In this document: positions 1-64,000 of the stretch, one piece after another | Layout: each line of letters starts with the position of its first letter | Position numbering within the stretch: position 1 is the first letter of the stretch | The notes under the pieces: model-generated | Told to the model about the DNA's origin: nothing | What the model saw: only the letters and a program-made list of their open reading frames with translations | Database searches by the model: none | NCBI RefSeq assembly: GCF_030161375.1 | Contig: NZ_BSSQ01000014.1 | Span: 281,095-345,094, forward strand | Direction: 5' to 3' | Length of the DNA stretch: 64,000 nucleotides | Source of the DNA: Paenibacillus glycanilyticus | GTDB lineage: Bacteria; Bacillota; Bacilli; Paenibacillales; Paenibacillaceae | Program-made: the position numbers and the translations under genes

Positions 1-589
1 CCGCATGGACGGCGCCGATGCCCGTGACCTCGAGCAGCCAGTGAACATGCTGGCTGCTCTCGAGATAGCGGCGGTAATCGAAGCCGCCGCTATTGGATGC
101 GCCCGCCGGCAGCGATAGCTCGCCGGCGAGGCGCACTTTGTCGCCGCGATGCCACGCGGCGGCGATGTCCCGGTGCGGCTGCTCAGCAAGCCGCACCTGC
201 ACGAGCAGGCGCTCGCGGACCTTGCGCGGCGCCGCTTCGCCACCTACGCGGACGGCATCGGCCGTCACGCGGAACATCGCGCGGTCGCCGTCGATCTCGA
301 CCGCGGACACAATCGTGCCCGTCGCTTCCGCTTCATACGAAGCGCCCGGCAAATCCAGCGCCGTCACATGGCGGGTATCCGCCCATAACCGCTGGCCGGC
401 TGCCAATGCGCAGCCGATTAAGCAGACAATGGCAAGCGTCCTAGACGACTGATTGATCCGTACAAGCGCAAACAGCAGCATCGCTACGGCGCCTAAAGCC
501 AAAAGAACGCCTCCAAAGTCAAGCTCCGCAGCAAAGCTGCTCCCCGCAATCCAGCATACGGCAAACCAGACTAACGGCCGTTTATTCAC
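1..589 (-). CDS. comEC: ComEC DNA-uptake channel, N-terminal part (runs off left edge)
   Basis: ComEC is the polytopic membrane channel that carries single-stranded transforming DNA across the cytoplasmic membrane. The first 196 residues are visible. A GTG start at 589 follows an AAGGGG ribosome-binding site. Three hydrophobic segments lie at about residues 4-22, 26-43 and 50-63. A soluble DUF4131-like stretch follows and includes the ComEC signature GGFDYRRYLESS near residue 175. The remaining Competence and metallo-beta-lactamase-like domains lie outside the window. It is the last gene of the comEA-metY-comEB-comEC strip, but a strong terminator separates it from comEB, so it may rely on read-through or its own promoter. 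The local sequence is noticeably GC-rich. Identity is secure from the signature and the synteny. Confidence 0.9.
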   Translation of the reverse strand, partial: MNKRPLVWFAVCWIAGSSFAAELDFGGVLLALGAVAMLLFALVRINQSSRTLAIVCLIGCALAAGQRLWADTRHVTALDLPGASYEAEATGTIVSAVEIDGDRAMFRVTADAVRVGGEAAPRKVRERLLVQVRLAEQPHRDIAAAWHRGDKVRLAGELSLPAGASNSGGFDYRRYLESSQHVHWLLEVTGIGAVHA

Positions 590-680
590 AGCGACCCCTT
601 CTTTCCAATCCAAATGAGAAACCTCTATAGAAGCCGCTCCATGATGTGCGCCCCCGCTTAGAGGGAGGTTTTATGCGGTA

Positions 681-732
681 AATAAAAAAGAACCTCCAGA
701 CGCATCTATATAAGATGCATGCAGAGGTTCTT
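681..732 (-). terminator. Intrinsic terminator after comEB
   Basis: On the minus strand the arms AAGAACCTC and GAGGTTCTT enclose an inner GCATCT/AGATGC stem and are followed directly by a run of T residues. The terminator lies between comEB and comEC, within what is usually one operon. Confidence 0.85.
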
Positions 733-751
733 CCCCATTTGTTCATTCAAG

Positions 752-1285
752 TTACGAAGTGACTTTCATGCTTGCCTGCGGCGGTGGTTCGTAATCGGAC
801 AGGAAGCGGAATACAATCCCTTTCTGGCTCATGAGCAGACTCACTTTATCGCTGTCCTTCGGATATCCCCGGTGGAATACGATCTCCTGCACTCCGCTGT
901 TCGCGAGCATATTCGCGCATGTCCAGCAAGGCTGGTCCGTCACGTATACGGTAGATCCTTCCCGGTCGGCACGATCCGTGAAGAGCAGCAGATTTTGCTC
1001 CGCGTGAATCGTACGGATGCAGCGCTGTTTCTTCACCATCTGCTCCTGGCCGTCATCGCCAAGTTTAGTTTCCCATTCCTCGGCGATCATGCAACCGGCT
1101 TCCGAGCAATCCTGCACGCCCATCGGAGCGCCGTTATAAGCCGTGCCAAGCAGCTTTTTCCCCTGTACGAGCACCGACCCGACATGGCGGCGGGGACAAC
1201 GCGAACGCGTCGACACCATATAAGCGATATCCATGAAATAGGTGTCCCAGTCTTTGCGCGAGGCATCTTGTGATTCTGACATCAT
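752..1285 (-). CDS. comEB: dCMP deaminase family protein ComEB
   Basis: Zinc-dependent deoxycytidylate deaminase family protein of 177 aa, converting dCMP to dUMP. The zinc and catalytic motif HAE is at residues 94-96 and PCWTC is at 119-123; the upstream RSRCPRRHVG segment is typical of dCMP deaminases. The start is the ATG of MMSES at 1285, preceded at good spacing by AAAAGGAG; an upstream in-frame ATG has no such site. In Bacillus subtilis comEB lies directly between comEA and comEC but is dispensable for transformation (family knowledge). Here metY separates it from comEA. A terminator follows it. Confidence 0.93.
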   Translation of the reverse strand: MMSESQDASRKDWDTYFMDIAYMVSTRSRCPRRHVGSVLVQGKKLLGTAYNGAPMGVQDCSEAGCMIAEEWETKLGDDGQEQMVKKQRCIRTIHAEQNLLLFTDRADREGSTVYVTDQPCWTCANMLANSGVQEIVFHRGYPKDSDKVSLLMSQKGIVFRFLSDYEPPPQASMKVTS

Positions 1286-1381
1286 TTCCAGCTCCTTTTC
1301 CGTTTGCCACAGACAGCTCCCGGCGAATGGCGGCACAGCCGCATTCACCGGTTCTGTCTCTCTCTTGTTGTAGGATATATC

Positions 1382-2731
<1,350 letters not shown>

Positions 2732-2836
2732 TCAAAGCAAACGGCTCGATTATGGTAGTCCATTCATTATTCGGCTGTACCTGAAATGGTCCCGGGCTGG
2801 GAATACCTCCCTGCACCTTGTCCCATTTTCTCATAA

Positions 2837-3409
2837 TCACGGCTTTGCTACAATGCCATCTTTTATGCCGGCCAGCAATTTATCGCCAATCCCCTTAACT
2901 CTGAGAAGATCGTCCACCGATCGAAAAAGTCCGTTCTGCTCGCGGTTGGCGATAATCGCCCGTGCCTTTGACGGTCCTATCCCCTTCAACGTATCCAGCT
3001 GCTCGACACTTGCCCGATTGATATCAATCAGGCCTGAACCGGCTTCAACCTCGGACTTGGCTGCTTGCTTGTCTTCCGCCTCCGCTTCCGCTTCCACCTC
3101 CTCAGCCTCCGCTTCCTCTTCCACCTCCTCAGCCTTTGCTTTCTCCGGCCCTTCCGTGTTTACCGCTTCCTCCGCTAACCCCGTTGTCACCGGCTTTTGC
3201 GCCGCCTGCGCATCGGCTTCCTTCACTTCATGCACGTTCAGAGCGCTTTCCACCTCGCGGTTCAACTGCACCCAATCTTCAGGGGGTTTCTCCTTCGGCT
3301 GTGCCAAAGCCGCCATAATTAAGACGGCTGCCGCAGCTATTAACAAAAGAGGAACAATCCAACTGCTACGATTCGAATTTGTTCGACGTCCATTTAAAAA
3401 ACGAGCCAT
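2837..3409 (-). CDS. comEA: ComEA competence DNA receptor, helix-hairpin-helix
   Basis: Membrane-anchored DNA-binding protein that captures transforming DNA at the cell surface and hands it to ComEC. The 190 aa contain a basic N-terminus, one membrane anchor at about residues 17-36, a linker of roughly 90 residues very rich in Glu and Ala, and a C-terminal helix-hairpin-helix pair (IDINRASVEQLDTLKGIG, then LLRVKGIGDKLL). The start is the ATG of MARFL at 3409, eight bases after GAAAGGAG. The usual SLBB domain between anchor and HhH is not evident; the acidic linker seems to take its place and contains an 18-nt DNA repeat. It is divergent from comER, as in Bacillus. Confidence 0.9.
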   Translation of the reverse strand: MARFLNGRRTNSNRSSWIVPLLLIAAAAVLIMAALAQPKEKPPEDWVQLNREVESALNVHEVKEADAQAAQKPVTTGLAEEAVNTEGPEKAKAEEVEEEAEAEEVEAEAEAEDKQAAKSEVEAGSGLIDINRASVEQLDTLKGIGPSKARAIIANREQNGLFRSVDDLLRVKGIGDKLLAGIKDGIVAKP

Positions 3410-3517
3410 AATAGATACTCCTTTCACGATAAAAAGGCGATTTTTAACATTTTCATGTCATATGTGGCAAGTCTTGCGGAATAGGTTAAAAGAGCAAATC
3501 TGTTAGGAGGGCTGAGC

Positions 3518-4357
3518 ATGAATGTCGGATTCATTGGTACGGGAGCAATGGGAAGCCTGCTGATCGAAGCATTCGTAGCATCTGGAGCACTCGACCCGTG
3601 TCAGATCGTTATCAGCAACCGCACGCATGCAAAAGCACAAGCGATTGCCGAGCGATTTCCCGGAATGAGAGCCGAGCGTTCGAATGCAAGCACCGCTAGC
3701 GTCAGCGATCTCTTGTTCTTATGCGTGAAGCCGCATGAATATAAGAAAGTCATTGATGAGCTGCTTCCCGTATTGCGGCCGGAGCAGCTTCTAATATCGA
3801 TCACAAGCCCGGTTCTGATCGGGCATCTGGAAGAGCTGGTTCCGTGCAAAATCGCAAAAGTAATACCAAGCGTCACCAACTTCGTATGGAGCGGCGCGAC
3901 CTTATGCATTTACGGCACGAGAATTGCGGAAGAAGACCGAATCATGCTCGAAGATCTGCTGGCCTTCATTAGCGAGCCCCTTCCGATTGAAGAGCCCTAC
4001 ACAAGGATCGTATCGGATCTCTCCAGTTGCGGACCGGCGTTTTTCGCGTACCTGGTTGAGCAGTTTGTCGATGCCGCCGTTAGCGAGACGGGCATTGCGC
4101 GGGAGGATGCGGTCAAAGTGGCAAGCTCGATGCTGCTCGGGACCGGCCTTCTTCTCACCGAAGGCGGTTTATCTCCGGAAGACGTTCAGCGCAGAGTCGC
4201 GGTTCCCGGCGGAATAACGGCGCAAGCGCTGCAGCTTCTGAATCGCGAGCTTGACGGCACCTTTAACCGGCTGATCCGGACGACACATAAAAAGTTCGAT
4301 GAAGACGTAGCCAAGATAACAGCCGATTTCTACGGCGAAGAGGTGAACGGACAGTAG
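3518..4357 (+). CDS. comER: ComER, ProC-like late competence protein
   Basis: Protein of 279 aa resembling pyrroline-5-carboxylate reductase. The Rossmann glycine motif GFIGTGAMG opens the sequence, and the C-terminal dimerisation domain contains the family block SSCGPAFFAYLVEQFVDAA (around residue 170) and VAVPGGITAQAL. Divergence from comEA is the conserved Bacillus arrangement and favours ComER over a true ProC. Its biochemical role in competence is not settled. The start follows TTAGGAGGGCTGAGC. A terminator hairpin overlaps the stop codon. Confidence 0.88.
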   Translation: MNVGFIGTGAMGSLLIEAFVASGALDPCQIVISNRTHAKAQAIAERFPGMRAERSNASTASVSDLLFLCVKPHEYKKVIDELLPVLRPEQLLISITSPVLIGHLEELVPCKIAKVIPSVTNFVWSGATLCIYGTRIAEEDRIMLEDLLAFISEPLPIEEPYTRIVSDLSSCGPAFFAYLVEQFVDAAVSETGIAREDAVKVASSMLLGTGLLLTEGGLSPEDVQRRVAVPGGITAQALQLLNRELDGTFNRLIRTTHKKFDEDVAKITADFYGEEVNGQ

Positions 4358-4397
4358 CACAATTTGCGCTGCTGGACCGCTCACCTCTTCTTTTTTT
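4337..4397 (+). terminator. Terminator overlapping the comER stop
   Basis: Perfect ten-base arms GAAGAGGTGA (4337-4346) and TCACCTCTTC (4381-4390) surround further internal pairing (CAG-AGC with GCT-CTG) and are followed by seven T residues. The left arm lies inside the last codons of comER. Confidence 0.9.
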
Positions 4398-4407
4398 GCC
4401 GTGCTAT

Positions 4408-6843
4408 TTAGTTCGCAACGATGTTGACGAGCTTGCCCTTAACAACGACCACTTTACGGATCGTTTTGCCTTCTATCAGTTCTTTCACTTTATCCATGTC
4501 TTTGGCGAGGCTTTCCATCTCCGCTTCCGCCGTATCGGCAGCTATGGAGACACGCTCGATAATTTTACCGTTTACTTGAACAACGATTTCGACTTCGTCG
4601 TCAACCGTCAAAGCTTCCTCGTAAGTCGGCCAAGCCGCATAAGTGATCGACTCGGTTCCGCCAAGTTTCTCCCACAATTCTTCCGTGATGTGCGGAGCAA
4701 GCGGAGACAGCATTTGCACGAATTGTTTCATCGCTTCAAGCGGCAGAACGTCCGTCTTGTATGCTTCGTTGACGAAAATCATCAATTGGCTGATCGCCGT
4801 GTTAAAGCGCAAATTCTCGAAGTCGTCCGTAACCTTCTTGATGGTGCGGTGCCAAGTTTGCTTGAACGCTTTAGTTGTTTCGCCGTCGTTTGAGATTTTC
4901 GCGTTAACGTTGCCGTCATCGCCGACAAACAAACGCCATACGCGGCTCAGGAAGCGGTAAGTGCCCTCTACGCCGTTCGTGTTCCATGGCTTAGTCGCTT
5001 CCAGAGGTCCCATGAACATTTCGTACATCCGGAGCGTATCCGCGCCAAATTCGTTCACGATATCGTCCGGGTTAATGACGTTGCCGCGGGATTTGGACAT
5101 TTTCTCGTTGTTCGTACCGAGGATCATCCCTTGGTTAACGAGCTTGTGGAACGGTTCCTTCGTGTTCACAACGCCCAGGTCGTACAATACTTTATGCCAG
5201 AAGCGAGCGTACAGCAAGTGCAGAACAGCGTGCTCCGCGCCGCCGATATACAGGTCAACCGGCAGCCATTCCTTTTGCTTCTCCGGCGAACAGATTTCGT
5301 TCTCGTTCTTTGGATCGATAAAGCGCAGGTAATACCAGCAGCTTCCCGCCCATTGCGGCATTGTGTTTGTCTCGCGGCGCGCTTTCATGCCCGTTTCCGG
5401 ATCAACCGTATTCACCCACTCCGTAACGTTGGCAAGCGGAGATTCACCGGTACCGGATGGCTTGATCGCCTCTACGTCCGGCAATACAAGCGGCAGCTGA
5501 TCAACAGGAACCGGCTTCATGGTGCCGTCTTCCAAGTGCAAGATCGGAATTGGCTCGCCCCAATAACGCTGGCGGCTGAACAGCCAGTCGCGCAGGCGGT
5601 AAGTCACTTTGCCATGGCCTTTGCCGGAACCTTCGAGATGCTCGATCATCGTTTTGATCGCGTCTTCATTGGTCAGACCGTTCAGGAATTCCGAATTTAC
5701 GTGAGGACCGTCGCCCGCATAAGCTTCCTTCGACACGTCGCCGCCTTGAACAACCTCAACGATTGGCAGATCGAATTGCTTCGCAAACTCCCAGTCGCGC
5801 GTATCATGGCCTGGTACCGCCATAATCGCTCCCGTGCCGTAACCGGCAAGCACATAATCGGCAATCCAGATTGGCGTCTTCGCGCCGTTAACCGGGTTGA
5901 TCGCGTAAGCGCCCGTGAATACGCCTGATTTGTCCTTCGCCAGATCAGTACGTTCCAGATCGCTCTTGCGTGCAGCCGCTTCTTTGTAAGCTTCAACCGC
6001 TGCGGCTTGATCAGCTGTCGTAATTTGGCCGACAAGTTCATGCTCAGGTGCCAGCACGCAATAAGTAGCGCCAAACAGCGTATCGGGACGGGTCGTAAAT
6101 ACAACCAGCGAAGCGTCGTGGCCGTCGATTGCAAAAGTGACTTCCGCGCCTGTCGATTTGCCGATCCAGTTGCGCTGCATGTCTTTGATGCTTTCCGACC
6201 AGTCGAGCTCTTCCAGATCCTCGAGCAAGCGTTCTGCATATTCGGTAATTTTCAGCATCCATTGGCGCATTGGCTTGCGGATAACCGGATGGCCGCCGCG
6301 CTCGCTGAGGCCGTCGATGACTTCTTCGTTCGCAAGGACCGTACCGAGTGCCGGGCACCAGTTAACCGGTACTTCCGCTACATAAGCAAGGCCTTTGTTG
6401 TACAGTTGGATAAAGATCCATTGCGTCCATTTATAATAATCCGGATCGGTCGTGCTGAATTCGCGGTCCCAATCGTACGAGAATCCAAGCGATTTGATCT
6501 GACGGCGGAAGTTGTTGATGTTCTCTACCGTAATCTCGCGCGGGTGGCGTCCCGTCTGCAAAGCGTATTGCTCCGCAGGCAGACCAAATGCGTCCCAACC
6601 CATTGGATGAAGGACATTGTAGCCGCGCATCCGTTTGTAACGGGATACGATGTCCGTAGCGGTATAACCTTCCGGGTGACCTACGTGCAGGCCTGCGCCG
6701 GACGGATACGGGAACATATCCAGCGCGTAAAATTTCTCCTTGCCCGGATCTTCCGTTGTTGCGAACGTTTTGTTCTCGTCCCAATATTTCTGCCATTTCG
6801 GCTCTACCGTAAGCGGGTTATAGCCGTGAAATTCCTGACTCAT
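4408..6843 (-). CDS. leuS: Leucyl-tRNA synthetase
   Basis: Class I aminoacyl-tRNA synthetase of 811 aa that charges tRNA-Leu. The HIGH-type motif is HVGH at about residues 53-56, inside [16 protein letters not shown]. The KMSKS motif followed by RGN is near residue 575. Between them lies the CP1 editing domain, including [12 protein letters not shown], which hydrolyses mischarged tRNA. The anticodon-binding domain is C-terminal. The start chosen is the ATG at 6843, eight bases after AGGAGG; another in-frame ATG lies two codons upstream, too close to that site. Expression is controlled by the T-box leader upstream. Confidence 0.98.
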
Positions 6844-6886
6844 GATCATTTCCTCCTAGTAACATGCGCATCGTCTAACCTAACAC

Positions 6887-6929
6887 AAAAAAACTCCCGC
6901 CCCTAGCGTATTATCGCTAGGGACGAGAG
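6887..6929 (-). terminator. T-box attenuator hairpin
   Basis: On the minus strand 15-base arms (6915-6929 and 6894-6908) with a six-base loop are followed by seven T residues. Pairing of the 5' part with the T-box core would form the alternative antiterminator. Confidence 0.93.
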
Positions 6930-7151
6930 ATTATTCCCGTGGTACCACCCTAGTTAACGGCCGGCATGCTTTGCCTTCCGTTCACTCTAAATCCTTAACG
7001 CGGACTATACGCTGCGTTATTCACGCAAAAGCTCCAAGGCGAGATTCATATCGCTGCAGGTCCGGCTTTCACCATTCGCCGGCTCTCTAAGCCTTGCAAT
7101 GCGACATTACTGCTCCTCTTCAACGCCATTAATTATAGAAAAACATGGTTA
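6887..7151 (-). promoter_or_regulatory. T-box leader of leuS (leucine specifier)
   Basis: tRNA-sensing leader RNA. The conserved T-box core reads AGGGTGGTACCACG on the minus strand (around 6937-6951), with the UGGU that pairs with the uncharged tRNA ACCA end. The stem-I region contains AGAGAG and GGTGAAAGCCGG. The specifier triplet is CTC (leucine) at 7043-7041, in the context GAATCTCGCCTTGGAGC. It ends in the terminator at 6887-6929. Uncharged tRNA-Leu would favour the antiterminator and switch leuS on. Confidence 0.93.
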
Positions 7152-7157
7152 ACCCCG

Positions 7158-7186
7158 ATTATAACGCCGTAAGCGCCGTGTGTCAA
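7158..7186 (-). promoter_or_regulatory. Consensus sigma-A promoter of leuS
   Basis: On the minus strand a perfect TTGACA (7186-7181), a 17-base spacer and a perfect TATAAT (7163-7158) predict a start near 7151, just ahead of the T-box. A second TATAAT at 7137-7132 has no matching -35. Confidence 0.85.
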
Positions 7187-7192
7187 GATAGG

Positions 7193-7636
7193 TTAACCGA
7201 TCAAATCAGGGTCATACGTCAGGCAACCGGCAATAATCATGCCAACGCTGCACGAGATCAGCAAGATCAGAATGCCGACCGCGATATTATTTTGCTCAAT
7301 CGCTTTGAAGATGGTCACATGCACGCCTAGCATTTTGCCGAACAGGTAAGTGATCAGCTCCGTTACGTAATAAAGAATGACAAGCGCAACAATCCCGATT
7401 ACGCCCCAGAGCAGCATATCGGACAGCGATACCGAGTTCTCCGAAGCCGCTCGGACTACGATAGCAAGACCGGCCAACCTGCCGCCAAGGGACAATGCCG
7501 CCGACACATTTCCTTTAAAGATAAGAGCAAATTCCTTGTTTTTGGTTGTAAGCTCAAACAACAGCAACCCTACAATCATAATCCCAAAGCCCGTCAAGGC
7601 ATAAACCAGAAAATCCACATACAAATTAGTGTCCAT
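7193..7636 (-). CDS. DUF350 (YjfL-like) small membrane protein
   Basis: 147-aa integral membrane protein with about four hydrophobic segments, the last carrying ILILLISCSVGMIIAGC near the C-terminus. The FGIMIVGLLLFELTTKNKEF and EQNNIAVGILI blocks identify the DUF350/UPF0719 family, represented by E. coli YjfL. No biochemical function is established. It is the last gene of a three-gene unit, 14 bases after the ATP-grasp gene. DUF350 proteins are frequently encoded with glutathionylspermidine-synthase-like enzymes and YgiB/YjfM-type lipoproteins, often near PspA homologues, which suggests a role in membrane stress. Confidence 0.85.
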   Translation of the reverse strand: MDTNLYVDFLVYALTGFGIMIVGLLLFELTTKNKEFALIFKGNVSAALSLGGRLAGLAIVVRAASENSVSLSDMLLWGVIGIVALVILYYVTELITYLFGKMLGVHVTIFKAIEQNNIAVGILILLISCSVGMIIAGCLTYDPDLIG

Positions 7637-7650
7637 CTTATAGTAGCTCC

Positions 7651-8901
7651 CTATCCTAATTTAGTTATGCCAATCGGCAAGAAATAAGATAAATTATCGG
7701 TGATCGGATTGCCGATCCTTATGCCGATCGCGCCGGCTTTTCCTCCAACGAGAAAACTTCCGAACATATAGGAGCCCTGCCGCTCCCCCTTTTCCGTACG
7801 GAACTCCGCTTTCGGCAGCTCCGCGTACTTCTGGTAGACCGGAAGGAAATGGCCGTAAGAATTATGGCTATCTTCCGCCGCAACCGTACCGTCGCCTTCG
7901 AATATGGCGACCGTATCTCCTTCGCGCCCAAATGCGGGCTTCCTTACGTATTTCGTCCGGCTTTCAAGAAAGCGGTCCGGCTCCAGGTAAGTCGGGAGGA
8001 AATGCTCCTCGATCCACCGATGTTCTTCTTCCGTGTAATAAGGACTGGCTTCCTCATGAAGTCCCCATATAATGGCCTGAACGGCCTTGGACTGCAGAAG
8101 GAATGCGGACGGCGGATTGACGAATGCGAGTTTCTTCTGCTCAATAAGCTCAAGAAGCCATAATCCAATTGGATTTCCCGCCTCGTCTTCATCCTCGATC
8201 AAATTCTCAACCGGGAAGGTCTGGCGGTAAAGCACATGAATTGAATTGCCTTCCTCATCAAAAAGTCCTTCATGCCGGATAATCTGAAGCTGATCCAGCG
8301 GTACAAATCTCGACGGAAAAGGAAGAAGACTCCGCAAATAAGCCGCTGTATTCGCATCCTCAATGTTATCTCCGTGCGCGGTAAATACGATATGCGCCGG
8401 TTCGGGGGATTCGCCAAGCCCAAGGTATTCCAGACTTTCGATGACGGCCTTTTCCACTGCCAAGGCAAGTTGCTTCTCGTAACCCCCATTAGGGTTATGC
8501 CGGTCAAAAGCTTCGCAGATCAAGCCGTTAACCAGATGCAGCTCCTTAATAAAAGTAGGCGTATCCGAATTAATTTCCATGCATTTGTACGTCTCACCGG
8601 TGCCGATCAGATCCAATCTGGCGATGACGCTCTCGACCGATAAGCTTCTGATCCTTATGTAAGCCAACGTTTCGCGCGGGAAACCAAGCATCAATAAAGT
8701 CTCGTCGTCCACCGTGCGAAGCAATTGGGCCGTCTTGTAAAAAATATGGCCAATCCGGTTCGTCGATTCGCGAATCTTATGAACCTCTTCTCCCGTCATA
8801 TCGTAAAGGTCATAGAGGGAATACTCTTCGCCGTACAAATCAGCCCAATAACCTTCGATCCCGGAATAGAAAGCGGCTCTTTCCTTTGAATGATCGTTCA
8901 C
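7651..8901 (-). CDS. Glutathionylspermidine synthase-like ATP-grasp protein
   Basis: 416-aa protein of the glutathionylspermidine synthase C-terminal-domain family (YjfC/YgiC-like). Family blocks visible are KCMEINSDTPTF (about residues 106-117), a central glycine-rich segment, SRTKYVRKPAFGREGDTV (about residue 320) and SYMFGSFLVGG near the C-terminus. Members share the pre-ATP-grasp and ATP-grasp fold and are predicted to form an amide bond; the actual substrate here is unknown. The amidase half of bifunctional E. coli Gsp is absent. It starts two bases after the lipoprotein stop, so the two are probably translationally coupled. Confidence 0.85.
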   Translation of the reverse strand: MNDHSKERAAFYSGIEGYWADLYGEEYSLYDLYDMTGEEVHKIRESTNRIGHIFYKTAQLLRTVDDETLLMLGFPRETLAYIRIRSLSVESVIARLDLIGTGETYKCMEINSDTPTFIKELHLVNGLICEAFDRHNPNGGYEKQLALAVEKAVIESLEYLGLGESPEPAHIVFTAHGDNIEDANTAAYLRSLLPFPSRFVPLDQLQIIRHEGLFDEEGNSIHVLYRQTFPVENLIEDEDEAGNPIGLWLLELIEQKKLAFVNPPSAFLLQSKAVQAIIWGLHEEASPYYTEEEHRWIEEHFLPTYLEPDRFLESRTKYVRKPAFGREGDTVAIFEGDGTVAAEDSHNSYGHFLPVYQKYAELPKAEFRTEKGERQGSYMFGSFLVGGKAGAIGIRIGNPITDNLSYFLPIGITKLG

Positions 8902-8903
8902 TT

Positions 8904-9230
8904 CTAGCCTCCGCTGATGGAGCTGCCTTTGCCAAAGCCGGAGCTCGTTTTGCTTGAGATGCTTGATTTATAAGTGGAATAAGAGCTGCTTTTCTGCAGG
9001 GATGAACGGGTTGGGTAATAACTGTTGCCGTAATAATAATGCCGATAGTAAGAAGAACTGGAGTCATCGCAACGATATACGCCGTCCTTGCTGTCCCACT
9101 CCCAGTCTCTACACTGGGCGTCTGTAGGCGCGGCCGTTCGCGGATAAGCCGTCGATTGACCGCATCCCGTCAGCGCCGTAGCCATCGCGACCGCGGACAC
9201 GCCAAGCATTGCTTTCTGAGTTAAATTCAT
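8904..9230 (-). CDS. Small Ser/Tyr-rich lipoprotein
   Basis: 108-aa secreted protein. The N-terminus MNLTQKAMLGVSAVAMATALTGCG is a type II signal peptide with lipobox LTGC, so Cys-23 should be lipidated. The mature part has a short CRDWEWDSKDGVYRCDD block and a low-complexity tail rich in Ser, Tyr, Lys and Gly. The start has a clear GGAGGAAACTAGTCT site. By size, lipobox, tail composition and neighbours it appears to be the counterpart of YjfM/YgiB (DUF1190) in enterobacterial cassettes, although the similarity is in layout more than in sequence. First gene of the three-gene unit. Confidence 0.75.
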   Translation of the reverse strand: MNLTQKAMLGVSAVAMATALTGCGQSTAYPRTAAPTDAQCRDWEWDSKDGVYRCDDSSSSYYRHYYYGNSYYPTRSSLQKSSSYSTYKSSISSKTSSGFGKGSSISGG

Positions 9231-9365
9231 AGACTAGTTTCCTCCAAGCTTCATAGTTCCTATAAAGTTATAACACACTTAAGTGACGTGTAGTGTAAGA
9301 AAAGTTAAAGTTTCCATAAAATGATGGTATGATGATGAAATCATTTTGATTACGGGGTGAGCGAG

Positions 9366-9818
9366 TTGAACAAATTAACTTATTTTATCGATCGTGGATT
9401 TAATGAATATGAGCCGCTTATGGACTATCATTCCGGGAAAGTCGGCATAGACGAAATGTATGCCCGGCAACTCTGCACGTATCTGATCGCCAATGGGATT
9501 CAATACGAATTAACGTCAAATGAGATGCAGGAAAACGAAGAAATGCTAATCGTCAAGCAAATTGGTCCTAACGAGAACTACGGGGATGAAGCCAACTACC
9601 GGGGACGCGGCATATTTATCGAGTTTCGCAAGCCTAACGAACGCGGCCGCAAGTTGACGGAGATCCGGAGCGCTAATCATTACGACGTCATCCGTTATTT
9701 GTTGAAAGATATCGTGGACATTCCGGGTTATGGCCCGATGTTCACGACATCCACTGAAATTGACGAAGACCGCGGCTGTTATGTCGTGTACGTCCGCGGC
9801 ATGAACGAACCGGAGTAA
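9366..9818 (+). CDS. Unrecognised 150-aa cytosolic protein
   Basis: I do not recognise this family. The TTG at 9366 is the chosen start because GGGGTGA lies five bases before it; a GTG at 9357 falls within that site. The protein is acidic, with no signal peptide or membrane segment. Distinct blocks are LTYFIDRGFNEYEPLMDYHSG at the N-terminus, a central IANGIQYELTSNEMQ, and RGRGIFIEFRKPNERGRKL followed by YDVIRYLLKDIVDIPGYGPMF. It stands alone between a divergent lipoprotein operon and a terminator. Confidence 0.7.
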   Translation: MNKLTYFIDRGFNEYEPLMDYHSGKVGIDEMYARQLCTYLIANGIQYELTSNEMQENEEMLIVKQIGPNENYGDEANYRGRGIFIEFRKPNERGRKLTEIRSANHYDVIRYLLKDIVDIPGYGPMFTTSTEIDEDRGCYVVYVRGMNEPE

Positions 9819-9851
9819 GGTTAAGATGCGATAGAGAAATAACCGCACAAG

Positions 9852-9881
9852 AAAAAAAAGCTGCCGGTTGGCAGCTTCTTT
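9852..9881. terminator. Bidirectional terminator
   Basis: Arms AAGCTGCC (9858-9865) and GGCAGCTT (9870-9877) have T-rich tails on both strands: TTCTTTC on plus, eight T residues on minus. It serves the unknown gene at 9366 and the convergent arsB-like gene. Confidence 0.9.
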
Positions 9882-9903
9882 CATTATTATCCGCGTTGTA
9901 CCT

Positions 9904-11325
9904 TTATTCGGTTGACGGCACCTTATTTTCCGCAGCTTCTTTTTTGCCGGCTTTTGACTTATACAAAATAACAACCAGCACGCCAAGCAGCAGGACAAGA
10001 GCCGCCAGCCCTACAGCGGTCAGGACGCCAAACGCATGAATCAATTCCAGCCAGACGTAAAGCCCGGCAAGCGTAATAAATAAGGTTGGTACCGTCAATA
10101 CGAAACCAGCTTTCATATAGGAGCCCCACGAGATCTTCACGTCTTTTTTCGCCAGCACATGAAGCCATAACAAAGTCGCTAGCGATCCGATTGGCGTCAT
10201 CTTTGGCCCCAAGTTGCAGCCGATCACGTTCGCGTACACCAACGCTTCCCGAATGGCGCCTTCCGTTGCGGTTCCTTTGATCGCAAGCGCATCAATCATA
10301 ACCGTCGGCATGTTGTTCATGACCGAGGATAAGATAGCTGCCAGGAACCCCATGCCAACCGTGGATACAAACAGGCCTTGATCGGCAATCGCCTGAATGA
10401 CGTCTCCAAGCGCATCCGTAAGTCCCGCATTGCGCAAACCGTATACAACGACATACATACCGATCGAAAAAACGACAACGGTCCACGGCGCTTCCTTCAG
10501 CACCCGCTTCGTATGGATTGCCGGACTACGGCGTGCGTAGAACAGAAAGACCAAAGATACCGCTCCGGTAATGATCGATACCGGAACATGAATAAATTCG
10601 CTGGCCAGATAGGCAATCAGCAGAATCGCAAGCAATACCCAGGATAAACGGAACATCTTGTGATCCTTGATTGCTTGTCTTGGCTCTTTCAATTCCCGCA
10701 CATCGTAGTTTGCGGGAATGCTTTTTCGATAAAACAGTAAAAGAACAACCAGGCTAGCGCCAAGAGAGAAGAAATTCGGCACAATCATACGGCTGGCATA
10801 TTCCACAAAACCCGCTCCAAAGTAATCTGCCGATACAATATTAACCAAATTGCTTACAATCAGCGGCAACGATGTGGTATCGGATATGAATCCTCCGGCC
10901 ATTACAAAAGGAATGATCATTTTGTAATCAAACTTAAGCGCCCGCACCATCGCCAGCACAATAGGAGTCAGAATAAGCGCCGCACCGTCGTTTGCGAAAA
11001 AGGCCGATACCGCCGCGCCAAGCAAGACGACGTAAATAAACATCCGTCTGCCATTCCCTTTGGCGAGACGGGCCATATGAAGGGCTGCCCATTCAAAGAA
11101 CCCTATTGCGTCAAGAATAAGAGAGTTTAATATAATGGCGATAAATGCGATTGTCGCATTCCAGACGATTCCCGTAACCGCTCCTACGTCTGCAAAGCTG
11201 ACAACGCCAAATAGCAGAGCCAGAATCGCACCGCCGGCAGCAGACCAGCCAATGCCAAGTCCTTTGGGCTGCCAAATAACAAACGTTAAAGTAATTAGAA
11301 ATAGAAGAACAGCTATAAATGCCAC
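9904..11325 (-). CDS. arsB: ArsB-type arsenite efflux permease
   Basis: 473-aa polytopic membrane protein of the ArsB/NhaD (ion transporter) superfamily, with about 11-12 hydrophobic segments. Diagnostic stretches are [15 protein letters not shown] (about residue 108), [17 protein letters not shown] (about residue 148), [12 protein letters not shown] and [22 protein letters not shown]. These match the Bacillus YdfA/ArsB arsenic transporter group, which expels arsenite or antimonite using the proton gradient. The start is a GTG after GGGGAAA. No arsR or arsC lies nearby, so induction by arsenic is not shown and a related anion substrate is possible. Confidence 0.8.
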
Positions 11326-11400
11326 TTGTGTTTCCCCGCTTTGCGTTCAATCAAAAAGCACATCATTCCATACTATAACAGCTAATCGACCGGATAAGCA

Positions 11401-12123
11401 TCAATTAAATTTATCCTGATCGCCAATAAATTGATTAACATCCCTATAAAACGCTTTTTTATCCCCGCTCTCCAGCGCATGGCCCGACCTGGCATATTGC
11501 TTCTCCTGTATCGCCGTACTCATCTGTCGGTACAAGTTCATATGCGTGTCGTCAATTAGCGAACCTTCCAATTGCCCTCTGCCTACAAATAGAGGCATTG
11601 GGAGCGTTTGGTTTAACGGAATGAACATCGATTCCCTCTGTATCCCCCATACGGCATCTTGCCGAATATTCGCCGTGCGGTTGAACGGAATTAAATAGTT
11701 ATGTATATAATCCTCCGCCCAGCCATCCGGCATAGACCGGTGCTCCGGCGGGTAGTCTCCGACAATAAGGGATCGCACTGCTGTGCTATGCTTATGGGCA
11801 AAACCTAGCGCATACGATACGCCTCTTGAAAAACCAAACAGGTGAAAATCAGTCAACCCGGCCGATTCAATAACCGCCTCTATGTCGGCCACATGCTCTG
11901 CCAGATTATAGCCGGACTTTGGCGTATCGCTTTTCCCCCTGCCCCGGAACGATAATAGAATACATCTTCTTGGAGCAAGCTCCTGAAGTAAGTCCACGTA
12001 CTCCTCGGCTGTTTCGGATAATCCCGGACATACCACGACGGGAGCAAGTTTCTCATCCGCTCCGGCCATCGAATCGAAATAATGGATGCCAACTTCGCCG
12101 TTCATCGCGTAATATTCGTTCAT
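11401..12123 (-). CDS. Alpha/beta-hydrolase
   Basis: About 240-aa hydrolase. The nucleophile elbow is GFSRG, an early FRGRGKSD strand resembles the RGxGxSD motif of haloalkane-dehalogenase and epoxide-hydrolase relatives, and SGHAL near the C-terminus supplies the catalytic His. The start is uncertain: MNEYY at 12123 is preceded by GGTGAAG, while an upstream in-frame ATG at 12141 abuts AGG. No signal peptide. Substrate unknown. It is separated from arsB by 75 bases and may be cotranscribed or independent. Confidence 0.75.
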   Translation of the reverse strand: MNEYYAMNGEVGIHYFDSMAGADEKLAPVVVCPGLSETAEEYVDLLQELAPRRCILLSFRGRGKSDTPKSGYNLAEHVADIEAVIESAGLTDFHLFGFSRGVSYALGFAHKHSTAVRSLIVGDYPPEHRSMPDGWAEDYIHNYLIPFNRTANIRQDAVWGIQRESMFIPLNQTLPMPLFVGRGQLEGSLIDDTHMNLYRQMSTAIQEKQYARSGHALESGDKKAFYRDVNQFIGDQDKFN

Positions 12124-12249
12124 CGCCACAATCTTCACCATCCTAGTTATACTATATTAATAATTGATAATTTGCCGGATTATATTGCAATTTGTCGAAT
12201 TAGAAAGTATGGTAAAAGATGTCAAAATATTCATCTGTAGGTGAAAGTC

Positions 12250-14178
12250 ATGAGAGCTACATTACTATTGATAACGAGCATCGCCGTGCTAATCATTTGC
12301 TCCGTCTATCAGATTAGACAGGTATCACCGGATAAGAACCCCCAAGAATTCACTTCCGTCATCGAGAATTGGGATTATCAATGGCTGTCGAAGCCGGGTA
12401 AACCGTTCCATCCGTCATGGATTGCAGAAGCGGATCCCGGCAAATGGCAACATGCCGATCGCAATCAGCCCATGTCCAAGCGCGCTGCAACCGCAGATGC
12501 CTTGCTTCTTAGGATCACTCTACCCTCGCTGGAATGGAATACGCCGAGTATTTGGCTGAAACGGGTCTACGGAACGGCTGTAAGCGTGTCGCTGGAGGAC
12601 AAACTGCTCTACAACATGGCAAGATCGTATCCTTACGACGTGAACTACGCGCTTCTTCCGTTGCCGCAATCCGCAAGCGGCAGCCATTTAATGGTGTTGT
12701 TATATTTGTCCGAGGAAAGGCAGTCGCTGGAACCGGAAATCATCTTAGGCGACTATAATCAATTGCAGCCCCAGTACGAGAGGTACGGCTTGATTGAGCT
12801 GATCATGGGCGGTTCCTTCATGCTGATCGCCTTAATTATGATGACTTGCTTATTGCTCTTGCAACGGGAGCAGATTATGATGTGGCTGTCATTATGCCTC
12901 ATTATACTGTGTTTGGGAGAAATAATCCTTGCTTATTCTCCGGCGCTCTACCATCATTTTTACGCATACGGAAAACCATTTCTGGATTTATTTGATTTAG
13001 CCCTGTTTTTGATTACTCCAGCGCTTGCCGTCTTTTTTGAACGGACGCTTGGGGCGGGCTTTTACGGCATCATCCGGAAATTCCGAATCGTTCTCCTGCC
13101 CGTTACGGTCATTGTCATCGTATTGTGGGCGCTTGGCAAAACGGTGTTCCCTTCCATAAACCTCAGTCTTCTGCAGGTCGTGCCGCTAACGGTCATAGCT
13201 GCCGTTCAGTTCTTGATCTTAACCGCGCACGCGATTGGATATGCTTGGAAAGGGAATCGGGATGCCATCTTGATCTCTGTAGGATACTCGATATTTGTCA
13301 GCGTCTTTATTTGTGAAATCATCATTTATTTCAAGGATGAGACTTACCATCTGATTTATTGGAAATGGGGAATGCTCGTTTTCATTGTGGCATTAATAGC
13401 CGTTATGGGAAGGCAGCTCTCCCATAACCACGAACAGCTGATCAAATATTCAAGAGAACTCGAGGTGTTCAACCGGGAGATTCAGCGCTCGGAGAAAATG
13501 GAACTAATCAGCCATCTGGCTGCCTCCATCGCGCATGAGGTGCGCAATCCGTTGCAAGTGACAAGGGGATTCATCCAGCTGGTTGGAGAAAAGGCGGAAG
13601 GAAAAGAGCGCCAGTTCCTGCAGATGGCCGTGCAGGAGCTTGACCGCGCTTCGAGCATCATTACCGAATTTCTGACTTTCGCCAAACCCGAGCTTGATGA
13701 TTTGAAGACGCTCAACATCTCGGAAGAGCTATATCAAATTCAGGACATCATTTCACCGTTAGCCGCCATGCAGAGCACGAAGCTTGTAGTAATCACGGAA
13801 CCGGAACTATATGTGCTCGGGAGCGCCGAGAAGCTGAAACAGGCCATCATCAATATGATCAAGAACAGCCTTGAAGCCATTAACAACGCCCATGGCACCG
13901 TTTCTATACATGCCAATAGAGACCAGAACGCCATTATCATCCGAATAATCGATAATGGCGAAGGAATTGAGCCGGAGAAGCTGGACAAGCTTGGGGAGCC
14001 TTATTTCACCAATAAATCCAAAGGGACAGGCCTAGGCTTAATGGTTACTTTCCGGATCATCGAAGCCATGGAAGGCACAATCCGATTCAGCAGCACAAAA
14101 GACGTCGGCACGGAGGCGGTTGTCCGGCTTCCTGCCCTTCCGAAAGAGCAGCCAGGCAATCCCGATACTGACAAATAA
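12250..14178 (+). CDS. Multi-pass membrane sensor histidine kinase
   Basis: 642-aa sensor kinase without an adjacent response regulator. The N-terminus is a membrane or signal segment (LLLITSIAVLIICSVY), followed by an extracytoplasmic domain of about 150 residues and seven hydrophobic segments at about residues 180-395, a 7TMR-DISM-like layout. The phosphoacceptor His is about residue 429 in SIAHEVRNPLQVTRGFIQLV. The ATP-binding domain has the N box INMIKNSLEAIN, G1 DNGEGI and G2 GTGLGLMV. The HEVRNPL..TRGFIQL type is typical of orphan kinases feeding the Bacillus/Paenibacillus sporulation phosphorelay (KinA/KinB family); that role is inference. The ATG at 12250 is preferred, after AGGTGA. 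Confidence 0.88.
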   Translation: MRATLLLITSIAVLIICSVYQIRQVSPDKNPQEFTSVIENWDYQWLSKPGKPFHPSWIAEADPGKWQHADRNQPMSKRAATADALLLRITLPSLEWNTPSIWLKRVYGTAVSVSLEDKLLYNMARSYPYDVNYALLPLPQSASGSHLMVLLYLSEERQSLEPEIILGDYNQLQPQYERYGLIELIMGGSFMLIALIMMTCLLLLQREQIMMWLSLCLIILCLGEIILAYSPALYHHFYAYGKPFLDLFDLALFLITPALAVFFERTLGAGFYGIIRKFRIVLLPVTVIVIVLWALGKTVFPSINLSLLQVVPLTVIAAVQFLILTAHAIGYAWKGNRDAILISVGYSIFVSVFICEIIIYFKDETYHLIYWKWGMLVFIVALIAVMGRQLSHNHEQLIKYSRELEVFNREIQRSEKMELISHLAASIAHEVRNPLQVTRGFIQLVGEKAEGKERQFLQMAVQELDRASSIITEFLTFAKPELDDLKTLNISEELYQIQDIISPLAAMQSTKLVVITEPELYVLGSAEKLKQAIINMIKNSLEAINNAHGTVSIHANRDQNAIIIRIIDNGEGIEPEKLDKLGEPYFTNKSKGTGLGLMVTFRIIEAMEGTIRFSSTKDVGTEAVVRLPALPKEQPGNPDTDK

Positions 14179-14180
14179 AC

Positions 14181-14221
14181 AACAAAGAGAGCCCTGTTAC
14201 ATGAACAGGACTCTCTTTGTT
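14181..14221. terminator. Hairpin between convergent genes
   Basis: Eleven-base arms AACAAAGAGAG and CTCTCTTTGTT enclose an inner CCTGTT/AACAGG stem. U-tracts are imperfect on both sides, so it probably ends both the kinase and the small minus-strand gene. Confidence 0.75.
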
Positions 14222-14223
14222 AT

Positions 14224-14433
14224 TTATCCAAGCCAATAGATCATCCCGGAAATGGAGAAGCAGATGACAGCCAGCACAAGCGACCATGTCGCAACCATTC
14301 TTTTGATCTTTCTGTCAGAAGGCTGTTCCGTATAAAAGTTGGCTCTCTGCTGATCCGGTGACGTCCAAGCTCCCACGGCAATTCCCGAGATTGCAATTAA
14401 TCCGCAACCGATATAGATAAATAACTGAAACAT
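14224..14433 (-). CDS. Small two-helix membrane protein (DUF5316-like)
   Basis: 69 aa with two hydrophobic helices (about residues 3-22 and 48-67) joined by a short polar loop TSPDQQRANFYTEQPSDRKI. The RANFYTE-DRK loop resembles DUF5316 proteins of Bacilli; that assignment is from memory and tentative. A strong site, CTCAGGAGGGACGATTT, precedes the ATG. No function known. Confidence 0.7.
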   Translation of the reverse strand: MFQLFIYIGCGLIAISGIAVGAWTSPDQQRANFYTEQPSDRKIKRMVATWSLVLAVICFSISGMIYWLG

Positions 14434-14520
14434 AAATCGTCCCTCCTGAGCAGTCTTCGTTCGTTAACTAACTTATACGTCTTTCCTTCAAAAAAGTTGT
14501 AAAACAAAAGTCAGCCCCTT

Positions 14521-15033
14521 TCAGGACTGACTTCTCCACGCGGTTTTCCGTATATAATCTCCTATCCCTTGCACATCATTTATCTCGAATAACATAGCCC
14601 CTGCCGGAATATGGTCTTCTCGCAATCGATATTCCGGCCAGACGGCTACAGCCTTAATTCCCTTAAGGTCAACCAGCAGCCGTTCATCGTCAGCATGCCT
14701 GATGATTACCAGTTTCGGGAAAACCTCTTGTTTGAACCCTTCGACGAGGACAAAAGCATCAGCAGGCGCCTCCCCGATCAATTCAAGCAGCCGGGACGGT
14801 TCCTCTTTCACAATAGCGGTCCGTTCAGAAGAAGTAATAGCCGACCATATGGCGCCGGAATTGCGGTGCCGTGCCGTGTCCGCGTGGGGAGCCTCCGCTT
14901 CGAATTCATGCCCGTCATGTTTGATCGTAGCAACCTTTATGCCGCGCGAAACCAAGTCATCGATTAAGCGGCACATCAATGTTGTTTTGCCCGTATTTTT
15001 ATAGCCCGTGATTTGAAAGACGGCTGCCGCCAA
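14521..15033 (-). CDS. mobB: MobB, molybdopterin-guanine dinucleotide adaptor GTPase
   Basis: 170-aa P-loop protein that assists MobA in attaching GMP to molybdopterin. Walker A is GYKNTGKTT (about residues 10-18). The KHDGHEFE and DTARHRNSGA blocks and LVEGFKQEVFPKL are family signatures. The start appears to be TTG at 15033, behind GGGGTG; it lies 35 bases inside the end of mobA, so translation is coupled. Last gene of the nitrate/molybdenum transcript. Confidence 0.93.
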   Translation of the reverse strand: MAAAVFQITGYKNTGKTTLMCRLIDDLVSRGIKVATIKHDGHEFEAEAPHADTARHRNSGAIWSAITSSERTAIVKEEPSRLLELIGEAPADAFVLVEGFKQEVFPKLVIIRHADDERLLVDLKGIKAVAVWPEYRLREDHIPAGAMLFEINDVQGIGDYIRKTAWRSQS

Positions 15034-15649
15034 CCGCTACACCCCATTCCTCTTCTGCAACTTGCAACGCCGCCTCATATTGCTCCGGCGTATTGATGTT
15101 CTCAATAAAGCTGAGGTTAATGCCCGCGGCATGAAACTTGTCCTCCGTCACCCGGACAACATTCAACTTGTTCAGTAAACCTTTCATCCTGTAATCGCCT
15201 TCCTGCAGGCAGCGTTCAACTTGTTCCACGCACTCCGCCCGGTAAATGGCCTGAAGCGGATGAAGCTGGCCTTCCAGGCAAGGGACGGCTGCCATACTGC
15301 CGCTTTCCTCCATTTCCCTTAATAAAAGGGCTGCCGCTTTATCCGATACAAATGGCATGTCGCAAGCCGACACCCACACGGCAGAATAACAATTGTACGC
15401 AAGTGCGGTATGAAGAGCAGCTAGCGGCCCGCGGCCGGGCGTTTCATCAATCAAGTAAGGATAGTTCAAACCGGATAAGAGCTTGCCTTGTTCTTCCGAT
15501 GCGACTACAACGGTAACGCTGCTGCATAACCGGCTCATTTGACGGCTTACATGCTCAATCATGGATTGTTCGCCAATTGGCAAGAGCGCCTTCATCAGAC
15601 CGCCCATACGCCTCCCTTGCCCTCCCGCCAAAATAACTCCTCCAAGCAT
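14999..15649 (-). CDS. mobA: MobA, molybdenum cofactor guanylyltransferase
   Basis: 216-aa nucleotidyltransferase that transfers GMP from GTP to molybdopterin, giving the MGD cofactor needed by NasC-type enzymes. The N-terminal GTP-binding motif LAGGQGRRMGG is followed by KALLPIG, and the metal-binding Asp lies in VSACDMPFV. The ATG at 15649 overlaps the nasC stop as TGATG, an arrangement for translational reinitiation. Positioned with moeA, mobB and the molybdoenzyme. Confidence 0.95.
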   Translation of the reverse strand: MLGGVILAGGQGRRMGGLMKALLPIGEQSMIEHVSRQMSRLCSSVTVVVASEEQGKLLSGLNYPYLIDETPGRGPLAALHTALAYNCYSAVWVSACDMPFVSDKAAALLLREMEESGSMAAVPCLEGQLHPLQAIYRAECVEQVERCLQEGDYRMKGLLNKLNVVRVTEDKFHAAGINLSFIENINTPEQYEAALQVAEEEWGVAVGGSRLSNHGL

Positions 15650-17805
15650 CAATTCGTCATCCGCCCTTTCTGCTCCAGCAAATATTCGGCAAGCGGCTGA
15701 ATTCGAACGGCACTTGTCTTGAAATCAGGCATCCGGCAGTTAGGATCCAGCAAATCATTGGTCACGCGATTGACGTTCTGGGCATCGCCCCAATGCATCG
15801 GAATAAACAAGGTATCTTCCCGGATCGCAGAGGTAAACTTCGTCCGGACAATAACCGTTCCCCGGCTGGACCGCACGCTCGCCAGCGCGCCATCCTCCAG
15901 CCGGTGTTTTCTCGCCGTTAACGGATGGATTTCCAATACATTCTCAATCTCTCGCGCGGCCAGAACAGGACTTCTTCGGGTCTGTACTCCGGTTAGATAA
16001 TGAGAAAGCAGCCGACCGTTCGTTAAGTACAGCGGATATTCTTCCGATGGCTGTTCGGCAGGCGATTGATGATCCACTTGTTGAAATACCGCCAGCCCGT
16101 CCTGATGGGCGAACCGTTCGCCGAACAACCGCGGGGTCCCCGGATGGTCCAGGGCCGGACAAGGCCAATAAATCCCTTCTTCCTTGCGAAGCCTGTCATA
16201 AGTTATGCCATAATAGTCCGCAATACCGCCTCGGCTGGCAACTCGCAGCTCATTGAAAATTTCTTCTGACTGACGGAATGGGAAGTACTGCTCCTTACCA
16301 AGCGAATAGGCCAAATCGCATAATATTTGCCAATCATGGCGTACTTCTCCTGGCGCAGACCGGCCTGCGGGACGCAACAATACCCGGCCCTCGAGATTTG
16401 TCATCGTCCCTTCATTCTCAAGATAGGCACTGACCGGCAGCACAATATCGGCCAGCTTAGCGGTCTCCGACAGGAACATATCCGCCACTACCAGAAATTC
16501 CGCCCGCTCCAGCGCTTCCTCTACCAACGTTGCGTTTGGATTCGACACGATCGGATTGGAGCCCATCACGAATAAGCCTTTAATAGTGCCGCCATGCACA
16601 AGCTCCATCATTTCGTAGGCGGAAACACCTTTGCCAGGCAAATCATTCGGGTCAATCCCCCACACGCCAGCCACATAAGCACGGTCATCGGGATTTTCAA
16701 TCAGCCGGTAACCCGGAAGCTGGTCGGCTTTTTGCCCGTGTTCCCGGCCGCCTTGCCCGTTGCCTTGCCCGGTTACCGCACCGTAACCGCAGCCGGCTCT
16801 TCCGATTTTGCCCGTGGCCAGCACCATGTTCAAGAAATTGCGCACAGCCATATGGCCATCGGCATGTTGTTCAACCCCGCGGGCCGTAAATACCATACCC
16901 GTGCGGGCCTTGCCAAATTGAATAGCCGCCTTGCGAATCAGCTCGATACTTACGCCGGTGTAGTCGGCAATCTCCTCCAAGTTAAGCGAAGAGACATGTT
17001 CTTTCACTGCGTCAAATCCTTTTGTCCGGTTTCGGATAAACTCTTCATCCGTCAGCTTCTCGTCCACGATCACTTTAAGCATGGCGTTAACGAGTGCCGC
17101 ATCCATCCCCGGCTTGACTTGCAGATGAATATCAGCGATCGATACGGTGGCAGACGCACGCGGATCAATCGCAATAATGACAGCGCCATTATCTTTTGCT
17201 CTCGTGAAATAAGGCATCAGCGTTGGCTGGCATTCGGCGATGTTGGTACCGGCTAGAATAATGCATTCGGCCATCGGAATGTCCGACATGGCGAAAGTCA
17301 GCCCCCGGTCGATGCCAAAGGTCTTTACCCCGGCTGACGCCGCAGCCGACATGCAAAACCTGCCGTTATAATCGATATATTTGGTCTTAAGCGCTACACG
17401 CGCGAACTTCCCAAGCAAATAAGCCGATTCGTTGGTAAGCGATCCCCCGCCGTACAACCCGATTGTATCCGCGCCATGTTTGGTTTGAAGCTCCGTGAAC
17501 CGGCTGCTGACGGCCTCCAGCGCTTCTTCCCAAGAGACGCGGGTTAATGCCCCGTCTTTGCGCATCATCGGGTGCAGCAGTCTTTCTCTGCTGACCGCAT
17601 GCTGATAAGCATTCATCCCTTTGACGCATAAACGTCCTTCCGAGGCTTTGTTCGGAATCGCGGTCACCTGATAGGCGGGACGACTGCCAGAGAGATCCTC
17701 CACAACTTCCATCTTGCATTGAACGCTGCAGAAGGGACATTGCGTTGCCATAATCTTGTTTGCTTGCTCCACCGAGAAAGTCATCGTATCTATTTGACGC
17801 TCCAT
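15649..17805 (-). CDS. nasC: Assimilatory nitrate reductase catalytic subunit
   Basis: 718-aa molybdopterin oxidoreductase reducing nitrate to nitrite in the cytoplasm. The N-terminal 4Fe-4S motif is CPFCSVQC with a fourth Cys in GRLCVKGMN. The Mo-bisMGD domain follows (FCMSAAASAGVKTFGIDRG, then AGTNIAECQPTLMPYFTRA), and the dinucleotide-binding C-terminal domain ends near residue 700. There is no twin-arginine signal, so the enzyme is cytoplasmic and assimilatory rather than Nap-like. Length matches Bacillus NasC. The start is an ATG after GGACGGAG, 16 bases inside the nasB end. Confidence 0.95.
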   Translation of the reverse strand: MERQIDTMTFSVEQANKIMATQCPFCSVQCKMEVVEDLSGSRPAYQVTAIPNKASEGRLCVKGMNAYQHAVSRERLLHPMMRKDGALTRVSWEEALEAVSSRFTELQTKHGADTIGLYGGGSLTNESAYLLGKFARVALKTKYIDYNGRFCMSAAASAGVKTFGIDRGLTFAMSDIPMAECIILAGTNIAECQPTLMPYFTRAKDNGAVIIAIDPRASATVSIADIHLQVKPGMDAALVNAMLKVIVDEKLTDEEFIRNRTKGFDAVKEHVSSLNLEEIADYTGVSIELIRKAAIQFGKARTGMVFTARGVEQHADGHMAVRNFLNMVLATGKIGRAGCGYGAVTGQGNGQGGREHGQKADQLPGYRLIENPDDRAYVAGVWGIDPNDLPGKGVSAYEMMELVHGGTIKGLFVMGSNPIVSNPNATLVEEALERAEFLVVADMFLSETAKLADIVLPVSAYLENEGTMTNLEGRVLLRPAGRSAPGEVRHDWQILCDLAYSLGKEQYFPFRQSEEIFNELRVASRGGIADYYGITYDRLRKEEGIYWPCPALDHPGTPRLFGERFAHQDGLAVFQQVDHQSPAEQPSEEYPLYLTNGRLLSHYLTGVQTRRSPVLAAREIENVLEIHPLTARKHRLEDGALASVRSSRGTVIVRTKFTSAIREDTLFIPMHWGDAQNVNRVTNDLLDPNCRMPDFKTSAVRIQPLAEYLLEQKGRMTN

Positions 17806-19844
17806 GCCATCTCCGTCCTTTCCGCCAACTGAAGGCGGGTTAGCAGTTCTTCCATATTGCCTCTGTCCAACAACTTCTCTCGAAGAGGCTGTAGTCCCAT
17901 CCGCTCAAGCCATTTCCAAGGACGTTCCCCATAATGGGCAGTCTCCCGGTATAACTGAATACAGGCCACGGCGAGTTGCATCGCCATCTCCTCCTCCGCT
18001 TCTACGGCAAGCAGCTGCGCTTGCTTAACCGGATGCTCCGCATGCCCGCCGGCGTAAACTTCCCAGCCTGCCGGAACAGCGGCAAGCCCGAAATCCCTGA
18101 CTAGCACATCCGAAGAACTTAAATAATGATCTGATAATTCCAACCTGACCGGATGCGGAAGCAAGATTTCCTTCGAGCGGAAAAAGACCTCCCTGGCGCA
18201 AACGTCCGACTGTTCACCGCTACCCGGCGGTTCCTCAACGCCATGCTTGGCTTCGGCTGCTAATCCCGCGTAATAAGGAATGGCAGCACGGCAGACGATG
18301 CAGCCTCCGGCTTTCTTCCACCCGAGTTTTTCCTGGATTTCCGCGACTTGCGTTGCTTCCAGCTTCGCGATTGCTTCTTTTATTTCTTCATGCCCAAGTT
18401 CGGTACAGCTGCATATAGGATCGGTTTTTTTCACCCCGACGCCAGCTCCGGCCAGCACGCAAGACAATACCGCGCCAACCAACTGCTTGCAACCGCCGCA
18501 GGAACCGGAGGCTTTTGTTTTCTCGCGAATCTGTTCAACCGTCTGCAAACCGTCTTCTTGAATGGCGCTCACAATGGCGCCTTTGCTTACGCCGTTGCAA
18601 GAACAGACGGTTTGGTGATCAGCCATCGCCAGAACCGCTTCATCGTTGCCTCCGGCTCCCCCCTCCGGCTTCTCGAATAAAATTTCGGCAGCCGTCTTTT
18701 TCTTCAAATAATCAAGCAGCTTCATCCCTTCCGAACTGTCGCCGTATAGGACCGCGCCAGCTATCTTGCCATTCCTGACCGTCACTTTCTTATACGTCCC
18801 CTGCAGTCCGTTGTACTGTTGAAGCGCTACCTCGACATCCCCTTGAATGTCTCCTGCCGAGAATACGTCCACGCCGGATACCTTAAGCATCGAGTAAGGA
18901 ATGGAGCCTTTGTAAGGCTCAGTGTCCACTCCCGCTAACACGCGAGCAAGAACCTTCCCTTGTTCGTATAGGGGTGCGACCAGACCATATACCGTCCCGT
19001 TATGCTCCGCGCATTCGCCAACCGCGTAAACATGGGGCGTGTTGGTCCGCATGCAATCATCCACGAGGATTGCCCGGTTCGTTGCTATGCCGCTGCCGGC
19101 AGCTAGTGCGGCATTGGGGCTAATGCCTACGGCCAGAACGATCAGATCCGCGCTAAGCTTTGTACCGTCACTGAATAGCAACCCCTCAGCCCGTTTGCGT
19201 CCGAGTATCTTCTCGGTCCGCTTCTCCATCCAGAACCGCATGCCTTGTTGCGCGAGTTCACGCTTCAACATATCGGCCGACATCGCGTCCAGCTGTCTGT
19301 TCATCAGATTAGAAGCGTTATGGACGACATGCACTTCCATACCGAGGTTAAGAAGACCGCGCGCCGCCTCAAGCCCAAGCAATCCGCCGCCGATCACCGC
19401 CGCTCTCCGGTACTGCTCCGACGCTTCAATCATCGTCTCACAGTCCTTAATATTGCGGAAAGCCGTTACGCCAATCTTATGGATGCCCGGAATAGACGGG
19501 ATAAAAGCCGAAGAGCCCGTCGCCAGAATAAGTTCGTCATAAGGCAGCGCCGTACCGGATTCTAGAATAATCTTCTTGCCTGCCGTATCGATGCGAACGG
19601 CTTTTTCGCCAAGTATCAGACGAATGCCGCGTTCCTTGTACCAGCCGAAATCATTAATCGTAATATCCGTGATCGAGGTGTCTCCCTGAAGTACTTTGGA
19701 CAACATGATCCGGTTGTAATTCGGGTGGGGCTCATCCCCAATAATCGTGATCTCGAAGGCATCGGGCGATAACCGGTATAACTCCTCCACGCATCTGACG
19801 CCAGCCATTCCATTGCCGATTACCGCTAGTTTCCTTGTCGTCAC
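17790..19844 (-). CDS. nasB: Assimilatory nitrate reductase electron-transfer subunit
   Basis: 684-aa NADH- and FAD-dependent protein that passes electrons to NasC. An N-terminal pyridine-nucleotide disulfide oxidoreductase module has GNGMAGVRC for FAD and GGGLLGLEAARGL for NADH. Two BFD-type [2Fe-2S] domains follow: CSCNGVSKG with CGGC (about residues 415-450) and CSCTELGHEE with GCIVC (about 480-530). The C-terminal 150 residues resemble only the ferredoxin-like half-domain of nitrite/sulfite reductase, without the siroheme cysteines. That matches Bacillus NasB rather than nitrite reductase NasD. GTG start with GGAGG; it overlaps the moeA stop as GTGA. Confidence 0.9.
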   Translation of the reverse strand: MTTRKLAVIGNGMAGVRCVEELYRLSPDAFEITIIGDEPHPNYNRIMLSKVLQGDTSITDITINDFGWYKERGIRLILGEKAVRIDTAGKKIILESGTALPYDELILATGSSAFIPSIPGIHKIGVTAFRNIKDCETMIEASEQYRRAAVIGGGLLGLEAARGLLNLGMEVHVVHNASNLMNRQLDAMSADMLKRELAQQGMRFWMEKRTEKILGRKRAEGLLFSDGTKLSADLIVLAVGISPNAALAAGSGIATNRAILVDDCMRTNTPHVYAVGECAEHNGTVYGLVAPLYEQGKVLARVLAGVDTEPYKGSIPYSMLKVSGVDVFSAGDIQGDVEVALQQYNGLQGTYKKVTVRNGKIAGAVLYGDSSEGMKLLDYLKKKTAAEILFEKPEGGAGGNDEAVLAMADHQTVCSCNGVSKGAIVSAIQEDGLQTVEQIREKTKASGSCGGCKQLVGAVLSCVLAGAGVGVKKTDPICSCTELGHEEIKEAIAKLEATQVAEIQEKLGWKKAGGCIVCRAAIPYYAGLAAEAKHGVEEPPGSGEQSDVCAREVFFRSKEILLPHPVRLELSDHYLSSSDVLVRDFGLAAVPAGWEVYAGGHAEHPVKQAQLLAVEAEEEMAMQLAVACIQLYRETAHYGERPWKWLERMGLQPLREKLLDRGNMEELLTRLQLAERTEMAWSVK

Positions 19845-21145
19845 AACGTTAATCCTCCGTTTGCCATATGCGTTAGTAATAGAAAGGAGACGATCTCGCC
19901 TTTTGCCGCGCCTCGTCCGCCCGCAGGAATTACGGCAATCGCGTTTGCCTCGGCGAACGCCGCAATATTGCCGGATTTATCGTTTGGCAACGGATTAATC
20001 CGCCACATGCCAAGCTCCATCGTTGCAATCGAACGGATATACCGCGGATAAGGACAAGGCTTGCCCACCGAATCCTCCAGCTTCCCCTTGAGCCATTGAT
20101 TGCGGTAGCTTTTCATTCCTTTCAACCATTGAACCGTTGGTTTTACAAGCAGTTCCAAACCGGAATAACATGCAGACGGATTGCCCGACAACCCCAGCAG
20201 CAGACAATTTCCTTTTTTAAATGCCGAGGTTGGCGTTCCGGGTCTCATGAGCACCTTCGTAAAAACAGGCTCGAAACCGGCGCTCGCGGCGGCGCGTTCC
20301 ACATAATCATGGTCGCCTACGGATATCCCGCCCGTCGTAATGACAATATCCGCTTGTTCCGCGGCTTGCTCAATCTCTCTTGTCAGAACAGCAAGTTGAT
20401 CCGGCACGGGCTTTCTGCGAATGACATGCGCGCCTAACTGTTTCAGGAAGGCATATACCGCAAGACTATTCGCGTCATAAATCCGATTCGCGGATAAGGC
20501 TGCGCCCGGTTCCAGCAGCTCATCGCCAACTGGCAGCACGGCGATCCGGGGTTTGGCGTAAACAACGGCATCCCTTTGCCCGTATGAGGCAAGTACCGCC
20601 ATCTCTTTCGCCCCGATCACTGTTCCTTTCACAAGAATCAGCTTGCCCGGCGCCAAATCCTCTCCCGCTTCCGCAACATGCTTCCCGCTTGGATGCGGAC
20701 GGTCGATTCCGATCCATCTCGTGCGGCCGTCATCTTCTATACTGGTAGTAACTGCTTCTTGCATCACTACGGTATCGTAACGGTGCGGCACGGGTGCTCC
20801 CGTAAAAATCCGCACGCAATCCGCATCCTCTATAGCTATGCCTCCCGTACACTCCTCCACCCATTCGCGCGAAACGCCGGCTTTTATCTCCGCAATGACC
20901 CGAAGCCTGGTCTCTTGGCCAAGTTTTGCGCCAATCGTCGCGTTTGATCGAACGGCGTACCCGTCCATCGCCGCACGGCGGAATGGAGGCATTGGAAACG
21001 GCGTGAGAAAATCTTCCGCAAGCACTCTGCCAACGCAATCCTCCAAATCCAACCGTTCCGCCCGGCCAGGGGACATTCCCTCACACAAATGACGAATCGC
21101 TTCTTCTACAGATACAACGAACTGCTGCTTCTGCAAGGTAGCCAT
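19841..21145 (-). CDS. moeA: MoeA molybdopterin molybdenumtransferase
   Basis: About 434-aa enzyme that inserts molybdate into adenylylated molybdopterin. Family motifs are PPFRRAAMDGYAVRS (about residue 55), RIFTGAPVP, the MoaB/Mog-like TTGGISVGDHD and the LLGLSGNPSACY block near residue 330. The start is ambiguous: MATLQ at 21145 lies 12 bases after GGGGAGG, while MIREM at 21157 abuts that site. First gene of moeA-nasB-nasC-mobA-mobB, so the cofactor is made together with the enzyme that uses it. Its leader carries an ANTAR-type RNA and terminator. Confidence 0.95.
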   Translation of the reverse strand: MATLQKQQFVVSVEEAIRHLCEGMSPGRAERLDLEDCVGRVLAEDFLTPFPMPPFRRAAMDGYAVRSNATIGAKLGQETRLRVIAEIKAGVSREWVEECTGGIAIEDADCVRIFTGAPVPHRYDTVVMQEAVTTSIEDDGRTRWIGIDRPHPSGKHVAEAGEDLAPGKLILVKGTVIGAKEMAVLASYGQRDAVVYAKPRIAVLPVGDELLEPGAALSANRIYDANSLAVYAFLKQLGAHVIRRKPVPDQLAVLTREIEQAAEQADIVITTGGISVGDHDYVERAAASAGFEPVFTKVLMRPGTPTSAFKKGNCLLLGLSGNPSACYSGLELLVKPTVQWLKGMKSYRNQWLKGKLEDSVGKPCPYPRYIRSIATMELGMWRINPLPNDKSGNIAAFAEANAIAVIPAGGRGAAKGEIVSFLLLTHMANGGLTL

Positions 21146-21180
21146 TTCACGGATCATCCTCCCCACCGGTCAAAATGAAC

Positions 21181-21219
21181 AGAAAAAGCCCGTTCCCTAT
21201 CGAGTCGGGAATCGGGCTT
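21181..21219 (-). terminator. Leader terminator ahead of moeA
   Basis: On the minus strand AAGCCCG-A-TTCCC pairs with GGGAA-CGGGCTT, followed by TTTTTCT. It lies between the promoter and moeA, so it must be read through for the operon to be expressed. Its 5' arm contains the GCC that also closes the second hexaloop. Confidence 0.85.
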
Positions 21220-21253
21220 CATTGCCAAGGTCAACAGCACATCGTTGTGCTGT
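21215..21253 (-). promoter_or_regulatory. ANTAR-type dual-hexaloop RNA, moeA-nasBC leader
   Basis: On the minus strand stem-loop P1 is ACAGCAC-AACGAT-GTGCTGT (21253-21234), with seven base pairs and a six-base loop. After a seven-base linker a second loop GGC-AATGAA-GCC (21226-21215) follows. Both loops have A at position 1 and G at position 4, the invariant positions of RNAs bound by ANTAR antiterminators. P2 has only three base pairs, but its 3' arm is part of the terminator 5' arm, so the two are mutually exclusive. The transcript starts near 21259. Confidence 0.75.
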
Positions 21254-21265
21254 ACATTTGTTTTG

Positions 21266-21294
21266 AGCATAATGGAAGAATGATTGCATGTCAA
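21266..21294 (-). promoter_or_regulatory. Promoter of moeA-nasB-nasC-mobA-mobB
   Basis: On the minus strand TTGACA (21294-21289), a 17-base spacer and TATGCT (21271-21266) predict a start near 21259. The -35 is inside a GlnR/TnrA-like box. Confidence 0.8.
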
Positions 21295-21305
21295 TATAAG
21301 TGACG
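21289..21305. promoter_or_regulatory. GlnR/TnrA-like box over the moeA -35
   Basis: TGTCA-ATATAAG-TGACG matches TGTNA-N7-TNACA with one mismatch (final G). It is centred about 38 bases upstream of the predicted moeA start. Confidence 0.6.
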
Positions 21306-21352
21306 CAAATAAACATGCTTTTTCCTTATTTTACGGAAGTTATAAAATTTGG

Positions 21353-21369
21353 TGTTAAGTTTATTGACA
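21353..21369. promoter_or_regulatory. GlnR/TnrA box over the nitrate-transporter -35
   Basis: TGTTA-AGTTTAT-TGACA is a perfect TGTNA-N7-TNACA site. It overlaps the -35 and is centred about 38 bases upstream of the predicted start, mirroring the box on the moeA side. Confidence 0.75.
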
Positions 21370-21393
21370 TGAGTTTGACAATTCCCCTATAAT
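21364..21393 (+). promoter_or_regulatory. Promoter of the nitrate transporter gene
   Basis: Perfect TTGACA (21364-21369), an 18-base spacer and perfect TATAAT (21388-21393) predict a start near 21400, directly at the first hairpin. Confidence 0.85.
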
Positions 21394-21401
21394 TCGAATT
21401 G

Positions 21402-21452
21402 GGTTCACAATGATGTGACCGTACGATCCGGTGGGTACAATGTTGTACCGCC
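21402..21452 (+). promoter_or_regulatory. ANTAR-type dual-hexaloop RNA, nitrate-transporter leader
   Basis: P1 is GGTTCAC-AATGAT-GTGACC (21402-21420, one bulged T). P2 is GGTGGGTAC-AATGTT-GTACCGCC (21430-21452, one bulge). The linker is nine bases. Both loops are six bases long with A1 and G4, exactly the constraint known for ANTAR-protein target RNAs. A strong terminator follows seven bases later. The cognate ANTAR regulator is not encoded in this window. Confidence 0.85.
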
Positions 21453-21459
21453 TTCGGCA

Positions 21460-21507
21460 AAGAGGCCGCTAACTGTCCGCAAGGGCAGCTTGCGGCCTCT
21501 TTTTTAT
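21460..21507 (+). terminator. Leader terminator ahead of the nitrate transporter
   Basis: Ten-base arms AAGAGGCCGC (21460-21469) and GCGGCCTCTT (21492-21501) enclose an inner CTGTCC-GCAA-GGGCAG hairpin, followed by a T-run. It sits in the 5' untranslated region 80 bases before the start codon, so it acts as an attenuator. Confidence 0.92.
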
Positions 21508-21589
21508 TCTAGAGACAATTGGAGGTTAGACCCCGCCCCGGGAACGCTGGTCTGGCCATCCACACTAAATAATTTGGAGGGATTGGAAT

Positions 21590-22804
21590 ATGAGTAATCC
21601 TACATCGTTTTGGAAGAGCGGGCACAAGCCATCATTATTCAGCGCATTTATGTATTTCGATATCAGCTTTATGATCTGGGTCCTTATTGGTCCGCTTAGC
21701 GTCGTTATAATGGGAGATTATGATATGACGCCCGTGCAAAAAGCGAACCTTGTCGCCCTGCCGGTGCTTGGCGGCTCCATACTGCGTCTCGTATTTGGAT
21801 TTCTTACCGATTATATCGGGCCTAAAAGAACCGGGCAGCTTGGCATGCTGCTTACGATGATCCCCCTCGTCTGGGGCTGGAAATTTGTTGATTCGCTCGG
21901 AGATCTGCACATCGTTGCGCTTATGCTCGGCGTATCCGGCGCTTCCTTCGCAGCCGCGCTCCCGCTCGCAAGCCGCTGGTATCCGCCGCAATATCAAGGA
22001 CTTGCCATGGGCATTGCGGGCGCCGGGAACAGCGGCACGGTATTCTCCACGTTGTTTGCCAACCGGATTGCGCAGCATTACGGCAGCTGGGAAGTTGTTT
22101 TTGGCCTTGCCCTTATTCCCATCGCGATTGCCTTCATCGTCTTTACGGTCTTCGCCAAAGACAGTCCGAATCAGCCAGCACCCAAAAAGCTGTCCCATTA
22201 CGCAAAAGTATTGAAGCAACGCGACACGTGGCTCTTCTGCATTATGTACAGCGTAACGTTTGGCGGGTTTGTTGGCCTTTCCAACTATTTGACGATCTTC
22301 TTCAATACGCAATACGGGCTATCTGCCGTTAAAGCTGCCGACTTCACAACGCTTTGCGTCATCGCGGGCAGCTTCTTCCGGCCGATCGGCGGCTATTTGT
22401 CCGATAAACTCGGCGGTATCAAAGTACTCATGATTTTGTATACAGGAGCAGCCGTTATGCTCGCCTCCATCTCGAGTCTCCCACCGCTTTATCTTGTCAT
22501 TGCGATGTTGTTCATCGGAATGATGTGCCTTGGCGCAGGCAACGGTTCCGTGTTCCAGCTCGTGCCGCAGCGGTTCGGCGATGACATCGGCCTTGTGACC
22601 GGTATCGTAGGAGCGGCAGGCGGCATTGGCGGATATGCGCTTCCTCTCATTCTGGGCAACCTGTATCAATCTACAGGTTCTTATACGCCAGGCTTCCTTA
22701 TCTTGTGCGGCATTGCGATACTCAGCGTTGTCATGCTCGCGATCGCCCAGCTGGACTGGAAGAAGAATTGGATCGGAGAAGGCGGCAAGGCGCGCAGCAT
22801 GTAA
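21590..22804 (+). CDS. nasA: Nitrate/nitrite transporter, MFS NNP family
   Basis: 404-aa, 12-helix major-facilitator protein of the nitrate-nitrite porter family, importing nitrate for assimilation. Nitrate signature regions are GAGNSGTVFSTLFANRIA (about residue 145) and GAAGGIGGYALPLILG (about residue 345). The short cytoplasmic loops are typical of the Bacillus NasA/NarK group. ATG start after GGAGGGATTGGAAT. Divergent from moeA-nasBC and behind its own ANTAR-type leader. The choice between nasA and narK is by context: the linked reductase is assimilatory. Confidence 0.92.
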   Translation: MSNPTSFWKSGHKPSLFSAFMYFDISFMIWVLIGPLSVVIMGDYDMTPVQKANLVALPVLGGSILRLVFGFLTDYIGPKRTGQLGMLLTMIPLVWGWKFVDSLGDLHIVALMLGVSGASFAAALPLASRWYPPQYQGLAMGIAGAGNSGTVFSTLFANRIAQHYGSWEVVFGLALIPIAIAFIVFTVFAKDSPNQPAPKKLSHYAKVLKQRDTWLFCIMYSVTFGGFVGLSNYLTIFFNTQYGLSAVKAADFTTLCVIAGSFFRPIGGYLSDKLGGIKVLMILYTGAAVMLASISSLPPLYLVIAMLFIGMMCLGAGNGSVFQLVPQRFGDDIGLVTGIVGAAGGIGGYALPLILGNLYQSTGSYTPGFLILCGIAILSVVMLAIAQLDWKKNWIGEGGKARSM

Positions 22805-22913
22805 TCCTTTATTGAAGAGATGTAACGGATATTTCGATTCTCCCGCATGAAAATTGTATCCGCGAAGGTTATAATGTGGAGAGACTTGATCTATTGCAGA
22901 GGAGAAAGAGCAT

Positions 22914-23903
22914 ATGCGGTTTATCGATAATAACCAGATTACGGATCCGGCGCTGAACCTGGCGTTAGAAGAATATATTTTGCGTTCGCTTCCGGAAGAC
23001 GAATATTTGCTGTTCTACATTAATGAACCTTCGATCATTATCGGCAAAAACCAAAACACGGTTGAAGAGATCAACGCCGATTATGTAAAAGAAAAAGGCA
23101 TTCACGTTGTCCGCAGGTTATCTGGCGGCGGTGCCGTCTATCATGACCTTGGGAACCTGAGCTTCAGCTTCATCATGAAAGATGACGGCAAGTCGTTCCA
23201 CAACTTCAAGAAGTTTACCGAGCCTGTCGTGCGCGCATTGCGCAAACTTGGCGTTGACGCGGAACTGTCCGGGCGCAACGATCTGCAGGTCGGGGAACGG
23301 AAAATTTCAGGCAATGCCCAATTTGCTACCAAAGGGAAAATGTTCAGCCACGGCACGCTCCTCTTTGATTCCGAAATCGACAACGTCGTCTCGGCGCTGA
23401 AAGTAAACGCGGAGAAATATGTCTCGAAAGCGACCAAATCGATTAGAAGCCGCGTAGCGAATATTTCGGAATTTCTGGCGGAGCCGATGACGATCGAGCA
23501 ATTGCGGCAATATTTGCTGGAATCGATCTTCGAGGGCGAACCGGAAATTCCGGTCTATGAGCTGACCGAAGAAGATTGGGCGAATGTGCGCAAGCTGGCC
23601 GAAGAGCGTTACCGCAGCTGGGAGTGGAATTATGGCCGCTCCCCAGCCTTTAACGTCCGCCAGACGAAACGGATTGAAGGGGCGGGCACTTACGATGTAC
23701 GCCTTCAAGTGGAGGAAGGCATCATCGTGGATGCCGCCGTATTCGGCGATTTCTTCGGAAGAGGCGAAGCGAGCGAAGTAACTTCGCGGCTGGTCGGCCT
23801 GCGTTATGACGCGGAGTCGATCGGCAGCCTGCTTGACGAAGTTGACGTCAACTTCTACTTCGGCCCGATTACGAAGGAACAGTTGCTGTCCCTGATGTTC
23901 TAG
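22914..23903 (+). CDS. lplJ: Lipoate-protein ligase
   Basis: 329-aa ligase that activates free lipoate with ATP and attaches it to E2 and GcvH lipoyl domains. The binding-loop motif RRLSGGGAVYHDLGN (about residues 65-79) and the lysine-containing GNAQF segment (about residue 140) are present, and the C-terminal accessory domain runs from about residue 245. Length matches LplA/LplJ. Start ATG after GAGGAGAAAGAGC. A TATAAT lies at 22870-22875 without a good -35. Single gene between terminators. Confidence 0.93.
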   Translation: MRFIDNNQITDPALNLALEEYILRSLPEDEYLLFYINEPSIIIGKNQNTVEEINADYVKEKGIHVVRRLSGGGAVYHDLGNLSFSFIMKDDGKSFHNFKKFTEPVVRALRKLGVDAELSGRNDLQVGERKISGNAQFATKGKMFSHGTLLFDSEIDNVVSALKVNAEKYVSKATKSIRSRVANISEFLAEPMTIEQLRQYLLESIFEGEPEIPVYELTEEDWANVRKLAEERYRSWEWNYGRSPAFNVRQTKRIEGAGTYDVRLQVEEGIIVDAAVFGDFFGRGEASEVTSRLVGLRYDAESIGSLLDEVDVNFYFGPITKEQLLSLMF

Positions 23904-23922
23904 AGGATTTGAGCAAAAACAC

Positions 23923-23968
23923 AAAAAAGCGATGTTGAAGGGAATAACCTCTTCTACATCGCTTTTTT
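23923..23968. terminator. Bidirectional terminator after lplJ
   Basis: Arms AAAAAAGCGATGTTGAAG and CTTCTACATCGCTTTTTT, with one mismatch, give T-runs on both strands. It serves lplJ and the convergent HEAT-repeat gene. Confidence 0.92.
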
Positions 23969-24004
23969 GTTGACATTCCATTCTTAATGATGAAATAACT
24001 TCGG

Positions 24005-24631
24005 CTAGCTCTCTAATCTTCGATAAATCTTTTTGACTCTCTTTAATTGCGATTCCGTAAGCTGCTCTTCCCTGCCACGGAGAACACGCAAAAAACCCTC
24101 TATATTCCCGCTGGTCACCGCCAGCAGCGTGCTTTCGGCGTGTTGGGGAACTTCCTTGGACCTGCAATTGCGCAGGTGATCAAGCAAATAAGGAAAAATC
24201 TCGTTGTTGTTCTCCCGGCTGACGGCTGCCAGCTTAGAAAGCGCAAGAACGCCCCTATCAACCGTAATTACAGAACCATTGTGCATAGCAGCTATGACTT
24301 GTTCAAGATGCTTCATGATCGTATCCGCCGACATATCCGCAATCGCCGATAAAGCCGTCATTGCTCCCCATACGATCCGGTTATCCCTGCTTTTGAGCAG
24401 CTCAATGAATGTCTCCGCGTATTCGCTGATAAGCGCAGGATTAAGTTCCCCTGCTTCATAGGCAACTTTTATGCAATCATGTTGGATTTTTTTGTTCTTG
24501 TTCGTCAAATTAACAATGATTTCCGCAATTCCGTCATGATTGCTCTCGCCGGCCAATTGCCGTGCCAGCAACACATTTGGTTCTTCGTCGTTCCGGCCAA
24601 GCTGAGAGGCTAAGCGATTTAATACCGTCAT
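24005..24631 (-). CDS. HEAT-repeat helical protein
   Basis: 208-aa all-helical protein of roughly five HEAT-like repeats, visible in alternating segments such as LLKSRDNRIVWGAMTALSAIADM and VITVDRGVLALSKLAAVS. No catalytic motif, signal peptide or membrane segment. Such proteins usually scaffold protein interactions; the partner is unknown. The ATG at 24631 is preferred (AGAGGG six bases upstream). Followed at a distance by unrelated genes. Confidence 0.75.
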   Translation of the reverse strand: MTVLNRLASQLGRNDEEPNVLLARQLAGESNHDGIAEIIVNLTNKNKKIQHDCIKVAYEAGELNPALISEYAETFIELLKSRDNRIVWGAMTALSAIADMSADTIMKHLEQVIAAMHNGSVITVDRGVLALSKLAAVSRENNNEIFPYLLDHLRNCRSKEVPQHAESTLLAVTSGNIEGFLRVLRGREEQLTESQLKRVKKIYRRLES

Positions 24632-24660
24632 GAACATCCCTCTTCGATCCTATGGTCTCC

Positions 24661-25323
24661 TTACTTGCCAAGCACAAACGGAAGCCCCGACCAGAATACC
24701 CTGATGGCAAAATACATGAACAGCAGCGCCGAGAATAACGAAATGATTCGAATAAACTTTGCGCCAAGCGCTTTGCCCGCCCGGCCGCTTATATACGCCA
24801 TGCCAAGCGACCATGTTAATCCCGCCGTGAAAAATCCGGCGATAAATACGGCTATCGCATAACGGCTGTCGCCATGCACTTCCGATACAATCGGTCCCGC
24901 CGATGCCACGAACCAGAGCATGACCGTCGGCGACGACAATGCGGCACCTAGGCCAAACAGGAAATCGGCTAGCCTCCGTTTAGGCCGGTTACGACCGCCA
25001 TCGCTTTCTTTCACGCTCCAGTCGATCATTTTGGGATGAACGGACTCCTTGGCCATTTTGAAAGCGAGCAAGAGCAAGACAACCGTACCCGCAATCCATA
25101 AGACCCAACGGACAGCCGTAATCTCCAATATGAAGCTAAATCCGACCAGCGCAAGCGCCAAATAAGTCAAATCCCCGAAGCAGGAACCAAAACCAATCAT
25201 AAACGAAGGCTTGAAGCCGCGTTCTACGCCGGTCTTGATAATGGCGACATTCACCATGCCCAAATCCAAACATAAAGATAACGAAAATAAAAAGCCTTGT
25301 ATAAAGGCAAGCCATAATGCCAT
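24661..25323 (-). CDS. LysE-family amino-acid exporter-like protein
   Basis: 220-aa membrane protein with about six hydrophobic helices. The N-terminal FIQGFLFSLSLCLDLGMVNVAIIKTGVERGF has the LysE/RhtB layout, in which the usual PGP motif is replaced by LDLG. The central FLFGLGAALSSPTVMLWF matches the second repeat. Exports amino acids or related solutes in characterised relatives; the substrate here is unknown. The minus-strand genes 26101-24661 may form a loose transcription unit. Confidence 0.8.
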   Translation of the reverse strand: MALWLAFIQGFLFSLSLCLDLGMVNVAIIKTGVERGFKPSFMIGFGSCFGDLTYLALALVGFSFILEITAVRWVLWIAGTVVLLLLAFKMAKESVHPKMIDWSVKESDGGRNRPKRRLADFLFGLGAALSSPTVMLWFVASAGPIVSEVHGDSRYAIAVFIAGFFTAGLTWSLGMAYISGRAGKALGAKFIRIISLFSALLFMYFAIRVFWSGLPFVLGK

Positions 25324-25333
25324 GTTCCGTCAA

Positions 25334-26101
25334 TCACACATCCTGCGTTCTAGATTTCACCCGGTACCAATACTCGTATATCGTCTCAAACCCAAACTTG
25401 TCATACAGCCGGTTCGCCGGCTGATTGTCTTGCACAACTAATAAATAAGCCTTGTCTGCCCCATTTTGTCTCGCCCAATGGAATAGATGGAGCAGCAGCT
25501 GATAGGCCAGCCCCCGGTTGCGGAACCGTTCCGAAGTTACAATATCGTATAACCCGACGTATCCGTGCTCAATAACTCCTACGCCGCATGCAGCAGGCTC
25601 TCCATCCAGATAAAGCGTCGCAAAACATTGGCGCAAAGGCATGGAGGTCAGCAGTTTTGCGGCTGTCTCCCTGTGAGATTCAAAGCTTGGCACAAGCAAG
25701 GCGTAGTTATCCAGCCAGCGCTTGCTTAATTGTTCATCCAGTTGGCACTCCATCTCCGCCGGGGCCGGCAGCTCCGCCAGATCAGCCGTCTTTACATAAA
25801 CCGGATCCATGACCCGATAACCCCGCTCGTCCAACAATTGATCCAACTGGTCTGGTTTTGCGAATGGCGTTATTTTGAAAATAACATCCTGGCGGCGCTC
25901 CGCATATAACCGTTCGCAATGGCGGATCTTGTCTATCACTTCAACATGGCTTTCATACAGAGGCATCACGCAATTGGAGCGTTTTGTATAACCGTCCGCA
26001 AACCGGAGCAGCCAGCCGTCGTAAACGACCGTCTGCAGGGATGGCCATGCGTTAAGACTTAATTCTTCAATCTGCTGATGCAATTGGCGTAATTGAAGCA
26101 T
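25334..26101 (-). CDS. GNAT-family N-acetyltransferase
   Basis: 255-aa protein whose C-terminal half carries the acetyl-CoA binding motif SERFRNRGLAYQLLLHLFHWA (about residues 190-210) and the downstream VVQDNQPANRLYDKFGFE. The N-terminal half (WLLRFADGYTKRSNCVMPLYE) is a degenerate GNAT-like fold common in two-domain members. Acceptor unknown. The start is ATG at 26101, after GAAGGAAGGCGATCGGGC. Confidence 0.85.
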   Translation of the reverse strand: MLQLRQLHQQIEELSLNAWPSLQTVVYDGWLLRFADGYTKRSNCVMPLYESHVEVIDKIRHCERLYAERRQDVIFKITPFAKPDQLDQLLDERGYRVMDPVYVKTADLAELPAPAEMECQLDEQLSKRWLDNYALLVPSFESHRETAAKLLTSMPLRQCFATLYLDGEPAACGVGVIEHGYVGLYDIVTSERFRNRGLAYQLLLHLFHWARQNGADKAYLLVVQDNQPANRLYDKFGFETIYEYWYRVKSRTQDV

Positions 26102-26121
26102 GCCCGATCGCCTTCCTTCCT

Positions 26122-26424
26122 TTATAGAAGACGAAACCTTTCTAGCTGCTCATGTTGGTTCTCCCGAAGCAATATCTCGCGTTGTTTGGACCCTAGAAGG
26201 TCAAAATGAGGAAAAGGGTCTCGTCTGTGAATATATTTAGGATTTAATCCTTGCTCCTTGCACCACTGGGCCAGCTTGTTCAGATCGGAGCAGCCCACTT
26301 TCGTTACCGTCTTGATTCCCGGAAATCGCGGGTCCACCCAGTAATGGGTCAGGAACGCAATCTCTCCCCGGCCGACCGCTTCCTTCCATGCGCCCATCTC
26401 GGATCTGGAAATGCCAAATGCCAT
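26122..26424 (-). CDS. Conserved small protein, YneQ-like
   Basis: 100-aa soluble protein. The opening MAFGISRSEMGAWKEAVGRGEIAFLTHYW and VTKVGCSDLNKLAQWC resemble Bacillus YneQ as I remember it; function unknown. It is Trp- and His-rich (HRRDPFPHFDL) with no membrane segment. Lies between ywbE and the GNAT gene, all on the minus strand. Confidence 0.7.
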   Translation of the reverse strand: MAFGISRSEMGAWKEAVGRGEIAFLTHYWVDPRFPGIKTVTKVGCSDLNKLAQWCKEQGLNPKYIHRRDPFPHFDLLGSKQREILLRENQHEQLERFRLL

Positions 26425-26446
26425 AACGCTATGCTCCTTGCCTTGC

Positions 26447-26647
26447 CTAAGACGGATAAATCTGCTTGACTCTGCCCACTTGACCGTCTGTCAGCCGTAC
26501 TTTAATTCCGTGAGGATGCGTTGGAGAATTAGTAAGCAAATCTTTAACGATTCCTCGAGTCAGCTTGCCCGTCCGCTGATCCTGCTTCAGAACAATATCG
26601 ACTTCAAGTCCGGGCTTAACCGTTGCCCGCTCTGTCCCGCTATTCAT
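26447..26647 (-). CDS. ywbE: YwbE family protein (DUF2196)
   Basis: 66-aa protein. The core VDIVLKQDQRTGKLTRGIVKDLLTNS followed by HPHGIKVRLTDGQVGRVKQI is the highly conserved DUF2196 domain, predicted to be a small beta-barrel. Function unknown; the KQDQRTGK and HPHGIKVRL segments would suit nucleic-acid binding, which is inference. Divergent from the DEAD-box helicase gene. Confidence 0.9.
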   Translation of the reverse strand: MNSGTERATVKPGLEVDIVLKQDQRTGKLTRGIVKDLLTNSPTHPHGIKVRLTDGQVGRVKQIYPS

Positions 26648-26789
26648 GGTTGATCATTCCTTTGTTTGCATGTATGCTTAATAGCTTATGACGCCCAGCA
26701 TAGCATATGTAGATGAAAGATGCACTTCCAAAGCACAACTGGTATACTAAACGTTAAATGAGTTCGATGAAAAGAGGAACATATACAAA

Positions 26790-28469
26790 ATGTCAACTGA
26801 ATTTATTGCCATGGGAATAATTCCGGAGTTATCCGAAGTCCTCAAGACAAACGGGATTTCAAGCCCCACTCCAGTTCAAAAGAAAGCGATTCCTGTCCTC
26901 CTGGCCGGACAAGACGTGATTGCTCAAGCTCAAACCGGCACAGGTAAAACGATCGCTTTCACCTTGCCAATTCTGCAGCGCATCGACGTTAATAAAGAAC
27001 AGGTTCAAGCGCTGATTCTGACGCCAACCCGCGAACTGGCGATCCAGATTACAAGCGAGCTGAAGAAACTCGCTTCCGCCGTTGGCGCAAAAGTGCTTGC
27101 CGCTTATGGCGGACAAGACGTAGAAGCGCAAATCCGCAAGCTGAACAATGCTCCGCATATCGTTGTAGCTACTCCAGGCCGGCTGATTGACCACATGAGA
27201 CGCGAAACGATCAACCTCGGGAAGCTGAAGATGCTTGTTCTGGATGAAGCGGATCAAATGCTGCACATGGGCTTCTTGCCCGAAGTAGAAAGCATTGTCG
27301 AACAAACGCCTCGCGCACGCCAAACGATGCTCTTCTCGGCCACGATGCCGGATCAGATCAAACGTCTTGCAGAAAATTATATGAAAACGCCTGTTGATAT
27401 CAAAATCCAAAGCACAAACGTGACGCTTGATAACATTAAACAAATCGTTGTCGAGACGACGGACCGCGGACGCCAAAAAGCTCTGATCTCGCTGATCGAG
27501 ACGCAGCGCCCGTATTTGGCCGTTATTTTCTGCCGGACGAAGGTTCGGGCGAAAAAGCTGAATAAAGAACTTCAGGATTACGGCTTTGAATCCGATGAAC
27601 TTCATGGTGACCTGACGCAGGCGAAACGCGAGCAGGTTATGAAGCGGTTCCGCGACGCCAAACTTCAGATTCTCGTCGCAACGGACGTAGCGGCTCGCGG
27701 GCTTGACGTTGAAGGCGTTACCCATGTTTTCAACTACGATGTACCAACCGATTCGGAGATTTATATCCACCGCATTGGCCGGACAGGCCGTGCGGGACAA
27801 CGCGGCGTGGCTATCACTTTGGCATCGCCGTATGACCGTGGATCGGTTGCCCATATCGAGCGCAGCATTAACGCTTCCTTGGAGCGCCGCGTCGTTGAGT
27901 CTGACGGCACGATCGTGAAGAGCAACAATCCGCGTACGGAACGTGCCGAGGGCGAAGGCCGCGGCTCTAACAGAGGCGGTAAGCAAGATCGTGGCGGGCG
28001 CGGACGCGGAAGCCGCGATACGAAGCCGGCGCAAGGCGGACGCGGAGGCCGGGGCGAGCGGAATGAACGCAGCGGCGGAGGCCGTTCGCAAGCAAGCGGG
28101 CGCGGCCAGCAGGCACGTACGGCAGCGGTTGAAAGCAAAGCCGGCGATAGCGGTAATCCGTGGGAAGCCGGCAGCAATGAAAGAAGCGGACGCGGCGAAC
28201 GCGAATCCGGGCGCAGAGGCGAGCGCGGCGCAAGCCAAGGCGGTCGCGGCGAACGTACGCAAGGCGGCGGTCGTGGGCGCAGCAATGGCGGCGCGGCAAG
28301 CACGAGCGGCGGTCGCGGGCGCAGCAATGGCGGCGCAGCAAGCACGAGCGGCGGCAGATGGGAAGGCCGTTCGAACAACGCTCCGCGCAGCGGCGGCAAT
28401 AACGGCGGCTCGCGGGGCGGCAGTTCCCGTGGCGGCAGCCAAGGCGGACGACGCGGCGGCAACAGATAA
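26790..28469 (+). CDS. DEAD-box RNA helicase with long RGG-rich tail
   Basis: 559-aa ATP-dependent RNA helicase. The Q motif is at residues 25-31, motif I AQTGTGKT, motif Ia PTRELA, motif II DEAD, motif III SAT, and domain 2 ends with [11 protein letters not shown]. From about residue 385 the protein becomes a 170-residue tail almost entirely of Gly, Arg, Ser, Asn and Gln, including RGG-type repeats and a 14-aa tandem repeat, typical of RNA-binding disordered tails. The core resembles the CshA/DeaD group; it is paralogous to the cshA-like gene at 57513. Likely involved in ribosome assembly, mRNA decay or cold adaptation. Followed by an rRNA methyltransferase gene. Confidence 0.9.
   Translation: MSTEFIAMGIIPELSEVLKTNGISSPTPVQKKAIPVLLAGQDVIAQAQTGTGKTIAFTLPILQRIDVNKEQVQALILTPTRELAIQITSELKKLASAVGAKVLAAYGGQDVEAQIRKLNNAPHIVVATPGRLIDHMRRETINLGKLKMLVLDEADQMLHMGFLPEVESIVEQTPRARQTMLFSATMPDQIKRLAENYMKTPVDIKIQSTNVTLDNIKQIVVETTDRGRQKALISLIETQRPYLAVIFCRTKVRAKKLNKELQDYGFESDELHGDLTQAKREQVMKRFRDAKLQILVATDVAARGLDVEGVTHVFNYDVPTDSEIYIHRIGRTGRAGQRGVAITLASPYDRGSVAHIERSINASLERRVVESDGTIVKSNNPRTERAEGEGRGSNRGGKQDRGGRGRGSRDTKPAQGGRGGRGERNERSGGGRSQASGRGQQARTAAVESKAGDSGNPWEAGSNERSGRGERESGRRGERGASQGGRGERTQGGGRGRSNGGAASTSGGRGRSNGGAASTSGGRWEGRSNNAPRSGGNNGGSRGGSSRGGSQGGRRGGNR
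28269..28352 (+). repeat. Two tandem 42-bp units in the helicase tail
   Basis: 28269-28310 and 28311-28352 differ at only two bases and each encode GRGRSNGGAASTSG. They extend the disordered RNA-binding tail in frame. Confidence 0.9.
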
Positions 28470-28490
28470 GCATAAAGGAGTTGCAGGACA

Positions 28491-29870
28491 TTGAAGAACG
28501 TGCAGCTGCCGGATGCGTATGTCCGGCAAATGCAGGCTCTTCTCGGAAGGGAAGAAGCCGAGCGGTTTCTTGACAGCTACAGCGAGCCCAGAGCTTTCGG
28601 GCTTCGCTTCAATCCATTAAAAAGCCAAACCTCTCTCACGGCTGCTCTCAAGCAGCCGTTTCATTTGGAACCTGTGCCTTGGTGCAAGGCGGGTTATTAT
28701 TACGACGAAGAGACCAGACCGGGCAAACATCCCTTTCACACGGCCGGTCTTTATTACATTCAAGAACCTTCTGCGATGTCGGCAGCGGAGTTGCTTGATG
28801 CGAAGCCGGGCGAGACCATTCTTGATTTCGCCGCGGCGCCAGGCGGCAAGACGACTCAAATCGCCGGCAGCATGAATGGCGAAGGGTTACTGATCGCGAA
28901 CGAAATCCATCCGGCTCGGGCGAAGATTCTCAGCGAGAACGTCGAGCGCTTTGGCATCCGCAACGCGGTTGTGACCAATGCGGCGCCCCATGAGCTGTCG
29001 AGACGTTTCCCGGCCTTTTTCGACCGCATTATGCTGGACTCCCCTTGCTCCGGTGAAGGCATGTTCCGCAAGGATGAAGATGCCATAGCGGAATGGTCGG
29101 AAGCGCATGTGACTTATTGTGCCGAACGCTCCTCCGACATTTTGGAGCATGCGGCGGTCATGCTGAAACCCGGCGGCGTGTTGGTTTATTCGACTTGTAC
29201 GTTTAACCGTGCCGAGAACGAAGAGACAATCGAGCAGTTTGTGGAGAAGCATCCTGCCTTCCGCGTAGAGCAAATCGAGCGGTTGTGGCCGCATCAGGTT
29301 CGCGGCGAAGGGCATTTTGTCGCGCGTCTCCGCAAGGCTGCTGAAGAAGAGCCACTTATCGAAGTTCGGGAACGCAAGAGCAACCGGCGCGACCACGGTA
29401 AGCGGAACGCCGGACGAGCCAAGCCGCTTAACGCTGAGCTCGCCTTGTTTCACGGTTTTGCCGAGCAGGCGTTGCCTGGCTTCACGCTTGGTCCGGGAGA
29501 GCCGGTCCGGTTCGGAGACGCCTTGTATTGGCTGCCGCATCAAACTTCCGGCAGCTTTGGCGCCGCTGATCTTGACGGGCTAAAAGTAGCTCGTCCCGGC
29601 CTCCATCTTGGCGACATTCGCAAAAACCGGCTGGAGCCGGCTCATGCGCTAGCTCTTGCCGTCAAAGCGGACGATGCGGCCTGGTCGCAAAGCTACCCGC
29701 CAGAGGCTCCGGAAATCGCCGCCTATCTGCGCGGGGAAACATTGCCGGCCTCTCGCGACGCCAACGGCTGGGGACTTGTCGCCGTCAACGGGCTTCCGCT
29801 TGGCTGGGCGAAAGCAAGCGGCGGCCAGCTGAAGAATCATCTGCCAAAAGGTCTTCGCCGCTTCAATTAA
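28491..29870 (+). CDS. RsmF/RsmB-type rRNA (cytosine-C5) methyltransferase, copy 1
   Basis: 459-aa SAM-dependent methyltransferase. SAM-binding motif FAAAPGGKTTQIA (about residues 112-124); catalytic cysteines lie in DSPCSGEGMFRKDE (about residue 185) and the second motif STCTFNRAENEE. The C-terminal third is the RsmF PUA-like region (GLHLGDIRKNRLEPAHALA). The TTG start lies ten bases after AAAGGAG, 22 bases after the helicase stop, so probably cotranscribed with it. It is a diverged paralogue of the gene at 31828. Confidence 0.9.
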   Translation: MKNVQLPDAYVRQMQALLGREEAERFLDSYSEPRAFGLRFNPLKSQTSLTAALKQPFHLEPVPWCKAGYYYDEETRPGKHPFHTAGLYYIQEPSAMSAAELLDAKPGETILDFAAAPGGKTTQIAGSMNGEGLLIANEIHPARAKILSENVERFGIRNAVVTNAAPHELSRRFPAFFDRIMLDSPCSGEGMFRKDEDAIAEWSEAHVTYCAERSSDILEHAAVMLKPGGVLVYSTCTFNRAENEETIEQFVEKHPAFRVEQIERLWPHQVRGEGHFVARLRKAAEEEPLIEVRERKSNRRDHGKRNAGRAKPLNAELALFHGFAEQALPGFTLGPGEPVRFGDALYWLPHQTSGSFGAADLDGLKVARPGLHLGDIRKNRLEPAHALALAVKADDAAWSQSYPPEAPEIAAYLRGETLPASRDANGWGLVAVNGLPLGWAKASGGQLKNHLPKGLRRFN

Positions 29871-29992
29871 AGCCGGTAAAGGCAACCGTCAGGCCACTTG
29901 CTTACAGCCGCTTCCGGCAAGCTTTTCCTCCTGGGTCATTACCCATTTGCAGTTATACCGTGACAGTAGTCCATTCCTATCAGGGCGTTTCA

Positions 29993-30000
29993 CATACAAT
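29993..30000 (+). promoter_or_regulatory. Possible sporulation-type -10 element
   Basis: CATACAAT matches the sigma-E -10 element and, with the following A, a sigma-K-type CATANNNTA, about 80 bases before yjcZ. No convincing -35 is visible. Confidence 0.3.
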
Positions 30001-30079
30001 ACTGTATACCGAACTGAGGGCGAATGTACTCGAATGGCAGCAGCCTTCCAGCGGAATATAATCACAAGGAGGAATTAGC

Positions 30080-30175
30080 ATGTCTGGCGTATACGGAGGC
30101 GGCGTCAATACGGTAGGTTTCATCCTTGTCCTTTTCATTCTTCTGGTCATCATCATCAGAACAGTTTGTCACTAA
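30080..30175 (+). CDS. YjcZ-family sporulation micro-protein (31 aa)
   Basis: A 31-aa protein, MSGVYGGGVNTVGFIL followed by VLFILLVIIIRTVCH. The MSG-YGGG opening, a single hydrophobic helix and a very short polar end are the hallmarks of the YjcZ/SscA-type membrane micro-proteins of spore formers. A very strong AAGGAGGAATTAGC site precedes the ATG. Members are produced in the mother cell or spore and one (SscA) is needed for coat assembly. Ends in a good terminator. Confidence 0.85.
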   Translation: MSGVYGGGVNTVGFILVLFILLVIIIRTVCH

Positions 30176-30190
30176 GGACTTGGCAGCAAA

Positions 30191-30233
30191 AAGGGGCAGC
30201 ACCACGGTCATGATGACCGAGGGGCTGCCCCTT
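30191..30233. terminator. Bidirectional terminator
   Basis: Arms AAGGGGCAGC and GCTGCCCCTT enclose an inner ACGGTCATGATGACCG stem; T-rich tails on both strands serve yjcZ and the convergent Cof phosphatase gene. Confidence 0.9.
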
Positions 30234-30249
30234 CTCCTTTTCCATTAGC

Positions 30250-31047
30250 CTAACTCCAGGCAAACTCGCGCAACGCATGCGCAACGCCGTCTTCCGCATT
30301 GGAACGTCCAACGACATCAGCCGCGTCTTTGACTCCGTCGGGCGAATTGCCCATCGCAATTCCGCAACCGGCAAATTCAAGCATCGAGATATCATTGTAG
30401 TAATTGCCAATAGCGAGGATCCGGTCCCGCTCGATTCCTTGGCTTTGCGCAAATTGCTGCAAGGCTCTGCCTTTGCTTGCTTCCGGGTGATGAACGTCAA
30501 TAAAGAAATCGCCGCTGCGGATCGTTAGCAATGTCGGAGGCCATTGTTCCCAGTCCATCTGGACGCGATCCACCGTCTCTTTGTCGCCAAATATCGTAAA
30601 CTTTACGAGACCTTTTGGAAGATTAGCGCCATGGCCAAGAACGGAAGGAGAAATATGAAACTTGGTATACATATCGGTGAGCTCTGGCGTAAGAGATTCC
30701 ACCATCATTTCAAAGGCGGTATTGATGTCGAAATGAATCTTGTTCGTCCGGCAGTATGCAACAAACGGCTCCAATTGCTGCGGCGCAATTTCATATTGAT
30801 GAATGATCGTTTTTGTATCCGAGTCAATCGTTGCTCCGCCATTATGTGTAATAATTGTACCGCTTAGACCTAGCTCTTCGAGAACCGGAAAAACGCTGAC
30901 AGGCGCGCGCCCCGTGCACAATACGATGCCCGCTCCGCGTTCCGCCGCCTCGCGCACGGCTTCGCGAGTCTTGACCGTCAATTGATGGTCATCCGTCAAT
31001 AAGGTGCCATCCACGTCAAGCGCAATCAAATCATACTGCAATGCCAT
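30250..31047 (-). CDS. Cof-type HAD-IIB phosphatase
   Basis: 265-aa HAD hydrolase of the Cof/YidA group, dephosphorylating sugar phosphates or similar metabolites. Motif I is DVDGTLL with nucleophile Asp, motif II LCTGR, motif III Lys in HPEASKGRAL. Motif IV reads GNYYNDISML where most relatives have GDxxND, so the first metal-binding Asp is replaced by Asn while the second Asp is kept. The substrate is not predictable. Confidence 0.88.
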   Translation of the reverse strand: MALQYDLIALDVDGTLLTDDHQLTVKTREAVREAAERGAGIVLCTGRAPVSVFPVLEELGLSGTIITHNGGATIDSDTKTIIHQYEIAPQQLEPFVAYCRTNKIHFDINTAFEMMVESLTPELTDMYTKFHISPSVLGHGANLPKGLVKFTIFGDKETVDRVQMDWEQWPPTLLTIRSGDFFIDVHHPEASKGRALQQFAQSQGIERDRILAIGNYYNDISMLEFAGCGIAMGNSPDGVKDAADVVGRSNAEDGVAHALREFAWS

Positions 31048-31076
31048 ACGATTCTCCCCAATCCTATTCTCTATTT

Positions 31077-31826
31077 TTATTCCAAGCCCCGGTGAGCGCG
31101 CAGCATGGCTACTTCCTCATCGGTCAATTCACGGTAAGTTCCTTCCTCCAGATCAGCGTCCAGCTCAAGCGGCCCCATCGACACCCTCTTCAGGTATACG
31201 ACTTTTTTGCCTACCGCCTCAAACATCCGCTTCACCTGATGGAACTTCCCTTCCATTATCGTAAGCGATATAACCGAAGTCACGCCACCCTCATTACTGT
31301 CTTTTTTCAATATCTTTAAATCGGAAGGCATCGTCAAATAACCGTCATCCAGCGTTACGCCAACTTTAAACGATGCTTGATCTTCTTCGCCAACATCGCC
31401 TTGCACAATCGCCTCGTAGGTTTTTGGCACATGCTTGCGCGGCGACAATAGCTCATGCGCCAGCTGTCCGTCATTCGTCAGCAGCAACAGACCTACCGTA
31501 TCCTTATCCAATCGTCCTACGGGAAAAGGCTCCATCAACTGATCGGCCGCTTCAAGCAAATCGATAACCGTCCGTTCTCTCCGGTCCTCGGTCGCCGAAA
31601 TGACGCCCGGCGGTTTATTCATCATTAAATAGATGACTTCCCTGTACATTACCCGCTCTCCGTCAAAAGCTACTTCATCTACCTCCGGATCGATAAGCAG
31701 CCCGCTATCCTTGGCCGCCTTGCCGGCTACCGTTACTTTACCCTGTTTAACCAACTTTTTGATCTCGCTGCGCGTACCGTAGCCCGTATGCGCAAGCAGC
31801 TTGTCGAGCCGCATTTTTTTCCCCAT
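31077..31826 (-). CDS. rsuA: RsuA-type rRNA pseudouridine synthase
   Basis: 249-aa enzyme with an N-terminal S4 RNA-binding domain (MRLDKLLAHTGYGTRSEIKKLV) and a pseudouridine synthase domain with the catalytic GRLDKDTVGLLLLTNDG (about residues 98-114). The KFHQVKRMF motif confirms the RsuA/RluB/E/F family; RsuA modifies the 16S rRNA. The true start is ATG at 31826, one base after the upstream methyltransferase stop, with GGAGGTGG before it, so the two genes are coupled. Confidence 0.9.
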   Translation of the reverse strand: MGKKMRLDKLLAHTGYGTRSEIKKLVKQGKVTVAGKAAKDSGLLIDPEVDEVAFDGERVMYREVIYLMMNKPPGVISATEDRRERTVIDLLEAADQLMEPFPVGRLDKDTVGLLLLTNDGQLAHELLSPRKHVPKTYEAIVQGDVGEEDQASFKVGVTLDDGYLTMPSDLKILKKDSNEGGVTSVISLTIMEGKFHQVKRMFEAVGKKVVYLKRVSMGPLELDADLEEGTYRELTDEEVAMLRAHRGLE

Positions 31827-31827
31827 C

Positions 31828-33432
31828 CTACATCCACCTCCAACCGGCTGGCAGCTCGTTTTTGAGCATGCCGTCTCCGGAATACTTGCCCCAGCCAATC
31901 GGATAGCCGTCGGTGCAGACGAGTACATATCCCTTCAAAGGTTGCGGCAAGTCTCCTCCCGCCTTCATCTGACCGGCATCTACAAATAAAGTCTCGCCTT
32001 TCAAATACCGAATGACATTAGGGTCTGCCGAGCTGAAATCAAGCGATAGCGCAGCCTCGCGTTGCTGAAGCCCCATCGCCAGCGCTTGGGACGGTTCAAA
32101 CTTATGCTTCCCCGCTTCGCCGACATACCAACCCGCCCTCACGACACGCAAACCGTCCAAGGAAGGCAAGCCTTCCGGCTGCAAATAGACCCGCGAGCCA
32201 AAGCATTGCACGTTACCAGTTCCCTCGAATAGCTCCGAAAGCTCTCTTTCGGCAAAAACATGCCATAACGCGGCGGCGTCTACGGGCTCAACTTGTCCTT
32301 TGCCGGCGTGCTTGCCGTTAATGACCGTCCGATGCAGCTTCCCGCTGTCTTTCGTTCCTCGTCCGCCTTTTTTCTCGGCGGCCCGCATTGCGGCTCCGGC
32401 ATTGCCTTTCAATTTCTTTCTTTTCCCTGCATCCGCGTCAAGAAGGGCAGTCTCGGAGACAACCGGCTCTGCATCCTCCGTTCTAGTGCCTTTGCGGGTC
32501 AATACCGCCGCATAATGCCCTTCTCCTTCTATATGATGAGGCCATAACCTAACCGTTCCCGCTAGCGAAGCTAATTGGCCGCCAGTCAGATCCCGGCCGG
32601 CTTCGCCTGCCCAATCCGGATTCCCTGGCTTCCAACCGTATTGATGAGGAACCGGCAACACTTCGAAATCCGGATATTCGGCAAGAAGTTCCGCGATTTG
32701 GGCTTCGTTCTCTTCCGGCGAGAATGTGCAAGTCGAATAGACAAGCACGCCGCCTGGAGCAAGCATCGCTGCCGCATCCCGCAAAATATGCCGCTGCATC
32801 GCCGAGCAGCGCTCAATGGAATGCTTCTCCCACTCGGCAATCATCGACTCATCCTTGCGGAACATGCCTTCGCCGGAGCATGGGGCATCTACCAGAATAC
32901 GATCGAACCAGCCTCGGAATACCGGGGCAAGCGCTGATGGCTCTTCGTTAAGCACCACCGCATTGCGGACGCCGGCAAGCTCGATATTTTTCGCTAGCGC
33001 TTTGGTCCGTTCTCTGGCGTTATCATTGCTGACGAGCACGCCGCTGCCTTGCAGCTTACCGGCAATTTGAGTCGACTTGCCGCCTGGAGCCGCGCATAAA
33101 TCAAGCACGCGATGTCCAGGCTGAACATCAAGCAGCTCAACCGGCGCCATCGCGCTTGGTTCCTGGATATAATAAAGACCGGCATGGTAGTGAGGATGTT
33201 TGCCCGGACGGGCGCCCTCTTCATAATAATAGCCGTCTGGCGCCCACGGAATCGGACGGACTGTATCCCCCATCGGCGATAAGTTCTTCCAATCTTCGGC
33301 ATCAATCTTAAGACGATTGATACGAATGCCGTATACACGCGGATCCTCATAGGAGGACATAAACCTGTCGAACTCTTCTCCGAGCAGCGACTTCATCTTT
33401 GTTGTAAAAGCAATCGGCAAATAGCCGGACAT
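31828..33432 (-). CDS. RsmF-type rRNA (cytosine-C5) methyltransferase, copy 2
   Basis: 534-aa paralogue of the gene at 28491, with the same order: CAAPGGKSTQIAG, catalytic DAPCSGEGMFRKDE, STCTFSPEENEAQ and a C-terminal RsmF PUA-like region. It is longer because of a Lys/Gly-rich insert at about residues 330-385 (GKRKKLKGNAGAAMRAAEKK). ATG at 33432 after AAGGGGATG. Paired with rsuA. Which copy performs which 16S or 23S methylation cannot be told. Confidence 0.88.
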   Translation of the reverse strand: MSGYLPIAFTTKMKSLLGEEFDRFMSSYEDPRVYGIRINRLKIDAEDWKNLSPMGDTVRPIPWAPDGYYYEEGARPGKHPHYHAGLYYIQEPSAMAPVELLDVQPGHRVLDLCAAPGGKSTQIAGKLQGSGVLVSNDNARERTKALAKNIELAGVRNAVVLNEEPSALAPVFRGWFDRILVDAPCSGEGMFRKDESMIAEWEKHSIERCSAMQRHILRDAAAMLAPGGVLVYSTCTFSPEENEAQIAELLAEYPDFEVLPVPHQYGWKPGNPDWAGEAGRDLTGGQLASLAGTVRLWPHHIEGEGHYAAVLTRKGTRTEDAEPVVSETALLDADAGKRKKLKGNAGAAMRAAEKKGGRGTKDSGKLHRTVINGKHAGKGQVEPVDAAALWHVFAERELSELFEGTGNVQCFGSRVYLQPEGLPSLDGLRVVRAGWYVGEAGKHKFEPSQALAMGLQQREAALSLDFSSADPNVIRYLKGETLFVDAGQMKAGGDLPQPLKGYVLVCTDGYPIGWGKYSGDGMLKNELPAGWRWM

Positions 33433-33527
33433 CTGGTCATCCCCTTGCAAGCTTTGCGCATGAAATATAACATCGAGTATACTCTAATGCTCTTCTAATT
33501 TGAAGGGCTGAGCATTTGTGATCAATA

Positions 33528-33543
33528 TGTGAAATTAATCACA
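33528..33543. promoter_or_regulatory. Dyad 1 upstream of nox (Fnr/Rex-like)
   Basis: TGTGA-AATTAA-TCACA: a perfect TGTGA-N6-TCACA dyad about six bases upstream of the -35. A further half-site TTTGTGATC lies just upstream. Confidence 0.75.
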
Positions 33544-33548
33544 ACCTA

Positions 33549-33577
33549 TTGTCAAAACCGTTCCGTTCGCATATGAT
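33549..33577 (+). promoter_or_regulatory. Promoter of nox
   Basis: TTGTCA, 17-base spacer, TATGAT; predicted start near 33584, giving a leader of about 200 bases. Confidence 0.7.
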
Positions 33578-33593
33578 AAGAGCAAGAAGAGAT

Positions 33594-33609
33594 TGTGAAA
33601 TTAATCACA
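33594..33609. promoter_or_regulatory. Dyad 2 in the nox leader (Fnr/Rex-like)
   Basis: TGTGA-AATTAA-TCACA, identical to dyad 1 and 66 bases downstream of it, just after the predicted transcription start, where a bound protein would block. Confidence 0.75.
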
Positions 33610-33751
33610 TATCAAATTGCAACATGCTCCTTGCGATTGATGACTTCCCTTCAGCATAGCCGACAACAACATGATGAAGTCGACGAAGAGAAGAGAGAAA
33701 CAACAAGCGTACCCTCCCTATTGGTCTCGCTTGATTTTTCGCAAGGAACTA

Positions 33752-33767
33752 TGTGAATTATTTCACA
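33752..33767. promoter_or_regulatory. Dyad 3 beside the nox ribosome-binding site
   Basis: TGTGA-ATTATT-TCACA; it also fits the Rex core TGTGAA-N4-TTCACA perfectly. It ends 23 bases before the ATG. Confidence 0.75.
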
Positions 33768-33790
33768 GGAAAAATAAGGAGGAGTTTTTT

Positions 33791-35119
33791 ATGAAGATCG
33801 CTGTTATTGGTTGCACGCATGCAGGTACCGCCGCCGTTACTCAAATGGCTAAGCTTTATCCCGAAGCGCAAATTACGGTGTATGAGCGCAATGACAATGT
33901 ATCGTTCCTCTCGTGCGGCATTGCCCTAACTGTTGGCGGCGTAGTGCCGGATATGAACAAGCTGTTCTACGCATCGCCGCAGCAACTCATGGACTTGGGC
34001 GTTCATATGAAAATGCGCCATGATGTTCTGGAAGTCCATACGGAAGCCAAAACCATTCTGGCCCGCAATCTCGATACAAACGAAGAAATGCTCGAAGCCT
34101 ATGACAAACTAGTCGTAACGACTGGTTCGTGGCCGATTGTTCCGAAGCTGCAAGGAATGGAGCTTGACAATATCGTGCTCTGCAAAAACTATGCTCATGC
34201 TCAAACCATTATCGAAAAAGCAAAAACGGCTAACAAGATCACCGTTATCGGTGCGGGTTATATCGGAATCGAGTTGGTTGAAGCGTTCGAGCAACTCGGC
34301 AAGCAAGTTACGCTAATTGATAATATGGACCGAATTTTGTTCAAATATTTGGATCGTGAATTTACCGATGTGATTGAACAAGAGCTTGATGACCGAGGCA
34401 TAGAACTCAAATTGGCTCAGACGGTAACCGGCTTCCGCGGAGAGGAAGGCAAAGTAGCGACCGTTGTTACCACTTCGGGCGAATACGAAACGGACATGGT
34501 AGTCTTATGTATCGGCTTCCGCCCGAATACGGATCTCCTGAGGGGCCAGATCAACATGCTTCCTAACGGTGCCATTATTGTGGACGAATACATGCACACT
34601 AGCAATCCGGATGTCTTTGCCGCCGGCGACAGCTGCGCCGTGTTCTACAACCCGACGCATAAGCATGCTTACATCCCTCTTGCAACAAACGCGGTTCGCA
34701 TGGGGACTCTAGTCGCACGCAACCTCTTGAAGCCAACGGTTCGTTATATGGGAACGCAAGGAACATCGGGGATCAAAATTTATGAGCAAAATATCGCTTC
34801 GACCGGCTTAACTGAACTTGCCGCGCTGGATACGGGCATGGACGTGAAGACCGTGATCCTTGAAGACAATGACCGCCCCGAATTTATGCCGACCTACGAG
34901 AAGGTGCTGCTCAAGGTCGTATATGAAGCGGATACGGGCCGGATCGTTGGTGCCCAAGTGATGTCGAAGGATGATTTGACGCAGGCCATTAATACGATGT
35001 CGGTCTGCATTCAGAACAACATGACGATGAGCGAGCTTACCTTTGTCGATTTCTTCTTCCAACCACATTACAACAAACCTTGGAATCTGCTGAATCAAGC
35101 CGGCTTGCAAGCCATTTAA
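33791..35119 (+). CDS. nox: NADH oxidase / CoA-disulfide reductase family flavoprotein
   Basis: 442-aa FAD enzyme of the Nox/CoADR/Npx group. The redox-active single Cys lies in NVSFLSCGIAL (about residues 37-47), the NADH-binding motif is GAGYIGIELVEAF, and the second FAD motif is DVFAAGDSCAV. The Cys context and FVDFFFQPHYNKPW at the C-terminus match water-forming NADH oxidases, which regenerate NAD+ by reducing O2. The start is the ATG after AAGGAGGAGTTTTTT at 33791; upstream in-frame codons have no site. The three dyads upstream imply redox control. Confidence 0.9.
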   Translation: MKIAVIGCTHAGTAAVTQMAKLYPEAQITVYERNDNVSFLSCGIALTVGGVVPDMNKLFYASPQQLMDLGVHMKMRHDVLEVHTEAKTILARNLDTNEEMLEAYDKLVVTTGSWPIVPKLQGMELDNIVLCKNYAHAQTIIEKAKTANKITVIGAGYIGIELVEAFEQLGKQVTLIDNMDRILFKYLDREFTDVIEQELDDRGIELKLAQTVTGFRGEEGKVATVVTTSGEYETDMVVLCIGFRPNTDLLRGQINMLPNGAIIVDEYMHTSNPDVFAAGDSCAVFYNPTHKHAYIPLATNAVRMGTLVARNLLKPTVRYMGTQGTSGIKIYEQNIASTGLTELAALDTGMDVKTVILEDNDRPEFMPTYEKVLLKVVYEADTGRIVGAQVMSKDDLTQAINTMSVCIQNNMTMSELTFVDFFFQPHYNKPWNLLNQAGLQAI

Positions 35120-35124
35120 TATAC

Positions 35125-35163
35125 AAAGCGGAAGCTCCCGCAAGGAGAGCTTCCGCTTTTTTG
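35125..35163. terminator. Terminator after nox
   Basis: Arms AAAGCGGAAGCTC (35125-35137) and GAGCTTCCGCTTT (35147-35159) followed by a T-run on plus; the minus strand has a weaker T-tail that may also end xpt. Confidence 0.9.
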
Positions 35164-35165
35164 TT

Positions 35166-35768
<603 letters not shown>

Positions 35769-35823
35769 TCATCTACTAATGAGACTACCGCTAATCGGGC
35801 AAGTACGCAAGCTTTTCGGACAC

Positions 35824-36783
35824 TTACAACCCCAGCATGAACTGAATCGTGCGGTCGGATACTTCCGGCAGATGCTCATGTCCAAAGTCCGGATAAATAT
35901 CGGTGGATTTCGGTGCCGTAATTTTGTTATAAGCCGCAAACTGCGTAGACGGAGGGCAAATGGTATCGGCAAGGCCAACGGTCATCAGCACTTCCCCTTG
36001 AATCCGGTTAGCCAGATGCTGAAGATCGATGTAACCAAGCTTCTCGAAAATCTCGTCCTCCCGCTCATGACGCGGATCAAAATGGCGGAAAAACGTTCTC
36101 AGCTCGCCATAAGCATCCTTCGCCAAATCCATCTCCCACACCCGTCTGTAATCGCAAAGGAACGGATAGACGGGAGCCAGCTTCTTGATCCGCGGTTCAA
36201 GCGATGCGCAAGCAAGCGTCAAAGCTCCTCCTTGCGAACCGCCAATCGCGCCGACACGGTCCGCATCAACTTCCGGCATATTCATGGCAATGCCCGCAAG
36301 CTGAGCGGTATCGAGGAAAATATGACGCATCAGCAAGTTATCCGGATGGTCGTTAAGTCCCCGGATAATATGGCCGTGATGCGTAGTTCCCTTTACGCTG
36401 CCGGTATCTTCGGATGATCCGCCTTGTCCGCGGCAATCCATCGCAAAGACGGAGTAGCCAAGCGCCGCATAAGTCAGCTTGTCCGACCAATCCCCTGCGT
36501 TCCCGGTATATCCATGAAATTGAATAATGGCTGGATGCGGTTCGGAAACATTTTTCGGGCGGACGTATTTGGCGTGAATTCTGGCTCCGCGAACACCTGT
36601 GAAGTACAAGTCGAAACAGTCTGCAAAAGGTACTTGGAAGCTGCTTGGCGTAAGTTCGACTTGCGGGTCAACGGCGCGCATTTCGTCAAGCGCACGCTCC
36701 CAATAGGCATCGAGGTCTTCCGGACGCGGGCTGCGTCCCTCATAGGCGTACAACTGTTCAAGCGGCATATCAACTAGCGGCAT
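35824..36783 (-). CDS. CE7 acetyl esterase (acetylxylan esterase / cephalosporin-C deacetylase)
   Basis: 319-aa alpha/beta-hydrolase of carbohydrate esterase family 7. CE7 motifs: RGQGGSSED (about residue 118), nucleophile GGSQGG (about residue 180), and the catalytic His in FGHEHLPEV. No signal peptide, so it deacetylates short oligosaccharides after uptake. Following GH130 and the epimerase, its likely substrate is acetylated manno- or gluco-manno-oligosaccharide. Confidence 0.92.
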   Translation of the reverse strand: MPLVDMPLEQLYAYEGRSPRPEDLDAYWERALDEMRAVDPQVELTPSSFQVPFADCFDLYFTGVRGARIHAKYVRPKNVSEPHPAIIQFHGYTGNAGDWSDKLTYAALGYSVFAMDCRGQGGSSEDTGSVKGTTHHGHIIRGLNDHPDNLLMRHIFLDTAQLAGIAMNMPEVDADRVGAIGGSQGGALTLACASLEPRIKKLAPVYPFLCDYRRVWEMDLAKDAYGELRTFFRHFDPRHEREDEIFEKLGYIDLQHLANRIQGEVLMTVGLADTICPPSTQFAAYNKITAPKSTDIYPDFGHEHLPEVSDRTIQFMLGL

Positions 36784-36825
36784 CTTCGATCATATCCCCT
36801 TCTGTTCGTCCTGCTTCTTCAGAAC

Positions 36826-38037
36826 TTAGTATCTTAGAAAGCGAAATTCCGGACGCTCCATCAGCTTCAGATTACTTGCAATCAACTCGCTGCGCTGCTG
36901 CACGCAAGCATGGGAACGCAGAGGGTCAGCCGGCGTATGTACGCAATAATCGACCAGCTTCTCAATGGTGGAGACGGCTACATGGCAGCGCGTATCCGAT
37001 GATGCGTAATAGATGTACACATCGCCGTTCTCTCTGGCTATCAAGCCATTGGTGAACACCACGTTCGAAACGTCGCCAACCCTCTCTTCCCCTTCCGGTG
37101 CAATCAAATGTCCTCCTGGTGAATAGATCACTTTGTTTGGATCATTTAAATCCGTCATAAACGCATAGATGACATAACGCAGCCCCGCTGCCGTATTCCG
37201 AACGCCGTGGGCAATATGCAGCCACCCTTTCTCTGTTTTAATCGGGGCCGCACCTTGTCCGTTCTTCACTTCCTTAATGGTATGGTATATTTTCTCATCC
37301 ACAATCGTTTCCAACTCAATAGTCGCATGCTCGATGCTCGTTGACAAGCCCCAACCGATACCGCCGCCGGATCCCGCATTAATAAAGCCGTCCTGCGGCC
37401 GTGTGTAGAAGGCATATTTACCATCCACAAACTCCGGATGGAGCACGACATTGCGCTGCTGGGGCGAAGGCGTCCGAAGGTCATCCAGCCGTTCCCACGC
37501 AATCAAATCCTTCGTTCTAGCGATGCCTGCGCTGGCTACCGCACTGGACGTATCCCCTTTATTGGCCTGAGGATCCTTCCGCTCGGTACAAAATACCCCG
37601 TAAATCCAACCGTCCTCATGTTTGGTCAGCCGCATATCGTAGACGTTAACGTCCGGATTAGCCGTCTCCGGCATCACGATTGGATAATCCCAGAATTTGA
37701 AGCCGTCAATGCCATTCTCGCTCTCCGCAACGGCAAAAAACGATTTGCGGTCATGCCCTTCCACGCGAACGATTAAATAAAACTTCCCGTTTAACTCAAT
37801 TGCACCAGGGTTAAGTGCCGCGTTTACCCCGATCCGTTCCATGAGATGAGGATTCGTCTCCGGATTCAGATCGAAACGCCAGTACAGCGGCGCATGCGCG
37901 GCGGTAATTACGGGATTCTCGAACTTGTCATAAATGCCGTTGCCGCCTGCTGCAGGTTTATTTGGTTGGTTCAGCAGCTCTTGATGCTTGGTATGCAGCT
38001 CGTTCAGCTTTTCCAAAAAGGTTGTTGTAGTTGTCAT
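36826..38037 (-). CDS. GH130 4-O-beta-D-mannosyl-D-glucose phosphorylase
   Basis: 403-aa GH130 phosphorylase. Blocks such as [51 protein letters not shown] and [17 protein letters not shown] match mannosylglucose phosphorylase of Bacteroides and Ruminococcus. It cleaves mannosyl-glucose with phosphate to mannose-1-phosphate and glucose. The epimerase encoded just upstream would supply its substrate from beta-1,4-mannobiose. Strong GGAGG site; gap to the epimerase 19 bases. Cytoplasmic. Confidence 0.93.
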
Positions 38038-38056
38038 TATGTACCCTCCATAAATT

Positions 38057-39268
38057 TTATTGTTTGACTAATTTCTCGAGTCGTTCCAGCGTTTCGAAGC
38101 CCATTCGCCCGTTATGGTATGGGCATTTCCAGGAATCAATCTTCATGGCTTCCAGGCTTGGCTCTCCGGCTTGATTCACCTTCCAGAACCATTCGCCGTT
38201 TGCCTTGTCCACGATATAGCGGTCTATGAATCTCCACGTCCGATAGGCAGCCTGAAGGAAATGCTCCTTGCCCGACAACTGATAGGCGTTCAAGAATCCA
38301 ACAACCGCTTCCGCCTGCGGCCACCAGATCTTGTCGGTATCCGTCCAGCCGTTTGGACCCGCTTCGTTCACGACCGCTCCGTCCGTATCGACGCCTTCTT
38401 CGTATACGGCTTGGGCCATCGCGAGAGCAACTGATTCCGCACGGCTAATCAGCGGCTCATCCCCGAGCACCTCCGCCGCTTCCAACAGCAGCCAGCTGCC
38501 TTCGATGTCATGGCCATAAGAGATCTCATGAGACTTGGAATGCCATTGTTCATCAAAAAACAATTTGAAATGTCCGGATTGTTCATCAACAATCTTCTCT
38601 ATCATCGTGACAATAAGCTCGGCTTGTTTCTTCCGCAATTGTTCCACGGGCCATACCCGGTACAAATTCGTATACGCTTCCAGCACATGCAAATGGGTGT
38701 TCATCGACTTCTTCTCATTCAGATCCGTGCTGCTTAGACTGAGATCCTCCGTCTCCTGCCAGTTGCAATCAAGCGCTTCAATATACCCTTTATATTCGGG
38801 ATCATAACTGTAACGCTCAATTTGTTCGAACAGCCGCACCGCTTGCTGCAGCACCTCGTCATTTGGACAAGCGCGCACGTATTCCGAGAATGCATAAATA
38901 ACAAAAGCTTGACCATAAATTTGTTTCTTGGTCTGAACCGGCTCCCCCTTATCATTTAGCAGCCAATAGAAACCTCCGTGTTCCCGGTCATAAAAGCGAT
39001 CCATTAAGTAACGGTAAGCGCGATCAGCCACTTCGAGATAGTCCGGCGTCTTGTATCTCCGGTATGCCGCAGCAAACGTCCATAAAAGCCGGGCGTTTAA
39101 TACAAGCAACTTATCGGCCGTTGCCTGTACTTTCAGATCATTGGTCATGCGGCCAATAAACCCGCCGTCTTGCTCGCTCAACGAATGCTTCAGCCAAAAG
39201 GATAAAATGTTATCGATTAATTCGCTCTCCATCTCCTGCTGCCAATGTTTCAATTCCAACGGTTCCAC
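38057..39268 (-). CDS. Cellobiose 2-epimerase
   Basis: 403-aa (alpha/alpha)6-barrel enzyme of the N-acylglucosamine-2-epimerase family, converting beta-1,4-mannobiose to mannosylglucose (and cellobiose to glucosyl-mannose). Motifs: [60 protein letters not shown] and [11 protein letters not shown], with the conserved histidines. The GTG at 39268 is the likely start (AAGGAG ten bases upstream), not the ATG at 39295. First gene of the mannoside operon, behind a putative LacI operator. Confidence 0.9.
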
Positions 39269-39310
39269 TTGTCGCAGTCTCCTTCCAATCAACATTAAGT
39301 TAAATTTAAG

Positions 39311-39326
39311 TTATCGATTAAGTTAC
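39311..39326. promoter_or_regulatory. Putative LacI-family operator, mannoside operon
   Basis: TTATCGATTAAGTTAC, 43 bases before the epimerase start, matches 12 of 16 bases of a motif upstream of the lacI-type gene (40428-40443). AT-rich and partly palindromic. Confidence 0.45.
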
Positions 39327-39354
39327 AAGATAATCGCAAAATCAATTTCCGTCA

Positions 39355-39393
39355 ATAAAAAAAACATGAAGCGAACTTTATCGCCTCATGTTT
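39355..39393 (-). terminator. Terminator overlapping the lacI-type gene stop
   Basis: On the minus strand AAACATGAGGCGA and TCGCTTCATGTTT (one mismatch) are followed by eight T residues. The 5' arm includes the regulator's stop codon. Confidence 0.9.
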
Positions 39394-40396
39394 CGATTGT
39401 TTTTACAGACTCTCTGCTAATCATATTGCCTCTCACGAGTACTCGGCCGCTGCTCGGCGTGCCGGTTCTAATTTTGCTTACGATCTTGGTAACCGCCGCT
39501 TTCGCCATTTCCTTCCGGTCCACTTCAACCGTTGTCAGCCCGGGCTCGGCAAGCGTCGCGTACATATCGTTATCGAAACCAACTACCGAACAGTCTTTCG
39601 GCACCTCCACCCCTCGCTTGCGAAGAGACTGGATCAGCATGTAGGCAACCTGGTCGCAATTGCAGACAAACGCCGTCGGCATCGGTTCAGGCAACGCGAA
39701 TTCAATTAATTTGCCTTTCTCATCCCGATCGCTAATGATGTAATCTTCGCGAAGCGCTATGCGATGCTCTAGCAGCGATTTATAAAAACCGAGGAACCTG
39801 TCCTGTATGCTGCTGGTGGAATGAATGTTGCCGACAAAGGCAAGCTCCCGGTGACCGTTTTGTATCAAATAGTTGGTCATCTCGTACATGCCGTAGAAAT
39901 TGTCCGTAATAACGTAATCAAGTTCCGTATCGTCCGTATAGAAATCCAGAAATACAAGCGGTATGCCCGTCTCGTAAAAGGCCGACAAGTAGTCCTTGCT
40001 GAGCTGGCCTAGAACGATAAACCCGTCCGCTTTCCGGTCATGGTAAATTCTCGGCAATACAAGCTGCTCTTCATCGCTTTCGCTCAACATATGAAGAATG
40101 CCGGAATACTGTTCTTCCTCCAGCGTTGTTGCCAGAGATTGATAGAATTGCAGATAGAAAGATTGGGTAGCCGCTACGTAACGCTCGGCAATGACGACGC
40201 CAATGTTCGAGGTATAACCGTCCTTCATCGCTTTCGCCGCCGCATTAAACCGGTAGCCCATTTCTTTGGCCAGCTCTTTAATCTTCTGCTTGAGCTCTTC
40301 GCTTACGCCATCTTTATCGCCTAAAGCTTTGGATACCGTTACGCTGCTGACGCCTAGTCTGCTCGCAATATCCCGCATCGTTACATGATTTTGCAT
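39386..40396 (-). CDS. LacI-family transcriptional regulator
   Basis: 336-aa repressor-type regulator. N-terminal HTH TMRDIASRLGVSSVTVSKAL, hinge region KAMKDGYTSNIGVV, and a periplasmic-binding-protein-like effector domain (FVCNCDQVAYMLIQSLRKRG, SVVGFDNDMYATLAEPGLTTVEVD). Codirectional with the mannoside operon but separately terminated; the shared motif suggests it controls that operon and itself, with a manno- or gluco-disaccharide effector (inference). Confidence 0.9.
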   Translation of the reverse strand: MQNHVTMRDIASRLGVSSVTVSKALGDKDGVSEELKQKIKELAKEMGYRFNAAAKAMKDGYTSNIGVVIAERYVAATQSFYLQFYQSLATTLEEEQYSGILHMLSESDEEQLVLPRIYHDRKADGFIVLGQLSKDYLSAFYETGIPLVFLDFYTDDTELDYVITDNFYGMYEMTNYLIQNGHRELAFVGNIHSTSSIQDRFLGFYKSLLEHRIALREDYIISDRDEKGKLIEFALPEPMPTAFVCNCDQVAYMLIQSLRKRGVEVPKDCSVVGFDNDMYATLAEPGLTTVEVDRKEMAKAAVTKIVSKIRTGTPSSGRVLVRGNMISRESVKTIET

Positions 40397-40427
40397 TTCG
40401 TGCCCTCCGGCTCTGTAGATCGCAAGT

Positions 40428-40443
40428 TTATCGTTAACCTTAC
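40428..40443. promoter_or_regulatory. Putative autoregulatory operator
   Basis: TTATCGTTAACCTTAC, 32 bases upstream of the lacI-type start, related to the motif at 39311-39326. TTAACG is repeated on the opposite strand immediately beyond. Confidence 0.45.
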
Positions 40444-40492
40444 AACGTTAAGATAGGACGGATACCGGCTTTTGTCAAATCCCGTCGTTCGC

Positions 40493-40532
40493 AAAAAATC
40501 CCGCGTACTGCATCGATGGCAGCCGCGGGATT
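40493..40532 (-). terminator. Terminator after the small alarmone synthetase
   Basis: On the minus strand AATCCCGCG and CGCGGGATT with an inner CTGCC/GGCAG-like stem are followed by six T residues. Confidence 0.88.
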
Positions 40533-40535
40533 GGT

Positions 40536-41345
40536 TTATGGGGTAGGGTTGTTATTTTTCTTGGCGCGCAAGATCGCGGTTTCGAGATCAAGCAATAACT
40601 GCTTGAGACCGTATAGGTCTTCCTGCTCGAACAACTCGTTGAATTTCATCTGGAATTGTGCCGCTTCCCTTACCCGGTGATAGTAATACAAATCCTGAAT
40701 CGAGCTCAGCACTCTGGATACAACGTTGGAGCGTTCCTCGAAGTCGCGCTGCGAATCCAGGATCTCATGGCGAATGCTCGACATCTCCGTATCCAGCAAA
40801 TAAGCCGCTTCGGCCGCTTTTTTCAAGCGTTCGCGCACATCCTCCGGCAGGCTTTCCTTATATTTATAATTAAGCGAATGCTCAATTGTAGCCCAGAAAT
40901 TCATGGCAAGCGTGCGGATCTGGATCTCGGCGAGTACGAATTTTTGGCCAAGCGCCGTCTGTACCGGATATTCCACAATCATGTGGTAGCTGCGGTAGCC
41001 GCTGTCCTTGTAATTCGTAATGTAGTCCTTCTCGTAGACGAGCTTCAAATCCTTCCGTGTCCGGATAAACCCGGCAACGCGGTGTATATCGTCCACGAAC
41101 TGGCACATGATTCGAATGCCTGCGATATCCTCAATGCCCTTTTCCAATTGATCGGCAGGTACGCTAAGACGCCTTGCTTTTTCCAAGATGCTTGATACTT
41201 TCTTGACACGACCGGTTACAAACTCAATTGGCGCATAAGCTTCGCGCATCTTAAGCTCAACCCGCATCGTTTTTAACTTTACTTTTAATTCTTCTACTGC
41301 TTGCTCATAAGGCTGCAAAAAAAGATTCCAGTCTCTGCCATCCAT
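40536..41345 (-). CDS. relQ: Small alarmone synthetase RelQ/SAS1 (YjbM)
   Basis: 269-aa single-domain (p)ppGpp synthetase without hydrolase or regulatory domains. Synthetase motifs: PIEFVTGRVKKVSSILEKARR (about residues 39-59), DIAGIRIMCQFVDDI, YKDSGYRSYHMIVEYPV, and EIQIRTLAMNFWATIEHSLNYKY, essentially those of Bacillus YjbM. It is some 50 residues longer than YjbM at the C-terminus (EILRAKKNNN-type helical tail). Cotranscribed with pyrD (17-base gap). Confidence 0.93.
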   Translation of the reverse strand: MDGRDWNLFLQPYEQAVEELKVKLKTMRVELKMREAYAPIEFVTGRVKKVSSILEKARRLSVPADQLEKGIEDIAGIRIMCQFVDDIHRVAGFIRTRKDLKLVYEKDYITNYKDSGYRSYHMIVEYPVQTALGQKFVLAEIQIRTLAMNFWATIEHSLNYKYKESLPEDVRERLKKAAEAAYLLDTEMSSIRHEILDSQRDFEERSNVVSRVLSSIQDLYYYHRVREAAQFQMKFNELFEQEDLYGLKQLLLDLETAILRAKKNNNPTP

Positions 41346-41362
41346 CCGGCCGCCTCCTGTTC

Positions 41363-42460
41363 CTATCGATGATCTGCGCCTACTGCCTCCGATATATTGC
41401 GGTAGCCGTCTTTACGCAATCGTTCTTTCAAGCCGTTCGTCAGTTCGCGGAGCACTCCTGGACCTTTGTAGATTAAAGCGGTATAAATCTCTACCAACGA
41501 GGCTCCGGCGCGAATTTTATCGTATGCGTCATCTGCGGTGAAGATTCCGCCCGAACCAATAATCGGAAGTTTGCCACCCGTCAGCTGGTACACTTCGCGA
41601 ACAACCTCAGTCGAACGGTCGCGAAGCGGCGCTCCGCTTAATCCGCCCGTTTCTTTCGCGTTCGGATGCGTAAGCCCCTCTCGGGAAATCGTCGTATTCG
41701 AAGCAATAATGCCAGATACGCCGCTTTCTTTAATCGTCGATACGGTAAGCTCAAGCTGCTCGTCCGTCATATCAGGAGCAATCTTCACAAGAACCGGTTT
41801 AGCTTTGCTTCCTAATTTCGACGCCTGAAGTCCGATTTCCTCCAACACTTCGCCAAGAAGCGTGCGCAGCTCATCGCCATGCTGAAGCGCCCGCAAGTCG
41901 GGGGTGTTCGGGGAACTGATATTTACGACAAAGAAATCGCCGTGCGGATATAACACTTGTATGCAGGAACGGTAGTCTTCGTGAGCCCGTTCATTTGGCG
42001 TTGCTTTATTTTTGCCGACGTTCACGGCAATCGGAATGCGGTGAATCTTGCGCTGCGACAGCTGGCGGGCCATCTCATCGGCGCCTTCGTTATTAAAGCC
42101 CATCCGGTTAATAAGCGCTTCGTCGGATGGCAAACGGAATAGCCGCGGCAGCTCATTGCCGGGTTGTCCTTTGGGCGTTACCGTGCCTACTTCCGCGAAT
42201 CCAAATCCAATGCTGGAGAACCCGTCTGCGGCTACGCCGTTTTTGTCCAGCCCGGCAGCAAGGCCAACGGGATGCGGGAAATGGATGCCAAACAGATCTA
42301 CCGCAAGTTCGGGAGAAGAATCAACGCCATACATGGCATGCAGCATGTTGTTCATGCCCGGAACGCGTCCGGCTGTATGCAGGCCGTCTATAACGAGATG
42401 ATGCGCCTTTTCAGGGTCCATTTTGAAAAATACCGGTTTAAGAATTGAAGAATAAAGCAA
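41363..42460 (-). CDS. pyrD: Dihydroorotate dehydrogenase (quinone), class 2
   Basis: 365-aa membrane-associated FMN enzyme oxidising dihydroorotate with quinone in pyrimidine synthesis. The N-terminal helices (MLYSSILKPVFFKMDPEKAHHL) mark class 2; the catalytic Ser is in NISSPNTPDLR (about residue 181); FMN-binding IGSGGIFTADDA near residue 305. Bacilli usually have class 1B PyrD/PyrK within the pyr operon; this stand-alone class 2 gene is typical of Paenibacillaceae and is not next to other pyr genes. Confidence 0.95.
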   Translation of the reverse strand: MLYSSILKPVFFKMDPEKAHHLVIDGLHTAGRVPGMNNMLHAMYGVDSSPELAVDLFGIHFPHPVGLAAGLDKNGVAADGFSSIGFGFAEVGTVTPKGQPGNELPRLFRLPSDEALINRMGFNNEGADEMARQLSQRKIHRIPIAVNVGKNKATPNERAHEDYRSCIQVLYPHGDFFVVNISSPNTPDLRALQHGDELRTLLGEVLEEIGLQASKLGSKAKPVLVKIAPDMTDEQLELTVSTIKESGVSGIIASNTTISREGLTHPNAKETGGLSGAPLRDRSTEVVREVYQLTGGKLPIIGSGGIFTADDAYDKIRAGASLVEIYTALIYKGPGVLRELTNGLKERLRKDGYRNISEAVGADHR

Positions 42461-42634
42461 GATTACACACTCCGTTTCAAGTTGTCATTCCTAACAGACA
42501 GTTTATCTTTTTTAGAAGAAAAAGAAAAGGGCGGCGCTCTTATTCCAAGACTTGCGCGAGCTTGCGGCTACGAAAGAAACCGTTTACAATGAAAGGACAT
42601 GGTTATCATTTTTCCATAGAAAGGTTGATTGAAG

Positions 42635-42775
42635 ATGAGCACAGCCAAACGGAAAGCTCCCGCAATGAAAACAAAACCAAAAGAAGAGGTAAATATTAAG
42701 GCGCTCGCGTGGATCGGATCGATCGTAGTCGTCGTTATTGCCGCCGTTGCCGTCCTTCTCATCCTCAATCAATAA
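42635..42775 (+). CDS. 46-aa basic single-pass membrane micro-protein
   Basis: A 46-aa open frame: MSTAKRKAPAMKTKPKEEVN then a helix IKALAWIGSIVVVVIAAVAVLLILNQ ending at the stop. A strongly basic N-terminus and one C-terminal membrane helix give a tail-anchored topology. GAAAGGTTGATTGAAG precedes the ATG. It stands alone between pyrD (divergent) and the ferredoxin gene (convergent). Family not recognised. Codon use and topology support it being real. Confidence 0.65.
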   Translation: MSTAKRKAPAMKTKPKEEVNIKALAWIGSIVVVVIAAVAVLLILNQ

Positions 42776-42792
42776 TGCCCGCAAATGCCCGC

Positions 42793-42838
42793 AAAAAAAC
42801 TCCATGTCCTCAGCGTAGGCTGAAAGGCATGGAGTTTA
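42793..42838 (-). terminator. Terminator after ferredoxin gene
   Basis: On the minus strand AAACTCCATG and CATGGAGTTT enclose an inner CAGCC/GGCTG-type stem and are followed by TTTTTTT. The plus strand lacks a T-run but the hairpin may also end the micro-protein gene. Confidence 0.85.
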
Positions 42839-42848
42839 TGATTACAGA

Positions 42849-43169
<321 letters not shown>

Positions 43170-43228
43170 TCACTCATCAATATATAACAAACCGTCCACC
43201 TTGGCAACAAGCTATGCCCATGCAAATG

Positions 43229-44497
43229 CTACAAATCATCCTTTTGAAGCGACGTTCCGCGCAGCTTTTTGTTGCGGATCAGCACGGACGGATCATCCCC
43301 CAGCATCCCGGCGGTAAGCACCGCATTCTCGCCAAATTTGTCCCGCAGCACGTCCATCGTTTTCGTCAAAGCTTCTTTGCGGGGCTGCTCTTTGTAGTCG
43401 AACAAATCGAGCTGAACTGCCGTTTCTTCTTCCGCCGCCAGATTCTGCAAGGTAACGCCGAGCAGACGCGCCGGCTCGTTAACCGGCCAATGCTCATCGA
43501 ACAGTCTGCAAGCTTCGGAATAGATCGCATCCGTCGAATGGGTTGGCGCGCGCAAGGTGCTGGAACGCGTTATCGTGGCCATATCCGGCTTCCGGATCGT
43601 AATCTGGACCGTAGAAGCCATCAGCTTCTGCCGGCGCAGCCTGCGGGCCGTCTGATCCGCCAGATTGAGCAGGATGCGATGAGCATCATGCCGGTCCGTT
43701 ACGTCGTACGGCAAAGTTGTCGTATGCCCGATCGACTTGCTCTGCTCCCGGTCTGCCCGAACCTCCGACAGATCAATCCCATGGGCTGCTGACTTCATCC
43801 AGGAACCGTAAACGCCGAATTGCCGAACGAGAAACTCTTCGTCCGCTGCGGCCAGTTGACCGATTGTCCGGATCCGCAGCCGTTCCAGCTTATCCGCTGT
43901 TTTTTTCCCGATGCCATGCAGAACGTCGCAAGGTTTATCCCATAATACGCTTGGGACATCCCTCAGACGAAGTACCGTCAAGCCGTTAGGCTTCTTCATA
44001 TCCGAAGCCATTTTGGCAAGCAGCTTATTCGGCGCAACGCCAATCGAGCTGGGCAGCATCCATTCTTCCGCAATCCGGCGCTGAAGCGTCCCCGCTATAT
44101 CCAGCGGCGAACCGAATATTTTGGAACCGGTAATATCCATATAACATTCGTCGATGGAGATCGGCTCCACGAGAGGCGTAAATTGCCTTGCGATACTCAT
44201 AAAGCCGCGGGAGTATTTACGGTACAGGTCAAAGTCCGGCTGAATGAGAAGCAAACCGGGACACATTCTCATCGCTTGCCTGACGGTCATGCCCGTCTTG
44301 ATCCCTTTGCTTCGCGCAGCATAGGAACAAGTCACGATAATGCCTTTGCGAAGCTCTACGCTTCCCGCAACCGCCGTCGGCTTGCCTTTATATTTCTCTG
44401 GCTCCTCCGCTTCATGTACGGAGCAATAGAATGCATTCATGTCCAAATGAAGAATGACGCGCCCTTTGGCCGGATAATCTTTGTGCCCGTCAGCCAT
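43229..44497 (-). CDS. dinB: DNA polymerase IV (Y-family)
   Basis: 422-aa translesion DNA polymerase. Palm motifs: ILHLDMNAFYCSVHE (catalytic Asp about residue 19) and ISIDECYMD (Asp-Glu about residue 117). HhH region HGIGKKTADKLERLRIRTIG. The C-terminus has VQLDLFDY, a beta-clamp binding motif, followed by a short extension. Error-prone bypass of lesions. No LexA box was identified near the start. Divergent from cimA. Confidence 0.95.
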   Translation of the reverse strand: MADGHKDYPAKGRVILHLDMNAFYCSVHEAEEPEKYKGKPTAVAGSVELRKGIIVTCSYAARSKGIKTGMTVRQAMRMCPGLLLIQPDFDLYRKYSRGFMSIARQFTPLVEPISIDECYMDITGSKIFGSPLDIAGTLQRRIAEEWMLPSSIGVAPNKLLAKMASDMKKPNGLTVLRLRDVPSVLWDKPCDVLHGIGKKTADKLERLRIRTIGQLAAADEEFLVRQFGVYGSWMKSAAHGIDLSEVRADREQSKSIGHTTTLPYDVTDRHDAHRILLNLADQTARRLRRQKLMASTVQITIRKPDMATITRSSTLRAPTHSTDAIYSEACRLFDEHWPVNEPARLLGVTLQNLAAEEETAVQLDLFDYKEQPRKEALTKTMDVLRDKFGENAVLTAGMLGDDPSVLIRNKKLRGTSLQKDDL

Positions 44498-44675
44498 AGC
44501 CTGAAATCACCTTCCTACTCCATCCAGCATACCGCCCTGCGGGAAGGTGCGTCAAATTGAGAATGATGCGTCCAAAAAAATTCCATGCTCCTCTCTACAT
44601 TCTAATCAACAAGTGTTATAATAGTTAATTATATTTAAAGGCGATCAGTGTAGAAGAGAAGGAGGCGTCCCGGCT

Positions 44676-46292
44676 ATGACAACATCGATAACTATATTTG
44701 ATACTACGCTTCGCGACGGTACGCAAGGCGAAGGGATCAGCCTGTCAGCGGATGATAAGCTCAAAATTGCTCAAAAACTTGACGCTCTCGGCGTTCATTA
44801 TATTGAAGGCGGGAATCCAGGAAGCAACGGCAAAGATATTGAGTTTTTCCAACGGGTAAAAAGCTTGAACCTGCAAGCCAAAATCACGGCCTTTGGCAGT
44901 ACGCGCCGCAAATTCAGTCTGGCTGAACAAGATTCTTCCCTCGTCCGCATCGCGGAATCCGGCGTACCGGCTGCTACGTTAGTCGGCAAGTCGTGGGATT
45001 TCCACGTGCATACCGCTTTGCAAACGACGCTGGAAGAGAATTTGTCCATGATTTACGATTCCATCGCCTTTCTGAAGCATAAAGGCATGGAAGCCTTGTT
45101 TGACGCCGAGCATTTCTTCGACGGCTACAAGAACAATCCGGAATACGCGGTTCAAGTATTGCGCAAAGCTCAAGATGCTGGCGCTGACTGGCTTGTGCTC
45201 TGCGACACGAACGGCGGCACGCTGCCTGGTGAAATCCATGAGATTGTCAGCCGCATCCGCCAGGACCTTACGGCACCGATTGGCATACATACCCACAATG
45301 ACTGCGAGCTGGCGGTAGCCAATTCCCTCGCGGCCATCCAAGCCGGCGCACGCCAGGTACAAGGAACGATCAACGGCTACGGCGAGCGTTGCGGCAATGC
45401 CAACCTTTGCTCGATCATTCCAAACCTGCAGCTGAAGATGGGCTACGATGTCTTGCCTGAAGAGAAACTTCGCACGCTGACAGGAACTGCGCGGTACGTG
45501 AGCGAGATTGCGAACGTCAATATGCCGGTTGGTCAAGCTTACGTCGGCAACGCGGCTTTTGCCCACAAAGGCGGCATTCACGTATCGGCTATCATGAAGG
45601 ATTCCAAGACGTACGAGCATATTCAGCCAGAGCTTGTAGGCAACAAGCAGCGGATTCTCGTATCCGAACTTGCCGGCCAATCGAATATTATTTCCAAAGC
45701 GCAAACGCTTGGCCTGGATGTGAACGCGAACAATGAGCAGACCAAAGCGATCATGGACCATATTAAAGAGCTGGAACATCAAGGCTATCAATTCGAAGCT
45801 GCCGACGCCTCTCTTGAGCTTCTTCTCCGCCAAGCTTTTGGCGAGCCCGTTGAAGTATTCAAGGTTGAATCGTTCAAGATTCTCGTTGAGAGCGGCGCTA
45901 AAGGCCAAATGAACTCGGAAGCCATCGTTAAGCTGAAGGTTGACGGCCAGCAGGTCTATACCGCCGCTGAAGGCAACGGACCTGTCAACGCGCTTGATAA
46001 CGCCTTGCGCAAGGCACTAGTTCAGTTCTATCCGAAGATTGAAGAGATCCATTTGTCCGACTATAAGGTTCGCGTATTTGACGAAAAAGATGCTACGGCA
46101 GCGAAGGTGCGTGTCCTTGTAGAATCCTCCAACATGGATAGTACCTGGAGTACGGTCGGCGTATCCAGCAACGTTATCGAAGCAAGCTGGGAAGCGCTGG
46201 TTGACAGCATCCGTTATGCTTTGCTGAATATGGAGAAAGCAAGTACAGCTCCTTACGACAATATCGAACGAATCGGTGTTGTTAACCACTAA
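44676..46292 (+). CDS. cimA: (R)-citramalate synthase
   Basis: 538-aa enzyme condensing pyruvate and acetyl-CoA to citramalate, the threonine-independent route to 2-ketobutyrate and isoleucine. DmpG/LeuA-like TIM barrel opens with FDTTLRDGTQGEGISLS; metal His residues in IGIHTHNDCELAVANS; C-terminal LeuA regulatory domain from about residue 400 (isoleucine-sensitive in relatives). Length and the GTQGEGI motif favour CimA over LeuA. GAAGGAGG precedes the ATG; a TATAAT lies about 60 bases upstream. Monocistronic. Confidence 0.93.
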   Translation: MTTSITIFDTTLRDGTQGEGISLSADDKLKIAQKLDALGVHYIEGGNPGSNGKDIEFFQRVKSLNLQAKITAFGSTRRKFSLAEQDSSLVRIAESGVPAATLVGKSWDFHVHTALQTTLEENLSMIYDSIAFLKHKGMEALFDAEHFFDGYKNNPEYAVQVLRKAQDAGADWLVLCDTNGGTLPGEIHEIVSRIRQDLTAPIGIHTHNDCELAVANSLAAIQAGARQVQGTINGYGERCGNANLCSIIPNLQLKMGYDVLPEEKLRTLTGTARYVSEIANVNMPVGQAYVGNAAFAHKGGIHVSAIMKDSKTYEHIQPELVGNKQRILVSELAGQSNIISKAQTLGLDVNANNEQTKAIMDHIKELEHQGYQFEAADASLELLLRQAFGEPVEVFKVESFKILVESGAKGQMNSEAIVKLKVDGQQVYTAAEGNGPVNALDNALRKALVQFYPKIEEIHLSDYKVRVFDEKDATAAKVRVLVESSNMDSTWSTVGVSSNVIEASWEALVDSIRYALLNMEKASTAPYDNIERIGVVNH

Positions 46293-46305
46293 ATAAACGT
46301 CAAGA

Positions 46306-46336
46306 AAGCCCGGCAGACAACTGCCGGGCTTTTTGT
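46306..46336. terminator. Terminator after cimA
   Basis: Arms AAGCCCGGCAG (46306-46316) and CTGCCGGGCTT (46321-46331) with a short loop, then TTTGTTATTTC on plus; usable in both directions. Confidence 0.92.
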
Positions 46337-46346
46337 TATTTCTACA

Positions 46347-46880
46347 TTAGCTATATTGCTCGATCAACCGCTCCCACTCATCAATGGTAATCACGCCATT
46401 GATCCGTTCGCGGATAACCCCGTTTGCATCAATAAGGAAGGTGGTCGGGAATGTGTCAACCTTATAGGTGTTCGTAACGTCCCCTTTACGGTCCATCAGA
46501 ATCGGAAACGTAAATTCATGATCGTCCACAAATTGCCTTGCGGCTCTTTCCTTATCAAACTTTGTTGCATTCACGCCGTAAAAAGCGATTTTATCCCCGT
46601 ATTTCTCGTATAACTGCTGCAAATCCGGCGCTTCCAGCTCGCATGGACCACACCAGGATGCCCAGAAATTGACGAAAGTCAGCTTGTCCTGCTTGCCGCC
46701 AATCGCATACGTTTTCTCGTCTAGCCCCGGCAGCTCGAAGGTCACGGCTTCCGCTCCGGCTTTAGGCTTGAAGCTTGATGAGGCTGCCGTAACGCTGGAT
46801 TCGTCTTTTGCAACATATTGATACACCGCCAAACCCGCTAATACAAAAGCTGCAATAAACAACATCGTTGCGCGCTTCAT
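46347..46880 (-). CDS. Membrane-anchored thiol-disulfide oxidoreductase (ResA/TlpA-like)
   Basis: 177-aa protein with an uncleaved N-terminal membrane anchor (about residues 4-24) and an extracytoplasmic thioredoxin fold. Active site WASWCGPCE (about residue 75-82), cis-Pro in DTFPTTFLID. Resembles ResA, which reduces apocytochrome c cysteines, and TlpA-type reductants. No ccd or res genes adjoin, so a general extracytoplasmic thiol role is equally possible. Confidence 0.88.
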   Translation of the reverse strand: MKRATMLFIAAFVLAGLAVYQYVAKDESSVTAASSSFKPKAGAEAVTFELPGLDEKTYAIGGKQDKLTFVNFWASWCGPCELEAPDLQQLYEKYGDKIAFYGVNATKFDKERAARQFVDDHEFTFPILMDRKGDVTNTYKVDTFPTTFLIDANGVIRERINGVITIDEWERLIEQYS

Positions 46881-47012
46881 GATGTCCCTTCTTTCATTCG
46901 CGTTTCTATATTATGCCTATCGTAACACGGCGAGGAATGGAAGCTCAAGCTAGGGGGCACATTAGCCATTGAAAAAAGTCAATGTCACCAAGATCGGAGG
47001 AGACTGTTGTTC

Positions 47013-48218
47013 ATGGCCAAACACAAATGGCTGCAGTATCTTGCTTTTGCTTCCGTTCCGCTTGTCCTTGTGCTTGGCAACTCGATGCTTGTTCCGATAT
47101 TGCCTGACCTTGCCAAAAAGATGAAGATTACAGAGCTTCAGTCCAGCCTCGTTATCACTTTATTTTCGGTCAGCGCCGCTATTTTCATACCATTGATTGG
47201 TTATTTGTCAGACCGGTTCCGCCGAAAAGCAATCATCATCCCCGCATTGGCCGTCTATGGCGCCGCAGGGATATTAGCGGGCTTTGCAGCCGTCTGGGGC
47301 ACTTACTGGCTCCTCGTTATCGCCCGCGTGATCCAAGGCATCTCTGCGGCCGGTACGGCGCCGATTGCCATGGCGTTAGTTGGCGATATGTACAAAGACG
47401 GCGAAGAAAGCGAAGCGCTTGGCATTGTCGAAGCGTCCAACGGAGCCGGCAAGGTGATCAGCCCGATTCTCGGAGCTTCGCTCGCCTTAATCATCTGGTA
47501 TGCGCCGTTCTTTGCGTTTCCGGTATTTTGTGCCGCAGCTCTGGCTGCCGTGTGGTTCTTTATTAAAGAACCCGAGTCGAAGTCCGAACCGCTCAAGTTA
47601 AAGCAATATTTATCCGATATGAAGAAAATATTCAAGGAAAAAGGCAGCTGGCTCATTACCTCGTATTGTACTGGCGCATTAGGTTTATTCCTTCTGTTCG
47701 GCGTGCTGGTCTATCTGTCGGATATACTGGAGAAGCCCCCATACTCGATCGAGGGCGTTCTAAAAGGCTGCATCCTGGCCATTCCGCTCCTTGGCCTTGT
47801 TGTTACGGCCTATTTGACCGGTCACAACATCAAAAAAGACGGCAAAAAAATGCGCCGTTTTATTCTGATCGGATTATCGCTTATGAGCGCGGCTCTGATC
47901 GGTTGTTTGTTCAGCTATTGGCTCATCTATGTTTTTATCGGTTTTATTACGTTAAGCAGCATTGGTACCGGCTTGCTTCTCCCTTGTCTGAACACTTGGA
48001 TTACGGGATCCGTGGACCGTTCCCACCGGGGAATTGTAACTTCGTTCTATAACAGTTTGCGCTTCTTCGGCGTTGCGGCCGGGCCTCCCCTCTTCAGTTG
48101 GCTTGCCGATCGTTCCGTAACCGCATTGTTTATTCTGCTGGTTGTACTTGCAATTGCGGCCCTCATCTTCGCGATTAAACTGCTGCATCCGGAGAAAACG
48201 GCTAATCCGGCTAGCTAA
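47013..48218 (+). CDS. MFS efflux transporter, 12 helices
   Basis: 401-aa major facilitator of the DHA1 drug:H+ antiporter type. Motif A LIGYLSDRFRRKAII (about residues 58-72), motif B RVIQGISAAGTAPIA, motif C GKVISPILGASLA. Similar to bacillibactin or multidrug exporters of Bacilli; substrate unknown. ATG at 47013 (GGAGGAG ten bases upstream); a TTG two codons earlier is also possible. Monocistronic or followed by the JAMM gene. Confidence 0.85.
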   Translation: MAKHKWLQYLAFASVPLVLVLGNSMLVPILPDLAKKMKITELQSSLVITLFSVSAAIFIPLIGYLSDRFRRKAIIIPALAVYGAAGILAGFAAVWGTYWLLVIARVIQGISAAGTAPIAMALVGDMYKDGEESEALGIVEASNGAGKVISPILGASLALIIWYAPFFAFPVFCAAALAAVWFFIKEPESKSEPLKLKQYLSDMKKIFKEKGSWLITSYCTGALGLFLLFGVLVYLSDILEKPPYSIEGVLKGCILAIPLLGLVVTAYLTGHNIKKDGKKMRRFILIGLSLMSAALIGCLFSYWLIYVFIGFITLSSIGTGLLLPCLNTWITGSVDRSHRGIVTSFYNSLRFFGVAAGPPLFSWLADRSVTALFILLVVLAIAALIFAIKLLHPEKTANPAS

Positions 48219-48274
48219 CCTTTCCTGCGCTTAGTATAATGAATTGGATTCCGCAGGAAAGGGACGGGAAGCCG

Positions 48275-48706
48275 ATGTCTACCATTGCGATTACACAGTC
48301 TGCTTATATTCAATTAATTGAACGATGCCAGCAGGAATTACCCCGGGAGGCTTGCGGAGTACTAACAGGAACTGCGGCAACTCAGGGTATTCCGGCAATC
48401 GTTACGCACGTACACGCCATAACAAATATTCACGAGGATCCGTTCCGCTCTTTTCGCTTTCATCCCGGAGAATGGGTATCCGTGTATTATGACATGCAAA
48501 AAAACCGACAAACGCTCGTCGGTTTTTTCCACTCGCACCCAACCTCTTCCGTCACGCCGTCCAAACGCGATTGGCTTGGCTTGCCTGCTTCAGAGGAACA
48601 GGCCTCCTATTGGATTATCTCTATGGCAGATGGTCCCGTACCAGTCGTTCAACCTTATAGGCATGCTGGCCAGACCTTCTGTCCTCTAACGCTAATGTTT
48701 GCTTAA
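48275..48706 (+). CDS. JAMM/MPN+ metallopeptidase-like protein
   Basis: 143-aa JAB/MPN domain protein. The full zinc motif is present: Glu in REACGVLTG, then FFHSHPTSSVTPSKRDW supplying His-x-His and Asp with the intervening Ser. Bacterial stand-alone JAMM proteins are isopeptidases or sulfur-carrier-protein processing enzymes (e.g. Mec+). The start at 48275 is chosen because the ATG at 48239 lies within a TATAAT promoter-like element. No ThiS/MoaD-type partner is adjacent. Its last 15 bases overlap the convergent exonuclease gene. Confidence 0.85.
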   Translation: MSTIAITQSAYIQLIERCQQELPREACGVLTGTAATQGIPAIVTHVHAITNIHEDPFRSFRFHPGEWVSVYYDMQKNRQTLVGFFHSHPTSSVTPSKRDWLGLPASEEQASYWIISMADGPVPVVQPYRHAGQTFCPLTLMFA

Positions 48707-49429
48707 ATAAGCGTACAAATCCCCTAAAGTCGTAATGTTCCGGTCCAAAATCCGGATCAGGAACTGCTGCCAGAGCTTTGCTGTCATCAAGGAATCCTGC
48801 AGCGCGTGATGGCGTTCCGTTATTGGAATTCCGAAGTCTTCCAGCAAATCGTCAAGCGCATAAGAAGCCCGCTTCGGCTCCAGCCATTTGGCGACAAGCA
48901 TCGTGTCCAGAACCCGGTGATTCAAGCTGATTTTCGAAGTTCTCCATAACGCGGCATTCAGGAACTGCTTATCGTGTCCGGCAGCATGGGCCAGCAGCAG
49001 TCTTCTGCCGAGAAATTCCATAAAGTCATGCAGAACCTGCATCAGATCCGGAGCATCCTGCACCATCTCATTCGTGATTCCCGTTAACTCTATGATTTGC
49101 CTTGGAATTCGACGTTTCGGGTTGACAAGACTATAGAATTGCCTGGACTCATTCAGTTCCAGTCCCTTCATATGGACAGCGCCAAACGAGATGATCTCGT
49201 CCCCGTTCGAGGGATAGAACCCGGTTGTCTCCAAATCAAATACGACAATGTCCAGCTCCCTCAGCGGCATATCCAGCAAAGACTGCTTGCGCTGCTCTTT
49301 GTTGATGGAGCGGATAAATGCCATCTGCTGTGCGTTTTGCGAACCAAGCATAGAGGCAATGGCAGGCGTAAAGCCTCCCATTTTATACAAATTCCACATC
49401 CGCCCGACGCCTTTTGGTTCCTCCTTCAT
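48692..49429 (-). CDS. DnaQ-like 3'-5' exonuclease
   Basis: 245-aa DEDDh exonuclease. Exo I VVFDLETTGF (about residue 62), Exo II around AHAAGHDKQFL, Exo III HHALQDSLMTAKLWQQF. An N-terminal extension of about 55 residues is not part of the fold. Resembles PolC-type proofreading or RNase T-like nucleases; found with DUF294 proteins, as here (15-base gap), a pairing also known in Proteobacteria and Bacilli. Likely cotranscribed after amtB and the DUF294 gene. Confidence 0.88.
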   Translation of the reverse strand: MKEEPKGVGRMWNLYKMGGFTPAIASMLGSQNAQQMAFIRSINKEQRKQSLLDMPLRELDIVVFDLETTGFYPSNGDEIISFGAVHMKGLELNESRQFYSLVNPKRRIPRQIIELTGITNEMVQDAPDLMQVLHDFMEFLGRRLLLAHAAGHDKQFLNAALWRTSKISLNHRVLDTMLVAKWLEPKRASYALDDLLEDFGIPITERHHALQDSLMTAKLWQQFLIRILDRNITTLGDLYAYLSKH

Positions 49430-49444
49430 TCCTTATCCACCGCC

Positions 49445-50512
49445 TTACATGAACCTTCCTGTTGTTCGCTTGAACACTTTACGCTGTAGCCTCTTCCCGA
49501 TTCTGAGCGCGCTCTTTAGCTCCTCGGTCATTTCTCTGCTCAAGCTCCGACTGGAGAGCTTTCCGTTATTGGCATACAATCCGTCGTCATTTTGTTCCGT
49601 TGTCATAAGCCGCAACCGGAGAAACAGTCGGAAAGCCTGCTCGTAGGAGGCCGCTTCATCCGATTCCAATTGATCATGCATCGCCAGCGTGCGAATACGA
49701 GACAATGTTGCCGTATCGCGAATGCCCGCTTGAAGCGCCAGCAGACGCACGGCGTTCACAAGCGGGATATAGGCTCCATATTTAATATCCAGACTACCGG
49801 CATCCGTTCCATACTGTTCTTTAAGCAAATGTCCAAATACGCCAAGCAGCACTTTATGGCGCATCGTATTATCCAGCATTCGCCGAGTAATATTCGGATA
49901 ATCAACGACATTATTGAAATAATGGTCCTTCAGCTCAAACGCCAAACGATGATCGCCGTATACCGATCTAGCATCGGCCAAAATCAACAAATAACGAACA
50001 GCTTCCCAAGCCGGCTCGGCAAACCAGCTATTCAGCTTGGCCTTCCATTCGGCTAACGACATGCACCATTCCGGGTTGTTGCTTAGCACGTTACCCTCGC
50101 ATAACGGATAGCCGGATTGATGCAAAGTCGAGACGATAATTGAGGTTAATTGCTGAAAATAAGCCTTGGCTTCTTCCGAATCGTCCGCGGAGTCCTCAAA
50201 AACAATACCGCTGTCCTGATCACTCGACAACGTCTGCTCCTGACGTCCTCCGCTGCCGAACAATAGATACGCGTAAGGCACGGGGGGAGAACCCATCCCC
50301 AACCGTGCCATTTCCGCTTCCGCTAATAGGATAGAGCGGCAGATCACAGAATCATGCAGCTCATTTAATTGTTCGTTGAATTGTTCGACCGGACTCATCT
50401 GGAGAACGCCTTTCATATGCTCATGTACTTGATCCCGCAAACTGCGCAGTACATTCACGTTATCGGCTTTGCCGATTTGCTTCAGAAGCTGCACACGCAC
50501 CGGATCTCCCAT
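49445..50512 (-). CDS. DUF294 nucleotidyltransferase-like (GlnD-type) protein
   Basis: 355-aa protein with the DUF294 nucleotidyltransferase core LFGSGGRQEQTLSSDQDSGIVFED (about residues 84-107) and the helical DUF294_C domain. GlnD-like transferases uridylylate PII proteins; the G-S-G-G-R-x-E and D-x-D metal residues are intact, so activity is plausible. CBS or cNMP domains often fused to it are absent. Position directly downstream of amtB, the ammonium transporter, is suggestive of nitrogen signalling (inference); no PII gene is in the window. Confidence 0.85.
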   Translation of the reverse strand: MGDPVRVQLLKQIGKADNVNVLRSLRDQVHEHMKGVLQMSPVEQFNEQLNELHDSVICRSILLAEAEMARLGMGSPPVPYAYLLFGSGGRQEQTLSSDQDSGIVFEDSADDSEEAKAYFQQLTSIIVSTLHQSGYPLCEGNVLSNNPEWCMSLAEWKAKLNSWFAEPAWEAVRYLLILADARSVYGDHRLAFELKDHYFNNVVDYPNITRRMLDNTMRHKVLLGVFGHLLKEQYGTDAGSLDIKYGAYIPLVNAVRLLALQAGIRDTATLSRIRTLAMHDQLESDEAASYEQAFRLFLRLRLMTTEQNDDGLYANNGKLSSRSLSREMTEELKSALRIGKRLQRKVFKRTTGRFM

Positions 50513-50552
50513 CCGCCGCCTCTCCCCTCAGGACAGTCCAACAAACCTTGCC

Positions 50553-51911
50553 TTAACCTTGGATGCCTTGACCTTTTTTAAGTTGCTCAGGATAACCATA
50601 AGCGCCGTGTTCACTCAGGTCAAGACCGATAATTTCTTGTTCTTCCGTTACGCGGAATCCAATTGTGTACTTAATAATGGCAAGCACGATGAACGATGCC
50701 ACAAGAACAAATACGCCGCACACCAGAACCGACAAAGCTTGAACGCCCAATTGGTGCCAGCTGCCAGTATCAATCAGACCGCCTTGGCCCACGCCTACTT
50801 TGGAAGCAAGCTCATCCGTTGCGAAGATACCGTTAGCAAGCGTACCCCAGATACCTGCAGCACCGTGTACGGACATTGCATAGATCGGATCGTCGACTTT
50901 GATTTTTTCGAAGAATTTCGCGCTGTAGAATACAAGCACGCCTGCTACCAGACCGATTACTACCGCAGCCCAAGGCTCAACGAATGCGCAAGAAGCTGTA
51001 ATGGCTACGAGACCGGCAAGCGTACCGTTCAGCATTGTCGTAATGTCAGCTTTGCCGTTAACTGCCCACGAGATGAGAAGTGCCGCAACTGCGCCAGCGC
51101 CAGCGCCAAGCATCGTCGTGAAACCTACATAACCAAAGAAACCGTCGCCGATTGCAAGTGTCGAACCAGCGTTGAAGCCAAACCAACCTACCCACAGAAG
51201 CAATACGGACAAAGCCGTAAATACTTGGTTGTGGCCGGAAATTTCGTTAGCGGAGCCGTCTTTGTTGTATTTGCCAATACGCGGTTTCAGGAGTACGGTT
51301 GCCGCGAATGCCGCAATAGCGCCGGACAAGTGAACTACCGTCGAACCAGCGAAGTCTTGCGCGCCGTCTTTAGCGAGCCAGCCGCCGCCCCAGATCCAGT
51401 GAGCCACGATAGGATAGATAACACCGATAAATACAATCGTAAAGATGAAGTAAGAGGACAATTTAGCGCGTTCTGCAAAGCCGCCCCAAGCGATGGACAG
51501 CGATACTACCGCAAAAGCAAGTTGGAACAGGAAGAACAATGTAGTAGGAAGACCGTCGTCTACGCTAATAATGGAAGGATCGAATAGAAAATCGCCGAAT
51601 CCGATAAATCCGTTAACCGAGCTGTCGGCACCAAACGCGAAGCCATAACCAACTGCCCAATAAACCAATGCTGCAAGTCCTGCGGTGAAGATCGTTTTGC
51701 CGGCAACGTGGCCTGCGTTTTTCATTCTAGTGGAACCTGTCTCTAATAGGATGAAGCCGCCTTGCATGAGCAATACGAGCACGAATGCTACCATTACCCA
51801 CAATGAGTTAATCCCCATGTTAAGCGTTCCTGCTGTCGGGTCATCGGCAAACGCCATTGCCGGAAACACCAAACATAATACAGCTAAAGTTAACACCATT
51901 TTCTTAATCAA
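50553..51911 (-). CDS. amtB: Ammonium transporter Amt
   Basis: About 452-aa trimeric ammonium channel. Signal-like N-terminus (LTLAVLCLVFPAMAFA), 11 helices, and the Amt signature FAGSTVVHLSGAIAAFAATVLL (about residue 168) with the twin pore histidines in VHLSG and VHGAAGIWGTL. TTG at 51911 is the most likely start (AAGGGAG eight bases upstream). No glnB/glnK follows, unlike the usual pair; a DUF294 gene follows instead. Controlled by a perfect GlnR/TnrA box in the leader. Confidence 0.94.
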   Translation of the reverse strand: MIKKMVLTLAVLCLVFPAMAFADDPTAGTLNMGINSLWVMVAFVLVLLMQGGFILLETGSTRMKNAGHVAGKTIFTAGLAALVYWAVGYGFAFGADSSVNGFIGFGDFLFDPSIISVDDGLPTTLFFLFQLAFAVVSLSIAWGGFAERAKLSSYFIFTIVFIGVIYPIVAHWIWGGGWLAKDGAQDFAGSTVVHLSGAIAAFAATVLLKPRIGKYNKDGSANEISGHNQVFTALSVLLLWVGWFGFNAGSTLAIGDGFFGYVGFTTMLGAGAGAVAALLISWAVNGKADITTMLNGTLAGLVAITASCAFVEPWAAVVIGLVAGVLVFYSAKFFEKIKVDDPIYAMSVHGAAGIWGTLANGIFATDELASKVGVGQGGLIDTGSWHQLGVQALSVLVCGVFVLVASFIVLAIIKYTIGFRVTEEQEIIGLDLSEHGAYGYPEQLKKGQGIQG

Positions 51912-51928
51912 TACGACCACTCCCTTAA

Positions 51929-51945
51929 TGTGATGTTTACTAACA
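51929..51945. promoter_or_regulatory. GlnR/TnrA box in the amtB leader
   Basis: TGTGA-TGTTTAC-TAACA is a perfect TGTNA-N7-TNACA site located between the predicted start (about 51960) and the start codon, a position expected for repression. Confidence 0.75.
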
Positions 51946-51966
51946 TGTTAGGAAAGACTTAATGTC

Positions 51967-51995
51967 ATTATAGTCAGGAACACCTAATTTGACAA
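51967..51995 (-). promoter_or_regulatory. Promoter of amtB
   Basis: On the minus strand TTGTCA, 17-base spacer, TATAAT; start near 51960. The remaining sequence to 52191 holds no gene that I can see. Confidence 0.8.
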
Positions 51996-52191
51996 TATAT
52001 AATCTTCTAAAATAGAAAAAAAATCTAACGTTCGTGTCTTAATTCGAACGGAATGTTAAGTTTTTTCACAAATGAGCTAGGGAATTGGTTCTAGAGCATA
52101 TATATTCTTCGCATTTTCAATCTAATACTTTGGAATCATAGTCTACCAAAATTCAATATTCAGGCGAAATTTGTACATTCATGTAACACGT

Positions 52192-52221
52192 TTGACTGTA
52201 CGGTTAGTTTAGGATTAAAAT
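52192..52221 (+). promoter_or_regulatory. Promoter of the MerR-family gene
   Basis: TTGACT (52192-52197), an 18-base spacer and TAAAAT (52216-52221), about 30 bases before the gene. Confidence 0.65.
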
Positions 52222-52253
52222 TAATGAATAGTATATAGAAAGAAGGTGGAGAG

Positions 52254-52694
52254 ATTGGGGATACGACGCTTTATCGTATAGGCGAACTTTCGAAGTTAGC
52301 GAATGTGAGCTCTCGGACAATTGATTATTACACTTCCATGGGCCTAATAGAACCGTCGGAACGTTCCGCCAAAAATTATCGTTTATATCACGATGAAACT
52401 TTAGCCAGGCTCAAACGTATCGAACAAATGAAGCTAGAAAAATATACGCTGGACGAAATCAGGGAAGCTTTGGACGGCTGGAGCAAGATTACGCCCGAGG
52501 AGCAAGTTTCTCAGAAGCTTACGGATCTGCAGCATCACTTATCCCAATTGGAACGCGAAGTGAAAGAGCTGGAGCCGGTTATTAAGCAGCTGAAGCCAAG
52601 ACAAGCCAATCGGTTGTATACTCGCCTCATGCCGCAAACCGCAGCTTGTATCGAAGCGTTAATGCTTCTTATTAACAAGGGAAATTTCATGTAA
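52254..52694 (+). CDS. MerR-family regulator, apparent ATT start
   Basis: About 146-aa regulator. The N-terminal winged helix LYRIGELSKLANVSSRTIDYYTSMGLIEPSER is complete only if translation begins upstream of the first in-frame GTG (52305). The only possible start between the AGAAGGTGGAG site and the HTH is ATT at 52254; no in-frame ATG, GTG or TTG exists there. A coiled coil with LKRIEQMKLEKYTLDEIREAL and a Glu/Leu-rich helix follow; the effector end is short, so the ligand is unknown. Followed by yugP. Confidence 0.8.
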   Translation: MGDTTLYRIGELSKLANVSSRTIDYYTSMGLIEPSERSAKNYRLYHDETLARLKRIEQMKLEKYTLDEIREALDGWSKITPEEQVSQKLTDLQHHLSQLEREVKELEPVIKQLKPRQANRLYTRLMPQTAACIEALMLLINKGNFM

Positions 52695-52745
52695 GGATTT
52701 GTCCCATCGATACAGCCTTGACCATTCTATTGGAGGTATGATCAC

Positions 52746-53429
52746 ATGTTTTTCCACCCTATGGACTTCCTCATCCTGATTGCCTTCGCTTTATCCATTT
52801 GGGCGCAGTTTCGGGTCAAAGGAACGTTCAACCGATGGGCCGGCGTACAAACGGCATACGGTTTGACCGGTTACCAGGCTGCACGGCGAATGCTGGACGC
52901 AAACGGCCTGCATGACGTACCTATCGAGCCTGTACGCGGTACGCTGTCTGACCACTACGATCCGATTCATCGCGTTGTTCGATTATCTGAGCAAGTGTAT
53001 TATGAAAGTTCGATTTCCGCTGTTGCGGTTGCCTGCCACGAAGTTGGGCACGCGATTCAGCACAAAGAGCATTACCCGATGCTTGTTCTTCGCCACCGGA
53101 TCTTCCCGGTCGTGAACATCGCATCCGGTATCGCACCGTTCCTGCTCATCGCCGGCTTCTTGTTCCATGCGATGAACTTAGTCGGTCTTGGCATCATCTT
53201 CTTCTCGGTAGCCGTTGCCTTCCAGGTCATTACGCTGCCGGTCGAATTTAATGCAAGTAACCGGGCACGCGATTTGATGGTTGCCGAAGGCTTCATTACC
53301 AATGAAGAAGAACGCGGAGTAGCGAAAGTGCTTAACGCTGCCGCCCTCACTTATGTAGCAGCAGCGCTGATCTCCTTGCTGGAGCTCGTCAAATACATTA
53401 TGATCTTCACATCAAGTAATGATGACTAA
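52746..53429 (+). CDS. yugP: YugP-type membrane zinc metallopeptidase
   Basis: 227-aa integral membrane protein (DUF2661/Zn_peptidase_2). Zinc motif HEVGHAIQHKEHYP (about residue 98) in the cytoplasmic or membrane-proximal part after an N-terminal helix; the third ligand is probably in LPVEFNASNRA. Three or four additional helices follow. Substrates unknown. 51 bases after the MerR gene, with GGAGGTATGATC, so probably one operon. Confidence 0.9.
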   Translation: MFFHPMDFLILIAFALSIWAQFRVKGTFNRWAGVQTAYGLTGYQAARRMLDANGLHDVPIEPVRGTLSDHYDPIHRVVRLSEQVYYESSISAVAVACHEVGHAIQHKEHYPMLVLRHRIFPVVNIASGIAPFLLIAGFLFHAMNLVGLGIIFFSVAVAFQVITLPVEFNASNRARDLMVAEGFITNEEERGVAKVLNAAALTYVAAALISLLELVKYIMIFTSSNDD

Positions 53430-53430
53430 A

Positions 53431-53516
53431 ACACAAGAAACGGTATCTCCAGGGAGATACCGTTGATGTAACTGACACAAGAAACGGTATCTCCTAAGGA
53501 GATACCGTTTCTTTGT
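53431..53516. repeat. Duplicated terminator hairpin between yugP and gltC-like genes
   Basis: ACACAAGAAACGGTATCTCC occurs exactly twice (53431-53450 and 53475-53494), each followed by a complementary GGAGATACCGTT arm. The second hairpin (53482-53510) has longer arms and a T-rich tail and overlaps the end of the minus-strand gene; the first lacks a T-run. Tandem duplication of 44 bases with later divergence. Confidence 0.88.
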
Positions 53517-54420
53517 TTCCTTGCTTATCTTCCAGCTCTTTAAAGTATCGGATCAGGAAGCTATGAAATACTTTGGCCACTAGCGGCATCTTTTCGTTGG
53601 ACCGGTGAATGATGCCGATATTCCTCGTTACCTTTGGCGACCGGATGCGCACCTTGGCGGTTTGCAATACCCCTGCATGATACAACGCCATTTCAGGCAG
53701 CAAACTTACCCCCATGCCGGCTGCAACCAATCCGCGGATCGTCTCCGTCTCTTCCCCTTCAAAACCGATCTTAGGGGTAAATCCGGCTTCCTCGCAAGCT
53801 TCGTATACGATTGGCCGAAGCGAGTACCCTTCACCAAACATAACAAAGGTATCGTCCTTCAGCTGGCTAAGCTCAATCTCCTGCTCCCCGGCAAGCTGAT
53901 GGGTAGTAGGCAGTATCGCAAACAATTCCTCCGTTAGCAGAACTTCGCCGCAAACCTGCTCATGCTCATCGGGAAACGGCGAGATAAAGGCCAGATCGAT
54001 TTCTCCCTTTACCATATCGCGAATCAAGGAAGGATACATCCCCTGACGGAATCGAAACTGGACATTAGGATGCAGCTTGCGAAAAGATGCCACTACCTGC
54101 GGAACTACGGTTACGCCTAAACTATGCGGGAAGCCTAGCCGAATCTCCCCTTTTTCCGGGTCCATAAACTCGTGGATTTCCACGACTGCCTTCTCCAGGT
54201 CCTCGAGAATGACCTCCGCGCGTTTAAGAAACAGCTGCCCAACCGGAGTCAGCTGCAAATTACGCCCCTTCTGCAGAAACAGCTTAACCCCCAGCTCTTC
54301 TTCAAGCTGATGAATTTGCCGACTGACTGCAGACTGCGCAACATGCAGCTCTTCTGCCGCTTGCGTCACATGTTCTTTTTTGGCAACCTTCACAAAATAA
54401 TAAAGCTGACGTAGTTCCAT
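53494..54420 (-). CDS. GltC-like LysR-family regulator
   Basis: 308-aa LysR protein. HTH MELRQLYYFVKVAKKEHVTQAAEELHVAQSAVSRQIHQLEEELGV and effector domain with IRLGFPHSLGVTVVPQV and EETETIRGLVAAGMGVSLLPE, all very close to Bacillus GltC, activator of glutamate synthase. No gltAB is adjacent, so it could instead be one of the paralogous GltC/CzcR regulators. Start ATG at 54420 after ATAGGAG. The rhomboid gene lies upstream on the same strand. Confidence 0.87.
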   Translation of the reverse strand: MELRQLYYFVKVAKKEHVTQAAEELHVAQSAVSRQIHQLEEELGVKLFLQKGRNLQLTPVGQLFLKRAEVILEDLEKAVVEIHEFMDPEKGEIRLGFPHSLGVTVVPQVVASFRKLHPNVQFRFRQGMYPSLIRDMVKGEIDLAFISPFPDEHEQVCGEVLLTEELFAILPTTHQLAGEQEIELSQLKDDTFVMFGEGYSLRPIVYEACEEAGFTPKIGFEGEETETIRGLVAAGMGVSLLPEMALYHAGVLQTAKVRIRSPKVTRNIGIIHRSNEKMPLVAKVFHSFLIRYFKELEDKQGNKETVSP

Positions 54421-54452
54421 AATGTCTCCTATCTCTCCCGTACATCCTGATT

Positions 54453-55094
54453 CTAATTCATGCGCCTTCTCTTCGTCATGGCGCGGTCCAGTAAGCCGTA
54501 TAGCACAAATCCCGCAAGTCCGCCGCCTACATGCCCCCACAGATCGATCGAAGGGATTAGGATCGAATAAACGACGCCAAATCCTAATATCGTATATACC
54601 GTTTTGCGCGAGGCTTCATCCAGCCACGCCTTGCGGAACAAAGAAATAAACAAAAACGCTCCATACACGCCGTAAATAGCTCCCGATGCTCCTACCGCTA
54701 AATGCGGCTCGTTCTGGATATAGCTCGAAATCAAGGAGCTAAGCAGATTGCCCAGGATGCCGCATAGAAGGTAAAACAAAGCGTATTTCAGCGACTTCAG
54801 CAATCGCTCAAGGGGCGGAGCAAACACCAGTAAGGAAAACATATTAAATAGCAGATGCTGAATACCCGAATGCATAAAGATGGAAGTAACGTACCGCCAT
54901 GGTTCTTGCAGACCTAGCGGGTCACCTGCCGGATAACTTATAAATGCTCCATAATCAATTACATGGCCTGCATCATTGGTATTCCCCGTCATGGCAACTA
55001 CGATGAAATAAATCAGGTTAAGCGCAATGAGAACGGAAGTAACCGGATATGCCCGTAAATATCCGCGAAAGCTTTCATATCTTAAAAAAATCAT
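54453..55094 (-). CDS. Rhomboid-family intramembrane serine protease
   Basis: 213-aa membrane protease with six helices. Catalytic Ser in GASGAIYGVYGA (about residue 136) and His in DLWGHVGGGLAGF (about residue 187); oxyanion Asn/His region HSGIQHLLFNMFSLLVF. Cleaves transmembrane substrates. Start ATG at 55094 (GGGGAGATTCGTA). The DLWGHVGG context is the usual Paenibacillus/Bacillus GlpG-like form. Confidence 0.92.
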   Translation of the reverse strand: MIFLRYESFRGYLRAYPVTSVLIALNLIYFIVVAMTGNTNDAGHVIDYGAFISYPAGDPLGLQEPWRYVTSIFMHSGIQHLLFNMFSLLVFAPPLERLLKSLKYALFYLLCGILGNLLSSLISSYIQNEPHLAVGASGAIYGVYGAFLFISLFRKAWLDEASRKTVYTILGFGVVYSILIPSIDLWGHVGGGLAGFVLYGLLDRAMTKRRRMN

Positions 55095-55193
55095 TACGAA
55101 TCTCCCCTTCCAACCATTGGACAACGCCGTTTCACAAAGCTTATAATATAACCTGTTACAAACCTTAAACGTGAGAAGGAGGACATATCCATT

Positions 55194-55712
55194 ATGTCAC
55201 AAGAGCGTACTGGCGTTGCCGCATTCAAAGGCAATCCTATTACATTAATCGGTCCAGAAATCAAAGTTGGAGATCAAGCTCCGGATTTCACAATCAACAA
55301 ATCCCTGGTTGACCATGTATCCTTGAAAGATTTCGCTGGCAAAGTAAAGCTGATCAGCGTTGTTCCTTCCATTGATACTGGCGTATGCGACGCGCAAACT
55401 CGCCGTTTCAACGAAGAAGCCGCTTCCCTTGGCGACAACGTTGTTGTGCTGACAGTTAGCGTTGATACTCCGTTCGCGCAATCCCGCTGGTGCGGCGCTG
55501 CAGGCGTTGACAAAGTAGTTATGCTGTCTGATTTCAAATCGCATGACTTCGGTCAAGCTTACGGCGTCTACATAAAAGAATTTGGCCTTGATATGCGCGC
55601 CATCTTCGTCATCGATGCGAACGATAAAGTACAATACGTAGAATATCTGTCCGAAATGACTGAACATCCAAATTACGAGCAAGCCATCAACGCGGCTAAA
55701 GCGCTCGTATAA
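55194..55712 (+). CDS. tpx: Thiol peroxidase Tpx
   Basis: 172-aa atypical 2-Cys peroxiredoxin reducing hydroperoxides with thioredoxin. Peroxidatic Cys in VVPSIDTGVCDAQT (about residue 65), resolving Cys in QSRWCGAAGV. Typical length. Strong GAAGGAGGACATATCCATT site. Monocistronic with its own terminator. Confidence 0.95.
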   Translation: MSQERTGVAAFKGNPITLIGPEIKVGDQAPDFTINKSLVDHVSLKDFAGKVKLISVVPSIDTGVCDAQTRRFNEEAASLGDNVVVLTVSVDTPFAQSRWCGAAGVDKVVMLSDFKSHDFGQAYGVYIKEFGLDMRAIFVIDANDKVQYVEYLSEMTEHPNYEQAINAAKALV

Positions 55713-55728
55713 TCATTTACGCGTAAAT

Positions 55729-55765
55729 AAAGCGAGTGAAGGCATACCTTCCTCGCTTTTTTATT
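55729..55765 (+). terminator. Terminator after tpx
   Basis: Arms AAAGCGAGTGAAGG and CCTTCCTCGCTTT (one mismatch) with a short loop, followed by TTTTATTTTG. Confidence 0.9.
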
Positions 55766-55784
55766 TTGTATGCGGTTCTTTTTC

Positions 55785-56168
55785 TTAAGCTTTAAACGCA
55801 GCAAGCTTCTTGTCCAATGTCCGGTAAATATCAAGAATGACACGGTAATTGGAACCAAGATCACCTAGCGAGCCTTTGGAAGCGGAATAAATATCAACCG
55901 CCGAAGTAACAGGATTTACACTGATCACGGTTACGGTAATATCCATGGTGCGTCCGGTCATCGTACGTTTCTCCAGGACAATCTCCCCAACTGACTTCAC
56001 TTCGTGCAGAAGCTTGTATCCCTGCATTTTCTTCAGGGTAGACACAACTTCCTCCCAAGCCTTTTCTTTCGAAAGCTTGTAAACATGTGATTTGAGCAGT
56101 GGGTCTTTAGCTTTATCGCCCGTCGCTTCGTGACTGCGAAGCAGTCCGATTAGAGTGCGCTTCAACAA
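55785..56168 (-). CDS. DUF1499 family protein
   Basis: 127-aa soluble protein. The C-terminal block VDIYSASKGSLGDLGSNYRVILDI matches the DUF1499 signature (RSaSRvG-sDlG-N-R-I type), with a helix-strand VVSTLKKMQGYKLLHEVKSV before it. Function unknown. Starts at TTG 56168 behind GGGGGAGATCATCG. Single gene. Confidence 0.75.
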   Translation of the reverse strand: MLKRTLIGLLRSHEATGDKAKDPLLKSHVYKLSKEKAWEEVVSTLKKMQGYKLLHEVKSVGEIVLEKRTMTGRTMDITVTVISVNPVTSAVDIYSASKGSLGDLGSNYRVILDIYRTLDKKLAAFKA

Positions 56169-56563
56169 CGATGATCTCCCCCTCTAGCATCTATGTACGT
56201 ATACATCAAAATAATTGTAGCATGTTTGTACTCATGAAAAAAGACCATAAAGGGTATCTACACAAAAGCAGCCCCTTAATCATCAATAAAATGATGACCA
56301 AGGAACTGCCGGTCGCTATAATGGCAAGAAAAAAACCCGCGAATGCCGTCCGACTTACATGCTTCTGAACCCGCTCTCGCAGGTGGGTGTCCGCAGAAAC
56401 GTTTTTGAGATCCCCTTTAGAGGGCCTGTCAGCCGCGCTTCAATGTTGGTCTCCCTAGAAACAGCCATTGGTTCAAAACAACGAAAAGCCGAAACGAACA
56501 TCGCAGGATGTATTGCTATTATAGACGTAAATCCGACAAAAGTAAACTTGTGTCTGCTGCTAT
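56169..56563. other. 395-bp stretch without a confident gene
   Basis: Holds the promoter region of the DUF1499 gene and, on the minus strand from 56439 to 56206, a 77-codon open frame lacking any ATG, GTG or TTG before a strong hydrophobic segment (FAGFFLAIIATGSSLVIILL). The segment has a basic N-terminal flank (RERVQKHVSRTAF) and looks protein-like; it may be a gene with an unusual start or a decayed fragment. No terminator or RNA motif recognised. Confidence 0.4.
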
Positions 56564-57343
56564 TTACTGGTTCCGGTCTCTCTCCGAGTCCGCGAGATCA
56601 GCAAGTTCATTTTCCTCTGCTTCTGCTGCTTTCTGTTTCTCCATTTGATCTTGAAGCTTACGGTAGATCAGGTGGAAATTCCAGAAGGACAGGTAAGCAA
56701 TCACGCTGCCCATGAAGAAAGGAATAAGGAACGTATATTGCGTGCTGAAATACATTACCGCCGCGGCCATAATGGCTGTCGAGAAGGAGCGGATCGGACG
56801 TCCAATTGTAATAAGGACCGCATTTTTGAGCAATTGAAACGTTTTCATATGATAGTGCACTAGCATAGAGAAGAAGTTAAATAAGGACACCACTAACAGA
56901 AGGCAAATCGCCAGGTACAGATAGGAGAACAAATTGAATTGATCCTTGTACACCACAAAATCAATGACCATGATTCCAAGAATAAGCGAATAGAAAATAC
57001 CGCCGATCATACTTTGTAAATAATTCTCTTTGTATCCGCGGAAAAACGTCTTGAACATCGGAACATCCACTTCGCCCATTACCCATTTGCGTGCAATCGT
57101 GAACATAGCTGCCGTAGCCGGGAACAACGTGAATGGGGCGATAACTGCCATCATAATCAATGTCGCGTATACCTGACTCGTAACCGCAGAATCAGAAGTA
57201 TCCGCAGGCGCAGCTAGAAGCCCGCTCCAAGCGATAAATACAAACGGAATCGAACATACCAGCCATAAGATGTTAATGACCGCCAGACGCATTATCCATT
57301 CGGAAATCCGGTACAAACCGCCAACAAGGCCTTTTGGTTCCAT
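56564..57343 (-). CDS. YesL-like DUF624 membrane protein
   Basis: 259-aa protein of five or six hydrophobic segments. DUF624/YesL family features: LYRISEWIMRLAVINILWLVCSIP at the N-terminus and PATAAMFTIARKWVMGEVDVPMFKTFFRGYKENYLQS. YesL-type genes usually sit in polysaccharide-degradation operons with ABC sugar transporters; here none adjoins. The C-terminus is highly charged. Start ATG at 57343 (AGGGGCG six bases upstream). Confidence 0.85.
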   Translation of the reverse strand: MEPKGLVGGLYRISEWIMRLAVINILWLVCSIPFVFIAWSGLLAAPADTSDSAVTSQVYATLIMMAVIAPFTLFPATAAMFTIARKWVMGEVDVPMFKTFFRGYKENYLQSMIGGIFYSLILGIMVIDFVVYKDQFNLFSYLYLAICLLLVVSLFNFFSMLVHYHMKTFQLLKNAVLITIGRPIRSFSTAIMAAAVMYFSTQYTFLIPFFMGSVIAYLSFWNFHLIYRKLQDQMEKQKAAEAEENELADLADSERDRNQ

Positions 57344-57452
57344 TTGAATCGCCCCTACCTTCATAGAATAAGTTGTGTATGAAAAACCCTCTATCGAAGC
57401 CACTTGAAGTAGTGCGACCGCGTGTAGAAGTAGGTTTTCTCTTAAGCGGATT

Positions 57453-57499
57453 AAAAAAAGGGAAAGCCCGGATGCCCGCTAGGCATCACGGACTTCCCC
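57453..57499 (-). terminator. Terminator after cshA
   Basis: On the minus strand an 18-base imperfect stem (57482-57499 with 57460-57477) closed by a TAGC-type loop is followed by seven T residues. Confidence 0.9.
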
Positions 57500-57512
57500 T
57501 GATCTAGATAAC

Positions 57513-59129
57513 TTAGTTGTTTGCGAAGTCTTCAGACGAATATTTCGGACGACGGGACTCGCTGCTGCTGCTGCTACGGCCTTCACCGCTGCGTCCGCGT
57601 CCGCCACCACCGTTATTGTCACGGTTGCGGCCTTCGTAGCCACCACGGGATCCACCGCCGCTGCCACCTTGACCGCCGCTGCTGCGTCTGTCGTCACGGC
57701 CGCGGTATCCACCGCCGCCGCCTTGACCGCCGCCACGGTTGCCGCCGCCAAACGATCCGCCAGAATAACGGCGACCGTTCGAACGAATGTCCGGCTTGCG
57801 TTTCTTAGCGCGAAGCGGTTCTTCCGGCGTCAGTTCAACGTTAACGTCTTTCTTCTCGCCAGTAAGCAATTTGAGGGCAGCTGCCATCAAATGCACGGAA
57901 TCGTATTGCTCCAGCAATTGGATAGCGATGCCTTTGTACTCCGTGAAGTCTTCGTTCTGCACAACTTCGAGCACACGCTCAGCCGTCAGGCGTTGTTTGC
58001 CTTCAATTGCTTCCGCCAGGCTTGGCAAAGGCTTCTTGCTGATGCGTTGACGCGTAACTTTCTCAATGAAGTGAAGGTGATCCACTTCGCGAGGCGTAAC
58101 GAACGAGTAAGCGGAGCCTTCTTTACCCGCACGGCCGGTACGGCCGATCCGGTGAACATAGCTCTCAGGGTCTTGCGGAAGGTCAAAGTTAATAACGTGA
58201 GTTACACCCGATACGTCGAGACCACGTGCCGCTACGTCTGTTGCCACGAGAACATCGATGCTGCCGTCGCGGAATTTGCGCATAACGTTATCGCGCTGGT
58301 TCTGGGACAGGTCACCGTGAAGGCCGTCAGCCGAATATCCGCGTTTTTGCAAACCTTCGCTGAGCTCATCAACACGACGTTTCGTACGACCGAAAATAAT
58401 GGCGAGTTCAGGCGATTCCATATCGAGCAAGCGAGCTAGCGCTTCGAATTTCTGGCGCTCATGCACTTCGAAATAATTTTGTTGAATCGTTGGTGCCGTA
58501 ACTTGTTTCGAAATAACCGCTACATGCTCCGGATTTTTCAAGAATTGCTGAGCCAGCTTCTGAATGTTCGGAGGCATTGTTGCCGAGAACAAGAGGGTTT
58601 GGCGCTCTTCAGGTACTTGCTTCAGGATGGATTGGATATCCTCCATGAAGCCCATGTCCAGCATTTCATCCGCTTCGTCTAGGACAACGGTCTGTACGTC
58701 TTCAAGTTTAATCGTCTTGCGGTTAATATGGTCGAGCAAACGGCCCGGTGTACCGATAATAATTTGCGGCTTCTTCTTCAGAGCGCGAATCTGGCGACCG
58801 ATTTCTTGTCCGCCATAGATCGGCAATGAACGAAGACCTTTGTATTTAGTCAGCTTCCCGATCTCGTCTGCTACTTGGATAGCAAGCTCACGGGTTGGCG
58901 TCATAATCAATGCAACGATACGTTCTTCGTTGACCGGAATCTTGTTAATAAGCGGGATTCCGAATGCAGCCGTTTTGCCTGTACCCGTCTGTGCTTGACC
59001 AATCATATCGCTCCCTGCCATTGCAATTGGGATCGATTTGTCCTGGATTGGGGTAGATTCCTCAAATCCAAGCTCCGTAATTGCCTGCAACACTTTCGGT
59101 TCCAGGCCAAATTCAGCAAATGTTTTCAA
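57513..59129 (-). CDS. cshA: DEAD-box RNA helicase CshA
   Basis: 538-aa helicase. Q motif [53 protein letters not shown] CshA-type C-terminal region (about residues 370-450) precedes a Gly/Arg/Ser-rich tail of about 90 residues ([25 protein letters not shown]). CshA acts with RNase Y and enolase in the degradosome and in ribosome assembly. TTG start at 59129; AAGGAG lies 12 bases upstream, so initiation may be weak. Confidence 0.93.
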
Positions 59130-59287
59130 ACTTTTCTCATACTCCTTTTATCTGCAGCCTACTAAAAAATATCCAAATCATTATAGCACATAAAGACTTA
59201 CGAATACCAGCAATGGACAAAAAGCCATACTACCATAGATTAACAACCGCTGATTTTTAGCGAATTCAATCATGGAGCTAACCAATA

Positions 59288-60127
59288 ATGAACATATGGA
59301 CTTTCAAGCCTGCCGTCGCCGCAGCCGTCATGACGATAGGCTCATTGCTAATTGCCGGCGCATTTAATCTTTTCCTTATTCCCCATCAATTACTTAGCGG
59401 CGGCCTCTCGGGCGTTGCAATGATGATCGGCTATATTACGGGTGGAAATATCGGCTTGCTGTATTTAGTGCTTAATGTTCCGGTGTTGATATGGGGCTGG
59501 TTCATCGTGGGACGCCGTTTCATTATCTGGAGCATCTACACCGTTCTAGCGTCAACCTTATTTCTTCAACTCATTCCTGTCACCGCGATTGCGCAAGACG
59601 TAGTGCTTGGCTCTGTCTTCGGCGGCATCATTCTCGGGATCGGCACGGGCATGACACTCCGGTTCGGCGGATCCTCCGGCGGCTTTGATATTATTGCATC
59701 CATTATTACGCGCAAACGGGATTTACCGGTGGGCTCCATTATTTTCACGCTCAACGGACTGGTCATCGCGGCCCTCGTGTTATTTACGAAGGACTGGAAC
59801 CTGGCGCTCTACTCGCTTGTATCCATCTTCACGGCCGGCAAAGTGGTCGACATTATCCATGTCCGCCATATAAAAGTAACGGCCTTTATTATTACGACAA
59901 AGACCGAAGAGATTTTGGCGAAGCTGCTTAGCCATCCGCGCGGCATTACCATCATCAAAACAAGAGGCGCTTATACTTCAGCGGAGAAAGATATGCTTAT
60001 GACCGTAAGGACTCGTTATGAGCTTGCGGAGCTCCGGAAGACGATTGCGTCGATCGACCCTAAAGCATTCGTAAACATTGTTGAAACTGTGGGCGTGATC
60101 GGCGACTTTAGGCGACCGAAGGATTAG
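59288..60127 (+). CDS. YitT-family membrane protein with DUF2179 domain
   Basis: 279-aa protein. Five hydrophobic segments (YitT_membrane domain, LLSGGLSGVAMMIGYITGGN, RFGGSSGGFDIIASIITRKRDLPVG) then a cytoplasmic DUF2179 domain (RGITIIKTRGAYTSAEKDMLMTVRTRYEL) near residues 205-275, which resembles a small ligand-binding fold. Function not established. Spacing to the upstream site GGAGC is about nine bases. Confidence 0.92.
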   Translation: MNIWTFKPAVAAAVMTIGSLLIAGAFNLFLIPHQLLSGGLSGVAMMIGYITGGNIGLLYLVLNVPVLIWGWFIVGRRFIIWSIYTVLASTLFLQLIPVTAIAQDVVLGSVFGGIILGIGTGMTLRFGGSSGGFDIIASIITRKRDLPVGSIIFTLNGLVIAALVLFTKDWNLALYSLVSIFTAGKVVDIIHVRHIKVTAFIITTKTEEILAKLLSHPRGITIIKTRGAYTSAEKDMLMTVRTRYELAELRKTIASIDPKAFVNIVETVGVIGDFRRPKD

Positions 60128-60269
60128 TCCAAGTATAATAGACAAACATGGAATCATATACATATCCCTATGTTTTTACAATTGATCCTGTTATAATGTG
60201 GTTATCCCGTAAGTTTAGTTTCTTGCCATATGATTTGCCCTGAACCTATGATGAAAGGGTGATGCTCAG

Positions 60270-60464
60270 GTGGATATGGAAACAGTCACATTGTCACAGA
60301 TTGTGGAAAAGCTGGTGCCCGAGCTAAGTTCTTTCCTTACGAAGCGCGAGCTTGCGATCAACATCGTGCTGCGGGACGGATTAGCTGTTCTGGAACCGGA
60401 AGATGCAAGGGAAATTGTACATCACAGCATTTGCGAGCATCAAATAGAAGCTTTGCTGCAATGA
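60270..60464 (+). CDS. Unrecognised 64-aa acidic protein
   Basis: 64 aa, mostly helical and acidic: MDMETVTLSQIVEKLVPELS, KRELAINIVLRDGLAVLEPEDAREIVHHSICEHQIEALLQ. GTG start with AAAGGGTGA seven bases before it; ATG two codons in is an alternative. No membrane or secretion signal. Family not recognised. Short monocistronic unit with a good terminator. Confidence 0.65.
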   Translation: MDMETVTLSQIVEKLVPELSSFLTKRELAINIVLRDGLAVLEPEDAREIVHHSICEHQIEALLQ

Positions 60465-60492
60465 CAAATCGGGTGTTTGAATAGAACTGTTT

Positions 60493-60523
60493 AGCCTGTC
60501 GGCCTTGAGCCGGCAGGCTTTTT
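60493..60523 (+). terminator. Terminator after the 64-aa gene
   Basis: Arms AGCCTGTCGGC and GCCGGCAGGCT (one mismatch) then TTTTTGTTTG. Confidence 0.92.
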
Positions 60524-60637
60524 GTTTGTGTCAACAATTGGTTGCTTAGAAAGTCCCTTCTCCGAAAAAAATAATGCCACGAATCCTTCTTCTGCATTAT
60601 AATTTGGATGAAAACGCTAACGGGGAGAGGGCATAAT

Positions 60638-61828
60638 ATGGACATTATCTTTTCGACGCTGCTGCTGTTGTACCACCTCATTACGGGAACCGGAGAAGAC
60701 AATGTCGCCGCCAAGCAGCTATCTGCCTCGCTCTTTAACGCGGCTGCAGGCAAAACGATCATTCAGGTCGAGCCTGCCGCAACAACTACAACCACGCCAG
60801 AAGCCGTAGACAACGGCCTAAAGACGGATCCGCAGCCGGACGCCCCAGCAGTCAAAGGCGTATACGTAACGGCACACAGCGCCGGTGGGTCGCGTTTAAA
60901 CACGTTGCTGCATCTTATGGATGACACGGAGCTTAACAGTATGGTCATTGACATTAAAGATGACAATGGATACATAACTTATCCGACGCAGACGCCGGAG
61001 CTGTTGACATTGGGAACAACCCAGAAATACATTGCCAATATCCAGTCATTGATGGCCAAACTTAAAGACCATAACGTATATCCAATCGCAAGAATTGTGG
61101 TGTTCAAGGATACCGTGTTAGCCAAAAAGCATCCCGAGTACTCTTACCGCCATTCCGATGGTTCACTCTGGGCCAACGGCAATGGAGACAGCTTTGTTAA
61201 TCCCTATATGCCGGAGGTATGGGATTACAATGTGGCGATTGCTAAAGAAGCCGTTAAATTAGGCTTTAAAGAAATTCAATTCGATTATGTGCGCTTCCCT
61301 GAAGGCTTCGAGAAAAAAGCCGATTCCTTAACCTTTGCCAAGACGGACCAAAGCCGCGTAGATGCCGTTGCCGGCTTCGTGAAATACGCCAGAGAGCAAC
61401 TTGAGCCGCTAGGCGTCCGGGTATCCGTCGATATATTCGGGTATGCCGCATCCGTGCCTGCAGCGGAAGGGATTGGACAGGATTTTGCCAAAATTTCGAG
61501 CGATGTTCATGTCATCTCCCCTATGATCTATCCAAGCCATTACTCGACCGGCTGGTTCGATCAGCAGGATCCGGATAAAAATCCTTACGCGACGATTGCC
61601 GGGGCCATGAAGGACACGCACAAGAAACTCGACCCGATTGGCGACGAGAAGCCGATTATCCGTCCTTGGATTCAAGATTTCACCGCAAGCTGGCTGGGCA
61701 AAGGACATTACATCAAATACGGGGCAACCGAAGTGCAAGCTCAAATCAAAGCGCTGCATGACGCCGGAGTGGACGAATACCTGCTGTGGAACGCAAGCAA
61801 CCGCTATTCGGAAGGCGTGAAATACTGA
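60638..61828 (+). CDS. Putative glycoside hydrolase (DUF4015)
   Basis: 396-aa secreted or anchored protein. A short hydrophobic N-terminus (MDIIFSTLLLLYHLITG) precedes a TTTTTP-type linker. The DUF4015 TIM-barrel core follows: VKGVYVTAHSAGG, NSMVIDIKDDNGYITYP, KEIQFDYVRFPEGF (likely active-site Asp region), DISSDVHVISPMIYPSHYS-like block, and YLLWNASNRYSEG. Members are predicted polysaccharide hydrolases; substrate unknown. The start at 60638 is preferred over 60608, which lies beside a TATAAT. Confidence 0.82.
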   Translation: MDIIFSTLLLLYHLITGTGEDNVAAKQLSASLFNAAAGKTIIQVEPAATTTTTPEAVDNGLKTDPQPDAPAVKGVYVTAHSAGGSRLNTLLHLMDDTELNSMVIDIKDDNGYITYPTQTPELLTLGTTQKYIANIQSLMAKLKDHNVYPIARIVVFKDTVLAKKHPEYSYRHSDGSLWANGNGDSFVNPYMPEVWDYNVAIAKEAVKLGFKEIQFDYVRFPEGFEKKADSLTFAKTDQSRVDAVAGFVKYAREQLEPLGVRVSVDIFGYAASVPAAEGIGQDFAKISSDVHVISPMIYPSHYSTGWFDQQDPDKNPYATIAGAMKDTHKKLDPIGDEKPIIRPWIQDFTASWLGKGHYIKYGATEVQAQIKALHDAGVDEYLLWNASNRYSEGVKY

Positions 61829-61877
61829 AGCGCAAAAGTCATGCCAAGCTCGAAATAACCTCCGCTCCCCCAACCTT

Positions 61878-61921
61878 AAAAAGGCTTCTTCGACCGTTAC
61901 GGGTCGAAGAAGCCTTTTTTC
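61878..61921. terminator. Bidirectional terminator
   Basis: Seventeen-base perfect arms from AAAAGGCTTCTTCGACC to GGTCGAAGAAGCCTTTT with T-runs on both sides, between the DUF4015 gene and the convergent RND gene. Confidence 0.95.
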
Positions 61922-61927
61922 AATCAT

Positions 61928-64000
61928 TTATTCAGCTGTTACTTTTGCTTTTTTCTTGCGGTTGAACAATTCATAAACCAATGGCACGAAGATCAGGGTC
62001 AGCAGCGTCGAGCTGGTCAGACCGCCAATAACGGTAATCGCCATGCCTTTCGAGATCAGACCGCCGGATTCAAACCCGAATGCAAGCGGCAGAAGCGCGC
62101 CAACCGTAGCGATTGCCGTCATCAAGATTGGACGCAGACGCGTGCCTGCTGCTTCAAGAAGCGCTTCACGAACCGACAAGCCTTCTTTTTGCTTGTGAAT
62201 AACGCGGTCGACAAGGACGATCGCATTCGTGACAACGATACCGATCAGCATCAGCATACCGATAAGCGAGGTAACGCTGATTGTCTCTCCAGCGATCCAG
62301 AGGCCAACCAAGGCACCGATAACGGTGAACGGCAGCGAGAACAGAATCGCAAACGGTGTAAGTGCTCCGCCGAAAGTAATAACAAGCACAAGATACACAA
62401 CGGCGATTGCAGCAAGCATGGCAAGACCAAGTTGCATGAAGGATTCCTGCATATCTTCCGTTACGCCGCCAATCTTGATATCAACACCGGCAGGCAGCTT
62501 CATTTCGTCAATCATCTTCTGCAAATCGGACGATACCGCGCTAACGTTGGAGGATACCACATCAGCCGTCACTTCCGCATTGATGCGGTCGTCCAAACGG
62601 GTGATTGTATTTGGCGATTTGCCTTCCTCGATCGTCACAACGTCCTTCAAAGCTACTTCAGCGCCCGTAATAGGCGACTTCAGCATCACATTCTCAATAT
62701 CGGATTTGTCTTTGTACGTCTTGGTATCGACCTTCACGTACACATTCACATCTTCATTGTCTTTCTTAATGGTCGTCAGCACCGGATTGTCGCGAACCGG
62801 GCTAAGCGCCATGGCCACTTGGCCGGCAGTCAAGCCATATTGGCTCAACTTCGCTTGATCCGCTACAAGGCGGTATTGGTCATAACGTTCAGCAAGGCTG
62901 GAATCGACTTTCTCCAAATCTTTGTTGTCCTTCAGCTTCGCCATCAGGTCATTGACGACCGGATCAAGCGAATCCATATCCGGACCGTATACAACCATCG
63001 AAATAGTGGAACCGCCTACGCCGCCGGCAGCGCCAAAGTTTTGTTCTTTCCATTCGCCTTTGCCTCCGAGAGTTTGAAGAAGCGGAACGATCTGTTCCTT
63101 CTCGCCTGCAAAGTTTTTCATGTTCTCATCGTAAGTCAGGTTGAACAAAGCTTGTTTCGATGCGGCAGGGCTGAACGGATTAGAACCGCCAACCGCGTAT
63201 TGAACAATATCAATACCTTCCCGCTTCATCAATTCCTTCTCGGCTTTCAAAGCCATGTCTTCTACTTGCTCTTTCGTCTCGCCCGGAGCCGGGTTATACG
63301 TGACGATCATGGATTTCTCCTCATCGCCGGACAAGAAGCTCATGCCGATGAGCGGAGTAAGCGAGATACTGCCTACAAGCAGCACGACCGCAATAATGGA
63401 CGTAATCCACTTATGATTAAGAGACCAGCTCAGTACGCCTTTATACCAGGTAGCAAGACGGCCATGTTTATCGTGGTCGACGGCTTTGTCGGCTTTAATG
63501 CCGTTCCTGAACATCATATGCGCAAGCATTGGCACTACGGTAATTGCAACAAGCAAGGATGCAAGCAATGCGAATACTACCGTCAGAGCAAACGGGGTAA
63601 AGATTTCGCCAATCATGCCGGATACAAACGCCATTGGCAGGAATACCGCAATCGTTACAACCGTCGAAGACATAATCGGGATAAACATTTCGCGCGTAGC
63701 TTCGAGAATCAGTTCTTTACCTTTTAGCTTCTCGCCTTTAAGCGCCATTCGCCGGTATACGTTCTCAATGACGACAATCGAGTCGTCGATAACCCGCCCT
63801 ATCGCGATGGTCATGGCTCCAAGCGTCATAATATTAAGCGTAATATCCATCTGGCTCAAAATGAGCAGCGCGATCAGAATCGACAACGGTATAGATACGA
63901 CAGCAATAATGGTGGAACGGATGTCGCGCAGGAAAATCATGATAATAAGAACCGCGAATAGAGCGCCGATAACCGCTTTTGTGATCATCGTTTCTACCGA
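61928..64000 (-). CDS. RND efflux transporter, AcrB/SwrC family (runs off right edge)
   Basis: 690 residues of the C-terminal two-thirds of an HAE1-type RND pump; the start lies beyond base 64000. Visible are transmembrane segments 2-6 with the proton-relay IGRVIDDSIVVIENV (Asp pair), the second large periplasmic-type loop from about 63300 to 62500, and helices 8-12 with LIGIVVTNAIVLVDRVIH. The C-terminus KVTAE lacks a further domain. Close to Bacillus SwrC, which confers resistance to surfactin-like compounds. A membrane-fusion partner is not visible. Confidence 0.9.
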   Translation of the reverse strand, partial: SVETMITKAVIGALFAVLIIMIFLRDIRSTIIAVVSIPLSILIALLILSQMDITLNIMTLGAMTIAIGRVIDDSIVVIENVYRRMALKGEKLKGKELILEATREMFIPIMSSTVVTIAVFLPMAFVSGMIGEIFTPFALTVVFALLASLLVAITVVPMLAHMMFRNGIKADKAVDHDKHGRLATWYKGVLSWSLNHKWITSIIAVVLLVGSISLTPLIGMSFLSGDEEKSMIVTYNPAPGETKEQVEDMALKAEKELMKREGIDIVQYAVGGSNPFSPAASKQALFNLTYDENMKNFAGEKEQIVPLLQTLGGKGEWKEQNFGAAGGVGGSTISMVVYGPDMDSLDPVVNDLMAKLKDNKDLEKVDSSLAERYDQYRLVADQAKLSQYGLTAGQVAMALSPVRDNPVLTTIKKDNEDVNVYVKVDTKTYKDKSDIENVMLKSPITGAEVALKDVVTIEEGKSPNTITRLDDRINAEVTADVVSSNVSAVSSDLQKMIDEMKLPAGVDIKIGGVTEDMQESFMQLGLAMLAAIAVVYLVLVITFGGALTPFAILFSLPFTVIGALVGLWIAGETISVTSLIGMLMLIGIVVTNAIVLVDRVIHKQKEGLSVREALLEAAGTRLRPILMTAIATVGALLPLAFGFESGGLISKGMAITVIGGLTSSTLLTLIFVPLVYELFNRKKKAKVTAE

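Follow-up and report, generated by a model that had tools for sequence, protein, structure and literature searches.

The locus raises the question of whether the leader of a nitrate transporter gene in Paenibacillus glycanilyticus is an RNA that an ANTAR protein reads, as the original prediction proposed. The window, i.e., the whole stretch of DNA that was analysed (64 kb), holds this gene, narK, and a divergent operon, moeA-nasB-nasC-mobA-mobB, with an intergenic region of 423 bp between moeA and narK. From its sequence and that of its relatives, we consider it highly probable that the narK leader is a transcription-attenuation switch which an ANTAR protein would read, and which is shared with the moeA and nirB operons.

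Hairpins and terminators in the nitrate leaders

The features of the region are as follows; locus L002 is the nirB locus of the same genome and lies on another contig.

14521-15033, minus strand: mobB-like gene, end of the moeA-nas operon (family search)
14999-15652, minus strand: mobA-like gene, penultimate in the moeA-nas operon (family search)
15649-17805, minus strand: nasC, assimilatory nitrate reductase catalytic subunit (NF047855, 1178 bits, cut-off 1100)
17790-19844, minus strand: nasB/NirB-like FAD-NAD(P)H electron-transfer subunit (family search)
19841-21166, minus strand: moeA, molybdopterin molybdotransferase (family search)
21185-21220, minus strand: moeA-leader terminator, overlapping P2 (terminator scan)
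21215-21226, minus strand: moeA-leader hairpin P2, ggc-AATGAA-gcc (hexaloop scan and first covariance model)
21235-21252, minus strand: moeA-leader hairpin P1, cagcac-AACGAT-gtgctg (hexaloop scan and first covariance model)
21266-21294, minus strand: promoter-like site of the moeA operon, TTGACA-17-TATGCT (promoter search)
21353-21369, plus strand: GlnR/TnrA-type box TGTTAAGTTTATTGACA, an exact match to TGTNAN7TNACA that overlaps the narK -35
21364-21393, plus strand: sigma-A-type promoter of narK, TTGACA-18-TATAAT
21405-21418, plus strand: hairpin H1, tcac-AATGAT-gtga (hexaloop scan)
21434-21449, plus strand: hairpin H2, ggtac-AATGTT-gtacc, 5 bp
21455-21468, plus strand: hairpin H3, cggc-AAAGAG-gccg, 4 bp (hexaloop scan)
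21459-21506, plus strand: intrinsic terminator, an 11-bp outer stem (21459-21469 with 21492-21502) and a U tract (folding and terminator search)
21590-22804, plus strand: narK/nasA-type nitrate/nitrite MFS transporter, 404 aa (MFS_1, E 2.9e-38)
L002:9909-9948 (G000:C16:392908-392947) and downstream: nirB-leader element, gaatac-AATGGC-gtattc and ggc-AATGAA-gcc with an overlapping terminator

The narK product scores 297.9 bits against TIGR00886, slightly below the cut-off of 311.7, and the nearest narK loci in relatives, which place the window in Paenibacillus, show 95-97% identity. Elsewhere in the window, a T-box leader (6916-7132, minus strand) and a 6S RNA (56330-56512, minus strand) both score far above their Rfam cut-offs.

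The narK promoter agrees with the consensus in 12 of 12 letters. Because of this, transcription is expected to start near 21400, and H1 would be the earliest structure formed. This agrees with the proposal that the hairpins begin at the predicted transcription start. The proposed pair of A1/G4 hexaloops (A at loop position 1, G at position 4) was recovered, with loops at 21409-21414 in H1 (called P1 in the original prediction) and 21439-21444 in H2 (called P2), and so was the terminator after them. Both hairpins are thus real, but a third one, H3 (loop 21459-21464), had been overlooked, and it overlaps the terminator. H1, H2 and H3 are all A1/G4 hexaloops in the leader (21400-21507), and H1 has two further G-C pairs beneath a bulge (21402-21420). 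Since the loop and the 3' arm of H3 lie inside the 5' arm of the terminator, H3 and the terminator are mutually exclusive.

The whole narK leader folds at -50.8 kcal/mol (z -5.6). This is the terminator form, compared with -33.0 kcal/mol when all the hexaloop hairpins are enforced; the corresponding values are -31.8 and -21.9 kcal/mol for the moeA leader and -48.9 and -42.0 kcal/mol for the nirB leader. The H1-H2 segment folded alone is unremarkable (z -0.74). Thus, the case for an ANTAR RNA is one of pattern, terminator and conservation, not of stability.

Sister elements, which the original prediction had overlooked, occur in the moeA and nirB leaders. In the nirB leader, an arm of P2 doubles as the start of a long terminator. 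H2/H3 and the moeA and nirB leaders each have two stem-loops in tandem, with stems of 3 bp or more and hexanucleotide loops, as is characteristic of ANTAR RNAs, and all six canonical loops in the genome carry A1/G4. We scanned both strands of the window for a hexaloop pair with an overlapping terminator and found two matches, both in the moeA-narK intergenic region, versus a mean of 0.083 in sixty dinucleotide-shuffled windows (56 with none, three with one, one with two). The 15 alternative letter choices at loop positions 1 and 4 gave 0 matches in the real window.

A first covariance model was built from an alignment of 44 sequences. The 92 pairs collected were reduced to 44 at a 90% identity cut, the two window elements were added, and L024 (minus strand) and L030 (plus strand) were removed; rows were selected for A1/G4, at least 4 pairs in P1 and at least 3 in P2. 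In the genome search, where 150 first-look candidates were scored, the moeA (E 1.1e-7), nirB (E 2.0e-7) and narK (E 2.1e-6) leaders, all three of them in the training set, ranked ahead of the next match at 0.29. A held-out model was trained on 20 elements of other species (14 nirB-, 4 moeA- and 2 nasB-headed), with no narK leader and with the clade of the window excluded. Its top match within the window was the moeA leader (E 5.5e-7); narK H2-H3 came next (E 0.026), followed by a match at E 1.7. It matched the nirB leader at E 5.1e-10. With either the first model or the held-out one, the moeA-leader element (21185-21252, minus strand) outscores the narK element. No Rfam ANTAR-type family matched the window at curated thresholds or the leader at E up to 5; the permissive leader matches are at chance level, e.g., STnc400 with 18.3 bits against a cut-off of 80.

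In the 44-row alignment, loop letters 1 and 4 are invariant, A1/G4 being the selection rule, and so are the C-G closing pairs below the loops of both hairpins (44/44), the closing pair known from NasR SELEX (PMC7496416). Letters 2, 3, 5 and 6 of the P1 loop vary; in the P2 loop, variation is confined to 3, 5 and 6, and every row has A as letter 2. In the outer pairs of the stems, 64 cells have changed on both sides versus 25.1 in shuffles. Because the rows were selected for hairpins, this covariation test counts chiefly for the outer pairs and closing letters. Shifting the structure along the alignment destroys the pairing (88.4% versus 23-45%). Among matches of the first model, which was trained on A1/G4 rows, A1/G4 is found in 82/82 P1 and 80/82 P2 loops.

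The ANTAR protein and its signal

The genome has exactly one ANTAR gene (PF03861, E 5.9e-19), on contig C16 beside the nirB operon, and a second gene follows it after 3 nt. In the same search, 14 control genomes, Bacillus subtilis among them, gave no ANTAR match.

L002:8071-9138, minus strand: TrpD2/YbiB-like (Glycos_transf_3) gene
L002:9142-9804, minus strand: ANTAR gene, divergent from nirB, product of 220 aa

Two genes downstream of nirB look, from their sequence, like nirC and sumT. The profile of the regulator best matches the structure 6wsh ('Response regulator', E 1e-17), which we take to be EutV. It also matches 1s8n (Rv1626), 4akk (NasR) and 1qo0 (AmiR), and the match to 1s8n covers both the receiver and the ANTAR domains.

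How would such a protein sense its signal? In the EutV system, activation is through phosphorylation by EutW of a receiver with a conserved acceptor Asp. Here, as judged by eye from the alignment, the acceptor position is His in the window genome's regulator, and most orthologues have His, Asn or some other residue there. A receiver domain was not recognised by Pfam in the regulator, and we regard its N-terminus as a degenerate receiver (pseudo-receiver). NasR senses through a NIT domain fused to ANTAR, whereas the regulator here has this degenerate receiver in its place: ANTAR is the sole Pfam family at E <=0.001 in the protein and in 25 orthologues, and the 18 families that these 25 match up to E 1 do not include NIT. 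NasT is an ANTAR regulator without a NIT domain, and in Paracoccus and other proteobacteria NasS-NasT likewise acts on nas leaders. Nitrate or nitrite frees NasT from NasS (PMC3795266), a cytoplasmic NrtA-like protein encoded with it. None of the six PF13379 (NasS/NrtA-like) proteins found in the genome is encoded beside the ANTAR gene. Since all six have lipoprotein-type signal peptides (by eye), none resembles a cytoplasmic NasS.

The neighbour of the ANTAR gene is instead TrpD2/YbiB-like, directly after it in 37 of 45 distinct ANTAR loci; three of the eight loci that lack this neighbour hold distant paralogues. In seven further ANTAR genes (L011, L012, L013, L015, L016, L018 and L025), narK comes next in place of TrpD2. 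We considered the TrpD2/YbiB-like protein as a dedicated sensor partner. This idea is weakened because such genes, 37-38% identical, adjoin nasC-like genes in three genomes free of ANTAR (G039, G046 and G047). The gene looks like a nitrate-assimilation gene in this bacterial order.

All 37 TrpD2-adjacent rows of the regulator alignment (35 distinct genes) have a WWC motif and a second Cys in the pseudo-receiver, a pair that is absent from all four TrpD2-less rows. L077, L132, L141 and L144 were left out of this alignment, and the Cys pair of L078, L131, L140 and L143 was read from it. The WWC and second Cys are a possible redox or ligand site.

Two further arrangements were observed in relatives. 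In L009, L011-L013, L015, L016, L018, L025 and L043, an ANTAR gene (38-43% identical) is placed between nirB and narK, and elements point in both directions; L009 has no divergent-side match. In L136 (G011:C1, about 750100-750650), a distant ANTAR paralogue, 31% identical, lies near three genes that were named by eye: two resemble agmatinase/arginase genes, and one resembles a peptide-binding-protein gene. This suggests a separate nitrogen-related ANTAR system.

We suggest that the inducer is probably nitrate or nitrite, and the gene content makes a dependence on nitrate plausible. The alternative that survives best keeps the ANTAR-driven switch and gives it another signal, such as nitrogen status, redox through the Cys pair or another metabolite, with nitrate specificity residing elsewhere. 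The regulator without a recognised NIT domain, the six PF13379 proteins with no cytoplasmic-looking NasS among them and the WWC and second Cys of the TrpD2-linked orthologues would all fit it. However, each of the three strong targets is an operon for nitrate or nitrite, and both NasR (PMC7496416) and NasS-NasT (PMC3795266) respond to nitrate or nitrite. We therefore regard a different signal as possible, though a good deal less probable than nitrate or nitrite.

The probable functional pair and its conservation

The original prediction took H1 and H2 as the ANTAR pair. An ANTAR-type pair is indeed present, but since H3 overlaps the 5' arm of the terminator, the canonical P1-P2 pair is likely H2 and H3. 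We give little credence to the reading that H1 and H2 are the functional pair and H3 merely the foot of the terminator. Both H1 and H2 are A1/G4 hexaloops with C-G closing pairs, and an A1/G4 hairpin lies 44-62 nt upstream of H3 in 30/43 narK leaders, compared with 0/32 divergent leaders and 2.4% of random stretches (32 of 39 divergent-side matches were used, 7 near-identical ones being excluded). However, H1-H2 has no overlap with the terminator, while the moeA and nirB leaders have two hairpins each, the second one overlapping the terminator. The linkers point the same way. Natural eut linkers in E. faecalis are 5-12 nt, and induction of eutP fell drastically with a linker of 14 nt (PMC3369931). 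The H2-H3 linker of 5 nt is within this range and the H1-H2 linker of 13 nt exceeds it. In the window the first model, trained on H2-H3-type pairs, gives H2-H3 39.5 bits; its sole other plus-strand match (21403-21430, 13.3 bits, E 0.55) takes in only H1 and does not extend over the H1-H2 pair.

The history of H1 also argues for H2 and H3 as the pair. In the clade of L021-L024 and L026-L030, the H1 hexaloop has decayed with H2-H3 retained (by eye), so H1 seems dispensable there. In the 30 leaders the H1 hairpins have eight distinct loops, A1/G4 being required by the test, and H1-type hairpins without A1/G4 are listed only in L021 and L024. By eye, H1 is also apparently present in L009, with two G-U pairs, and in L017, outside the range of the test. 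We infer that H1 is probably an accessory ANTAR-type hairpin, an extra binding arm that would raise occupancy or load the protein early. For NasR, binding to one hairpin is about 12-fold weaker than binding to a pair (PMC7496416), and thus an added hairpin could raise occupancy.

Conservation in relatives supports the reading as an ANTAR-type antitermination RNA. The original prediction had named two results that would overturn that reading, hexaloops not conserved in relatives and a genome with no ANTAR-domain protein, and neither was observed. The first model has a match upstream of narK in 42 of 46 narK loci. P2 overlaps a terminator in 40/43 narK-side and 39/39 divergent-side matches, compared with 7.3% of random positions, leaving 3/43 narK-side matches that fail the terminator test. 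The narK element of L010 is degenerate, with a P2 loop GACGAG and no U tract. The core GCAANGRRGC, from the published eut 13-mer AGCAANGRRGCUY (PMC3369931), is found in P2 of 39/43 narK and 14/32 divergent leaders tested. On the divergent side of L003-L048 (n=38), 15 elements stand before moeA, 15 before nasB and 8 before nirB.

The four narK loci without the RNA are L040 (Domibacillus), L042, L046 (Niallia) and L048 (Cohnella sp. REN36, where narK matched only from residue 100). All four are in genomes without an ANTAR match, and L040, L042 and L046 keep a divergent nirB/nas-like gene beside narK, yet have no element. With L013 and L014 left out, the ANTAR status of the RNA-bearing narK loci was positive for five and for 34 of another 35.

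Across 60 genomes, including that of the window, 39 have both RNA and ANTAR, 3 ANTAR only, 0 RNA only and 18 neither. The Fisher p of 1.4e-12 ignores kinship and overstates independence, because the genomes are related and the sets overlap: for example, G070 shares its ANTAR coordinates, within the match, with G030, and G091 with G130, and the 46 loci, 60 relatives and 299 class genomes are not independent. The ANTAR-only genomes are G037, which has a clear ANTAR orthologue and no RNA model match at E 0.01, and G041 and G052, where ANTAR is only 27-31% identical. All 27 of the 60 genomes with NasC above the curated cut-off have ANTAR and RNA. Thus, the presence of the pathway and of ANTAR are indistinguishable there. 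Seven other genomes do separate the two. In G016, G024, G031 and G042, ANTAR and one RNA match are present although matches to the NasC family are weak; G039, G046 and G047 lack both ANTAR and RNA and yet encode NasC-like proteins (950-1048 bits, below the cut-off of 1100).

One genome outside these 60 departs from this pattern. L038 (P. xylanexedens DSM 21292) has narK and nasB-side RNAs and no ANTAR match, and the identity of its best nirB match reaches only 56%. We treat G098 and G237, whose coordinates are identical, as this same genome; in the class-wide set, 24 of 299 genomes are RNA-positive and only G237 of these has no ANTAR match. The RNA can therefore persist without the gene, and a recent loss or an assembly gap are the suggested alternatives for L038.

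These data also bear on two readings in which no ANTAR protein takes part. Hairpins at a 5' end can simply protect a transcript, and a strong terminator is present, as an ordinary attenuator or stabilising 5' hairpins would have it. Nevertheless, this reading is very improbable. The loops keep A1, G4 (the selection rule) and the C-G closing pairs constant while positions 2, 3, 5 and 6 vary in P1/H1 and 3, 5 and 6 in P2. There are also zero RNA-only genomes among the 60, and the RNA tracks ANTAR in NasC-free genomes and is absent from ANTAR-free ones with NasC- or NarK-like genes. A metabolite riboswitch for nitrate or molybdate/Moco could account for an element common to nitrate and Moco gene operons, but it is extremely improbable given two or three short hexaloop hairpins with no aptamer-like core and no Rfam riboswitch match to the leader at E up to 5. 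We rejected both readings.

A probable two-layer nitrate switch

The GlnR/TnrA-type box follows the consensus as printed in PMC3412718. Since it overlaps the narK -35, the promoter layer is not replaced by antitermination, and the two probably work in concert. In 40/43 narK leaders, a box is found at 40-140 nt upstream of the element end, versus 2.3% of random positions, and in 27/39 divergent upstream regions versus 2.3% by chance. The nirB promoter has an exact box (L002:9821-9837), and the moeA promoter of the window only one with a mismatch (by eye). The loci L040, L042 and L046, which are free of ANTAR, have boxes too, so the GlnR/TnrA layer is separate from antitermination. A second box (L002:9760-9776) lies on the ANTAR-gene side of the nirB region, and the window holds two more exact boxes, at 51929-51945 and 52054-52070, 125 bp apart. 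In Klebsiella nasF, promoter control by NtrC is combined with antitermination by NasR. We suggest that two inputs are probably joined here as well: nitrogen status, acting at the promoter, and a nitrate-linked signal, acting at the terminator. A Paenibacillus transcriptome in which nas genes are up under nitrogen-fixing conditions (PMC4774088) fits promoter-level nitrogen control.

We propose the following mechanism for the ANTAR-read switch. RNA polymerase would start near 21400, with the -35 inside the GlnR/TnrA box and thus presumably under nitrogen-status control. Unaided, the RNA would fold the terminator at 21459-21506 and transcription would stop before narK. Since the terminator form is favoured in this case, the balance must be shifted, while transcription is under way, by a protein bound to H2-H3. 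An active dimer of the ANTAR protein should grip H2 and H3 by their A1/G4 hexaloops; GCCG would be kept in H3, part of the 5' arm of the terminator would be lost, and polymerase would read through into narK. H1 would serve as the probable extra arm. The same protein would open the moeA-nasB-nasC-mobA-mobB and nirB operons through their own P1-P2 pairs and terminators. Uptake, reduction to nitrite and reduction to ammonium would thereby come under one coordinated switch.

Of the known systems, NasR-nasF of Klebsiella oxytoca shares the two A1/G4 hexaloop hairpins with C-G closing pairs, placed before a terminator and in front of nitrate-assimilation genes (PMC7496416). It lacks the third hairpin of the narK leader, and a further difference is that here three separate operons appear to be served by one regulator. 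In this last respect the system resembles EutV-eut of Enterococcus faecalis, where several operons are under one ANTAR protein and which also shares the best structure match, the P2 core and the exclusivity of P2 and terminator (PMC3369931). The targets predicted by Ramesh et al. 2012 (PMC3369931) include leaders of nitrate/nitrite transporters and nitrite reductases. Thus, this kind of element is already known. The main text of that paper does not name Paenibacillus (0 occurrences) and does not mention three-hairpin leaders under the phrases searched. Among the literature matches listed, none dealt with ANTAR RNAs, or with nitrate control by ANTAR proteins, in Paenibacillus, and 'ANTAR domain' together with Paenibacillus gave no match. 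What we describe is the ANTAR mechanism as already known, but in a new setting and with a variant that has three hairpins.

A more far-reaching proposal, which we put forward only tentatively, is that the overlapping pairs H1-H2 and H2-H3 load the regulator on the nascent RNA before the decisive grip on H2-H3. The regulator would then be a new nitrate- or nitrite-responsive type of ANTAR protein, sensing without NIT, NasS or phosphorylation, via the WWC/Cys pseudo-receiver and possibly with the TrpD2/YbiB-like protein.

Since a NIT domain, a NasS and a phosphorylated receiver were all not found, how the ANTAR protein senses nitrate becomes a direct question for the bench. The third hairpin bears on whether ANTAR recognition is strictly two-hairpin. 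Nitrate assimilation in Bacillota is usually discussed in terms of GlnR/TnrA control. On the reading given here, the nitrate-to-ammonium pathway of many Paenibacillaceae would be under an RNA antitermination regulon atop that control.
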